Source: Ectocarpus siliculosus
Lineage: Eukaryota > Sar > Phaeophyceae > Ectocarpales > Ectocarpaceae
NCBI GenBank assembly: GCA_000310025.1
Contig: FN649740.1
Location: 4,563,343-4,627,342, forward strand
Reading direction: 5' to 3'
Length of the DNA: 64,000 nucleotides
Shown: positions 1 through 64,000 of the stretch, piece by piece
Layout: every line of letters begins with the position of its first letter
Position numbering within the stretch: the stretch's first letter is position 1
Notes under the pieces: generated by a model
What the model was told of the DNA's origin: nothing
What the model saw: only the letters and a program-made list of their open reading frames with translations
Database searches by the model: none
Translations under genes and position numbers: made by a program

Positions 1-3000
1 CTTAACCAGAGTTTAACGAACATGTTTCGTTCCTGTCGTTTCGAGGGTACGCGTGCGGGCTGCCGATTGTTGTGCAGGGCAGGTAATGCCCCAGGACATC
101 TCGTTTGGAAACAATTGAGCCACAGCAAACCGCAGCAAACGCCCTAAACCCGACCAGACAAGGGTACCTTCTGGTAGCTTTCCTCCCACTTCGCAAAGGC
201 CACAGGGTCTAGCTCCGCCTGCGCCACGACGAGGGTCCTCAAGCCTTCCCTTGCATAGATGTCCATGTGCCTCACCGTCTCGTCAATGGACTGGTTGAGA
301 TGACGATATTATCCGGTAAGAATACATCAACGACTTTATAACTTTTGGAACCATGTGATGGCGGTTCGGTCGACGTCACCGAAGCATCTTATTACTCCCA
401 AGTGCTTCCGCAAGACAGGCAAGTAGCGAAGTAGCCATGCAGTTCGACAGTCGTGATGATCATTTGTATTTACACGTGGGTATGAAGTGAACAATCCCAT
501 GTAGCTACCTTACGTTGTGTGCGTTAGCAAGTACATCCCCTCGTGAAGTATATCCTTTTGTTGTGGGCGATAACGGAGGTCGAAAAAGAGCGCTAAAACA
601 TTCATAACATATTTCCTGGGCTGCATCTGTAGTTTTCTTCTTGGTGTGAATGTTGCTAAGTCGTTCTTGCGACGGGAAACGAGTGTGGTACCTTTTTTGC
701 TCCCGGGAAGTCGGTACGGAGCCTAGGCAGCATGGTGGTGTCGGCCCCCTTGCAGATTATCTTGATGGTGCCGTCTTCGGTCCGTACGATAACACTCATG
801 CGTTTTCGGTCGCTCGTGAAGCCCAGCACGTGAAGCACCTGGGAGATCGCGAGGACAAACAAGACAACGTCGAGAATACAGCAAAAACATTCCGTCGAAT
901 CAATCTACCGACATCGACAATCGCGCAGATTGCGGAACAAGAAACGAAGGCAGATCGTAATCAGCTCCCCCCCCACCCAAAGTACGCAAGCCGGGAAAAA
1001 GAAAGCTGTGCCGCATTTTTGCGGATCCAGGGATCAGCTACGCCGGGAAAAACACTTAAGGAGGGGGCCAACGGACTCACCGATCGGAAAGCGACGAGCT
1101 ATGCAACATCCGAACCACCACCCACCAATCCCCACGCACCTCGTAGTACACCCGGTTGACTTGGGGTTTGCCTTCGTCGTGGTCTCCCCCAGCTACACCT
1201 TCCACTAGTCCTCCTACCCCTAATGCCGTCTGCTCTCCTGTCACCCCCGGATGATCTCCTCCCTCCCCTCCTCCCTCTTCCTCGTGAGACGAGCTGTTCA
1301 CAACAACTGACTTGGCATCCACTTCCACCAGAAGCGGCTCCGCCGCGGAGGCCGTCGTGGCGGTGCGCCCGTTCCTACTGTTCCGGGTGCTGCCGTCGCC
1401 GCTGCCGCTTCGTCGGCTGCGGTGGCTGCCGCTGCTGCTGCCGCCGTGGCTGCTTCTTCCGCTCGCGGAGGTTCCGATGCTGCCGCCTTCGCTGCGGCTT
1501 TTTCTAGGGCATGTGGGTAGTGAAGGTGGTGTGGAAACATCCCAGGTGTGGAGGATGGCGCTGCTGTCGATGCGATTGACGAACTCGAACCCGAAGTACT
1601 TGGCACCGAGCACCAGCGCCTCGTCGTCGGGGCTGGAGGCAGACAGCATCACCTGGGCAGTGCCGCCAAATATTTTCTTGTTGGCGTGCTGACTTGTCAA
1701 TTGCAAACAACCTCTACAGAGGGAATTGACGTCGCATTGTGGATGGTCCGTCCTTTGTCGTGTGGAATGCTGTTGGTTCGTTAGGGATGCCACAACTGTT
1801 GTTCGAATCATCAACCATTTCATCACGCCACGGATACATTCCGCAAAGCCTGAAGAATATGCCGGGAGGGATTGGGGCACTGGGCAACTCCTGTATTGTT
1901 GATTGTTGCCATGAGTTTTCTAGATTCTTGATGCCTCCCCCACCCCGATCGTCTGCCGGCTGGACGGGGAGATACTTGGGCATGACAGGCAAAATTCACG
2001 CACCTGGGTTTCCGTTCACTGCTTGATTCCCGGCGACATCGTATGGGTATTGTATGTATGTAGCGAAGATACCAGCAAATTTTTTGCGAGAGGTAGGGAG
2101 CAACAACGAGAGGGAACTGAACACACCTCGTCAGTGTCTTCGAACCTCTCCGGAATGACCGTGTGGCATAGAGCTAGTGCCGTGAAGAAGTCCTTGATCT
2201 TGCGGGCCTGGTCCTGCCCCCGTTCTCCCTTTCCCTGTAGATCCTGTGACAACGGATGTTCAGGCCGCGTAACATCCATAACATAACGATTTAGCGTGTT
2301 GGTCAGACTGGAGCATCAAGGGCCATGCAATCCGAAAAAAGCCTGAAGGGCCACACAGCTTCACAAGCAGATTCCTTGCGAAATGCCGCCTACATCCCTT
2401 CCACGGCGATGCCCCCCTGAGGAAAAATGTGTACCGTCGCATGGGGGCAGATGAGTTATCGATGTCGAAAAGGGGTGAAATGTTGCCCTGTTCTGTAGTA
2501 GTACCCCATAAGGGATTTTCTGCAGTGCGCTACTCGGGTCGACCATGAATGAATGTATGAACGCCAGGTTGTTCTCTGAACAAAGCACTGGCCGGGGTTT
2601 GTGTTGTTATGCTCTCAAAAAAATGTGGTGCCACGATTCGAATTGCGGGGTCTGTGGACAAACCAGGACAACCAACCCAAGCAGCTGCAGTACCAGTAAA
2701 CCTTCACCTGGTAGACAGACGGGTCGTAGAAGTTTACATGCGGCACCGCGTGATCCTTGGCCTTTTCTTCGGCCATCAATACGTCCGCGGGAACCTTCTC
2801 GCCTTCCACCAACATCGCGGCGCGCCCGATCTCCGTGATTCCCTTAAGAACAAAGAAAGGGCCCGTCGATCGTGGCGGCGGAACTTCGTTAACATACACG
2901 TTGGATACGTTGGCACGTCAGGTGCGATTGAATCCCCTCGCGACCAACGGCCCTCTGCACTTGAAAGCACCCCGGGAAGCCGTTCCGAGGAAACGCGTCG

Positions 3001-6000
3001 ACTGTGCGTTCATTTAGAATGACGTGCTTGCTAAGTGTGCCATTGTGTCCATAGGAATCGTGAGCATTCGTAGATTTTCAAGGAACTTACGATCAAACTG
3101 CCCCGTTGCGACCCTAATGATGGACTTGGATATCATTCTTTGTCGGCGACACCCCCCGGTGATATGAAGGAGTCACGACTTCCCCCACAAACACCCACAG
3201 GCAGGCAACCACAGGAACCAAACAGTGCAGTGATGAATGAAACAAACACACTTCTTGCAGAACACCAATGAAACGGAGATATCTTACAACTCTGTGTATT
3301 CCGTGCTCACCAAGCCGTACGAGACCCCGCCGACGCTGAACTTCCTGAAGTCCATGATGTTGCACGTCAGGGTACCGGTTTTGTCGCTAAAGATATGAGA
3401 CACCTGGAGATGGCGCACATAGCCGCAAACGTGAAACACCTGGAACTTTGAAGGTGTCGTCCTTTTCTCTCACTTGAAAAGCAAGCTCTTTGGCTCTTTC
3501 ATCCAGAACACAGTCAGCACTCACTTCCCCGCCGGGACAGAATATAGCTCTTGAGGTATGGTGTGTGTGTCACATATACTAGTTAGTCCTGGACATGGGT
3601 CTTTACGTATTTCGGTGCATTTTATGAATGCGCTAGCCGGGGGTCACCGAAGAAGGAAGGTCACAACACCAGTTTCGCGTTTCCTCTTTCTGCGCCTTTT
3701 TGCGGTACTGCAGAGACACGTGGAATATGCCTCTCCATACATGGTGCCAAATGTGACGGAGACCTCCTTCCCCTCGCGAGAACGAATCGATATGCTGCCA
3801 TGGTGCCACGGAGCTAAAAAAAACGATCTGCCAACCACAAACCACCGTATTTCTCAGGCGAAGATCGATCCGCTATGCTCAGCACTGCTGGCGTTTGGGT
3901 TCAACCCGGCCAAGACTGCCGAAACGTCACCATCTTCGTAGACCAGGCGGCAGCGAAGCCGAGGGCATATACTTGCCTTGCGCGCAATCCCTGTGTGCGT
4001 CAAAAGCTATCAAAGCGCCACCACTATCAACGCCACCACGCCCTTATCGCCACCACCACAAGCCATTGGTTCTTGCCCACCTGTCCAAGGTCTTCGTTTA
4101 GATTCATGGTCCGCACCCTGGTCGGCGTGTCGGAATCTGCGTGGTACATGTCGAGATCCTATCGGTGACGGCGGCCGTTTACCGGAAAGAGGGAGAAATG
4201 ATAAGTGGGACATTCAGAGCGCGCAAATGGGGCGGGGGCATAACGCGGGAGAGTAAAAAAAAAGCAGTGTCAGCCCAGGCCCTTCGTCCCAGCGCGCATG
4301 CAAGCGAGTTTATGGGAATCGGTGACGTAGCACCTGTCACGTGCACGCCAAATATGCTTCCACCAATAGTTGGGGTTGGGGTTAAGGGTTAAGGTTAAGG
4401 TTTGGGGTTGGTCGTGTGATGGGTGGGACTGGAAACCCGAGGCATCTCGATTTGTCTGTCTAACGCCCAAGAGAGCGAACATCAACGCTGCAGGTCCTCA
4501 GGCGTACGTTCCAATTTTTTTCCTACGGCACGTATTCGCAGGCTGTTTGGAAACAAATGGCGAACCTCTTAGAACATGGACACGTCGTGTATCCTACGCT
4601 CTCGCCGCCCATCCCAATGTCCTATGTGAAGACAATTCTGCATCTTAAACCCTCTCCTTGATATTGCAAGACGAGCACGCGCGCAACGAAGACATCGAAA
4701 AATATTGGCAACTTCCCACATCATGTGGTTGTGAGCTGCCGCCCCCCGTTCCTCTCAACCCACCTGGTTCATGAACCAGCTTTGCAGGAACCGGACGAAG
4801 TTCATGGAGACGTAGAGCGAGATTGGGATGAAGGAGTTGAGCAGGAGGGCGTTGTAGAGGAACTGGGTGAAGAACATGCCGGCGAGGCTGTCGCTCGCGC
4901 TGTCGAACCGTAGGTATGGTTTCGAGGTCTGGTACTGCGGAACGTGCGTGAGGGAAGAAGCGGAGTTCAAATCACTCAGTTGATGATACTTCATTCCGCG
5001 TTCCGTGGTAGACAACACATCGCCTTCTGCCGCAGCAGAAATACCCCTGAGCGACATCCATACGACTGCACACTTAGTAAACAAGTTCGTTGCCTCTGCG
5101 GGTCCGTGCTCCCTGGTGCGACTCAACATGTCGTCAAACCCCCTTCTACGTGCCCACTTCGCCTCCATGTTGTGTTGTAGTCCCCACACAAATCGCCTAC
5201 ATACCTTGAGAAACCATGTCTTCCACTGGCCCTCCTTGCTATCGCTAATCAGAAACGCTAAAGAAAAACAGCCTGCTGAGTGTAATCGTAGACGCTCCAA
5301 AGTGCCTCAGTGCTCACTTCACGGTCGTTTCGAACCTTGGAAACTTGCATGCATACTATATATACAGTAGAACATCTTCCAGTGTTCTCGAGGACGGGCA
5401 CTTGCTACGGCTCAGTAGGAACCGCCGTCCTCTCAGCCTTAGTCCCTTGCCATCAACCGGCGGTTCCAAATACCCGAATGGTGTGCTTCACCTGAGCGTT
5501 CCAGAGGGTCGTCAGCATCGCGCCGAGAATGCAGATGCTGCCCATGACGGCCGCCACCCTCTTGATCTCCTCGTTGATGCGGCTGGACAGGTGACTCGCC
5601 TTTGAGGGAGCCTGGTACGGTACGATATGACAGGGTAGAGTAGGGTAGGGTAGGGTAGGGTAGGGTATGCTAAGACGGCACAGGATAGAATATGGAGACA
5701 ATTTCACCCGAGCTTGGCCCGACTGTGCTGAAGATAGACGAGGGGAAGATCTGCCAGATCCTTGTACATTTTACAAGGTCTTGGACAACGAGAATATCAA
5801 TACGATTTTTGCCAAGGAGGACCTGACTCCCAAAGTATCCTTTGATCGACTTCTTCCGTAATCTGTACACCTTCGCATATGGCATCGTTGCGGACACTGG
5901 TTCGATTATCCGGTTGTGCACATTTTTCTCCTGACTTGGACAATTTTCAATGAGTCAGACCTGAGATCACCTCTTGGAGTCGATCCAACAATGAGTCTGT

Positions 6001-9000
6001 GACACCTCCTGGCCCAATGGGTTCTCAGTTGAGGGTAAATTCTGTTGATGGAGAGCACTAAGGAGGACCCGATTCCAAATGTAATTCGTCGATCGACTTT
6101 CACATAATCGCTTTTACACGTGAAGTAAATGAGGAAAGGACGAGGGCCAAGATCGAACACGATTGCTAAAATGAAGAGCTGGGTCCGCCGAAGAAAATAC
6201 AGACGTTGGGTCCTCGGTTGGAGTTGACTAATAGGCCATGTCTTCTTGCCTTGTGGGAGGGGAGACCGTTTTTCGGGTACAGAAATGATTATGGGAGACA
6301 GGTCTAAGAATAAAACAAAAACACCAAGGAGCGCTACTTGACTCTGTGTGGCATGAACTACAGAAAGTGCAGCTGTAGATGTGGAGATGTGGACGAGTGT
6401 CCGCCCCCCGATAGAACCGGACATGGCGTTCTGTGACATTCTGTTCATTGTGGGATGTGATTTGGTCGATTGTAATACGCGCACAACACACCCTACATAG
6501 ATGACACTACAATGGTTGGTGTGCCTGCGGGGCGGGTTTTCACCAGTGACAACGAGTGTGTACCCTACGGTGGAAAATACCTGTCCTTGATTGTCGACTG
6601 GTCATCACGTTGGATTCTCACCCAAACCGAACGTCCGCGACAAGATGAACCCTTCATGTTTTTGTTTTTTTCATCGTCGGTACAGTGAAGGGAGGGGTTC
6701 GGGGAGGCGCGGTTGTGCGAAAGATCTGGGTCGCTCTCACTCGAAAGTCGGCCAACGATCGCTGGTTGTATTCTATCTTCGAGAAAGGGCCTGCGAGACA
6801 AGCTGATCAATCGGTCGTTCACCATACAGTTCCAGACGCAAAATCCTATTTAACGCCTTTTCTTTTGTTGCTTAGCCTCGCTGATGCTCTGAGGTCGGGG
6901 GCGGGATTGGGAGACAAGGCGAAGCGGTTCTCCGGCTACCGAGCAAGAGACATACGGCAGAGGAAGTCTCACAGAACGGAAGTAGTAGGCAACATGATCG
7001 ATGGGCGATGAAACCGTCATTTTGACGTCGGAGTCGGGCCCTTCGGTTACGTTCCCAGCCGGCGGTGTTTCCGCGGCCTAGGGGAAGATAAAAGGAATAG
7101 CAGCACCACGTTCCCGATTGTGCGGAGCCACATCAGGCGAGCGACAGCGATTCCCTTTCCAGTTGAACGAACGTATCCGGAGGTTCTCCCCCAGGAGGCT
7201 GTTCACAGGAAGCTGCAGATTGATATTCATCTTTCATGGGCGTTTACCGTTTACAGGGCTAGTCACAACCAAAGCAAACCGTCTGTATATGAGCGTCATG
7301 TGCCTCCCCGGCGTGAGAACAACACCCCCGAGACCACGCCGATTCCCACCCACCCACCTTCGACATGCTCATCATGATCTTGGTGTCCGGCCCCGTGTTC
7401 AGCACGAGCCCCAGCACCCATCGCGTGTTCCTCAGCACGCAGCCCCTGAGCAGCAGCATGTCCGCCGAGATCGGCTCGGACGCGAAAGCCCCTTCCACCC
7501 CCTCCACCCCCTCCTGGTCCGCCCCGTCTTCCACCCGCACCGCCTGCTCCGCTCCCGCTTCTCCCCGGTGACCTCTGTTATCTCCTTCGCCACCGTCGTT
7601 GTCGGCGGCGGCCTCCTGCTGCTCGGTGTTGTAAACAACGGGCTTGCCTAGGTCGGCGATGGATGCCGGGATGCTGTTGGTCGTGCCGCGGCGCTTCTTG
7701 TTGCGCCACTGGAGCAGAAGCTTGCCCTTGAAATTGTTGATGAGCTTGTCCGGGTGTTCCATGACCACGCGGCCGGACAGCTTGGCGCAGTCCTCAGGGG
7801 TGAGCAGCTTTCCCACCACACCCTTCACCACCTATCAATGAGCGTTTTAGTCGGGGTATCACCAACGTTAGCGGGAACCGTCAAAACGGGAATAGCGAAA
7901 ACCTCGGCGGACAGTCGTGGATTGGGCGTTCCAGTTTCAGCAATTGACCATACTCCAAATGTCATCACTCCCCAGGTTCCCATTTGTCTGTGTTTCCGAC
8001 AACGTGCAACCTTCCCTCACAAACACGACGCTTTTCAGCGAAGAGATAGGAAGATCACCGACAAACCGGAACGCACAAATAGTGGATACCGCGCGGTGTG
8101 CTCTGTGCTTGCTGCTTGATTTGTTGGACTCGCACGCGCTCCGTGAAAACGGATCCAGCATCTACGTTGGCCGTTCGGCTGGGCTGTACTTGCTATTCGC
8201 AATGAGATGATCTCGTTGACCTTCCAGTCATTTCCATTTCCGATATTTGTGTCACCGACTTGCGCCGGGGGAATACGTATTTTTCGCCTTGGTTCCCTCT
8301 TTGTGTCCCGATGTCTGTCCCCTATGGAAAAATTGCATATTCGTTGGAGCGATAAGAAATGCTGTTGTGCACTGTTCGATCGGGGTTAGCAAGTATATGA
8401 AATAAAGCGATTGCCGTTCGTTACCCTCCTAGGTAACACCTGTCGAATCTTGAGGTTAGTCTCTCCATCCAGAGACTTGGTCTCGACGTACGCGACGCCA
8501 GCCGGTGACTGCGAGATTGGCTCGTCCACCCCCATGATGAGCACGTCGCAGGGGATGGGCTCCCGGTTGTTGATCACAATCAGATCTCCCACTTCAATCT
8601 GACACACGGTTACACGAAAACCAAAACCAAGCGAGGGTTGGGAAATATTCGGTCATCAAGCAGGCTCCCGACCGACCGACCTTGCAAGTGTACCACGCCA
8701 GGATAAACGAACGTGGTTGTTTCAGGTTTGCAGGGGTAAGCCGATCGCCAGGTCGTAGAACACCGATGGTTTAAACCGAGACAAGAGTGAAAGGATTAAC
8801 GCGGGGCGGGGGAGACGCAGATGGCAAGACTACCGCTCAACCTCCGGCAAACGGCAGTTCCAAGCAACGTCGAAGCGTCACGGAGCAAGGCAGCCCCTCG
8901 ACACTATGAACCAAACTACCGAAAGCAGAAATACTGTATGAAACAAGCCTAAGGTAGGTACAAGCTGGCAGACCCGGTGATCGCGCTGAATAGGAGTGAT

Positions 9001-11437
9001 GTCTTCGAGCAACGTCCATTAGGTCAGAAAATGCGCATGTGCTTATTATTGGAATCACCTCCTTCCAAGTGATGTACTTGAACTCCCCCGACCTACGGTC
9101 CCACGCTCTAGTGAGTGACGAGTTCGCATGCCTGTCTGCACGATGTCGAGCGATATCCTCGAAGATCTGCCAACGGCGATGGGGCAATTGGCGTTGGCCG
9201 TGTGGCGAGCAGTTGGGTGTCGGGTAGAATATTGTTGGCGTCCCAACGTTACCAGACTCTAGGTCATTCTGCAAGTAATCGTTGGTTTCTAGTGTCAACG
9301 CCAGTGGACACTAGTTGCCATTTTAGGTAGGTCAGCAACGTTTCACAAAACTCCTACCAATGCACAGAACTCTGGCCACTCAGAGCGAACTCAAACTTTC
9401 GCCAGATCAACGTTGTGTACATTGGTAGGCAATACGCGAGGACATGCGTCTTTGGCGGAGCCGGTATATGTTGCTAGTTTCATTGTCATCATACTTGCCA
9501 CAAGTCGTGGCAACTGAACACATGCCCTATAGGGTCGGGTCATAGAGGTTTGTCGACGCTGACGTCCAGCAAACCTCCGCGCGTATTCCAGAAATCTCTT
9601 AAACCCAATGTTTAGGCATTCCCATCTGTATGAAGGGAAAATACTTCCCAGAAAAAATTGGATGGACGCCAAGGAACGTAACGCACAGAATGCGGTGCCT
9701 GCAGCAGTTCGGGTCTAGAAACGGAAGAACTCTCCGAGAGGATCCCGCTCACCATGAAGATGGCGTCCACGCAGACGACGAAGAAGAGAGGCAGCAACAT
9801 GAGAGGGATACCGAAGGTGTTGGTGATCGACGGTATCACCTGCCCCCCGCGACGAAAGGACGAAGCCGGACCGAATCCCAAACCCAAAATGACCGAGCCC
9901 GAAGCCCAACACCAATATCCCGTAGGTCGAGGTTGCCCGTCGCCCGACGGGGTACCGTGGGTTTCGAGACGGAGCACACGTGCGACACACCACAGGGGGA
10001 GGAAGCAAGAACACACAGGGAGACCAGAGTCAGGTATGGCATATCGACACCTCTGCGTTCGGCGAGTGGTTGGGGTGTGTTGGCCAGCTGTAAACGTCTA
10101 TTTGTTCGGTCGAGTCAGCGCCTTGGACACGGGTGGGTGTTTTCGCCTGTTCGCCCGTAGAATTAATTATTCACATCACGGCACGAACACACTGCTTGAT
10201 CCGTAGCTGCTGATGCGGTGGTCGTGGAAGAAAGGACAATCGCCGTACCTGCAGCGCAGCGATGAAAAGAAAGTAGACGTTGGCTATCTTGGTGGCGGGG
10301 TTGAACTCCTCCCAGAGGAACCTTGGTAGGAAGTCGTAGTACTCGTACTTGGCCGTGCGTACCATGTTAGAGGCGAATTCGGTTTCCTGAAAACATTTGA
10401 ACACGAAAGGGGACAATCAATGCAATTTGCGCGTTGGTAGCAGGAAACGGGCTTTCGTCTTGAAGCTTGGAAGAAAAACAGTACATTGAACGATTCCCAG
10501 CTACTACATAGAACAGTTCCGATACCTCCTGAGTAGTCTCTTCTGTAAGCAAGCGAATAACGAGGAGCACGACGTGGAGTCCAGCCTCGCGTGGCAATAA
10601 GGACGAAAGTCAATATTAGACCGATATTTCCTATCTTTATCCACTGTGCCCACCAGGTGAGCCAACTCAGACAAGGTCGCAACGTGGAATTTGACTGTTC
10701 GCTCTCTTGCAAGCGCTTGGGAAGACCTTCCCAACGGCATGTTCACCCCATGGGCGCATTTGGGAGATCATGTCAGTACCCAACCTCAAGTCGACTACAG
10801 AAACTTGAACTTGCGCGGCTATCTTACCGAGATTCCTTACAGCAAGTATGGCACGAAAACTGACAAAAACAGGTTACAACTACTACACACGACGGTAGTC
10901 GACATTTCAAATATCACGGCTCACTGCCGGAACGCATGCTGCTACCGCTACTGCTACCGCCGCCGCAGCAGCTGCCACTCACTGCGCTCTGCTCAATGAC
11001 ACGAAAGCACAACTTTCACCACCCCTATCTTGGACGTGCTGTATTCTTCATCCTGGGTCGCACTGAGAGGCCCATTACGTCTGGAACAGAGATGCACACG
11101 TGCCAACTCTCCGCGTGGCTCCTGTGGTGCCAGCCGGCCGTAAACTCCTCACCTGCTCTGCGTTGATGACGACAACTCTGTTGGGGCGTTGAGCGACGTC
11201 GTAGGCCGTGCTCTTCCCCTCCGACCAGCCGGGAGGGTTCGAGGGCGGCTTGCGGTGCTTCCGATGCCGCCCCCACGGGCAGCAGGTAGACTGGGTGGAG
11301 TTCTTCTCCGCCTCCGCTTTTATCGTGTTCCCAGCACCTTCCCTCATTGTCCGAGGCCGTACCTCTCCTTCCTCTTCCTCCTCCTCCTCTTCGTCGTCCT
11401 CCGCCCCTGTTGGGTCCTCTACGTCTGCCTCAAACAT
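1..11437 (-). CDS. P4-type ATPase (phospholipid flippase), 3' part beyond the left edge
   Basis: Moves phospholipids from the outer to the inner membrane leaflet using ATP. Fifteen exons read on the minus strand: 11437-11153, 10386-10249, 9839-9753, 9166-9059, 8598-8440, 7831-7358, 5611-5492, 4934-4764, 4158-4081, 3403-3311, 2842-2708, 2243-2127, 1652-1140, 838-692, 290-168. Every junction is phase 0 and together they give 916 codons. Seen: acidic N-terminus; [12 protein letters not shown] then TM1-2; actuator LDGETNLK (about 249-256); TM4 with PISL (494-497), a P4 hallmark; phosphorylation site DKTGTLT with Asp547 (codon 3385-3383); [21 protein letters not shown] (856-859); GLRTL (891-895). 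The hinge and TM5-10 must lie left of base 1. The start is the first in-frame ATG after a stop near 11577. Oddity: about 120 Ser/Gly/acidic residues (about 693-817) interrupt the nucleotide-binding domain. The family assignment is secure; substrate and cellular membrane are unknown. Confidence 0.95.
3383..3385 (-). other. Phosphorylated aspartate codon of the P-type ATPase
   Basis: The GAC codon of the DKTGTLT motif is Asp547 in the model. In P-type ATPases this residue forms the aspartyl-phosphate intermediate. It lies seven codons into the exon 3403-3311, just after a clean acceptor, and the flanking residues (HIFS before, CNIMDF after) match the family pattern. Confidence 0.93.
4366..4411. 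repeat. GGTTAAGG-type simple repeat in a flippase intron
   Basis: A short run of GGGTT/GGTTAA units lies in the intron between exons 4764 and 4158. The unit length is irregular. No gene signal is present here. Confidence 0.6.
5636..5668. repeat. (TAGGG)n microsatellite in a flippase intron
   Basis: About six tandem copies of the 5-base unit TAGGG lie in the flippase intron between exons 7358 and 5611, just upstream of the 5611 acceptor on the minus strand. It resembles but is not the TTAGGG telomere unit, so I read it as a simple repeat. On the minus strand it is C-rich and may serve as part of the pyrimidine tract. Confidence 0.8.
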
Positions 11438-12764
11438 GTTAGATTCGGAGAGCTCGGGTCCGGCCCCGGCTACGTACTGGTCCTGCCCACGCCCTCCGGC
11501 AGAAGCTCGTACTCTGCGGGCGAACACGCACGCGGCAGACCCTCTTCGGGCAGAGGTGATGAAACTCTCTGCCTACAAGTATGACTTCGATATCGTGAGG
11601 CTATCGGGAAACTGTAAGAGAAGCCGAGTTCGAAGAAAAAATCACGAGCGTTGTTTTTTATAGCTTGCTCCCTCCGCGATCAGCTGCGCACCGGCCGTGT
11701 GTCAGATTGCTGTATGTTCGTGACACAAGGTTCGAAGTGACACGAAGAGTCTTCCCTGGTCTCCATGCTGCGCCAAAAGCAGCAAGCGAATACACAAGTG
11801 CGGTAGCACGACGATTGTCGTACTCGGGGCGGCGAAAAATCAACGGTTACATGCGTGGGGAAATTTTCATTGGTTGAAAGTCCCAGTGTGGCGGATCGAT
11901 TTTTGTAACACGCCTTCCTGGTCTTGTTGATCTTACAATCTACGTATTTTCAGGTACGGTAGTATGCATATTGCAAACGTGTAGCATACACCCGACAATT
12001 GTAGGCACACAGCAGTCGGTGATGAAGCTCTCACACGTGAGATTGTTGGCCATCGGCTGCTCTGCGAGAGCATGGCACCGCAGTGCCCCCCTCCCAAACT
12101 CCGCTGCATTTTCATGCGGAGGTGGTATCAGGTTCAGCTGGCGAGGCAACCGCTACAGCACTAGCATGTCCCGCGGCCGACGAAGGCCGACTGCTGTGGG
12201 TACGGGGTTGGACACTGAGCTCCAAGGTGCCGCGCCCATGATTTTCGCCTTAAGCATCCCCATCGTGAGCCCTTGTGGCTCAGTTGCACATTACCCAAGG
12301 CGTTGTGCATACAGGAGGTGTTGAAATCCTATTTTCGAGAGATGGGGGTTACAGTATCAGGCAGGGTTCTGGCTATTTAGTCCTCTTGCCTCCGACCGCC
12401 GGCGATCCAGGGCCTAAATCCCTGCAGCTAACCCTGCCCCAACCATAGAGGTAGGGGGTTGGTTGGGGTGCTTTGCTAGGATCGCTTGCAGTCACGTCCA
12501 ACGTTTTGTCCTGTGTGCAGGAAATAGAGTTACGTCAGCCGGGTACAAGGAGTACAGAGCACCCATACTACTGCTGTAGCGCTTGCGAGGCTGACGACAG
12601 TCCACGAGAACAGATGTTGGAAACTGTAAATGTATCAGAGAGTTCCTGAAGTTACTAATTGCTGTAATGGCCGCGAATATCCCCGATAAGGTCTAATCTA
12701 TGTTTCAGCTACATATGTGCTTGTTTTGTACTTTTACCCACGCCCCCTACCGTTTGTATCGCCC
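11438..12764. promoter_or_regulatory. Divergent spacer between flippase and deacetylase genes
   Basis: About 1.3 kb separates two start codons pointing away from each other: the flippase ATG at 11437 (minus) and the deacetylase ATG at 12765 (plus). Both promoters must lie here unless non-coding 5' exons exist. I see no clear TATA box or other named motif and no convincing coding segment. A shared promoter region is inferred from the layout only. Confidence 0.4.
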
Positions 12765-15700
12765 ATGGGTTCTCTCACCCCAGGTTCTCAGCAGGATGAA
12801 GTGCAAAACCGGGACGGCGAAGGAAAATTAAAGATAATCTACGACGAGGTTTTCCTAAAGCACCGACCACCGCCGGGCCACCCCCACCCGGAATGCCCCG
12901 CAAGAGTCTCCACCGCCAGGAGTGAGCTTGACCGGTTGGAGGTAAGTATCTTGGGCCCTCCCGATACTGCGTCTGGTGTTGTGTTTCGCAAATACTGACC
13001 TCGATTTGCCTGTAGAAGGTATGAGCAAAGGTATAGAAGGCGAGGGATGTCGGACATGCGAGTTTGGATCTAGCGTTCTGACGTAACGGTGGAAATTGGG
13101 ATCATCTGCTGGCACAGACAGATGATTCTTTCGGTGCCAGCCAAGGCGACAAAAAGAAACACAACGATCGAGATCAGGGCCCAACGTCATCTGCCTCCAA
13201 CGGATCATTGAAGAGGGCTCTCCTGCTATTTTCTCACTACCGCTGGACTTTGAACTCCAAGAAACCAGGCGCGTGGCTTACAAGAGCATGCACCAGCGGC
13301 GCTTCCAACGCTTTCAACACAAAGACTTCTTTGTTGACACAAACGGAGACCGGCCCGTCTCACAAAATACGATGTACCCGCATACCTATGCTGATCACAG
13401 CACAGCGGAGTATAGTATAGCTTGACGACGTAGTATAGAACTGTCGTGGTCGCCGTCGCGGTGGTGGCACGCAGGAGTCGACGTGGCAGAATGGCGGAGG
13501 CGCTCAGTAGCTCTCGGTGCCGGCGGCTTGGGAGTGGAGGGGTAGGGAACCACTGTTGGCTGGGCAGAATGTTGATTGGGCCTCTCGATAAGCATCGACA
13601 CAGAGAACGGCACGAAAAGACACCAAGCTATCATATGCATATGTCGTATTTGGGACAAGTCTACAGACTCTGGTAGCGTTTTCGTCAAGACGGCATGACG
13701 AGGTTCATTGGTGAAACGTTCACTGCAGTCAAGTGTCCCCGCAAGCACCTCTGAAATATCGCGCTCGCACGACTCGGGCACCGACAATACTTATTTCTCC
13801 TCGCTACCCTTTCGATGTGATCTTCGCTATACATACCCCAGTCCAACAAAGAGATCGTTCCACGAGTGACACCGGTAAGTGCCGTTTACTTTCCGCTTCA
13901 GGGGATCGAGTGGGCGACGCCCTCGTCCCTTCAATCAGAGAAAGGAAGGGAGCGAACTTTAGCCGCGATCGAGAGAGTGCACAACCCGGAGTATCTGGAA
14001 GAGGTGCTGCGCGTGTGCGCCAAGGGGGGAGGGGCTGCGGACTTCGACACGTGAGATGTTGTTCGCCTTTCCGTTCGTCTGTCTGTCTGTCTGTCTGCCT
14101 GTCTGTCTGCCTGCCTGTCTGTCTGTCTGCCTGTCTGTCTGTCTGCCCGTCTCTCTGTCTCTCTGTCTCTCTCTCTGTGCGTCTCTCTCTCGAGGAATAG
14201 TTACGATAACGGAAACCCGCTGCGAGGATACGAGGCTGGGTCGTGGCAATGCCTTCTCTGAGTGTGTGTCTCTGTCTCTGTCTTTGTATGTGTTTCTGCT
14301 CTCTGTATCTCTGTATCTCTCTTGGCCTTCGTATTTTCGCTCCGGTTTCGTCGTTGCGGAACATGCCTTAGCCTGGAAACCCATCCGTGTATCGGGTCGG
14401 TATCGCCAAACCGAGTCAAGCTCGTCAGTAGTCGCTACACCTGTGTTCCCAACTTCTTCTCATTAGTCGCTGCCGTTTCTTCAGCTGTTGGTAGTTCAGT
14501 TGGTGCATGCAGCAGCATTGCCCACTCCATTCCCATGTAGAAAACTCGTGAGGAGTGTTCACCCGTCGCTGCCTAGCCGTGGTCGGTCGAATCGCGAAAA
14601 GCGTGTATAGGTCGCACGAGGTATTCCCTCCTGCGAGGGCTCGACCATGTCATGCAACGGCCATGGCATTCCCCCGAACTAGCTGGCGGTTTCAATATGC
14701 CTTTATCGTTTCTTGCCATTGTCATCATTTTCGCCTGTGTGTGCAGCTGACTGTTCTCTGTTTTTGTCGTTGTTGTTGTTAATGTTGACGTCGTCGTTGT
14801 CTTCGTCACGCAGGGCATCCCTCTGACGTGTTCCCACTCTCTCTCACTCCGAGCTCGTCAAACGCAAAAGACCCGTTGTTAGGCTAAGTGGTTTGTTGCT
14901 GTCGTTGTTCTCTCCCGTACCTATCGGCGAAACGCGCCCATGGCGGGGAACGGGCGAGCAGCTACATTTGCCCCGATACCTTCGAGGTGAGAAACGTCAC
15001 ATCTGCCGAGTTTAACCGTCTCCCCAAAACCCATCAGCAAGTGTGCCACCCCGTCGAATAAGATGTTTGTTGATCAGTTGGTTTATTGTCGTCGAGCACA
15101 TCGAGGGCCTTCAATCGCCGAAAAACTTCCAAAGCCGACAAAAGGCTCGCCACGTACTCGCAGGCACTACCGACGTTACCCATAGCGAGGTACGTTCGTA
15201 CGTGTTCCCAAGGTTTTTTCCCAACGAGGGGTTGTCAGCTTGCATTGAATTGTCTGGGACCGAAATCATATGTAGGGTGGATGTCTTTTCAAATGTGAGG
15301 GTTCTGTTAGTGCATGGATTCGGGTGGCTGGAATCCGGTGAGTCCATTTCATGCCGGCGATGGCCACTGTTGTCGCCCAACTGCCCAAGTTGGGATTGAA
15401 TGCCAGGACACCCTGTGATGGTTTCCAACGTCAGCGCCTATGGTCGTCAAGATCTCAAGTCTAGGTTTGTGAATTGTTTCTTTCTGTGGGTTGGCTCCTT
15501 GGGGAAGTCGACCCCGCCATTGCATGAGGGCCGCATAACCACAATATATGGCGTTGCCCTAGGTGCCACCGGGTCAACCTGACCCCCTGCTTTTGGTTTC
15601 AGCAGTTTGACACACGCGTGTCGGTCACTAACGTGCCCTCCCTGGCAGGCGCCGCCCTTTCCCCTACCTTGCCATCTGCGCTGGGAGCCACAAGGGGCTC

Positions 15701-16133
15701 CGCGATTGCCGCGTTACAGACCGCTCCAGGTCTTGGGCTGGGCTGCCTTTTCGATAACAGTTTTGTCTGTTGCCCCCCCCTCCCACCTCCGTCTTTCGAG
15801 GACCCGTAGTCAACGGTCTACCTTGTGAGGCATGCCAAACATGCCCATCCCGTGCCCTCCCCCGAAAGTTTTTTTCTCGTCTCCCCGCCCCCCCCCTGCC
15901 CGCAGTCGGCAAGCTAATTCCTTGACCGGACGTTTCACAGGTGTGTATAGCGGCGTCGTCGGCGTGGATGGACGCGGTCGAATCGGCAGCGGGGGGGTCG
16001 CCGGCTTTCGCTCTTGCCCGGCCTCCGGGGCACCACGCCACCGCCGGGGTTGGCATGGGTGAGCGTGAACCTTCTAGATCATGGGGGGTATGGCTGTTGA
16101 TATCACAGCCGAGGTTTTGATTTCGTTTGTCCG

Positions 16134-16164
<31 letters not shown>

Positions 16165-19100
16165 CGTTGTTGCTTTCGTTGTTCGAGGGGGATAGCGAGC
16201 AAGAGCGGGAACGGATTACCGGAAAACATAATTTCAAGAACCTAGGGATCCAGAGCGTGTCTCACAGGCTTGCACCTTGCAGACCTGCGACCATGTGGCG
16301 GACTAGGAGTCCGCCACAACTATTGATACTGGTGTGACTGTGTTTCGCGACGGACAGGGATGCGCGGAAATTGGTCCTAATAGGAAGTTGAGTGTTTGCC
16401 TGGTGTCCTATGTACACGACAGTTGTTCGGCGGAGGCTCACATGTCCCGGAAGCCCCGAGACTCGCGGATGAACTTGAGCAAGACGCCCTTGCCCGGCAG
16501 ATGCGCAGGCACAGCTCTTCGCCGGCATAGCAAATGTCCAATGCAGAAACGAGCGTCATGTGCTATCTACAAGTTTTCTCTCTGATTGTTCATCACTGTC
16601 CTACAGAGACACAAACACACGCAAGTTGCATCGCAGTGGCTCCGTAGGTTCGGGCGAGCGTATTGGTGTGGCGTGTTCATGTCGCAATACCGGGTCCGTT
16701 GAGAAGCTTTTTGTGTCATTTGCGAGCGATGCCCGCCCTTAGAATGTTGGCCCCCTTCCGGAGCCCTCGACTACATCTCGTTCACACTGACTGACGTATT
16801 TTCGTTGGCCAGCCTGTTGGCGGGGTCGATCCTAGTTATTGCACTGTACTCATACACATAACCACTACCTGGTACACGTTTCCGTAACGGTGGCGGCGTG
16901 GTGTTTTCGAGCAAAAGGTTTCTGCCTGGTGTGCTTCGCGGCGGTGGCGGCCTTCCACGCCCTCGACGCCCTCGGGTGCGGCCGTGTGGCGATCCTCGAC
17001 TTCGACGTTCATCACGGCAACGGCGTGGCGGCCCTGGTGAAGGGGGACGCGAGGGTGTGTGTCCATAGGCTACAGCTCGCGATGGGGGGTTGTCGGTTTG
17101 CTGCTCAAACGTGCGCTCATTCCTCGTTCGCGCAGGGTGCGCTTGGTGTATCGGGGCGTTTTGGCGTCGCAGAGAGCCTGACTGATGCGAGATGGGGCGT
17201 GCCGGAAGGAAAAACGAACAAACAAAAAATGTGGGGAGGAGGGCGAGGATATCTAGGAAGTGTTTGCCCACGTTGTTCGTGAGAGACCTATCTCTTGTTT
17301 ATTCATGGGAGAGCTAAACGTTGGCTCGTAAAATGCAGAGTAACGGGAGTATTGAACGCGAGAGGGTAGACTATTGCAGCCATTCTGGGTGGTCTGCCGT
17401 TCCATGGGCCGGTAGCAGGTTGGTTAGGCCGCATGGGTGGGTGTGTTGAGAGATCTCCGCCGGAAATGAGGAAAATCATTGGTGCCAAAGCTCACGCTCA
17501 ATCGAAGGAAGCGCCCTCTTTACTCTGCCGCGGGTAAATCAGAAGGTCCTGGGCGGATATCGGAACAGCTTTGATCGTACCGACAAACAACCGATGCTAC
17601 AGTTGACGTGGCAAGCGTGCGTCGCGTCGCCCCTGCTCTTTCATGGACTCGTGGGATCATACTCACGACCAAGGCCCCTCGTGCGCAGAGGCCCCTGACT
17701 TGGTTTCTGCACTTCTCACTACCGCAACCTCCCCTGCACCACGTGTTCGTGTGCTTCTTTGTCCAGATACGGTACTGTTCGATTCACCAAGGAGGCATAT
17801 TTCCAGGGTCGGGGGGAGCGGAGGACTCAGGTCCGCTAGGTAAGACTTGAGAGAGGTAGGTCGACGCAGGCTTGGGTCTTCCGTTTTGTCCTCGAGTTGT
17901 AAGGCTGGTGTTCTGTGTTATTTTTGTTGCTGTTGCTGTTGCTGTTGCCATTGCTGTTGTCGTTGTCCCTGCGGAATTCTCCTGCTCTCCATTCAGGGCC
18001 TCGTAGTGCCCACCGTGCTGATGCAAAGCCCCACCACCCCCCGCGCCCCTTCTTCTGTAGGAAATCTGAAGCACCTACAATTCTTTGGGGTGGACGAGAC
18101 ATGGGAGACGTACGAGCCACGGTTTGAGGAAGCAGTCGAATGGCTGGCAGTGAGTAAATTACTCAGAGGATCCTTACTTAGTGCCTCTAAATTGCTGCTT
18201 GCGCTTTGTCTGTAGAGGCAGAAACTGGCCGCAACTGGCGACTGGGGCTTTGGCCAAATACGAAGCTTAATCATGGGTGCGAACTCACTAGACATGCACC
18301 GGGGCTATGCACAATGCGTTATTTGGAGGGAGGGCTTTGAACCATTTCCACAGTCGCAATGTGTCATCAATCGACGAAGACGGGTGTGTCCTCTTTTGTA
18401 CTCTTTCGTGTTTTGTTGTGGAAATGTGTGTCGCTCGCGGGAGGGAGGATTTCATGTTTCTGCCAGGAAGAAAACGCTCACTCAAGCTCCAGCTGGGGCC
18501 GCGGAGTTGATCTCGTGTGTCGCGCGGTCTTTCACCTTAAGGCGTGACCCATAGAACTGTGACAAGCATTCAATGTACAGCAGTCCCAGGCGTAGCGCCG
18601 CAGATAGTTCGCAAGAACCAAGCCGCAAGACTTCGGACAACAATCGCCGGCACGATGGAGATAGGCCGCGAGGCTAGTTGAAACGTTTCTTGGCGTTTCG
18701 TTGTGATCTACTGTAGTTCTTCACGATGTAATACCTCCCTCTAAAGCAGTTTTGATTTCCCACTCCGAGCCCCTCTGCCCGCTTCCCTGGCCTCCGGCCA
18801 TCCATGTCACCCAGACGGTACTTCTCGTAATTTTTCCTTCCGTCCCGTTATCGATGCCTCTCAGGAGTTCATGCCGGACTTGGTTTTGGTCAGCGCAGGG
18901 TACGACGCTCTCGAAGCGGACGAGCTGGCCACTGCAAGTCTGCAGCCGAAGGACTACGGACGGTAAGTCCACGACGACGTTGTTGTTGTTGTTGTTGTTG
19001 TTGTCATCGTTGTTGTTGCTAGTGGTGGGGTGATGGCAGAGTTGCCGTCGCCGGCTCATCGCCGTGATGTCTTAAACTCGTTGCACTCACACAAGCCATC

Positions 19101-19740
19101 TACACGTACGTCGGGACACTTTACGGTCGTCTGCTCCGCGCAAATCGCCAAGCCCGGGGCCCTTTCGATGGCCCCCTGCGTTCACACGTCCGCCGCGGTA
19201 TCGGCACTTACCCTGTCCTGTAGTCGATATTTATGTTCATGTTCACGATGTGCTGCGCACAGCGTACGCTGACACTGTGTATCCGCCGGTGCATACGTTG
19301 TCGATGCCGCATTAAACGACACTTTTTTTACGACGTGCTTCTTCCGAAAGGATGGGTAAGCGTCTCAAAGAGGTTTTCGGCAGCAAAGTGGCGTTCGGAT
19401 TAGAGGGCGGCTACAACTTACAGGTATGAGCGACATGATGGAGGTGAGGGGTAGTGTAGAACAAATCACGAGAACGCGCTGTGCTCGCCATGTACCCGTT
19501 CGTTTTGAAGAGCCTTCGATGTCGAGACCACACAGTGCCCGTCAAGATTAAAAGTACGAGACGCATCGAAGGGGTTGTCCGTGTCCCCAAGATTTGGAAC
19601 AAGTCTGAGAAAAGATTGAATGTGGTGATCGTCGGTACCCCCTTGCCCCGTTTTGCTTCTCTCCCTTCTCTCCCTGCGGGCAGGTGACACCGGTGGCAAT
19701 TCGCGCTACTGTGGAGCCATTCCTCTGCGCCGGAGCATGA
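12765..19740 (+). CDS. Histone deacetylase (zinc-dependent, HDAC superfamily), complete, 10 exons
   Basis: Removes acetyl groups from lysines of histones or other proteins. Exons: 12765-12941, 13902-14050, 14962-14986, 15941-16058, 16918-17054, 17767-17839, 18061-18149, 18865-18962, 19351-19423, 19684-19740. Phases agree at every junction and the sum is 996 bases (331 residues plus TGA). Seen: HPECPAR near 49; TYICPDTFE from exons 2-4; RPPGHH at 144-149; DFDVHHGNG at 184-192 (zinc ligands Asp186, His188); IHQGGIFPGSG at 208-218; SAGYDA with the third ligand Asp270; LEGGY with the catalytic-position Tyr310. All catalytic residues are present, so it should be active. There is little outside the catalytic core, and the stretch after the FPGSG loop is shorter than usual. 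Exon 3 is only 25 bases, but it restores both frame and motif. The style is closer to bacterial-like and plant HDA8/14-type enzymes than to class I; that class call is tentative. No targeting peptide is evident. Confidence 0.94.
14077..14192. repeat. CTGT/CTGC microsatellite in a deacetylase intron
   Basis: About 115 bases of CTGT, CTGC and CTCT units follow the exon 13902-14050 donor. It is a simple repeat with no coding meaning; the open frames crossing it on both strands are artefacts of the repeat. Confidence 0.9.
16133..16185. repeat. (TTG)n microsatellite in a deacetylase intron
   Basis: About ten perfect GTT units followed by imperfect ones lie just after the donor of the exon carrying RPPGHH. 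Similar (TTG)n tracts occur at 17921-17961 and 18979-19020 in later introns of the same gene. Confidence 0.88.
18979..19020. repeat. (GTT)n microsatellite in a deacetylase intron
   Basis: A run of GTT units lies 17 bases after the donor of exon 18865-18962. This is one of at least three trinucleotide tracts of the same sequence in this gene. Confidence 0.85.
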
Positions 19741-21589
19741 CGCGTGCACACTCCCTCCAGCATCCATCTTGGGGTGCCGCGCACGGCGTCCCACAGAACC
19801 CGCCACCACTTGAGAGCCTGGGAGTTAAGAAGCTCAGGTTTCAAGTTTAGCACCCTATGTAGTCGCAAACATTACATATAGGTGGTCCAGTTTGAGAAAT
19901 CCACACTAAAGCCCTACCAGTATCTATGTACTCGATGATGGGTTGTCCCACAGAGACAACAAGAAACAAGCCTCGGGCAATTGTTCATATCGAGAGACGT
20001 CAACGCCTTCCAAGTTTGTTTGCTGATGAACGGAATGCCTAGCAGGTGGCGCGAAACCTGACCAGGGAATCTGTCTAATCATTTCTCCTTTCTCTTTTCG
20101 TCGAGGCCCGAACCGGCAACACTACCATAAAAATCACGGGCGTGCGGTTACGCCTGCTCCACCGGGGCAGCAACCACGCACAGCGCTCACCTCACAAGAG
20201 TGGAAGAATTACGTTAGGTCAAACCTTGAAAATTGATTATTGTGACCCCGGGGAGATAATGAATGATCCCCGAGAGGGCCGAGAGGGGAATAAACGAATC
20301 ATCCCCGGTCACACAAAGTCTCCGGAGATTTTTTAGTTCGTTGATTCTCCGATCCTTTTCTTTTTTCTTGTCCCCTCCCGGGCCTCCCGGGGATGTTTCT
20401 TGTTGTCCCCTGGATTGAGGACAAACAGCATCTTGAACCGTAACGCCGATTGTGCCTGGCATTTGCGGAAGGGGGTCGTTCTGTTTTGTATCCTCTCAGC
20501 ACTCAACACCCTCCCCGAGACAAAACAGGTGAAATGCACGATTCATTCACAATTAGTTGCGTGAATATGTTCATTTCAACAATGATGCCGAATATCACGA
20601 AAAGAGAAGTCCCGGTGCGGCAAACTGGAGTTTTCCGCACCAAGGGCCGCGGCCCTAACGAGAAGGCCGCTGTACTGTGGGGCAGAACCAAAATGTACTG
20701 CTTGCGCGCGCAGCGCGCAGTAAGTGACGCGCACGTGAAGAAATGAACATTGGTTCAAAACAGACCGAACCAAGCGATTGGTTTTCGAAACTGAACCATG
20801 CCATACGTTTCGGCAAATGGATACATTTTCGCCCTCCTCCCACCTCCCAGCAACTCCCCAAATCGTGTTGTCTTGAGAAGGGTCTCCGGCTGGACAGAAT
20901 GTTGTAGTTACAGTCGACCGTGGTCACTGATACAGCAAAGTAGGTTTGACGTTTACAGTGTCCGTCTTCTTCAAGAATACAGCAGTTCCCCCCCCGAAAA
21001 TCTAGTTATTCCCTACCCAAAACATGTCTCACATAGACTCATCCTCCAGCAATCATATACACTATCGTTATTCGTGTCCATTGGTATCCACGGTCACCCA
21101 CGGCCCACGGGGGACCATAATGGCTTTCACCACCACGGGGATCACAACGGGTACCAAGATTAAGCGTACTCTATAACATCGACTAGGCGGGGTCGACGAA
21201 GGCGCGGCCGCAGCGAGCTGGTACACCCAAGGTTCCGTGGGAGGCTCACACAGCACAGCAGTTAGTGAGTCCAGCATTATTCCAGCTCGGCGCAAGAATG
21301 TAAAGAAAGAGAGGAAGGTATCTAAAGCTGAACAACTGAACTGGCTTGGTGTGGGCGTGGAGGAAAGCGCGTCAGTGTGCCCTCACCCAGATCCACGGCG
21401 CGACGCTGAGGGCGTTGTCGAATCTCCCGTGTTTCGTACAGTGGACGCGCACGCCGAGGCCTTGGGCAGGTCTCTTCATCATACTTACTTGTTGCAGATT
21501 TAAACCCTACGGTGGGTTTTGTTGTTTTCAAAGCTCCAAGACGTTTCGTTTTTCCTTAGTCGGGACGAATAGGTCCCGTGGTGATCATC
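19741..21589. other. Intergenic region without a recognised gene
   Basis: No exon chain or known motif is seen on either strand. At 20238-20318 there is an imperfect inverted repeat (CCGGGGA...ATGATCCCC facing GGGGA...ATCATCCCCGG) that could fold into a hairpin of about 80 bases. From about 21080 onwards, scattered CCACGGG/GGTACC pieces announce the minisatellite that follows. Confidence 0.5.
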
Positions 21590-22060
21590 ATGATTACCCG
21601 TCGGCACCCGTAGGGTGCTACACCACCGATACCAATGGATCGCTACCCACGGTTATCACCACGGGTGCCTGTGGCTACCCACGGTGACGACCATGGGCTA
21701 GCGTTAGGCATCAGTTTGGGTGCCCATGGGTCACCATGTGTGTGGCCATGGGTCACCATGGGTACCCACGGGCAATACCCATGGGTACCCATAGGCATTA
21801 CCCGTGGGAACCATGGGTACCCANNNNNNNNNNNNNNNNNNNNNNNNNNNNNNNNNNNNNNNNNNNNNNNNNNNNNNNNNNNNNNNNNNNNNNNNNNNNN
21901 NNNNNNNNNNNNNNNNNNNNNNNTCCTCGTCTCCCTGCATATGTGTGGGTGACTCCCCTCGGTACCCATGGGTATTGCCCGTGGGTACCCATGGGTATTG
22001 CCCGTGGGTACCCATCGGCATTGCCCATGGTGCCCATGGGTACCCACGGGGTAATTCCAC
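21590..22060. repeat. GGTACC/CCATGG minisatellite with assembly gap
   Basis: Tandem copies of a unit of about 23 bases, containing the palindromes GGTACC and CCATGG, flank a run of exactly 100 N (21824-21923). On the right side the unit GGTACCCATGGGTATT.. recurs at 21961, 21984 and 22007, a strict 23-base period. Left of the gap the copies are more diverged. The 100 N are a placeholder, so the true array length is unknown. Open frames through it are repeat artefacts. Confidence 0.9.
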
Positions 22061-23143
22061 TTGGTTATGGGCGAATGTATCAAACATCTGCACCGAGACA
22101 AAGAAATAAACGGAAAACCACGACGCAATGAAGAGGGCCGCGGGGCGGGAAAGCTTCGGGTATATGGTTTGAAACCCTTTTGTCACCTGAACGGGCACGC
22201 ACGCGAATGCGTGTGTACTACCTCGGGGAGAGATAAAGTAAGGAACAGAACGCCATTTGGCCTGCGGGTTCGCTTCGGCGACGATTTGAAACCCGGTATG
22301 TCGTGACCATCTCGCGTCCACGTGCTTGAAACCCTCTTACGCTTCTTGGGGCGGGGTCGCTTCTGCCACGACTTGAATCCCTTAACCCTTGCTGTATATG
22401 CCCCATTTTCGGAACTACATATTTGGCTTGGTCCTGAAGAACCACGAAGGAAATACTAACATACGTATGACGCCACAAAAAACGATGTTGTGAAAAAATA
22501 TATGAAGCCAAAACACAGCACCATAGAAAATCCACGCTCGACACCTTCACCACGAACTCCGCATCGGGCATCGTAAAATATCGTCGTTACACGGTGTACG
22601 ACGCAACAAGGCAAAAAGATTTCGTCGGAACCAAGATATTGACAAGAAGTCGGAACCACGATGTTGACATACGCACGGCACATATCGTCCCGAGAACCGA
22701 CAACACTCCCGCCAGGAAGGAAACCCATACCGGGAAACGTTGGCAATTTACAATGTCAACCTTGCAATGGGACAAACAAAACAACGACAACAACGTCAAC
22801 CCATTCTAGTAAACACACTAGTAAGAAACGTCGCCGATCAAAGTGACATGGCGCAGCTCGATAAGAGGAAGCAACCTAAACGGCTCGAATGTACGTAAAG
22901 CAGCCCCATTAGGCAACGCGAATGGTGTAACCATAACCAAGTGCATCCTTCAGCCCATCACCCAAGGACATCTGTGCGGGTGGAATTCCACTCTGCTAGG
23001 TAGAGAGCACCAGGAAACTCGGATCGGTAGGAATGTTGGCCCGCTCTCGACACACCGTAGGAGGACGAAAAAGATGGCGGAGCTGCGGTTCCTACTGACG
23101 CCTACAACCTGCCGTTCCGGATGTATGTGTTGTACGTGCTTCA
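22061..23143. other. Stretch without a recognised gene
   Basis: No conserved motif or convincing exon is seen on either strand between the minisatellite and the last exon of the transposase-like remnant. It may hold the 3' flank of that element, but I found no terminal inverted repeat. Confidence 0.4.
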
Positions 23144-25331
23144 CTAACGGTCAAAGATCGGGTGCTGGGACAACAGCTTGTTGGTGAGCAGGAGGTCGTT
23201 CTTGAAGCAGATGTTGTTGTCCAAGACGAAATGGTTCCGCACCTTTGGCATGCGCATGAGGACATGTCGAAACCCTGGTCAACAAGAGAGGCATGCGTTC
23301 CAGAACAAGTAAGGGTAGTTAACGCAGTTGGAGGTACTTAGCCTTAATGGATGAAACAACACGGATTACGAGTGAGACAGCGAGTAAAAGACATCAACGG
23401 GGGGCTGTAATGACGGTGTTAACCAGAAACTGCTATTGGTTCGACGCAGGGTGTATCTGACGCACCGCTTCGCCACCCGTTGTTGGACTCGGCGATGGAG
23501 GAATTCCCGTAGAACTCGGGTGGGTCTTGCTGCAAGTTCCACAGAAGAGGGTTGTTGTAGTCGTTTGGGTTGTTGAGGATAGAGTACGCAAGCTGCGTAT
23601 GGCCCCGACAATGGAACCTGCCGGCGTCCACAGTAACGATATGCGCACAACATGGGTATTGGGTACGGCAGGGGTATGTGGTACTTCATTCCGAGTTGGA
23701 GTTTGGACACACTGTACACGTCACCCCCAACGCCCCGCAAACTACAACTTAGAACGCCCAACCTGCTGCTGTGAGTAACTTACTTACAGGGAGCACGCCC
23801 TACTTTAGGCCGAGGTGTACGTAGTCTCTCGTTGAATTGCCCCGGGTGCTTTGGAAACACAGGCCCACGTGTCACGTACCGGTCGACGATCAGCATCGTT
23901 CCAACCCAGGACAGATCTCCTCGCCGCTCAGGTAGCGGTCCAGAACGCAGGCCTTGTCGTAAAAGAGGATGGTCGGGCGTCGATCCTCATCGGGAAAAAT
24001 ATGTTCCAGGGCCGCGTCCACATCGGCACATCCTTCCGCCTCCAAGAGGGGCACTATCCCGCAGATGATCCCGCAAGACCAGCTCGCGGAAAGACTCCCC
24101 CAGCTGCTCTTCCTTCCTAGAATTGCACGGAGCATCCTCATGTCCTCAGGCTATGTTGTCGGCACACACACGCACGCAGTGACAAGGGAGGTAGGGGTTT
24201 GTGATGGTGCCGATCAATGTGGCTTAAATCCGGCTGCTCCCATGCGCGCCAGATTCGTTATGATACACTCGATACCGCCACGTTCAAACTAGGTTAAACC
24301 CGAAGCCTGCGGTGTCAGGTGGGCTTCAATCGCAGGCCCTCCTACAGTGTATTCTTGGAGTACATGGTGATGTACACCCTCAACTGATGTTGGTGTGGGG
24401 ACCTTCTGTCTCAATTCCATGCGGTGTGACAAAAAACGTTCTCGTCGTCTGCCGGGCGCGTTCCGTCCTCGCCTGAGAACCCATGTCAGAGGGTTAATCC
24501 CGGCCGGAACGCGCCTATTGTCCTGTAGCTGTGATGGGGTTAGGAGTAGAGTGTAGGGTAAAATACCTTGAACAGTTGAAGGAAATGCGTAGAGGTGGGT
24601 ATTTCTCGCCCGTGAAGCAGAGGGGCAGTCGATGCAAAAAAGCCACGGCGCTTATGCGAGAGTTTTTAGATTGGAACGTGCACACATCACGTACGGGAGT
24701 ACCTCTAACATTTGTTCTTGCTGAAGCAAAAACGGCACCCCTATCGGAGCGGTTTAAAAAAAAAAACTACCAAAAATAAAGAAATCAAGGGGAAAGGAGT
24801 AACAGTTATTGGGGTTCTGTAAAACGGACCAGATGAAGGAGGAGGACCCCAAGCAGCCCTGTGCCTTCGAAGAAGTCCAGAGCCTCCCGTTAAGAACACC
24901 TCTTTTGACTCACGACGAAACACATACTTGAGAGGTAGTTGAGAAGCCCTCCCGAACCCTCTGGTGATGAAAAGACGATATCATGTCGGTAACCAATCAC
25001 AGAGTATGCCACCGCCGCGATGGTTGTTAATGCAGAAACCCCACATCAAAAACGCTTCGTCGTAAATTGCTGTTTCGTCCTAAAGGGGGGTGGGCGTAGC
25101 ATGCGTTGATTCTACGACACCTCCTGGTCCAAGAAGCGCGCTCGCTGTGCAACAGTCCACGTAGCCTCCCGGTTCCTTCTGTTGAACTCGTCCTCCTGTG
25201 CCTTGTGTGCTGTGCACGTTAGCCTGTTGTCCTCGCGATTGTTTCCGCAGGGCGGTTGTGCGACCCAGAACGCGCATTTGTGCCCGTGTACAGCAGCGTG
25301 GTCCTCGCAGTATCTGCCATTCAAAGATCAC
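23144..25331 (-). pseudogene. KDZ/CxC-type transposase remnant (DNA transposon)
   Basis: Four coding pieces lie in order on the minus strand. (1) About 25331-25121: Cys/His cluster GRYCEDH..C...C..TCTAHKAQ..FN, like the CxC6 cysteine cluster associated with KDZ transposases, ending at donor GAG|GTGTCG. (2) About 24141-23880: GIICGIVPLLEAEG, IFPDEDRRP, ILFYDKACVLDRYL, ending in LSWVGTMLIVDR at a GTACGT donor. (3) From 23617 after a CAG acceptor: FHCRGHTQLAYSILNNP and the Ser-Asn-Asn stretch after EFYGNSS. (4) A last exon with VRNHFVLDNN ending at TAG 23146-23144. Pieces 2 and 3 join in phase as VDR-FHCRGHT. Within piece 2 the frame changes between the YDKACVLDRYL part and the LSWVGTM part, so it looks broken by one frameshift. 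The N-terminal part and terminal repeats were not found. The family call rests on motif order recalled from fungal and algal CxC proteins. Confidence 0.68.
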
Positions 25332-26309
25332 AAAAGATCACGAAAAGACCTTGGCGTATCTTGATTATTGTTGCCTTCCTACGATACGCAGTTTGTGTTG
25401 GTTGTCGTTTGACTGGTCTCGCAGTGTATGGAAGACGTAGCTGGTTACGTTATGCATGCTGTTGGTGAGCCTCTGTGTCACGAAAACCTCAGCCATCGAT
25501 CTAGCGTTGTACAAGCGGCACGCCTTACTATCCCAGAAAGCTAATCGACGGCGCAGCTGCCATCGTTTTTCCTCATACCGATACGTCGATTAACGCGTGT
25601 CTCAGCAAGCGTGATGAACTTGGGCATGACGCTACCATCCAGGTAGCTTTAGCGACACGTATTGAACGTTGGTTGTGGTGATGATGCACGAAGACGTGCA
25701 GCCTAGCGGCAAGGGCTTGGGACGGGGCTTCGGACGAGGGTTAGCTACTAGGGAATATATATAGTCGTCGTTGGGGGCACACACCTCCTTTTCTTGGTTA
25801 TGACAGAGAGCACCATCACCGCCCGCACTCCCGCTCATGGTGAAACCGCAGCGAAACGGGGTCTTCTTACACACACCTATAGACTGCGTGAGACAGGCAG
25901 TGTTGGCAGCCGCATGCATGTAGCAAGCCGCGGCGGCTGGTGGCCACAACAACCAAAATTATTACATGTAGCCATGTCCATCTTCGCAAACACCGTTTTA
26001 TGGGGGGGGGGGGTCGTATGCATACCGCACCCCGCTCGTGGATGGCAACTGGATGGCACATGGCTACACCCCACAAACACACAGCACCAAATCCAATCTA
26101 CTTTGCACGGGCATCGCCCTCAATACTACATTAGCAATCCGCACACGTGGCCTTTCCTGTGGTCATTGTCCCACGCTGCAGCCTACAGCAAAGGCTGTGC
26201 CTACCCACCAAAGACTCGTCTTCATGGACGGTCGACCTGGAAAGCTCATCAAACTAGAGTCTGTGGTCCGGGAGGTCTTGACGAGGAGGAGCCCTTCAGT
26301 AGGGAACTG
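25332..26309. other. Stretch without a recognised gene
   Basis: Open frames exist on both strands but none shows a motif or a credible exon chain. Minus-strand Cys-containing frames near 25870-25950 could be leftovers of the adjacent transposase N-terminus, but the Cys spacing is not diagnostic. A G13 run lies near 26005. Confidence 0.35.
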
Positions 26310-27084
26310 CACTACGCCCGGCTGCGGGTGAGCCTAATGTTAGCTTGCCTTGGTATCTTCATGTCGGTGACAACGGATCTAGAGTGAGTGCAGTGCTTTT
26401 GTTCGACCCCGACGCCAGGTGAAACTAGTAGATCATGACGATTCATCTGGCTAGTCTACACATACATGCAGAGCACCGTATATATATAGTAGTTCCTGCG
26501 ATCCTTTGCGTGAAGCATCGGGTGCATACCATGCAAAACTCCCTCTGTTACGCGCCCTCCTCCCGTTTTCGCTCCCTTCGCCCCCTCACACACAAAGCCA
26601 CACAGCACGCCTCACACACATCAAGAACGACCAAGGAAACCGATACGAAGAAAACAAAGGTGAGGTGGAGACAATGGACAATGGTCTCTAAATTTTCTGG
26701 TGGGGAGGGACAACCATGCTGCTGTTCAAAGTGAATGAACGGGCTACCGTAGACTGTACCGTGAACGGCGGCTAACCTGTGAGAGGGGGGAGGCAGGCGG
26801 GCCGATATCTGTTCTTCAAAGATACTGGCGACAACGAGTGTGTGTGATGGAGTTCAATTGGGCGTATTGTACTCAGGTCTGCGCCCCGTACGTGCTGCTC
26901 CACAACAAAACTGTGTTTGCTGATCCGCGCCCCCAAGAACGCGTACTCTATGTTAGCCCACCAACCTGTAAATACCCTGACTTGACCTTCCGCGCGGCCC
27001 TGGTGTGCTGCCGCTTGCTTTGTTGGTGTACTTGCCGTTTTCGTCGCTGCTGCCTGTTTTCGTTTTATCTGACGCGCGACATAG

Positions 27085-27163
27085 CACTTTGGAATGGGGA
27101 TCAGCCATCACCGATTTTCCCGACTGGATGTTCGAGAATCTTGCGGCTGTGAAGACGCGGCGA
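27085..27163 (+). pseudogene. LRR exon cassette (ITDFPDWMF type)
   Basis: After an ATAG acceptor the frame reads SAITDFPDWMFENLAAVKT, matching the LRR pattern N-x-L/I-x-x-L/F-P-x-x-x-F-x-x-L. It ends at CGA|GTGAGT in phase 0, unlike the neighbouring cassettes, so it probably cannot join them in frame. Confidence 0.55.
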
Positions 27164-27872
27164 GTGAGTCAGACCCAGTGGAATGTGCTTACTGGTACTA
27201 CCATACAGTGATCAGACGGATTAATCAATCTAACCCAGCCCGACCAGCCGTTTGCCCTCACGGGCTGATTTTCGTATTGAGATACTACTACTGCAGTGCC
27301 ATATGTGGCAATAAACAGCTCGCATCAAAGTGAAAATGACGGCACTTTGTACTCAATCAAGCGTGGCTGCTACAGTAGTACGTATTAGACAAGCTGTGTC
27401 AATCTTGCCGTCCTACCGAAGGGCTCGAGTCCAAGATCATACCTTGAGAGCCGCTCTCATGCATGACCAGGCCCATCCTCAATGCCGTCCCCCGAGCGGG
27501 TTCACGACAGTTCCGCCCGGTTTTCAATGAGTCAAGTTGGCTGAAAATATCCTCATAGCGTAGCCCACAAGAAGGGGTACGGGAGGGCTCACGGGATGGC
27601 TCACGGAATCAGCGGGGGGTAGCTGACATCAGCATGGTTCAGTTAGTTTTGTCTACAGCGTATTCATGGGCCAAAGATTGACTTACGAAGATCTATGTTT
27701 ACCACCCAAGCAGCTATCGATTGCTTCTTCATCTCAGTGTCGAGACTTTCTGCACCGTTCATTCTATCTGTTCTGCAAATACCTTCGACCGACTGGCTAT
27801 CACAAAGACTGTTCGTGCTCGTCTTGGTGGAAACACTTTGATGTATCGTTGTGTACGGTACTCACCATACAG

Positions 27873-27950
27873 GGTGATTTCCAGCACGAAGGTCAAGACG
27901 CTCAACTCGGGACTATTCGACGGCCTCGGCTCCTCTTCGCTTGCACACGT
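27873..27950 (+). other. LRR exon cassette (LNSGLFDGL type)
   Basis: Acceptor ACAG, donor GTGAGT, 78 bases (1 + 25 codons + 2). The frame reads TKVKTLNSGLFDGLGS, a typical LRR core with GLFDGL. Same entry and exit phase as the cassettes at 28226 and 30039. Confidence 0.6.
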
Positions 27951-28225
27951 GTGAGTCATCACCAATCACGTGTCTAGTTGCACACAACGCTAGGATTAGC
28001 CGGTACATTGTCATGCATACGTGTTTGGCTGTTGAGTTGCCTATGCAACAAGATATTGTCGACATGGCTCTCTCCCCCTCGCAGTCATTGTTGTGATGCC
28101 TACCCATGCGTGTGGCCGCCAGTGTGCCTGCGACCAACGTCGGTTCAGAAATGGGTCGTTTTTTATGCTGCCAAACGTGCTTTACTACGCGCCTTCTTTG
28201 TTTCCATCATTGTCCCATACTATAG

Positions 28226-28300
28226 GGGCATCGCGGCCTGCCCAAAGCTGACGGAGCTTCCTGCTGATCTCTTGGCGGTGATTCACAACATTGGATTTGT
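28226..28300 (+). other. LRR exon cassette (CPKLTELPADLL type)
   Basis: Acceptor TATAG, donor GTGAGT, 75 bases. The frame reads AACPKLTELPADLLAVI, with the Cys/Asn position, LTELP and a leucine-rich end, as in an LRR. Phase-compatible with its neighbours at 27873 and 30039. Confidence 0.6.
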
Positions 28301-29112
28301 GTGAGTGATTGCAAAAGTCTTCACAGTAGTTGTTTCGTGACCTACGTGGACACATTTCTTTTCCACTCGAATACTGCCGTTGAACACGCAAAGGCGAAAC
28401 TCACACATTTACACCGGCAAGAAAACACACCCAAGTCCTGTTCAATTCCGGTATGTTGTACATTGACCGTGGTAGCCTTGGTTTATCGTGTAAAGCATAT
28501 GTGGTGGTGTGGACGGTACAGGCTCGTTCCACACACAGGCCAGGAGCTCAAAGCTCGAACGCTCGAGCCCGAGCTAAGGCGTTCTTGACCTCTGGGATTG
28601 GCTTGTCTCCCCGCTACATAACGTGTTGCTAGTGGGAAAATTATGTCGATTCCATTGTTCACAAGCACCCTCCTGTGGATATGACGACAAGAACGTTCCA
28701 CGGACAAGGCCGGGGTCAGCGATGTGGTACTCAAAGTATGCGCGCATCTGCATGGATGGACGGGCGTGTTGGACCAACCCGACGTTCCGTGGAGTCAAAA
28801 TATGTTTTTTTTTCTCCACGGACGAGCTGCTACATACCTATGGAGGCTCTCATTGCCTAAACCTGCGCGTTTGTCCAACTGCGGTCGTCTTTCCTGAAGG
28901 CCATGGATGAGATCACCTGTTGTTGCTTTCATACTAGCCCATTGGCAGCCATGCTCCCGGTTGGTGGCATCCGGTTTTTTCAGCGATTGTTGCGCAAAGA
29001 TGTCCCGCCCGCTCTGACATTTACCCACATTAGATTCAATGTGTAGCTTGCGTTCTGTCATCGTTGTTGGCTGAATGGCCTCTGACGACAAGCCACTGCT
29101 GCTGCCGAACAG

Positions 29113-29180
29113 GAGGATTCAGAAAAACCCTGAGCTGACGACTCACCCCAATTCGAGTACAACAATAAGCTCGGACAGAT
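29113..29180 (+). pseudogene. LRR exon cassette, worn (NPELTTHP type)
   Basis: Acceptor ACAG and donor GTGAGT are intact. The frame reads IQKNPELTTHPN, clearly LRR-like in its first half; the second half has lost the GLF..L residues. Its length of 68 bases breaks the phase shared by the better cassettes. Confidence 0.5.
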
Positions 29181-30038
29181 GTGAGTGACGCTCAGTTGAG
29201 GCAACAGGTGAGTCACACTACTAGTTGATGTATTATTTTGGATTATGAAGCCCCCATTCGAGAATGGTATCCCGCAAGACACACATTCACTTTTTAACGA
29301 AGACCTCGGAGCAAACGTATGGAACCCCAGCAATCATGTAGGAGTTCGGTTCCCGACGAGACTTGTGTTGAACGTCGTACTGTGTATCCACGGATCGAAG
29401 CTTTGTGGCAGAGGTGCAAACTCCGAGGATACTCGGTGAGATGTTACATAATGAAAGTACCCATCCGGTGTTTGCAGAGATCTGTACAACAACCAGACTA
29501 CCGCTCGGAATTTTCGATGCGCTCCATGAAAGTCTGCTACTTGCTAGTGAAACATACGGGAAGCAGGCTTGGGTGTAACAAGTATCCCTCGAGGTACCGC
29601 CGGCGCCCTCTATGGTTACAGGGATAGCGGTGTAGTGCGCCGACAACATGTTGCGAAAGATTTTGTTGCTCTACGCATCGTATTTATGAAGACGAATCAC
29701 ACCTCGACGCCAGGGCGGGTAAAGGAGTGCTGTAAACAAACAGCACCATGGTTGTCGGATGCGGGTACGGCCGTCCCAATCGGGAAAATATTTTGAAGAA
29801 GTCTTTCATCGTCACCACAATTTCTAGAAGCTTCGAAAGGCGGGGAATAATTACTTGTGAAACAAGGCAAGTACGCTCGCGGTACAAGTTCTGACAGGAG
29901 ATGGTGCGTTGCGTCACTGCTCGGCCTGGTATCTACTGGAATAGATCGAAAACCTGTAGTTTGTTTACCAAGATCTCAACAAACCGCCGACCGCTTGTTG
30001 GCTCTTCCGCCTGTGTTTGTTTGTATTGCTTTGGAAAG

Positions 30039-30110
30039 GGGCATGCCGACCAACCCGCTCACGACGCCTCCTGCCGGTCTCTTCGAACCGATGACATCGC
30101 TGGAGCAACT
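30039..30110 (+). other. LRR exon cassette, best preserved (72 bases)
   Basis: Exactly 72 bases (24 codons) between AAAG and GTGAGT. The frame reads TNPLTTPPAGLFEPMTSLEQL, an almost textbook repeat with N-P-L-T-T-x-P-x-G-L-F and SLEQL. A 24-residue, phase-symmetric exon can be gained, lost or shuffled without a frame change. Confidence 0.7.
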
Positions 30111-31472
30111 GTGAGTCACCGGTAGCTTTAAATAGATTGGTTTGGCTATGTATTCAGCACGGTTGGTTGTACCTGGACTTAGACATGTTTTGAGAGAGAG
30201 AGAGAGCGAGAGAGAGAGGTTGAGAACAAGAAGGCTCAGCTCAGCATGAGGTCCTCACATTTGTAAACTACTGGTATTGTACTGCAATCCGCAGATTTTG
30301 CCCAACATGTCCGTCTGTTTCCGTCGTTCTTCCTCAACTCCTTTGGTCTTTGATCGCAGGCGGCTAAACAAGAATGCGCGCATGCAGTGCCTCCCTGACA
30401 GGTAAGATGCGAAAAAGTAGCTCCAGATACAGGGACCTGAAACTCGCACGCGGTTTTCATTGGCATAGTCTATGGGCACGCCTCGTAGCAAGCAATATCA
30501 ATAAGCAATAGCATAGTTTTGAACACATGACCTAGCTGCTGTTGCCGTCCTGCGATAACTCCTGTGAGTGATTTGAATTCGATTTTTTGACTAATGCGTT
30601 CCGGGTAGCACGCTGGTGGATACGTTCAACAATCGACATACGTCATGTCGTGTTTCGCGTCCAAGACTCACTTGGTGTCTTTACACGATGCAATGCACTC
30701 TCGCCTCATTTTTATTGCTCGGTCATGCCCCTACGTGGGTGTCCTGGTCGGTCAGCCTGTTTGCAGCTCTGCACCGTACGTCAAATTCGATGACAAGGAA
30801 GGCACCTGCGGTGAGTGCGTAGTCTAACGTTCCTTGTCCTCCTGTGAAGTTGCCAATCGGAGTCTTCTACCACCGGAGGGGTCCTCGAGAGTATCCAAAC
30901 ACTTCGTCGTTGCCGTTAAGGCCACGCCAGGCTCCTCGCCGCCACCTGTGCCCCCAGGGCTCCGTGATGGTGTTTTTTCTCCCAACCATGTGCTCAAGTA
31001 TATTATTATTTTTCTCACAGGCCAAACTGCTACATCCAGAAGAAATCCCGAGCGATGCCCCCGCCGACTCCCCGCCGACTGCCGTAAACAATCTAAATTA
31101 TCACCTGTCGCGCTTAGCCCTAGGAGACACAAACCTCTACATCTTTTGGAGAAATCATACCAGCTTGAGCAACCCCGTCGATCAAAACTGTGCGGCTTTT
31201 CAGTTTAGACCTTGTAGCGCGAGATCGAGGTGCTTGAAGTTTGGCGATTTGAGCACAATCCGGCCGAGATTTTTGGTGAACCATCGCAGCAAAAGCGTGC
31301 TTCAGTTGCAGACAGCTACACCGAGCACACCACAAGGTAGGGTTGCTTCTACTCGTCGTGGAATGGCTCCGGGCTGTGTTGGTTTTCTTGGCAAATTTCG
31401 TTGTCTCTGCTACATTGTTTGTTGTGCCGTTAACCGCAACATCCTCTTGCATTCTGCGCGTTTCTTGAACAG
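30111..31472. other. Region after the LRR array, no recognised gene
   Basis: A (GA)n tract lies at about 30191-30219. A GTGAGT donor-like site at 30553 follows a segment without clear LRR residues. A 337-codon open frame starts at 30844 and runs to 31857; it has no recognisable domain and no sign of selection that I can see. I leave it unannotated as a gene. Confidence 0.35.
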
Positions 31473-31552
31473 GGTGCACCCCTGCCAATGCCGTGTCGTG
31501 CCCCACGGGAACTACGTACTCTCCCGGAGATCCGGGCTACACTTACATGTGA
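31473..31552 (+). pseudogene. Cys-rich exon-like segment
   Basis: After the acceptor TTGAACAG the frame reads CTPANAVSCPTGTTYSPGD and continues to a stop right after TYM. Cys-Pro-x-Gly-Thr patterns of this kind occur in extracellular Cys-rich repeats (GCC2/GCC3- or EGF-like). Because it follows the LRR cassettes on the same strand it might be the extracellular tail of the same former gene. No donor follows before the stop. Confidence 0.35.
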
Positions 31553-34500
31553 ATAGTCTAGATTTCGGATGTGGGGGTGATATCGATCATTGCGGTGAGG
31601 ACTACTACTACTGTAGTAATGTGGGGATAACTGAGGACGCGGAAACGCAGGCGAAGGAGTTTTCTGTGTACTTTTTTAGTGTGATCGTAGTCAGTACGAG
31701 ATCAATGCGACCACACGTGTATCGCCGTCCAGCTTCTTATTGTGGAGTTTTCAGTGAAGATTCGCACCGGCAGCCAGTCTCGTACGTGAGCACTGGATGG
31801 AGCATAGACTACTGTAACATATTGTGTGTGTGGAGTAGGCCCCGTAACATAATCTAGTTAGGTGGACCTCGCCTAGGGGCCTTGCATTTTTCCGGAATAG
31901 AAAAACGATCCTACCTGATCTTATTATTATGCAACTCGGGAAAATCAGCGTTAGACTGTAGGTCTGCAGGTTGCCGTTGCAGGGCCTGCAGCATGCTCGG
32001 CCAAACGTTCACGTTCGGCGAGGTATGTGTAGTGGAGTCGATTTAGAGTGATTGAGTGGTGGCAAGTAGAGCGTTGTGATTCGTGTGGTGTTTACGTATA
32101 TATATGTAGTGGTGGCGCGCTTTGTATGGCATTGCACGGCACGTTGCTAATGGTGAGGGATCCGGGAATCTTTCTACCTCTGTGTGTAAGTGTGTGTGCA
32201 TGAAGTACACGGACGTACAACAGCAAAAAAAAAACAACGTTGGCAGGAGACGGCAGGGGTGTGAAACCAACATACAAGCGGTCTGCGGAGTAGACCAGAT
32301 CTTGACGTACAACAAATAATATCATTTGTCGGTCGCCGTCCACCCTCTTTTCGCGAAAGAGATTGGTCGAAAGCCTATTTGGCTTCGTTGGCTTTTGATG
32401 GAGGTATAAGGGCGGCGTTTTCGGAGAAATCCGCATTTTACGTCGAGGGAGGAGGATAGTATGCTGCCCTGTGGTGACATTTAAGTTGCAGGGTGCATCA
32501 CACGCACCGGTCGATGCGGAAATTCCTATCGGGGGAACGAACCGAGGAACGTTCGGATACCCGTCTGAACCCTGTTTCGGCTGTGTCGGCATTTTGTGTT
32601 TCTCCACCTCGTCTATCTACCTGGGTTCACGCTCCACACCACACATATATAGCTTTAACCCGGTGTCTACGACGTCAGAGGTTAAACCCGAGGTCGCCTT
32701 GTACGCGATCAGCCTGTCACCTATTCGCGCTCATCTACCGCTGCACCTCCCAAGGCACGCTACTCAAGCGCACGAGGTACGGCAAACACCGCAAGGTATT
32801 CATCATGTATGTATGCACTGGCATGGGTAGACTGTTTTTTTCAGCGCCCGATATTGTAACAGATGGAGTTTGCCCAGAGCCACCTTGCTTGGTGGGCGCA
32901 TTTGCCATGATGCATTAGCAAACAGTGGCAACAGCAGCTACACAGTAGTGCGATACTTCGCAGGCACAGCAGTTTCTCTGCTCTGTACTGTAGTTCGGCA
33001 CTAGAGAGCGGGCGGGAAAACGGGAAGAACTCTGCTTGCTTTTACCAGCTCCGACGCTCAGTATTCCCCTAAAACCCTCTCTCTAGCGACAGAGGGGGAC
33101 TGCGTGCAACCCAACGATGCATACCAGCCTGAGTTTTCGGGAGTACGGGGAGTTTCCTCCCTCTGTCGAACTTCCCTGCTGCTCCACCTCGATTTCACCC
33201 CACGAGTCTGCAGGGTCACCAGAAACGCGGCGGAATCACGAAAAATAAGTTCTTTGGCCGAGAGTCCCATGTCCAAGGCAGCCCAGCGAGAGTGCACGCG
33301 CGGTCTATTCCCCACCAGTTCACCTCTCCATATTTGCGGTGTAGACTAAGGAGAGAGGTGCATCACTGGGTGTTTTTCAGATCGACGTAACCTGCGAACG
33401 GCTTCCGCCCTTGGTGGTACATACACTCAATCGATGTATCAAACGCACAGCGTGTTCAACTTCGTATTTGGAGCCAGTTTGGCTTGACTGAACTCATATC
33501 TTGCGGCATAATTGGTGGCAGCAAGTAAATCGCGTCGTCCGTCGATACATACCTCAGCCAATAGACGGTGCCGACAAGCTGGTTTTGCTGCTTTCCCTTG
33601 CAGCACCCCAGGGGAGGGATGTTTTTTTTTATCTTTGAATTCCTTTAACTGATCAGAGTTGTTCTGTCCTTGTATGCGCAGTCTCAGGGCCCTTCGGAGA
33701 CCTGGACAACGTGTTTGGACAAGTTGGGACAAGCATCAGTATGCTTACAGCAATATTAGTATGCTTACAGCACTCTCAGCCCGACCCTGGCTTTTTCTCC
33801 CTCTACTCCGTGAACCCTTGCGTTCGGCCTGCGAAGACGGTATTTCCTGCGAACTTGTCCACCGTACGTTCCGTGCGGTTCCACTCTTGAGCGACGTAGA
33901 AATGCGACGTGATGCACACATCCGGACTGACAAAATGCGGGCGTCAGTCACCCGTTTCTAGCCGAAACATTTTTGCCTGAAAAACTTTGGTTGACCAAAT
34001 CAATGTTAGATACCACTCGCCCCGTCGAGACTTCAAACTCTCGGGCGGCCCCTATTCTGCAACCTACCATAACACTAACTTTGTAGCGCCTGTCAAGGCT
34101 TTCTGGGACTAAACACGGATACCAGCCATTGTAAAGTTGAGGGTCGCCACCTCCGGGCATGTTGTTATTTACTGTGCAATTTTTATCTACGACACATACG
34201 CCATGCACCAGGCCACGTCTCCCTTTAGTTTGGAGTATTTTAGCTCATAGTTCATGGGATCAGGTACCACCACTGCTGTACATTCCGCACCGCTCCTGTC
34301 TCAACGGCTGTGGGAACAAACATCATCTTCGTTATGTCCGCAGTTTTTTTATGTGGTTGGTGGCCAACATGAATTCAAGGCAGCGGTAGGTTAGCTACTG
34401 TAGATATATTGCGTCGTCGCCGAACTGACTGCTTCCTCATCACAACCCACGTACATTAGTATCTGCCACGTAAGCGTTCATATGCATAGAGTCACGAAAA

Positions 34501-35715
34501 GTAGTCCCTGAGGGCAACGGTGTGGGGTGGGGGCCCCACATACGTGTTTGTGACGTGCCTGTGCTCGAGGTCAGTTTCTTCAGCTGCCCGCATGAATACG
34601 TTATCGGATCTTGAGTGGGATAGTTGTGTTATCAGGACGTGAGATACCTGGACCTCTCTGCATAACCAGATGCCGAGAAGTGCGGCGCAGTTTTACGAAA
34701 ACATGCAACAAATCCAAGAAAGGCTTTCCTTTCCCTGCCCAGTCGTGAGGAAACGCTGAAATTTGTGCGCCTGTACCTCTATTTTTGCAGGTTTCTTCAT
34801 CGCTCAAGAGGGGATATATTTGAGAACTCTTGGCTGCCAACGCTGGTACTACTGTCATGAAGTGCATCGAATGCAGCGCCCTAGGTGGCAACATCGACGA
34901 GGCGAGTGTTCTTCCTTGTATTTCTTTGTACTTCACGTCTGCCAAAAAGTGGTAATCTCTACTTCGGTCCCTACTCTGTTCCATGGCTGCTGGTTACAAA
35001 ACCACGAACGAACGGTGAACGAAGGGTGTATCGCAACATAATGCATAGAGGACCGGGTGGAACAGGGCGGTTCACGAGAACTGCTATCTGCAGATTCCCA
35101 TCGGGCAGGCCGTTTTTCCTTTCTCTGGTTGGTTGGCATTTCATAGGCGCAGCTCACCCAGGGGCCTGCAAGAAGCTCAAATATATGCAACTGTATTTTT
35201 TTGTCCGTGTGTGCGTGCATTTGTTTTTTCTTTCACCGCGGTCGCATCCGCCTCGGCCGTGTGTGCGTGTCCAGCGGTGGTGAGTGTCTGATGCCTCTAC
35301 ACCTACGCTGCTGCTGAGCACCGCATGGCCTGGCTTTTCGGCATATTCGGGCCCAGCCATCTGTTTTCTTGCTGGACATGTGCGTATTATTAAACGAAGT
35401 ACAACTATCCAATCGTGTGGTCTCACGAGGCTTTGGTAGCACCGCACGTAACATACACATCCAACAGCCCTCCCTGCCATCCTCCCTCCCCCGACCGAGC
35501 CCTGTCCGAAGCCAAAAAGCCGCTCCTCTACGGACACACGTCGTGCTTGGCGAGGTTATTTGTTTCCGTCGTCAGATACTGCTGCTACTTCTTCTCCTAC
35601 CCTTTATGGAATCGTGCCGCATGCCACTCATGGTGTGTTTGTTTCCGAACAGTATCTGCTCCACGCTGCTGCACTGCCGTTGCTACACGAACACGTCGCG
35701 CGACAGGTCCTGAGC
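31553..35715. other. Four-kilobase stretch without a recognised gene
   Basis: Both strands were read. Frames such as complement(33948..34208) are open but carry no known motif and no good splice context. No repeats longer than simple A/T runs were noticed. Confidence 0.35.
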
Positions 35716-38700
35716 ATGTCGTCGGACGCCCCGAAGCCGGGTTCGGAAGAGGTCCAGAAAGGCAAAGGCAAGACCATGATCGTCAAGGTGGAGGCGTGTT
35801 CGCTCAGCCGGGGGGACAGCATCATGTTGGAAGGAAGCTGCGATCTGGTACGGGATGGAAAGGGGGTGCAGCTGGCTTGTCTCATGTTCTTAGTGGCGAT
35901 ATGTAACACTTCAACCGTCTTGCTGTCTTGGTTGACTAATTCGGGTTACGACTGAGAACACCGTCAAGAGCCTTGCGTTGGTTGAGATGTTTGTTGCCAG
36001 TTGGATTATCTGCCATTTGTACTTCTCTCTCGAACTCTTCCCGACTCAGAGTTTGGACCAATCGAACCAGCCGTCGAAACGGCGTAAAACCTATGAAACA
36101 TCTCTGTACCGTACGGTCTTGGGGGATCCATATCTGTCTTGTGTGCCATGCCCTGTACTCGAATGAATCACGAAGACCGACCGGGACTTAGCGCTGCTGC
36201 ACCGAGAGTGAGCGACCAGGCTCTAAATCCTTCAACCGTTGTTCTTTTCATCCTCGTGGCAGATGCTGAACCCGAAGCTCCCGTTTGTACCGGGCATGGA
36301 CATCTGCGGGGTGGTGGAGGAGGTTGCAGAGAACTCGGAAGCGTTCAAGGTACGTTTCACGGAATTCCACGAAAGCCTTGAAACAGGATTGTTGGGACGA
36401 GTGTAATAGTCACTTCACTCGCACGGAAGCTAGCGTGTGCCATCGAGAGCGCGTTTTTCACGGAAGTAGTGACAACCCGGGCACGTTAGAGGATGCAACA
36501 CCCCGTCTGGCAGCGTGGCCCCTGCTGTTGCGATGTGTCCCGAGCTCTTGTGCGTCCTTCGCCGGGAATGGAGCCACTCGTTTCCCTTGCGTACAGAAAG
36601 CACACTTATGGACCAGGGAGCAACATGAGAAGTTCATGCCTCAATAGAGATACATACGATAATTTGGAGGTAAGGACAGTTGTCCAGCTAATAGTTCTAC
36701 ATGAAAACCTAGGAGCATCATAAGAAGTCATGCCCAAATAGAGATGCATGTGATAAATTGACTGCAAGAACAGGCAATCAGCTAGGAGTTCTACATGAAA
36801 ACCTAGAAGCCGATGTTGGGTCGCCCCCATAGAAGAAGCACGAAACGAGCCTAGGACGAATAATCAGTGGCTTTCTATAGGTGTAGTGAAGAAGGGTGCG
36901 TTGCTCTCACCACAATAGTATCCCTATAATAGCACGCTCAGAGACAGCAACGGGAGGCAGGGACTATGCCCACTGTAGATCAGGAAAAAGGGCGGGCACG
37001 TCTTGTTCCTAGTAGGCGTTGGTCGGTACGTTCTTCTCCGTGGTCGTACTTTTGACTTGAGTTCAATTGCTGTGAACGCATAATCTCACTTGTGCTTCTT
37101 TTCTCCGTTGTTGTTCTTTCCCTTTTGGGGGTTGTGCAATTGTTTTCCCGCGTGTTTCTTTTCCTGCCTTCTTTCGGGCGGAATTGTCGGCATTAAATGA
37201 AGGACCAACGCAGGTTTCGGATTGACACCGGTTCAACAACTGTATCACCCCATCAGGACATGTCAAGTACCATGTCACTTTCCCGTTTTTCGATTTCTCT
37301 CCCCCTTACCCGACCTTGTTGAAACAATATCAATCCACAGAATCAGAAGAACCAAACTACATACAACCATCAGGCACATTTTGTCTACGACCCCACCGCT
37401 ACGCCTACGCTCGTGTCGGTGATGAGACCTGTGTGAGTCGTGAGGTCGCGAAAACGGAGACGAACCGCGGCTTTTGTGCGTGGAGCAAGCATCGTCGCGG
37501 ACCGGAAGAGCGAAACGGACGAGACGCCCCCCCTAACCCAGCACCCTTTGCCGTGATGATTTCCCCAAGGTGGGGGACCGCATCGTGGCGACGAACGGGA
37601 TGACTCCTACGGGGGGCCTGGCCGAGTACGCCGTCGTCCAGACCAATAACGCCGCAAAGGCACCAGCTAACATCACCCCGGTTCAGGCCTCGGTGCTGCC
37701 CAACAGTCCCATCGCCGGCCTCCACGCCGCCAAGGTTTGGTTGGTGGTGCTCTGCTTTTTTTTTTCGGTTTCACACTCACGCACTTTTGTGGGATGATTA
37801 TTCAAAACCCGTCAAGTGTGGGGCTACTATCCCCTATAGACCAAAGTGGTGCGGATTCCTATAGTCCCTCTCTCTCTCTTTGGTGTCTGCCACTTTCATA
37901 TAATACCAGCGCGTTGAGGGGGTATGCTCTCGGCCAAAGTAGTCAGCGCTGACTGCTTTAGTCTACGTGGGATGGTATCCCCTCGAGCCTAAGGAAACCA
38001 CCAAGGTTTAAGTTTGCAACAGTGATGCTCTTACTTTCAGAGAAGACACGCGCATCAAAACACCCAAAGGAGTTGTCGAAGCGATGGGTTGTTCGGTGAT
38101 CCTCTTTCCCCCTGTTACCGTGATCATGGTAGGCGGCGAAACTGAAAGAAGGGGACCGGGTGATGGTACTCGGAGGCAGCGGCGGCGTCGGCTCGGCGCT
38201 GTTGCAGCTCGTCAAAGACGCCAAGGTGCGTATTTGCTTGTGAACAACAACGTGCGTGCTTTAGACCTCGAGTAGATGTATCGGCTTCGGGGAAATTGAA
38301 CTAAGAGGGAATATTTAGCAGCAAAGCCGGGTCTTCGCAGAGAAAAAGTGGCTTGTGGCGGCCATGAGACGATGAGTTCCTAGAACTGGGTACGACAAAC
38401 CCGGATCTACGAGAGTGTTTATGGCTTGCCTCGACCCCTTCTTGAACCATAACCACGACTACGTGTGTATAATAACTGTAGCGTCGACCGCTTAAACTGA
38501 CTGGCCCATGAAAGGACGTCAATATTAGCTGCCACGGGGGGTGACGTGTGCGTTCGTGATTTATTTCTTCCTTCTTGTTTGCATCACTGTGAGACAGACA
38601 ACGATAAGCAGCGTAACCTTGTGTTTCACTTGTTCCCCCAACAACAGGCGTCATTTTTGGCAACCACCTCCACCGCCGAAGCCCTGTGCCTATCTCTGGG

Positions 38701-40004
38701 CGCCGATGTCGTTGTCAACTACCGCGAGACTAATTGGTAAGCCTCATTAGCCCCCAGGACCATTGCGAGATCCCGTCCTATGAATTCATTCAACTTTGGT
38801 GATTCAGATCTCGACTCCGTTTCCTTCTCCACGTAGTCGTTGTTTTAGTTGTTATATTTTGGCTGTTCTGTTTCGTATCTGTTCCGATGCATAGGAGGAG
38901 TTACAGTTGTAGTGTGGGCTGGCAGTAATTAAATCTACAAAACGGTTGAGTGCGAGAACTTCCAAAATGGGCGAGGCTTCTTTCGTAGACGGACCTGTCC
39001 TATGTGCCTTGCTGCCCAAGTTTGTGGTGGAGGGGTCGACAGGGGGGGGGGCAGAGATCTCCGCGAGAGGTGATGAACTTTGCCTTCCATCCCCAGCGGT
39101 GTGGCTTCGTCAATCGGTTCTGGCGCCAGTCTACAGTACACCTCTCTGAATATATTCCGGCCTGGGTCATACAGGAGGAAGGTAACAGGAAAAAAAAACC
39201 ACCTTACCCCTTGGGTGTTTGCCGCCGATTTCCAATACGAGAAGGGTTCTGCAGTCCCTTCCCTCGTATTGTGTAATATTTCGAATTAAGTCGCGTTCCA
39301 CCGCACAATCGCCGACTGCTCACTGCTGAGAGAGATCGAACCCACACCATTTTGCGAGTAGATTCACGGGGATACCCAATGGACCACAAGGGCGACCGGG
39401 CTCGTTGTAGAATGGGGCCTGGTAGCCATAGCCATACTGTCGGGAAGGCGGACTGCGCCAGTAGGTTCCCGACGCGGTGTCGCTCGGAGTTTTCAATGGG
39501 ATGGTAATATCTTCCGTCTGTGATACCGACAGAACGGCGAGAACGCCGGCGATGTCAACGACGTGGGCATCGCAGGAGGCATTCGTGTACGCGCCATCGC
39601 ACAACGTACCGTGTCGAACGCAGTATTCCACCTCTCTCCAAGGCGACATTTTTCTTGCAGTTGATCATGAGGCGAACGCTTGGAAATTCGCTTAGACAAT
39701 AAACAGGGTCACCGACAACACCATACCGCGCCTCCTTCAGCTACACCCAACAGTGATGCTTTCTATTGGCGTCGATATGTAGCGTTGTCACCAGGGGTGT
39801 TCCACTACGTCAGGCGTTTGACACCGGCAGGACTGCACTCATCTTCGCAGGTACGAGGACGAACGGTACAAGGCCGAGCCCTTCGACGTGGTGATCGACT
39901 GCGTGGGATGGCGGGACGAGTGGAAAGAAGCTTATCGGAGGGGGGTTCTCAAGTCTGGCTGGAACGGAGGCCTTAGCATGCGCGCGCTGTGCCGCGCTGG
40001 CTGA
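35716..40004 (+). CDS. NADPH-dependent reductase, MDR / quinone oxidoreductase family, short C-terminus
   Basis: MDR enzymes reduce quinones or enals with NADPH. Exons: 35716-35847, 36263-36349, 37570-37734, 38133-38225, 38648-38736, 39851-40004. All junction phases agree; 720 bases, 239 residues plus TGA. Seen: VKVEACSLSRGD; FVPGMDICGVVEEV; VGDRIVATNG; GGLAEYAVV; LKEGDRVMVLGGSGGVG (nucleotide-binding glycines at 142-148); ATTSTAEALCLSLGAD; FDVVIDCVG; AYRRGVLKSG. The N-terminal catalytic domain and the first half of the Rossmann fold are complete. After the WNGG following VLKSG the frame ends in an unrelated tail and a stop, whereas family members are usually 320-400 residues. No downstream exon with the expected C-terminal motif was found to 42 kb. 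It is either a truncated gene or the final exons are misread. The first exon may be longer upstream, or be preceded by another exon joined at the acceptor near 35706. Confidence 0.85.
36628..36809. repeat. Two-copy tandem duplication in a reductase intron
   Basis: A segment of about 87 bases (36628-36715) recurs at 36723-36809, both ending in GTTCTACATGAAAACCTAG. The copies differ at many internal positions, so the duplication is not recent. It lies in the intron between exons 36349 and 37570. Confidence 0.75.
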
Positions 40005-41152
40005 GGAGTGGAAGCCCTGGTATTTGTTTTTCCTGTCGTCTGTAGCAGATTGTCTCCCGGGAATGCCTCCTCGTCCAGTAGATACCTCTCGCCGGTCTAG
40101 CCCACGAGAGTCTGGTGTAGCAATCGCGGACGTTGGCAGTCACATCCTGGGAGTATGATCGTTTTCTATCTGCCCGTACGCTTTGCGCTCCTTGCATATC
40201 TTGGTCTTTGTTATGCTTGTTCTACGCAACGTTGAATGGACGTCTTGCAGCATGCCACTCGCTGTTGTAACGACCGGCCGGCTGTCAAGAAGCACCAGTT
40301 TCGGATGGAGGGTCAGGTTGTTACACCGACACAGGGAATGCAGTTTAGGACCACCAATGAGCTGTGTCCTTTCAGGAGAGATTGAGCATCTAGTCTATTT
40401 CTGGTGAGTTTTTCTACGTGGCTGACCGCTTTCTTCCATGTTTCATAAACCGCTTCCACCGACGACCACTACACGGTTTGTCAGATGGGAAGCGATCAGC
40501 ACTGCCCGATATGTACCCTGTCCTTTCCTATACGTAACGTGGGCAGGGCATAACGGCTGAACGTGTGAAGCCATTTTCGTATCCCCCTGAAGAACACAAG
40601 AGAACAAGTTATCGACTCTGTTTCAAGTATGGGTTATGCCAGCAGTACTGCTTTCGAATTATCTTCTTAACCCCCGAGGGAGGGATTGTTTTTCCAATCT
40701 GGTAGAGAGGACGTTTCCCGCGGACACCTTTCTGCGCCCTTTCTATCGTGCCTTCTCTCCCCGTACAACTGACTCTCTCCCTCCCGACAGCACCCGAGGG
40801 TTCTCTTTCAACCGCCGAAGAGAACTAATCTTTCCGCACGCGGTGGTCTGAGATGACCAAGCAAGACCAAGTCCGAAGGCGCTCTCCCATTTTCTTGTCT
40901 CACTATCGCTACGGTCTCTTTTTCTCCACCTTCGAAAGGAAAGGGGTGCGTGCGTGGGTGGGTGGATTCCCCAAATACTTACTGGGGTCTCATTCTCGCA
41001 TCGTGCTCTTTGCCCCTGCACTCCACTCCCAGGAACGCCGAGACTGTGAACACAAAATTTTGTCTAATGGAAGAAATATGCGATTACTTTCCCGGTTACC
41101 CCTAATGCGAAGGGCATGGTACTCACTTCGATGTAACTATGGTATACACACC
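40005..41152. other. Stretch downstream of the reductase, no recognised gene
   Basis: I looked here for the missing reductase C-terminus and did not find it. The sequence is pyrimidine-rich from about 40730 to 40930. No motif was recognised. Confidence 0.4.
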
Positions 41153-41475
41153 CCGGTCGTCCCGGTGGTCTAGTGGTAACCTCGAAACCGCTAGTGGCAA
41201 AGTCGTGAGTTCGAATCCCCATGCGGTGAAAAAATGACAACTTTGTGGGTGGAAGCGAAAGAAAGAAAGCTGAACAAAAACTCTCGTGAGTTCCAACCTT
41301 CGACATTTGCACCGTCGACGAGGAAAAGGGATGGTTGGATTCTTCTCGCGATAAAATAAAATTCAGCATCCACCGCAGGAGGAAGGTGGGGCACGAACAA
41401 ACAAATAAGAAAGAGCCCGGTGTTTACCGCCTCCTGTGTGACCCTGCATGGTTGTAGTTGAACAAAAAAATACAC
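41153..41475 (+). mobile_element. tRNA-derived SINE, copy 1
   Basis: The head is tRNA-like: A box TGGTCTAGTGGTAA near 41166 and B box GAGTTCGAATCCC near 41211, 5' to 3' on the plus strand. The two ends of the would-be tRNA do not pair, so it is not a functional tRNA. The body shares blocks with two other copies in the window: CTCGCGATAAAATAAAATTC and CCGCAGGAGGAAGGTGGGG correspond to CTCGCATTAA.. and ACCGCAGGGTGGG in the others. The 3' end is approximate. Confidence 0.7.
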
Positions 41476-42734
41476 CGAAAAGTGCAGCAAAGTCTAGACT
41501 ACACGTCTCACAGCATAAAGTGGGGGGACTGTCGCCATAATCAATAGGACGAAAAAACGCAAAACACACATAAGCCTAAAAGAGACCTGCCCGTCAAGCA
41601 ACACTGTACACCACCAAGAGGCTCATTCCGTTGGTCCAGCTACGACGTCGATCGCTCTGAAGCTGCATTGCAGGAACCTACCTGTCTGAGAGACCACCGG
41701 CGGTTTCCGCCCGGTCGCAACAAACATTCATCCTGTCAGCCAAGAGCCCGTTCTGATGAACAGACGTGCGAGAAAGACAACGGTTTGACGGTTCGGGATA
41801 GGGGTTTCCTGACCCTCCTTGTGATGTTCTGGGACTGACGGCCAAAACAAACAGGACAAAACCCCAACCGTTTGCTCCGAGCGCGGTCACAATTGCAACA
41901 CGAGCATGGCCCGGAACGGTGCCCACCGTTTTCAAAAGTTAGACGTACCTAGTGCTTGACACGCATTTCCCCCAACACACGCGGAACGTTGCGGGACCTC
42001 GGGGAGAAACCCCAACGGAACGAAAACCTCTCCCGTCTGCACCAACAAGCCGCTGCTCGGCAACGCGTTACTGCTGCTGTGGCGCCGAACACGGGCGTCC
42101 CTTGCACCCTGGACACCCCCGTTCGGCTTGGGTTTATCTTGTTTGCGACCTCGTCAGTCCCGGAGGCCTCTCGGCGAGGAAAGCGGTCGCAACGACAAGC
42201 TTCGCCTTCCAAAATGCACGTCCTCATTTGCTTTTGACATCATACTCGACCAAATGTACCATACAGGATTTGTTTGCGGAACAGCAGGACGATGTCGTAG
42301 CCAGGGACACCCTCGTCAAGATCTCTACAAGGAGATTATGGGCTCGCGCCATATTTCATGGCCAACAATGAAAACTTCGGTTGGACTTGTGTCTGCCTGT
42401 CCTGGCGAAAGCCTGTCGAGTGATACGCATAAATAGTAGCCATGACGCGAGCTCCCGACTGCGACTGCGACGGCATCTTCAAACGCACGACACATCCTCA
42501 CCTAAATCTTACAATAAACCTTTGTGGCCAAACTTACCAACGGAGCGCGCCCCCAAACAGCGGCAACCAAACACCCATACAGAACGATCCGCAGCCAGCA
42601 ATCAGGTTTGAGGTGCACAGGGTGGGGAAAACTGCAACCAAGCACCAGCACTACTTCGCCCAATGTATTGAGACTCAGGGTTCTCCCGTAATGCCCTGCT
42701 CCTCCCGAGTCAGGCCGTTCTCATATAGCACGGC
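41476..42734. other. Stretch without a recognised gene
   Basis: This lies downstream (3') of the minus-strand surface-protein gene. A frame at complement(41678..41935) has a short hydrophobic stretch, but no splice context or motif supports a gene. Confidence 0.35.
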
Positions 42735-45700
42735 TTACAGCGCCGCCACGATCGCGCCCACCAGTCCCACGAAGAGCCCCCCAACGCCAGACAAAATAAA
42801 CAAAACCCCGGGCGCAGCGTGCTGGCCTCGCCCGCCATTCGCAGCGGTGTCGAGGCCTTCGTCTGACTCTGGCGACGGGGTGGACGGGTCCAAGCCAACG
42901 GCAAGATCGACGGGTGCAGGCGAGGAGGGGGAGAAGGAAGTGGTGGGGGCCGGGGTATCGTCAAGGCTCCTCTCAGTCCCCGTGGGGGACGGTGTTGTAG
43001 TCGCTTCGTCGTCGTCGCCCTCGCCTGCAGATGCGGAGGTGCACCCGCAGGTGAAGCCGAACAACACGTCCGTGACGGTGATGAACGCGCCCGTCCCCGT
43101 TAGGTCGCCTGGACACGCATGGCATCATTGTTGTCATCGATCGACGGAGAGCACGACGGCCAGCGGAGAGAGTCGTAGGTGAATTACTCCATCGCAGAGG
43201 TTGCCGTGTGGGCTTGGGTGCGAGGTCGGCGAGATGGGGTGCTTAAATGTGTCATGTTGCGCGGTGTGTGTGTTTGCTAGACGAGGTTCGGCTGATGCCG
43301 CCCGCCGAAGATAGCGTTGTGTCGGGAAAAACAGGTGCTGCAAGTGTGGGGGCACACAGTTGGGTACACCGAGAAATCGAACGCCACAAGCCAACCCCGA
43401 CGACAACGTTCGAAAAAGGGCACAGAAAGTGCACGTCTTGCAAGAATTACCAGCCAACCTTCACACGTTCGAGATCTCCCAACGAAAAAACACCACTTCA
43501 GCGAGCCTTGCGGAAGGCAACGCCCAAGGTGGGCCACAAACTATGGGTCATTGCGGAGAAGGGCGAAATACGGTTTCTGTTGGCCGGGTGCTTGGAGATT
43601 CGAAAAACATCGCCGCGTGTGATACGTACCTTTCCGGTGGGAATCTGATCGAGGGACGTGCGACAAGGAGATAGAAAACGCACAGGGTACATCTATCAAG
43701 CGGAGCCTGCATAAATCGAATATGCTTCGACAAACGACAAGATCTGCGTTGCTGCGGAGAATCGCATTTCCAACAAGGGGCACGCCAACCACATACACCC
43801 CTCCTGTTTGTCGGGCTCGAACAGGTGGAGTCCACAGCTTAGTGAGGTCTTCTTGTCGCAGAGAAAGTGATTGAAACGGTGAGTCCAGCGGTTAAACTCA
43901 TTCTACGACGAGTACGCATTCGAAAACTCTACGACGGTCTACGATTACAACCCAACGCCGCTCGCCTCACTCTAAACCTATGCAGTTCGGGGATCTTCTA
44001 GACTTACAGGAGAACGTGGAATCCGCAGGGTGGGCAGTCGTCGGACTCTCATCCGAAACACAGGTAACCGTGCGATCGTCCGCGTCCTCGGCGTACGTTC
44101 CGACGATCCAGCGGGCCTGGCGGTGTGTTTTCCCGCAAAGGAAGCGCGGAATGCATTGGCGGTAAAACGGTTAACGGGTCGCCTTTCGCACAAAAACATC
44201 GACCCACGTTATCGCCATGGCTCCAAGACATAGCAGAGAAGGCGCGGTTACGTCTGACCTCTCCTCCGAGCCAGAGTCGCACACCGCCACGGTCCAAAGG
44301 GAGGCCGGACGTCAGCAGTATTTGTTTTCATTGTTTTTTCGTCTTCGCTTCAAATCAGCGCTGACAGCACTTGCGCCGTTTTCCGTATTCACTCAAAAAG
44401 AGTTCCTGAGGTCCCCTACCTACCTCTGCGGTACTTTGCCTTCGACTCTTAATGCGAGAAGAGTGCAGCACTCTCTTGCCTGTGTCTACACACGTACTAG
44501 CGCTTTCCACCTAGGCCAGGAACGGAAGCGAGAGAAAAACTCACCTTGCAGGAAAAGCTCGATTACGCCGGGATTCGAACCCGTGACCCTGGCCACTAGA
44601 AGGTTTTCGAGCATACAAACTAGACTACCGGGGCGACCGGATGTCGGCATGCGAAGCAAAATCCTGAATGCGCTCACACGCATAGTCTTCTTAACATTTA
44701 CTTACTATATTTCTGACCAGAATCTCCCTTTATTGTTGTTTGCATTTTTCCAGGCCTCTTCAGTCACTTTCCACCCCTCTCTCGAGCCCTGGCAGCGAAG
44801 CATTTCTTTCCTAAATATTGTTTCTCGGAATTCCGATTTCGAAACGTCGCCAAGCCGCCTCCCCTCTGTCACGCTCGCCTTTTCATCGACATGGGCAGAT
44901 CCCCTGCCCATCACTCCTCCACCGCGCCCTCCACGCTCGCTACTGTCTATCGGACTCACTAGTTCTGCACTCTCCCGCTACACGTCACTTCCGGTCTAAC
45001 ACATTATTGCTTTAAGGTACAAGGTCTTTGGTCTTCGACTCTACGATTCTCGTGGAATTCCACCGCGCCACTCTCTTTCGGCATTCCCTCGCTCGCGCAC
45101 GGGCTTTTTCTGGCCGTCTCTCGATGCACCTGCCGATTACTCCTCTACCATCCCTCTGCTCCCGTTGCATATCGTCTACCGTGATTGTTCCGTAGTCTTC
45201 GATACGATCCTACCCGAAGCGCACTACTGCTTCTTTGCTCTCCCTGTTCATGAAGCATTCACATGTGCCGATCTCCTCCGTAGTATTCCCATTCTCGCCT
45301 TCTAAATGCCGGCGTCGACCTCTCCTTCTCAAACTCCCTCTCCCTATTCACCATATACCGGTCTCCTATTTGTGTTCAACCCATCCACGTCTCGTCGCCA
45401 CCCGTCCGGCGTTATTTTCTGATCAGGGTTGGTCGCACCAAATTGTTTCGTGCCGAGAGACGATTGACAAGATATTCCGCTGTGGCGGTTCCAAACGATT
45501 TACGGCCGTCAGCGACACCATACAGCATGACAGTCACTCATGGTGGTGCCCTCAGTGGCGGTTTTGGCGCAGCTGTGAGCTGTGGAGCAGGTGCGAGTTA
45601 TTTTTTCATGTTTCGTTTCCGGGGGGAGGGGGGTCCTCGACACTCACGTCTGCGGTCTCCTGTTCGTCCAGGAAGCCGGGGAACACCGCCATCACGCCGT

Positions 45701-46058
45701 CGGCCTTCTCGCCCGACGTGCTGAAAAACGTCTCCGTCTCGCCAGCGTCCACGTAGCACCCGTCGAACTCTTCCAGCTCTGATGACGATATCGTGAACTC
45801 GTCCGTACCGCCGCAGCCCGATGCCCCCTCGGGGCTACCATCATCGTCCACCGGAGAGGTTACTGGGGCGGGCGTGGTTCCATCGGGGTTTAGGAGCGAC
45901 GTGGGGGAATATGCCGGGGACGGCGTGGTCGACCCCGACTCTGGAGCAGGTGTTGGGTTGTCCGAGCAGCCGCAGGTCAAGGAAAAAGAATCGGCCGAAA
46001 CATATACCCACCCGCCTGCGAGGTAGCCTAGTGGGTTCGATTCCACGAGCAAACGAGG

Positions 46059-46122
<64 letters not shown>

Positions 46123-48690
46123 AGCATCGCGGAGCACGGCGTTTGAATTGAAACGGTGATTTCAAACTCCCTGCTCACGTAGACGTATTGTGTGGCGTGT
46201 CCCCCCCCACTCCAAAGTGGCCTAGCTCGACAATCGCTCAGAGCCGACCTGGAAAAAGGCTTTTTCGCACCTGTATGAAGCCGGGACTGTTGACAATCAG
46301 TTCGTTTTTCGCTCACTAGGTGGAGCTCGGTCCGCTCCAAAACCTGGACGTGTGCGAAGAGATCTAGGCCGTATACACACGCCTAACCGTAATGAAGGCA
46401 CACCATCGCTACCGTCAAGGTGCGAGTAGTGGCACAGCCCCTCGAACGTCTTTCATGGCTCGAATGCTCAACAACCGAGCGCAGGTATTGACGCTGACAA
46501 GCCAAAAGGGTGGTTTTGGAAACTATATCGCCGAGTGATTTCCTTGCACGTCTCGGTCGGTCCCTCTTGGTTGTGGAGCGATCGAGCCATGAAAGCCGGT
46601 CTGTAATAGGGTTTCTGATACCACTCGCACAATTACCGTTCAGGGCACATCCAGCAAGTAGTGCGCTCTGTCGAAAGACAGCTGCCTCCACGCGCCCGTG
46701 TCATGCCTGGCACTCTCGGTAGTTAAAGACATCGCCAGGGAGCCACACACACACCCTCGAAACCCCGGTATAAGCGTGCGTTGGGTGGTCAAGCAACACC
46801 GATGGTCCGTACGAGGCTGTACTTTCTACAGGACTGCGCAAGCCGTTGATCTCTCGACCCTCTCAGGTGCAAAATTGACCCTGTATGGCAAGCATTCCAA
46901 ATCGCGCTTTGGGCTCAATCAGGGCGAGGGGCGGAGAGGAGCAGCTCAACCGCTTCAAAGCAGTCTACAATCATCCCGGATCACCCTACTCATGATGTTG
47001 GCGATCCGGACCAAGAAAAGGTCGGCACTCAAGAGCCCGATGCCACGAGTGTACTCACATATCCATTGAGTGACATCTGAGGGGTGCGAACCGATTGCCA
47101 CATACTCGAAGGATTCGCACGCCATGCTGTAATAAACCGCTCCGTCGTTTCCGATGGCCAGCACCTCCCCCAATTTCCACGCGAGCTGTTGCAACGGCGT
47201 CGAATGAGCGTCAACAACAACGACGATCGCCGAGAAAACGTTGTGTTTTCGTTGTTAACGATGGTCGACTCACGGCAGGGATCTGACGCAGACCGACCAC
47301 GTCTACCAGCACTAAGGTTGGCAGCCAGTGGGGCAGGCGGGACACGCGCTACTTGCACCTGCATGACGACCCAAACGATGAACTGAAAACAAAGAGGGCT
47401 GGGCGAGGCATCCCTTCCGCACGCAGCAGGCGAGGAGATTGGGAGGTTATAAACGCTGCGGAGCCGTGCCGGGGGAAGAAAACAAAATCTTTGGCACTGT
47501 CTTGTTGAGCCTGTTACGCACAGGGAAGATATCACGGTATGCTGCTAGGAGATCAGCAGAAACACAGGTAGGTCACACAACACCTAATAATCCACTTCTA
47601 TCCTGGACTCCCATCTGTCCATAGAGGTGAAGTAGTTTTGCTACATTTCGCCGCTGCCTAGAGGCAACTACTGCCCGGTGGACTCCGACCGGGGAAGCAA
47701 TGGGAAAAACCCTTCTCAATCCGGGAGAATCACAAGAGAGTCGCACACACGCCTGTTACCCCCAAAGCTGCATGCATGTCATAATGGGGGAGATGCATGC
47801 AAGAACGTACGGTCAATGAGGATCCCACAAAGATCAGATGAATGCTGACTATGACACAAGTAAGGCTCCCTCGTAGTATACATGAAACCGGGAACACGAT
47901 AAAGGAAAACAAAACAAAAACGTGTCAGCAAGTAACAAACGCCAACAACCAACGAAATAAACAGCAACAAGGGTGACGGCAACGGCAAAAAAGGAAGCGG
48001 GAGCCGAAGCAGCAGCAGCAGCAGCAATGGCCAGCGCATGACAAAAAAAAACAATACCAAGCAATGCCCCCTCACCGGATTATCGCTGGTGGTGAAATCC
48101 ATGCTTGTGGATGAGAAAATGGAGGGAGCGGGCCCGATGAAGGCGCCGAATGATTCCGTCCAGAAGAAGTACGGGTCTAACGTCGAATCCAACGAGGCGT
48201 AGCACCCGTTGAACGCACTGTAGAGAGTAGAGGACAACTCGAAACTAGCCCCGACCTCGCAAGACTCATCCGCCTGTAACCGGCGGCTTCCGCTGTTGCC
48301 GTGTCCAGCCGGTACTGTTACCGCTGTTGTTATTGCTGCTGCCGCTGCCCGCGTTGCGTCGTCAGCTTCTTCCATTGGGCGCTCTCCGTTGTCCCTCTGC
48401 GCGACTCTGGCGCCCAGGGACGCTGTAGCATCCGCACGCATCGCCGACAACTCGTGCACTCCTTCCACGCCCCGCAATCTCGCCAGCTCGGAAGCCGCCA
48501 TCAAGTGGTCGGTGCTCCCGCTCCTCTGCAGCCTCGACGCAGACAGCTTCAAGTCGAACTCGCCACCCGCAGGTACACCCGGCCGGTGCGGTTGTCCGTG
48601 GGACTCCGTGTCTCTGTCTGCGTGTGGCGCGGCGCGGCGGGGTCCCTGGACGTACAAAACAGAGCCGGTGTTTGCGGTGAACCATCTGTA
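42735..48690 (-). CDS. Probable surface protein with two copies of an unrecognised Cys-containing domain and a C-terminal anchor
   Basis: Exons on the minus strand: about 48690-48076, 47185-47059, 46015-45648, 44116-44008, 43108-42735 (TAA at 42737-42735). Phases match at each junction (0, 1, 0, 1). Two domains of roughly 85-125 residues are visible. Domain 1: FELSSTLYSAFNGCY, then AWKLGEVLAIGNDGAVYYS..HPSDVTQWIC, then DSFSLTCGC. Domain 2: FTISSSELEEFDGCY, then ARWIVGTYAEDADD..HPADSTFSC, then DVLFGFTCGC. Each domain spans three exons cut at equivalent places. Thr/Ser/Pro-rich linkers follow each domain. The protein ends in GVLFILSGVGGLFVGLVGAI, a hydrophobic tail that could be a membrane helix or GPI signal. 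The order suggests an extracellular, cell-wall-facing protein. I do not recognise the domain. The 5' end is unsure: the first exon may start after the acceptor near 48689 and a signal peptide would lie upstream; a hydrophobic ATG frame begins at 49154 (minus). Function unknown. Confidence 0.68.
44310..44640 (-). mobile_element. tRNA-derived SINE, copy 2
   Basis: Read on the minus strand: head at 44640 with A box (GTAGTCTAGTTTGT) and B box GGGTTCGAATCCCGG near 44565-44580, then a body ending in AACAATGAAAACAAATACTG near 44315. It is clearly homologous over its whole length to copy 3 at 59 kb. It sits inside the intron of the surface-protein gene between exons 45648 and 44116, in the same orientation as the gene. 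A weak direct repeat (CCGGAYGTCRGCA) at 44305-44317 and 44637-44649 may be the target duplication. Confidence 0.82.
46063..46120. repeat. (GA)n microsatellite beside a splice acceptor
   Basis: About 29 GA units. On the gene (minus) strand this is a (TC)n tract starting about 50 bases upstream of the acceptor at 46016, where it can serve as an extended pyrimidine tract for the exon 46015-45648. Confidence 0.9.
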
Positions 48691-48699
48691 AGCTCCCAA

Positions 48700-50182
48700 G
48701 CATACTAAATATCACACGGGTGAAACCGTGCACCCTCCCGTTTTGCTCGCTCTTGCTCAAAATCATCATCACACGAAATCATCAAACCAACCGACCCCCC
48801 GAGGTAGACCAGAAATCATGACCATATCCAAGTTGCATCTCGTTGTTTCGAGGCATGCCGAGCTGCAACGCCTCCCAAATGGAAATATCTGCCTTTCGTG
48901 ATGGGATGTACGCGGCAGCCGAAAAAAACATGTCTTGCCCGCTGCTGCAAATGCCAAAGCATACGCAAGCCACCCGAGATCGTCTTGTAAGCGCGCTTGT
49001 GAACAAGTTTGTAGGGTATCAGCGATCGTGTCGAGCACAGCGCACGAAAGAGGGCATGCATGTGCGTGAATGTAAGAGCAAATACAGAAGCGCCGGGAAA
49101 TAACAGGAAAAAATGGATGCGAAGCCGAAGCCCGTGTTCAATGGTAACAGTCATCTGTGTAGAAGATCTACGGTGACTTGGGGCTGTGTAGTACGCACAT
49201 GTTTAGGGCGTTAGTTTTATCTGTTGCTTGGATGATGACACACTTCATCTCGTATCTTGGGCTCTCTCGGCTGTCACTCTCTCGGAAAAATGAAGGACCT
49301 TTGTGTACGGGTGGTCCCTCAAGCCTAACATCAGCGCCTTTCTCGGGAAGGAGTCCTGGTGGGTATGGATCACGTGCCAATCCTGGCGAGCAAATGTGAG
49401 ATGCTAATATCGGGGCAACTGCACTCTAACTGCAGTCGCTGTACAGCTATTTTGTCCACTGTAGCTACAAAGTAGCAGGGACGTGATGCGGGGTCAGGTA
49501 GGCAAGCACACAGAGTGATCTTATTATCCACACAGACGCCCAAGCTGTCTTTATCTGACGGTTACAGACTTGGCGACGCCTTCACGAGACCGCATCAACC
49601 CATGCAGTAGCATAGAGTCGTTCTTGTACTGCAAATACTCCAGCAGCTAATTCAGTAGAGGACCTCACGGAGCAGCGACATCCTCGCTGTCACGCTCAGA
49701 TCCGCTGCTGGGATTGGACAAAAAGAAACGTTCGCATTCCTCGATCCAAACGGAACATTCGTCGGCACGAGCCCGAAACCCCACAACGGCTGTGGGTCGT
49801 CCAAGGAAGCTAGTGGTGTGAGCTACGGCTGTACAGCTGCAGTTCACGAGATTGGGTCTTTCACGGCAAGTGCAGCAGTGGAAGATGGACTGGTTTGGCG
49901 GTAGATTTGCCGAGACTGTTTTCGACAGCAACGCCCTAGCAAAACATGTCTGAGCGTACAACAGCGCATGTCGGTGCTTTACGTTGTCCTCACTCGTAGT
50001 ATTTAAGACCGGGAGGATTAAAACACAAGGAACCTGTGTGAGCACCCGGAGTGTCACGAGTTTTTCGTCTTGGTTTGATGTGTGTGTAGGTATTCCTCAA
50101 GGGCCTGAAGACAAGGGGTTTTGACGCTGGATCTTTTCCCGTATTTTATTCCTGCTCAAAGAAAGAAAACAACCTTCCCGCC
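48700..50182. other. Upstream region of the surface-protein gene, no firm feature
   Basis: It should contain the promoter and perhaps a first exon of the minus-strand gene. A minus-strand ATG at 49154 opens a frame whose first 35 residues are hydrophobic (IHFFLLFPGASVFALTF), as in a signal peptide, but no donor joining it to 48690 could be fixed by eye. Nothing else was recognised. Confidence 0.35.
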
Positions 50183-50648
50183 AGGGTTAGGTGGTGCATT
50201 CTACTGTCATCAGTAGAGGGCACCATGAAGAGGTGTCGTGCGTGCTGGCACGTTCAGGTTTGCTACTGGAGCTGAAATGTTGGATTGTCGCAGCAGCCTA
50301 TGAAAACAGTCCGAAATCTGCGCCGGAACCAAGCGGCATCCAACATTTGTCATAGCTGTGTTGACCGCCACGGACCATAAACCCCTGAACGGAGGGTTGT
50401 CAGCAGTAGCTGGTGGCATCAGCTACTGCTGTTAATCCGCGGTTCAGGAGATTGGGTTCAGTGGCGGCGAGCACGGCTGTGACAAATGTTGGATCCCGCT
50501 TGGTTCCGGCGCAGATTTCGGACTGTTTTCAGAGGCTGCTGCGACCTTCAACATTTCAGCTCCAGCAGCAAACCTGAACGTGCCAGCACGCACGACGCCT
50601 CTTCATGGTGTCCTCTACTGATGACAATAGAATGCACCACCTAGCCCT
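50183..50648. repeat. Near-perfect 466-bp inverted repeat (foldback element or hairpin)
   Basis: The left arm starts AGGGTTAGGTGGTGCATTCTA and the right arm ends with its reverse complement with few changes. The symmetry runs almost to the centre near 50415, where AGCAGTAGCTGGTGG faces CATCAGCTACTGCT. The arms are about 230 bases with few mismatches, so the RNA would fold into one long hairpin. No protein frame fits. I see no clear target duplication at the ends. It could be a foldback or MITE-type DNA element, or a young hairpin source of small RNAs. Confidence 0.85.
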
Positions 50649-52781
50649 CAAAACTGACCTTGTTTAAGCGCCTTCCGTTTTGCCTCTTCTGACTTGAACT
50701 TAGAAAGGTGTGAAATTTGATCTTGATTTCAAAGGAGGCGTGCGGAGGTAGACCCGTGAAATGTATGTTTTGAGCAGCCTCTACTGCCACCCTGTGCGAG
50801 AGTAAACGATATCTGTTTTACGCGATGCCTTCCGGCTGGTCTTGTGTGTCTTGTGAATTTCTGGTGCTCTTGCGTTTGTTTCAAAATATTTAGTCAACAT
50901 CGAAAATTGTTTGTCCTCAGACCGTTGGCCTCGGTACCATCCATGGTGTGATGGTGGTGAAAAGTCCCACCCGCTGCGACAACTAAGGGATGACTAATGC
51001 ACAACAATTCCCAACTATATCGGGTGCGATTGGTGGGCGCGTCGATTTCGTAATCTATACGTCAAGGTGAAAAATCAAGATCCACAGCTGTTTCAGAACA
51101 ACCCGCACAGAGGGCTCCTGAGCTTGTTGCATCACCGCGCATTGGTTGATTAGTTGCGCCACCCCAAAAATGCAACATTGAATGTGCAACAGCGCGGAAA
51201 GCCCATAAACCACCATCTCCATTATTATCTGACCTGCTGCTCTCCCTCAGCGATTGCCTCACGCAAAGACAGTAGGACCAGCAACAGATTTCCCGCCCGG
51301 CGACTGCCGAGCCCATAGCCCCGCCGTGCCGTCATTTCAGCGCTCTGCCCCTGGGTGCAGGGATAGGTTCCGGTGGGGAGGAAATGCGAAAGTGAGAGCA
51401 AGGGTAGGGTGGGGAAAACAAATGTCTACCCGAGGAAATGGGGCCCTGAACGGCTCCTCACGCACCAGCAGCAGCACCAGGAACGGCGCTGCACGCGCAC
51501 AGACGCTCGCTTCTCTCTCCGGACAACGGTACGGCGACGCGGAATCAGTGACAAACAACATCAGTTTTCAAGACACCGAAGACTACTCGCTCTCCGCATA
51601 ACACCGACGAGTGCCCTCGCGACAATGGATGAAAGCAAACGTACCAAGTAAGAATCATTAACTGCCGTTTGTCTGCCATCCCTCCCATCCTGGCCGTAGG
51701 CAAGAGGGTAGCGAGCATAGCCACGGCATTCTGAAATCCCGCGCAGAGAGCGCCGGTAGAGAAGGGGGCGAAAGCTGCGATTTCCGCAGCAAGTTGCACG
51801 CCGCTCTCGCCCGGCGGTCGAATTGATGGCCAAAAAACACACCTATGGCAGCAATACTCTACTTTTTCAACCCCTCGTCCGCACCTCCAATGTTGCACCC
51901 TTTACGTGCCCGCTCTCGTTCCTCTTCGCGTTGTTAGTGCGGATGCGCTGGAGATGAAGACGGGAGAGGACACGAGAAGCAAAAAGCAAACACACATGAT
52001 GTCAGAGATGTCGGAAAGATCCTGGAAAGTTCGATGGACAAGTCCGCCCCCTCCCCGCCCTGATATCCCGTCTCCGGACCCCCCGGTTCTAATTTGTTGT
52101 ATTGCCGATTCTAAATTGCAAGCGTGCCGATCGTCCCGCCAGACCCGGCCCGTGTGCGAGAAAAGCGAAGAGGTGGAGCGGGCGAGGAGAGCAAGATATG
52201 TAGTGAGTGCATTCTCGACATGAAAAGTTGCTTGGCGTCTTCATGTTTTCTGATGCGTCCACGATCTATCAAAGCATGTAGACCCAGCCAGTGTAGGTAA
52301 ATGAATCCTCGTGTATTGTACCATCGTAACAGAGTAGCTTTCGAATTCGCAAGGGCACGTGCCAACGCTGCGAGCTAGAGTATATTGGGTTCAAGAAGTG
52401 GTGTGTCCACAGCAGTAATCGGACGTATTCTCGGTTGTGTGGGACTTGGGTACGAGCGGTTTTTTCACAGTGAAATCGCGCATTGGCTGGACCGCAGCTA
52501 CTGTAGCTACTGACAGTTGTCATTCGGCGGGAGCGGCGCGTTCTCGCTCGTGAGGCCAGCTGAAATCCCGTTGACACCAAACCCTGTACTCGTAGTAGTC
52601 TATCGTCGCTTTTTCAGAGGCGCCTACGTAAGACCCTCGGCATCGGCAGACCAATGTGTTACCTAGCCGTTTGGTTGGACCTCGACCCTGGCACAACCAT
52701 TACTGGACATTTCCTGATCTATGTCGGTGTTTCGAAACTACGATAAACTCGCAAAGGCCGTGGTCTGTGCAACAGACAAAG
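50649..52781. other. Stretch without a recognised gene
   Basis: Two minus-strand frames (51062-51316 and 51545-51898) share the short string GALCAG followed by similar residues, which is too little to call a gene. No splice chain was found. The promoter of the plus-strand gene that begins at 52782 should lie at the right end. Confidence 0.35.
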
Positions 52782-55700
52782 ATGCTCATGGCAAGGCCAA
52801 CACATGAGGACGTCAGCGGGGACCTTGGAAGAAGCCCACAAGCCCAAGCCAGAAGAGTTCGGGAGCGAGAAGAAAGCAACGACCGACGCTCGCAGGACGT
52901 GTTTCGAGGGCTTTCCCACCTGAAGGCACAGGTTGAGCTCGAGTTTGCCCGGAAAACCTCCAGGGAGCTTGCTCGAAGTGAGACCGCCGCACAGGAAATC
53001 AACGAGGAGCATGCCCAGACGAAGAAGAGGTGTGCTGGGGGGTCTTCGTGGTGTTGGAGTTGTGAGCGAATGCAGTTATGCATACATATGTAAGACTTGG
53101 CGTTTTCGCCTATTTCTGTTGTTGGTGCCGTGTTTCCTTTACCGTTGGGTATGTCGCCACTGCTGCAGGTGGTCTGCTGCTGCTGTGTGGTGGTGTTGAT
53201 GTTGCTTGGTTCCTGAGGGTGCAAAACCTACACCTACACAAGTCTAGCCATTCGTGCTCAACATGCTTCGGTCCGTCTTACACATGACGTATTTCCTGAT
53301 GTAGCACCAAGACAAATGTGTCGCAGCTCCGTTCGGAGATGTCGGAGCTAGATGCGTGTGTCGGAGGGTACCTGCAGTAAACCCGCGTGACGTTGATATT
53401 TTCTGGCTTTGGGTGACGAACTACCCGAAATCTTATCAAGAGCGAAGATCCCACTTCTCGTTTGCACTGCTGAAGCAGAGTTAGCTGAATTCGACGCCTC
53501 AATCATTGCTGTGCAGTCAGTGTTGTGTTGATCGGTCATGCTTGGAACGGCTGGGCCTGCATGCGGGTTCTCTGCTTGTAGCTATGGACTTCCAACAGTG
53601 TCTCCCGCATCTTGCCATCCTACAGAGGAGCCTCCCAGCCATCACCAGCAGCTACAGCAGTGGTAGCAGAAGAAGACAATGAGGACCTCCCACATGGTCA
53701 CTGCAAGGCAGAAGTACGGCCATCGAACGGCGGCCGGCCATGCGGAGAACCACCCGCAGGGCAGGCAGACGCACAAGGAGGGCGACGGGCAGCAAAAGTC
53801 AAGAAGAACGGGAAAGGTCGGTGCAGCGGTGGCGGCGTGATCGACCTGTCCGACGAGGTGGTCGAGCAGCCGGAGGGACTGCTGCCGATGGAGCTGGGTG
53901 AGCCCTTGGTGGTGTGGGCAGCGTTTTCGGTGTTCCGCTGTGGTAGTTTTGTATCCTACCTTAAGGAGAAGTTCTACTGGAATTCCCCACGAGACCCCAA
54001 TGCTGCGGTTTCCTTGCTCGTGCGCTTTTTTGACAAGATAGAATTGTGCTTTGGGCAGGAAATCAGATGGTGTCACCAAACCAGCCACGGAGTTTGCTGC
54101 AAGCCTTTTTTCAGGGTCCGGCCTCGATTTTCTGTCCGCCCTCTCGTGCACACACCCTTCTTATTCGCCGTGGTCGGCAGGGGGTTCAATAGCCACGCCG
54201 CTACCGCCGCCGACTGTCGCGGACGGGTGGGGGGGCAAGCCGGCCCTCCAGCACTACCCACACCCTTCTGATGCAGCTGCGACCGCTGGTGTGGGAGTCC
54301 AGAGGTGCGAGTGGGGTCAAACGACGCAGCAGGTTCGGCGAGAGCGTCAGCAGCAGCCACAAGAGTTCCCTCCCGCTGTGTTAGCCCTGCAGCTGCAAGA
54401 GTGGGGCGAAACACAGCAGCAGCAGCCGCGGCAGGAAGCATCCCCAACCCTCAGGCGCCAACAGTGGGGGCGGGGTGCCAGCGCGGCCACGCACTCGCTG
54501 GGCGGAGGTTGCTTGCGTGACGATCAAGAGGCAGGACACGACCAGCCCCCCTTCGTGATGATGGGCATGCTGGACGACAGCCGAGCGCTCCTGCTTCCGA
54601 CGACTAGGGAAAGGCGGGAGGTAATGGGGTCGCTTTCTTCGGCTTCAGGTGAGGCCTCGAGCGATTGGGATTTGAATGGGCGGTGGCTCAACTCTGTCGT
54701 GATGGTGTATTTTTCGGAGGTTGCCATGTTGCTCTCCCTGTTTGATACTGAACACGAGATATATCGTGTATGGGGACCGCTCGCTGTCGGCCCCGTCCGG
54801 CCTCTCTTCTGCGACAAGTCGTGTCTATGCAACCTCCGGAGCAGCGATGTTCTTTGTGGTTCGTCGTTCGCTGGCCGCTGTTAGCGGGTGGATAGTAGTG
54901 TTTGATGACCCAGTTCGTGTTCTGTCCTCATCTGTAGCGAAGGCGTTCGGCCTAGTATGATTGACTTAAGGTACATTTTTTTCGGGGCTCAAGGCACCGA
55001 GGCTTTCTCATGAGAAACAGACAGTATTTCTCATGATGCGCATCTCCAGGCAGATTAAGTCCCCGCATCGTAGCCACCGCACCACGTCCTGGTAAACCCT
55101 TTCCCAGTTGAACTACCCTTCTCCCCCTCTCCCCCACCCCCCTGGAATTTGCTGCCGAGTGATCGTAGCTCCCGCCCCATGGACCAGCAGTCGGGTGGTT
55201 TCCCAAACACCGCACGCGGACTTGGCTTGCCGATGCTCCGCCTCTTTTTGCAGCTACGTTTCGTGTTTCAGTCGAATCATTTCCTTCGCGTGCGAAGCGT
55301 GCCCCAACGCATACCCACGTTTCGTCTCGCGGTCGCCTTTTCCTTCCACCTGGTGGGCCGCAGTTCCTGTTACGTGGACCGACAGCACCGGCCAGTCGCG
55401 GACCGCGATCTTGACCCGTACGAAAGCCAAGCCGAAGCCATGCAACCCTCTTCCCATGCTGGCCAACCTTCTGGCGTGGATGCGAGAGCTTCCGCCGGGA
55501 GCCCTGCCCGAAAACAGGCTGCGCATACGCCTAGAAACTCTGTTAGCGCTGCAATCTCCGTCGAAGTCTGTGTCCCGGCAAAGCAGCACCATCGGCAAAA
55601 ACACCAACAGCAACAGTGGCCATACTAACCGCGACCGTGGAGACACCACCACATCCACCGCAACCGCCACCAACAACAACAACAGCAATACCACCAGCAA

Positions 55701-58700
55701 CCACGATGGCAGGGCATCTGGTGGCGGCGACGGCGATGGGGACCTCTCCCTAGGGGCGGCTTGGTTGTTGGCTCACCTGATGTTCGGCATGGACGGGGGC
55801 GGCAAGGCAACGGGGCCGTTCGAGCGTGAGATTCTCAATGGCAAGGTGTGCGGCAGAGGAACCAAGTACTGCAGAGTGGCAGTCGAGCATGTACAAGTAC
55901 TTGTTCAGTTTTTCAGGAACTCCACGGTTTGTTCGGGTACGTTTCCTTCTCAAGTTTTTTGTTTTTCGAACCAAGACCAAATAATGTTCGAGAATTCTGC
56001 TTGTCGTGCTCGCCCAACTCTCCCCGCGAAAAATGATGACAGCAGTAACAAGGGAGCGTGTTTTTTCGAGGCCTACCGGCAATATGTGATTGGCTTTGGA
56101 AGCCACTCTGGTTTGCTGAGCTGGTCCCGAGTTTGTACTGAATCCGCGCCGTGCGTGACGCCGCAGTAGGTGATCCTCCTGCGCCATTCACGAGTTGTTG
56201 TTGTTGTTGTCTTCACATTAAAAACCGTTCCGTTCTCTCTGCCCAGTACCTTTTTCTGTCCGTACTAGTCTAACACTTGACGGGGTCGATTCCCGTGGTC
56301 ACAGGCCAACTTACCCAAAAAAAGGTATACGAAAATAAAATGGACTCGAAGGGTTCGCAAGTCAATAAAAATCAACGACAGATAGTCTAGTCCACTCCGC
56401 TGGCCTCTCTGCACGCTATGCGAGGTGACCCTAGATTGGAAAAAGAAAAACAAAAAGAAAAAGAAAAGGAAAAGAGCAGATGGAGAGAAGCAAAGGGAAA
56501 GAAAAATACACAGACAGAGAAAGACACACGCCGTAGCGACAGACAACAAACAAACAAGGCGGACAAAATGGGGTATATCCCGCGTGTTTGGGCACAAAGT
56601 GGGGTTTACTTTTTTTCGGTGTGGGGCGCAACGCCTGACGCCGGGTAGGCGCCTATAAACTACCTTCTAGCGCTTCAGCCCCATGCGCCAGGTCGTTAGA
56701 AAGGACGCCCAACTTTCGCCCCAACTTTTTTTTTTTGCTTTTTACCCACAGGAACAGGGTTAACTAGGGCCTGGAAGAGGGGAGCTTGTTGGAGGACCCC
56801 ATTTTGTTCACGAACCCGCGGGGTACACCCCCCTGTGTGCTAAAAGTTTATCTAGTACCCCATTTTATTCACAAACGTACCCCATAATGTTCAAGGCATA
56901 CCCATTTTTGTTCAGTGATGACGCTCCTGCTGACTGCCAAAATGGCAACCAACAGCCAACCGCAGACCACCGTAGGTGTGGCGACAGAAGATGTTGGGGT
57001 ACGTTGGTCTGCGGTGCAACCTACAGGCTTTGTTGTGGTCTGCGGCGAGGCAAGGAGACAGATGATACAGAGATATGGTGGTCTGCGGTTGGTTGTTTGT
57101 TGCCATTTTGTCAGTCCGCAGGAGCGTCACCACTGAAAAAAAATGGGTATCCCTTGAACACTATGGGGTACGTTTGTGAACAAAACGGGGTACTAGGTAA
57201 ACTTTTTGCAGACCGGGGGGTGCACCCCGCGGTTTCGTGAACAAAATGGGGTCCTCCAACAAGCTCCCCTCTTCCAGGCCCTAGTTAACCCTGTTCCTGT
57301 GGGTGAAAAGTAAAAAACCATTTGGGGAGTCATTTCTAAGGACCTGGCGCATGGGGCTGAAGCGCTAGAAGGCGGTTCAAAGGCGCCTACCCGGCGTCAG
57401 GCGTTGCGCCCCACACCGAAAAAAAGTATGTCCCATTTTGTGCCCAAACACGCGGGGTATACCGATTTTGTCAATTGCCCAACAAACAAGTGCTCGTCGT
57501 GTATTTTTTTCTCATTGATTGCTTGTTGCGCCGTTAATTGTTAGACTTGATACCGCTCGGGTATGTAAATCCTCTCCGGCTTGGAGAAGACGTTTCGCAG
57601 TTGTCACCGCTCATTGTGGACGCTGGCATAGAGTATAAACCTGCCTGAGGTGATGTGGATCGCTCGTCGCCTGAGGTACGTTTGTGTTTTGCGTGTCCGC
57701 CGGAATGGACACAAGGACGACTTGCACCTTTTCCTTCCACGTGTTTTCCATGCCATGGCTTTGTTGTCCTGGGTTAAATGTTGACCGCTTCTCGAACATT
57801 CCTCTCTGTTCCCGACGGAGTGCTCGGACGTGTCACAGGTAAGCCTCTCTGGCGCAGAGGCAAACGCGATGCCACTTCTTCTGTGCCCGCTGATTGGCTG
57901 GAGCCCAAGGCCTCGTGAAGTGATCCAGGTGGGTCTGGCCCTCAGCCTCAAACCATGTCTTGGAGCTTCAGAACTCCCTCGATGGAGGACCCCATTTAGC
58001 TGCTGCTGTGTTACGATTACAACCCTCGAGAGTACCCGTAGCAACGTGTGTCAGCAGGCATTCCGGGTCAACTCATCGACACGAGGGCTTTGGAGTCCGT
58101 AGCAATAGCAGTGCCATCAGCAACAGAAGAAAAACCAATACAACATGTCATATTTTCCCTGTGTGTATTTGACGTGCTTCCGCAGGCGATGTCCGAAGGG
58201 GCCGGCATCTTGTGCGCCTACTCGGTAGAACTTGCCGCCTTCGAGACGCAAACGGGGATATGCGGCAAGGCGGCGGACGAGCTTGTCCACGCCGGGTTCG
58301 CCCGGAAGGTGGAGTTCGGAGAGATGCTCGCCCTAGATCAGAAGGTGAGCAGTATGATTGTGCGTCTGGGCATTGTTGCGAATCGCTCGACGCTATAATT
58401 GCTGCGTAGCGGGCGACACCCCCCATCCCCCGTAGCCCCCGCATGAGTTGGTGTCGGGAGGGGTTTAAATAGTAGTCTTTGGGCACGGTTCTGCACGAAA
58501 GACGACAGATCTGAATGTTGTTCAGCCTTCGAATGTGGGTGGCCTTGCTAGCATGGTCATGAGCCCCGTTCGAGCGGGGTGATGAACCCCCGTTCGGGCG
58601 CGCGTGTCGATAATCCGTGTGCTCTTGCATTAAGCCAGCACCCTGCGGCTTGCTGGGCTGGTTGTGAACGCGGTGGCTGAGTTACACGACGATACGACGA

Positions 58701-61700
58701 CCCGACTGATTCCCTCGAACAGCACGACAACCGGGAGGATACTCTACACCCCCCCCGACGCACACGCCTACTCCTTTTCCGAATGGAAGACGCCAACGAG
58801 TTGGTCGTCACCGTCTTCCCTGAGAAGTGCTTAGACCCAGGACCATACGCCATACACTTGTTCCCCCTTCCCCCTTCCCCTCCCAATGCGGTAACCGTTT
58901 CAGATGGAGGACGCGTGCGAGCTGGTGCTCAAAATCTTCCTGTGCAACTGGGACGTAGACCGGGAAGTGCGTGCGCAAGTTGCCTTGGGGCTGACAAAGG
59001 CGAGGGAGGTTTCTTCCTGATTTTACCCCTGCTAGACCTACACCAAACTCGCTCCGAGTTCCCCATGACGTGCTCCCTTGTTCTACATCTCCGTTTTCCT
59101 GAAACCAGTTTTGCTGTTGTATGTTGTGGTGTGTGTGTGCACAGACGGGCCCCGTGGCGAGCGGGCTGTGCCCCCCCGACATCCCTTCCCTCTTCTCTGG
59201 CCGGCAAAAATGGAGGAGTTCCACTACGGCCGTTAGGGGGGGCGATGAACGTTCGAGTTGCCGAGGTCGCATGGGTGGGCTTGTGGGCGACCTGTGCGTC
59301 AGGCTTCACTCGTGGTGCCACCAGGTATAAATCACCTGGAACTGGAAAAATGCACCAGTGGTTCCTATTCAACTCCTTCTACTTTTGTTTAGGGACTTGT
59401 TTCATGTTGGAGTAACGATCTTCGTGGTTCTTCCAGTTGCGATTGTGTGCTACGAGTGATTTATTTATTTATTTGTTTGTTTATTTATGCATTATTTACT
59501 TTTGTCTTGACTTCAAATCAACGCTCACAGCACTAGTGCCGTTTACGCCAACCAGTGTTCACACAGAAGGCCCCCTCTCTGCGCTCCCACCCTGCGGTAC
59601 GTTGCCGCCGATTTTTAATGCGAGAAGAGTTCAGCACTCTCTTCCCTCTGTGTACACACGAACTAGAGCTATCCACTAGGCCAGGAGCGGAAGCGAGAGG
59701 AAAACTCCCTTTGCAAGAAAACCTCGCTTACGCCGGGATTCGAACCCCTGACCTGACCTCAAGGAGGTTTCGAGGATACCAACAAGACCACCGGGGTTGC
59801 AACAGAGGTTGTACATCGTCAAAAATATTCTGTATACATTTTATTGGTACGGGTGAATAGCCTCGACGTGAAGACGGCACATGTTGTCGAACAGTTTTAA
59901 ATGGCTCCTACTGTGGTCGACGTCCGAAATGAAAAAGAAGACGCCGACAAGAGAATCGAGGTGCACTCGTGGAGCTACGGGGTTAAGAGACAAATCGTGT
60001 GCGGCCGATACGCATTCCGGCGTTGCTTTTCGATGGTTTGGGGTCGGGCTTCCTTTTTTGCTCTGAGCGTCTCGTCAACTCGTGTTGGCTTTTCCGGATG
60101 GGCACAGCGGCCGAGATAACGACTCCGCCCTGTGAAAGACTGCGGCAAGTTTGGAGTTTACCACTCGAGCAGGTAGTCTTTGAGATCTCGGTCCTTTCTA
60201 CCTTTCATGGATGAAAAATTTCCACATCAACCCTTTACAGTGGCCTCAGTCCGTCGTGATGGTTTCGGGCAACATATTGAACCAACCCGATTGCCAAAGA
60301 ACAGCTAACAGAACGCAACGCCGTTTTGGTTGCGGCCGTTCGTTGGGCTTGGTCAGGTGATGCGAGCGGGCAGGGACTTGCGCGTCCTGCTCCTGCTGCA
60401 AGTGCTGAAGGTGCGTGTGTAAGGGCTCCCATGCAACACATGTGCACATGTAGTCTTAAATCACTCACCTCGCTGAGGTTGTGTGTCCGTGCGCGCGCGT
60501 GCGGTCTTGAAGTGAGGATACGCAAAAGGCGCTAGTTGGAGAGTGGCACGTATTCGTGTCTTGACGCGTTTTTTTATTCAGCATTGGCCACATTCACCGA
60601 ATATGTGCCAAACTTGTTTTTTCGCCCGGCCTTGTGCTGTGTCGAAGACGCTGGAGTGACACAACGAATCGCAAAAGTCGTTTTTTTTCATGGGACGAGC
60701 CGCTTTCCGGTGAGCGATTGGAGGGGACCGACCATGCAAACATTCGGTCGAACGGTGGCAGCTGTAGCTACGCTTCTCTATGCCCGATGACGTGATTCCC
60801 AGGGAGGCTGGATGTATTTCCGCTTTATACGGACTTGGGTCGCAAGGAAGGGAAGGGCGTCCATTCTCTCTCTCCCCTTCCAACCGTCCCCTCGAAACGT
60901 ATGATGCCTTGGGTAACAACACCGGAGCCACGAAGAGGAGAAAGTGGTCCGCATCAGTATCCTTCGGTCGCATGAAGCAATGTTCACTCTGAAACTTGTG
61001 CACCGTTGTGGGCACAGAACGCGGACCAGTGAATATTTTGTGCTGCGTGCCCCCCGCGGCGTTGGTAGTACGAATCAGTTCTTCGCACTGCCGTACGCGG
61101 AGGTGTCCCGTGAAGCATGGCAGCCGAAACGAATGGGCGGGTTTGCTGATTCCGCTGAGCCCCCTGCCGTTCAACGTTCCTTTGTTCCGGTTTGATTTTG
61201 TTCTGTTCTGCTCGAGACTCTCAGGGCGAGACCGCAGGTGATCTGACATCCCAACGCGAGTGGACCGGGCCCATGGCACAAGCGTTCGGGCTGTTGGGAG
61301 GAGCCGAAGTCAGCTATCACAAGCGCCACAGAGACAGCATTGGCGGGACTGCCAGCGCCGGCTGGGTGGCATCTCTGTCGAAGGAGGAACGGCTGCTTGA
61401 AGTGGCATGCTTGCGGCTGAAGCAGGCCATGAAATGGGTGAGCAACTTGTCAAAGCCGTCGGTATGAGAATATTGCAGTTTTCGGCATTGTGTCTGCTCC
61501 CAGGTTCCCGACCGGACCTCCTAGGATAAGGCTCCCGGTTCCGTTGCGTATTTCCCAAGCACAAGGTACCCGTCATCACTATCAACAGTGGCAGTAGCTT
61601 CACCAAGCGCGTGTGCGCCATGAACAACCACAATGCAGCGTGCGGTATGTCGGTGCGACGCAGGTCCTTGTGGTTGTCCGCGGGCTTGCGGAAGAATCGC

Positions 61701-64000
61701 AGAAGAAAGGAGAGCACGACGAGGCCGTCTTGATATTCCGCCTGCTGGTGCGGCGCGACCAGGTGTGTGTCCCTCGACACTGTAACCCGTCAGACCCACT
61801 GTGTGCAAGCGCCCTCAGGTGAACACGCGAAACCGCCATACGGCTTTCCTGTTTTGTGTCCTGTGCGTGAGAAAGCTAGTATCTCGAGAACGTGCGAAGC
61901 CGTCCCGATGTTTGATAACTGCCGCGTACACTCCACCGTCCACGATTGGGAATACGTGAGTTGCGAATCAGTTGCATGTGGCAAGATGGATCTCATACGT
62001 ACGAAAATGAAAGGAATTCTTCGCTCCCGACTTGTGTGTATACTGTACCGAAAATAGTATTGCACGCTTGCTTGGGGAGAAACGGTGTTTTTTCCCCGTT
62101 TTTGCATTGCTTAATTTTTCGTTTTTGGTTTAAGGGAAGTATTAATTCAGTGCACACGTGACAATGCTCTAAACGAAACCCCGTAGCGCCCGATATTGCT
62201 AGGGTATCCTTGGCGAACATTGAAACGGTTATCAATAGGTAATATTCTTTGAGGAAAAGGTTGTTGAGATGATACCTTCCGCATTCAGTGCTGATGTTAG
62301 TGAAGTGACGATGTTGCGCTGTTCCCCGCGCGCTCCGTTGAAGGGCTTGGCAGGACCGATGTACAGGGACACAGCGCCAGACTTGGTGTGGGCGGCAGAC
62401 TGGGTCACCTGCGACCAGAGGGGATTCGTAAGTGGGGAGGCGTCGCCTGGCTTGTTGTTGTTGTTGTTGTTATTGTTGTTATTGTTATTGTCGTCGTCGT
62501 CGTCGTCGTCGTCTTCGTTGTCGTGGCTGTGGCTTTGTGGCCGTACCGCTCGTTGCTGAAAAACGTGCGGAGAATGGCGAAAGCGTACGTAGACGCTACA
62601 TAACATGATCGACGTTGGTCTGAAGAGCTAGATGTCGTGAGACACGAACACTTTCACAGCCATTTCAGGGGAAACCACGACAACTCAACGGAAGAGAGGT
62701 ATATGAGGTTAAACTGGGACATGGACAAGAAAAACCGAACCAGCGTCTGGATGAGATTGTCACGATTACCTATTCCGGTTGAATATGCCGAAAACATCCC
62801 TTGAAAGTGGACCCAGGTAGCCGAGTATCGACAATCAAGGGTCTCAAGGTAGTAAAGGTTTGTTTTCCATTGTCCCCCTCCAGTTTGTCTCCTTGGACTC
62901 ACCCCTCCCACGCTTACCCAGCTAAATAGCCAGCTGTTGAAATACCAGATTTTTCTCCCACCATGCACTCTGCGTTCGCGCCATCTCCTCCAAGCGCTGT
63001 TCAACAGGGGAAGAGAGTGGCCAAAGAATTGGCCACCTACTTGTGCTGTACTTGGGGCAACGTGATTCCTTGATTTGCTGATAGCTCTGTACTGCTGCGC
63101 TTGAGGCGTCTACGCAGATAGTGATATTACAATTGTTTTCTCGATTTTCCTGCCGTGGACGACGCGAAAGCGTACTTAGCTTCAGGTAGTTTTCGCCTTC
63201 ATTGCTCGTGCAGCGACCGCGGCAATAGCGAGATGAGGCTCGCAACAATCCATTTCCGAGTTGGCGCCGTACAGACAATGTAGTCAAGCACCAATATTTC
63301 CATCGTGCTCGCTGTTTTGTGTCGTAGTTTTGATTCATGTATCGTTGTCAACGTGTATCATTGTCCGTACACCCAACCCTGTACAACCGGGGCACATCTC
63401 AGGCGTACACGAGGCTGGCGATCAACCTCAAGACTCACCTCAAGCGGCCCCGAGAAGAGCAGCTAGACGTCGTCAAGGCCGCGTGTGACGACGACTGCGT
63501 TCGAGGAGGGGACAGGGTTGATCTCTGGGAACGGTATCAAGGCCTGCACAAGAAGTGCGGTGGGTGCACTCGCGGGCATGCTTACCCTCGTAACGTTGGC
63601 CGGCAGGGGGCGCACTGCATTTATCCCCGGGGTATGGTGTGGAGACACCGAGTCTTCTAGCAGGAGGTCGAACAATGCACATCGAGGTACCGTTGTCTTT
63701 GTTGCACGAGGGAGCACAGGTGATGTCTGGTCGCGTCCCTGGGTTTCGATCGTTGCGAAAGAGCTTGTATGATTGTGACAAATGCACCTCGTAGTCGAAA
63801 AAAAATTGGCGGACATTTCATGTACACGATGGACGTACGTGCGTGCACGGTATGAGTGATTGCTGCGGGTGTGCCTGTTAACAAAACGTATGGCCGCAGG
63901 GGGAGGGGTGCTCCAGATATGATGATTATTCGCGGGATAACGTAGTCTTGCCACGAATTATTATCTCCCTGCATAGGGGTGCGGGGAAAAAAACACGATC
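52782..64000 (+). CDS. Large, mostly helical protein of unknown function, 3' part beyond the right edge
   Basis: Exons with matching phases: 52782-53031, 53305-53367, 53626-53897, 54277-54620. Then a region around 55260-55853 (LLAWMRELPPGAL, LRIRLETLLALQ, and an Asn/Thr-rich tract), followed by phase-0 exons 58186-58344, 58904-59008, 59145-59324, 60357-60410, 61225-61437, 61664-61762, and 63403-63559. The start is a coiled-coil (SHLKAQVELEF, QEINEEHAQTKK, VSQLRSEMSEL). Then come low-complexity linkers (Gln-rich 54330-54450) and a helical region: CAYSVELAAFETQTG, MEDACELVLKIF, VRAQVALGLTKARE, LRVLLLLQVLK, LVVVRGLAEESQKKG, AYTRLAINLKTHLKR. The later exons look like HEAT- or TPR-type solenoid helices. 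No catalytic motif was seen. The link across 54620-58186 is the weakest, and this could be two genes: a coiled-coil gene and a solenoid gene. Confidence 0.5.
53898..54276 (+). other. Intron of the coiled-coil part
   Basis: It lies between donor GTGAGC at 53898 and acceptor GATGCAG at 54276. The frames crossing it continue from the flanking exons for a while but lose any compositional similarity. Confidence 0.45.
56559..57480. mobile_element. Long-inverted-repeat DNA element, Mutator-like MITE
   Basis: Two arms of about 440 bases are inverted copies: GACAAAATGGGGTATA.. at 56562 faces its complement ending at 57471, and most of the interior mirrors around 57016. The element is flanked by a direct repeat AACAAACAAG at 56549-56558 and 57480-57489, i.e. 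a target duplication of 9-10 bases. Long terminal inverted repeats plus a 9-10 base duplication are typical of Mutator-type elements. It has no transposase frame, so it is non-autonomous. It sits in an intron of the helical-protein gene model. Confidence 0.8.
57481..58185. other. Probable intron between the inverted-repeat element and the 58186 exon
   Basis: No exon could be fixed here. The right target repeat of the element is at its left end, and the acceptor CCGCAG for the next exon closes it. Confidence 0.4.
59455..59803 (-). mobile_element. tRNA-derived SINE, copy 3 (best preserved)
   Basis: Read on the minus strand: head near 59803 with A box (GGTGGTCTTGTTGGTA) and B box GGGGTTCGAATCCCGG at 59732-59747, then a body shared with copy 2, ending in an A/T tail of AAAT/AAAC units (59458-59500). 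It lies in an intron of the plus-strand helical-protein gene, in opposite orientation. The regular tail suggests it is the youngest of the three copies. Confidence 0.85.
62455..62520. repeat. (TTG)n-(TCG)n microsatellite
   Basis: A compound trinucleotide tract follows a good donor-like GTAAGT at 62429. The (TTG)n part matches the tracts in the deacetylase introns. It probably lies in an intron. Confidence 0.85.
63560..64000. other. Right edge, probable intron
   Basis: It follows the donor GTGGGT after exon 63403-63559. No further exon was recognised before the end of the window. Confidence 0.4.

Follow-up and report, generated by a model that had tools for sequence, protein, structure and literature searches.

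Between 27.08 and 30.40 kb of the analysed window, a 64-kb stretch of the Ectocarpus siliculosus genome, seven segments on the plus strand (e2 to e8 in Table 1) each encode one leucine-rich repeat (LRR) or a part of one. Four of them, e3, e4, e7 and e8, are open frames that are preceded by AG and carry one leading and two trailing bases (phase 2/2). The frame is broken in three of the seven LRR pieces (e2, e5 and e6), and the remaining exons are open. An earlier sequence-only reading of the region had described a series of one-repeat exons ending in GTGAGT. This description holds for e3, e4 and e7; it fails for the segment at 26310-26384, which matches no LRR, and for the piece at 29478, which is not followed by GTGAGT. 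The same reading had assigned a common entry and exit phase to 27873-27950, 28226-28300 and 30039-30110, all of which are indeed open and of phase 2/2, and had regarded other segments as drifted, in agreement with the out-of-frame pieces found at about 27085, 29113 and 29478.

Table 1. Segments of the LRR exon array and its inferred ends, with positions counted from the first base of the window.
Feature	Position	Strand	Remarks
e1, possible first exon (MLACLGIFMSVTTDL)	26337..26383	+	hydrophobic, phase-2 exit at GTGAGT; weak candidate
e2, LRR piece	27085..27163	+	phase-0 exit in the LRR frame, clashing with the phase-2 entry of e3
e3, LRR exon, 78 nt	27873..27950	+	phase 2 in and out, AG before, GTGAGT after
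e4, LRR exon, 75 nt	28226..28300	+	phase 2 in and out, AG before, GTGAGT after
e5, LRR piece	29113..29180	+	AG and GTGAGT kept; repeat halves in different frames; weakest LRR case
e6, LRR piece, approximate end	29478..29546	+	repeat halves in different frames; poor donor
e7, LRR exon, 72 nt	30039..30110	+	phase 2 in and out, AG before, GTGAGT after
e8, short LRR exon (RLNKNARMQCLPD), 42 nt	30360..30401	+	phase 2 in and out, donor CAG/GTAAGA (cut at the slash); beyond 26310-30110
e9, inferred tail exon (SAPYVKFDDKEGTC)	30767..30810	+	enters in phase 2 and leaves in phase 1; GTGAGT donor at 30811; chosen by eye
e10, inferred last exon (CTPANAVSCPTGTTYSPGDPGYTYM, stop TGA)	31473..31552	+	phase fit and stop; chosen by eye

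When all 1471 frames of 66-81 nt that run from AG to GT with phase 2 at both ends were scored on both strands against an LRR consensus, e7, e4 and e3 were the best three. They occupy ranks 1-3 among the 805 plus-strand frames with scores of 8.0-10, and the top of the 666 minus-strand frames reaches 7.5. Scores of at least 8 were obtained by three of the 1471 real frames, as compared with a mean of 0.3 and a maximum of 2 in 60 dinucleotide shuffles (mean 1228 frames); a frame scoring at least 9.5 arose in one of the 60. The combination of a score of at least 8 with a GTRAGT donor, present in e3, e4 and e7, which all have GTGAGT, never appeared in these shuffles, so that the LRR resemblance exceeds that of shuffled sequence. 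Since the consensus was composed after the exons had been seen, the comparison with proteins of known structure carries more weight.

In a phmmer search of PDB, the spliced e4+e7+e8 peptide drew 57 distinct chains with E<=0.001. First among them is OR464 (E 4.1e-20), which we take to be a designed LRR protein. It is followed by LRRTM, by chimeras of Toll and variable lymphocyte receptors and by variable lymphocyte receptors, with Slit lower down. The 57 chains are LRR proteins by name or, in the case of some (OR464, O13, RBC36 and Tn4-22), presumably so. Single segments gave concordant results: e2 alone (27080-27163) matched seven chains (best E 1.7e-4), e3 alone (27874-27948) three (best E 0.0065) and the second half of e6 nineteen (best E 1.1e-4), all of them LRR. 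As a control, the three plus-strand frames that come next were spliced; the product matched no LRR chain in PDB, and its single chain was a myosin light chain at E 1.7. The segment at 26310-26384, previously taken for an LRR segment, matched no LRR and no PDB chain at all at E<=10, which leaves this assignment unconfirmed. With the Pfam family LRR_8, for which the cut-off is 27 bits, the complete spliced peptide reached 13.9, and neither the three-exon peptide nor the segments 27874-27948 and 27080-27163 matched any Pfam family at E<=5. Despite the sub-threshold Pfam score, the tandem repeats match known LRRs, and the predicted product would accordingly be classed as an LRR protein. The likeness to variable lymphocyte receptors, Toll and Slit, which are among the best PDB matches, concerns the type of repeat, and we claim no membership in these families.

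A home-made LRR profile, rebuilt with each piece left out in turn, recovered three of the seven pieces, namely e7 (equalled by 0 of 1795 background stretches), e6 (1 of 1822) and e5 (8 of 1833). It missed e4 (equalled by 756 of 1752), e3 (456 of 1887), e8 (1013 of 1775) and e2 (no match). We rely on the PDB comparison because this profile is weak evidence. For e5, at 29113, the profile provides the whole LRR case; taken singly as repeats, e5 and e8 have the least support. When applied to the 64-kb window, the profile found nothing convincing besides the seed exons.

The array had been thought to extend from 26310 to 30110; the frame continues past this end, and both e8 and the inferred C-terminal exons had been missed. 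The junction of e7 and e8 reads SLEQ-L-RLNKNARMQCLPD. The exit phase of e8 fits the acceptor before 30767 (e9), and the phase-1 exit of e9 fits the acceptor before 31473 (e10). The joined chain e3-e4-e7-e8-e9-e10 is open, and e10 ends in TGA. The exons e9 and e10 thus likely encode a short Cys-containing C-terminal tail with a stop. As this tail has no relative in PDB, the case for the two exons is made by phase, splice signals and composition. A further plus-strand stretch overlaps e10 in a different frame: it is stop-free from 30823 to 31854 (344 codons, the second longest in the window), and its open stretch at 30823-31851 has no Pfam match at E<=5. At the other end of the array, the hydrophobic ATG exon e1 (26337-26383) might weakly be proposed as the start of the gene. 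Among 18 frames on both strands that run from ATG to a phase-2 GTRAGT, this exon ranks second in hydrophobicity, and its GC3 is 0.53.

Splice signals and composition were compared across the region. Among the 22 GTGAGT sites on the plus strand of the window, nine fall within 26384-30816; for two sites, at 29208 and 30564, no exon could be named. The pyrimidine tracts of the acceptors are average in e2 and e3, where 46% of all AGs are equally good, and for the other exons this share is 8-30%. Over the 124 codons of the intact exons, the third-position GC content (GC3) amounts to 0.70; the 39 codons of the tail, taken separately, give 0.67 (0.64 in e9 and 0.68 in e10), the 67 codons of the frame-broken pieces 0.61, and two exons of a neighbouring dehydrogenase gene 0.82. 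Set against these third positions, the GC content of the introns is 0.50 overall. The GC3 signal is modest, since the mean for open frames of the background is 0.56 and, among random frame triples, 3.8% equal e3, e4 and e7 in GC3 richness.

We favour, at a probability of roughly 0.7, the explanation that the array is the eroded 3' part of one LRR protein gene with one repeat per exon and phase-2 introns, whose function has been lost or is being lost. Its repeats would follow the type xLxxNxLxxLPxxLFxxLxxLxx, resembling those of extracellular LRR proteins, and each phase-2 intron would cut just ahead of the beta strand of a repeat, the strand being placed from the motif. The intact exons would splice in the order e3-e4-e7-e8-e9-e10 into a Cys-containing C-terminus with its stop; here as throughout, we infer the step from exons to mRNA. 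Such a gene with lost or fading function would either be a pseudogene or still yield a short product in which the dead repeats are left out, the first being no less likely than the second. A short product is possible because symmetric phase-2 exons let dead repeats be skipped while the frame is kept. Any protein made would be small, a binding protein of the LRR type that might be secreted. The suggestion of the sequence-only reading that the locus may be the wreck of one receptor gene comes close, in that one LRR gene with some dead repeats is the likely source; the receptor part of it found no counterpart in the 69 plus-strand frames scanned around the array (see below).

A live short gene, starting from e1 or another start exon and running through e3, e4, e7, e8, e9 and e10 around the dead repeats, would also account for intact exons that share one frame down to a stop, for the upstream hydrophobic ATG exon with its phase-2 exit and for a GC3 still as high as 0.70 in the intact exons. 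We nevertheless consider it unlikely. The piece e5 retains both an acceptor and a GTGAGT donor, the use of which would disrupt the frame; about three whole repeats are left, few for an LRR domain; and GC3 is lower than in the neighbouring gene.

In brown algae, the obvious comparison is with the LRR-ROCO genes, reported by Zambounis 2012 as relayed in the available parts of later papers. According to the accessible text of Teng 2024 (PMC11378527), their LRR exons measure 72 bp, are termed phase 2 and contain a 17-residue core, LxxLxxLxxLxLxxNxL, in each exon, and many brown algal ROCO genes may be pseudogenes. The present array likewise has one LRR per exon, and both the exon format and the decay would suit a wrecked LRR-ROCO (LRR-ROC-COR) gene. 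However, the ROCO core sits inside the exon, whereas it does so in none of the four segments e2, e3, e4 and e7 here (0/4; the best anchor counts are 4/7 in e3, 5/7 in e4, 2/7 in e7 and 3/7 in e2). Instead, the core straddles the splice junctions: joining e4 to e7 rebuilds it with 7/7 anchors, and joining e7 to e8 with 6/7 (M and F allowed in both cases). The lengths differ as well, the intact whole-repeat exons measuring 72, 75 and 78 nt. The 'nucleotides 3 to 71' given in the available text of PMC11378527 imply two bases before the codons and one after, the reverse of e3, e4, e7 and e8, and because of this reversal the naming of phases in that paper may differ from ours.

The ROCO genes also have ROC-COR downstream, which is missing from the frames scanned here. 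At E<=0.5, ROC and COR had no match in 69 plus-strand frames, out of 81 distinct frames listed, that run from stop to stop over 45 residues or more within 25752-35952; the scan covers exons of that size. Nor did the 69 frames yield a credible Pfam match for any other receptor body or signalling domain: ten families appeared at E<=0.5, one frame each, and the best of them (E 0.0097) was an unrelated viral family. With the array in addition probably closing in a short tail, an origin from an LRR-ROCO gene is highly improbable.

The other proposal of the sequence-only reading, a store of shuffle-ready exons, belongs to an idea already published, as far as the available text of PMC11378527 goes. 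There, 15 LRR-only sequences of Saccharina japonica (ROCO excluded) were termed a possible reservoir. The Ectocarpus array resembles them in having LRR exons without ROC-COR, and its three exons of common phase could be moved without loss of frame, as expected of a reservoir that lacks a receptor body and gives repeats to other LRR genes. The Saccharina set, however, was found through its 72-bp exon length (PMC11378527, accessible part), and here a probable C-terminal tail of its own and three broken pieces among seven accompany the repeats. The DNA also speaks against such a store. The 5.3 kb at 26300-31600 contain no direct or inverted repeat of at least 20 bases (11-base seed), and only one of 21 exon pairs, e4 and e7 (47/67), is alike in DNA beyond all 100 shuffles. 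The rest of the 64 kb has no similarity to the region at E<=0.1, and nothing within the window points to a recent duplication or exchange. We accordingly give very little credence to a reservoir, and the store proposal finds no support in this window.

Nothing found ties the exons to other loci. The spliced e4-e10 peptide (minus e3) gave five pattern matches in IMG/VR and 39 in a collection of prokaryote genomes, none confirmed in either; such scans pick up nothing but close relatives, and algae are outside the intended content of both collections. A live donor, from which in-phase cassettes would be copied into expressed LRR genes and in which broken cassettes would be tolerated, as they are never translated here, is likewise hard to credit. 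Were the locus a true donor, it would be one on which to test whether exon movement diversifies the immune receptors of brown algae. Our literature search returned no report on Ectocarpus leucine-rich-repeat pseudogenes, and the accessible parts of PMC3879662, PMC8307928 and PMC3268121 treat LRR proteins in brown algae and contain no such locus.

Outside the brown algae, the LRR genes of Tetrahymena built from 90-bp exons, as presented in the available text of PMC6564038, are similar in stringing together LRR exons of a single length class with phase-2 introns between them. They differ in that their exons are exactly 90 bp and that the genes number in the thousands, with evidence of recent expansion, whereas no sign of recent duplication accompanies the present array. 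The locus looks like an ordinary fading gene and not a store of spare exons. A decaying LRR gene with one repeat per exon is easily mistaken for a 'reservoir', and anyone counting LRR-only reservoirs in brown algae should first look for a C-terminus and for breaks in the frame, and compare the register of the exons, before shuffling is invoked.

Several other features were noted in the window. A plus-strand gene resembling alcohol dehydrogenases has its first exons at 35716-36350 (Pfam ADH_N, E 3.7e-8, two joined exons). The plus strand at 50311-50521 holds a full-length Rfam MIR8622 hairpin (211.9 bits against a gathering score of 197; fold z -21.6), MIR8622 being, as we take it, the name of an Ectocarpus siliculosus microRNA; together with the GC content of the window, about 53%, it would point to Ectocarpus or a close relative as the likely source. 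This hairpin was rejected as a regulator of the array: its best mismatch score was 6.0 against e2-e10, equalled or bettered by 18 of 20 shuffled hairpins, and 4.5 against 26301-31600, equalled or bettered by 14 of 20. In the main text of the Ectocarpus microRNA paper PMC4513859, as far as available, '8622' appears a single time, as part of a PubMed id, and the literature found under miR8622 concerns land plants by its titles. A KDZ-type transposon was considered on the minus strand at about 22.9-25.3 kb, where frames resemble a degraded transposase by eye, and was discarded for lack of Pfam support; according to the accessible part of PMC12477816, 1.8% of the Ectocarpus genome consists of KDZ elements. 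Finally, at 21717-22050, tandem repeats of a palindromic unit of the GGTACCCATGGGTA type flank a run of N on both sides.
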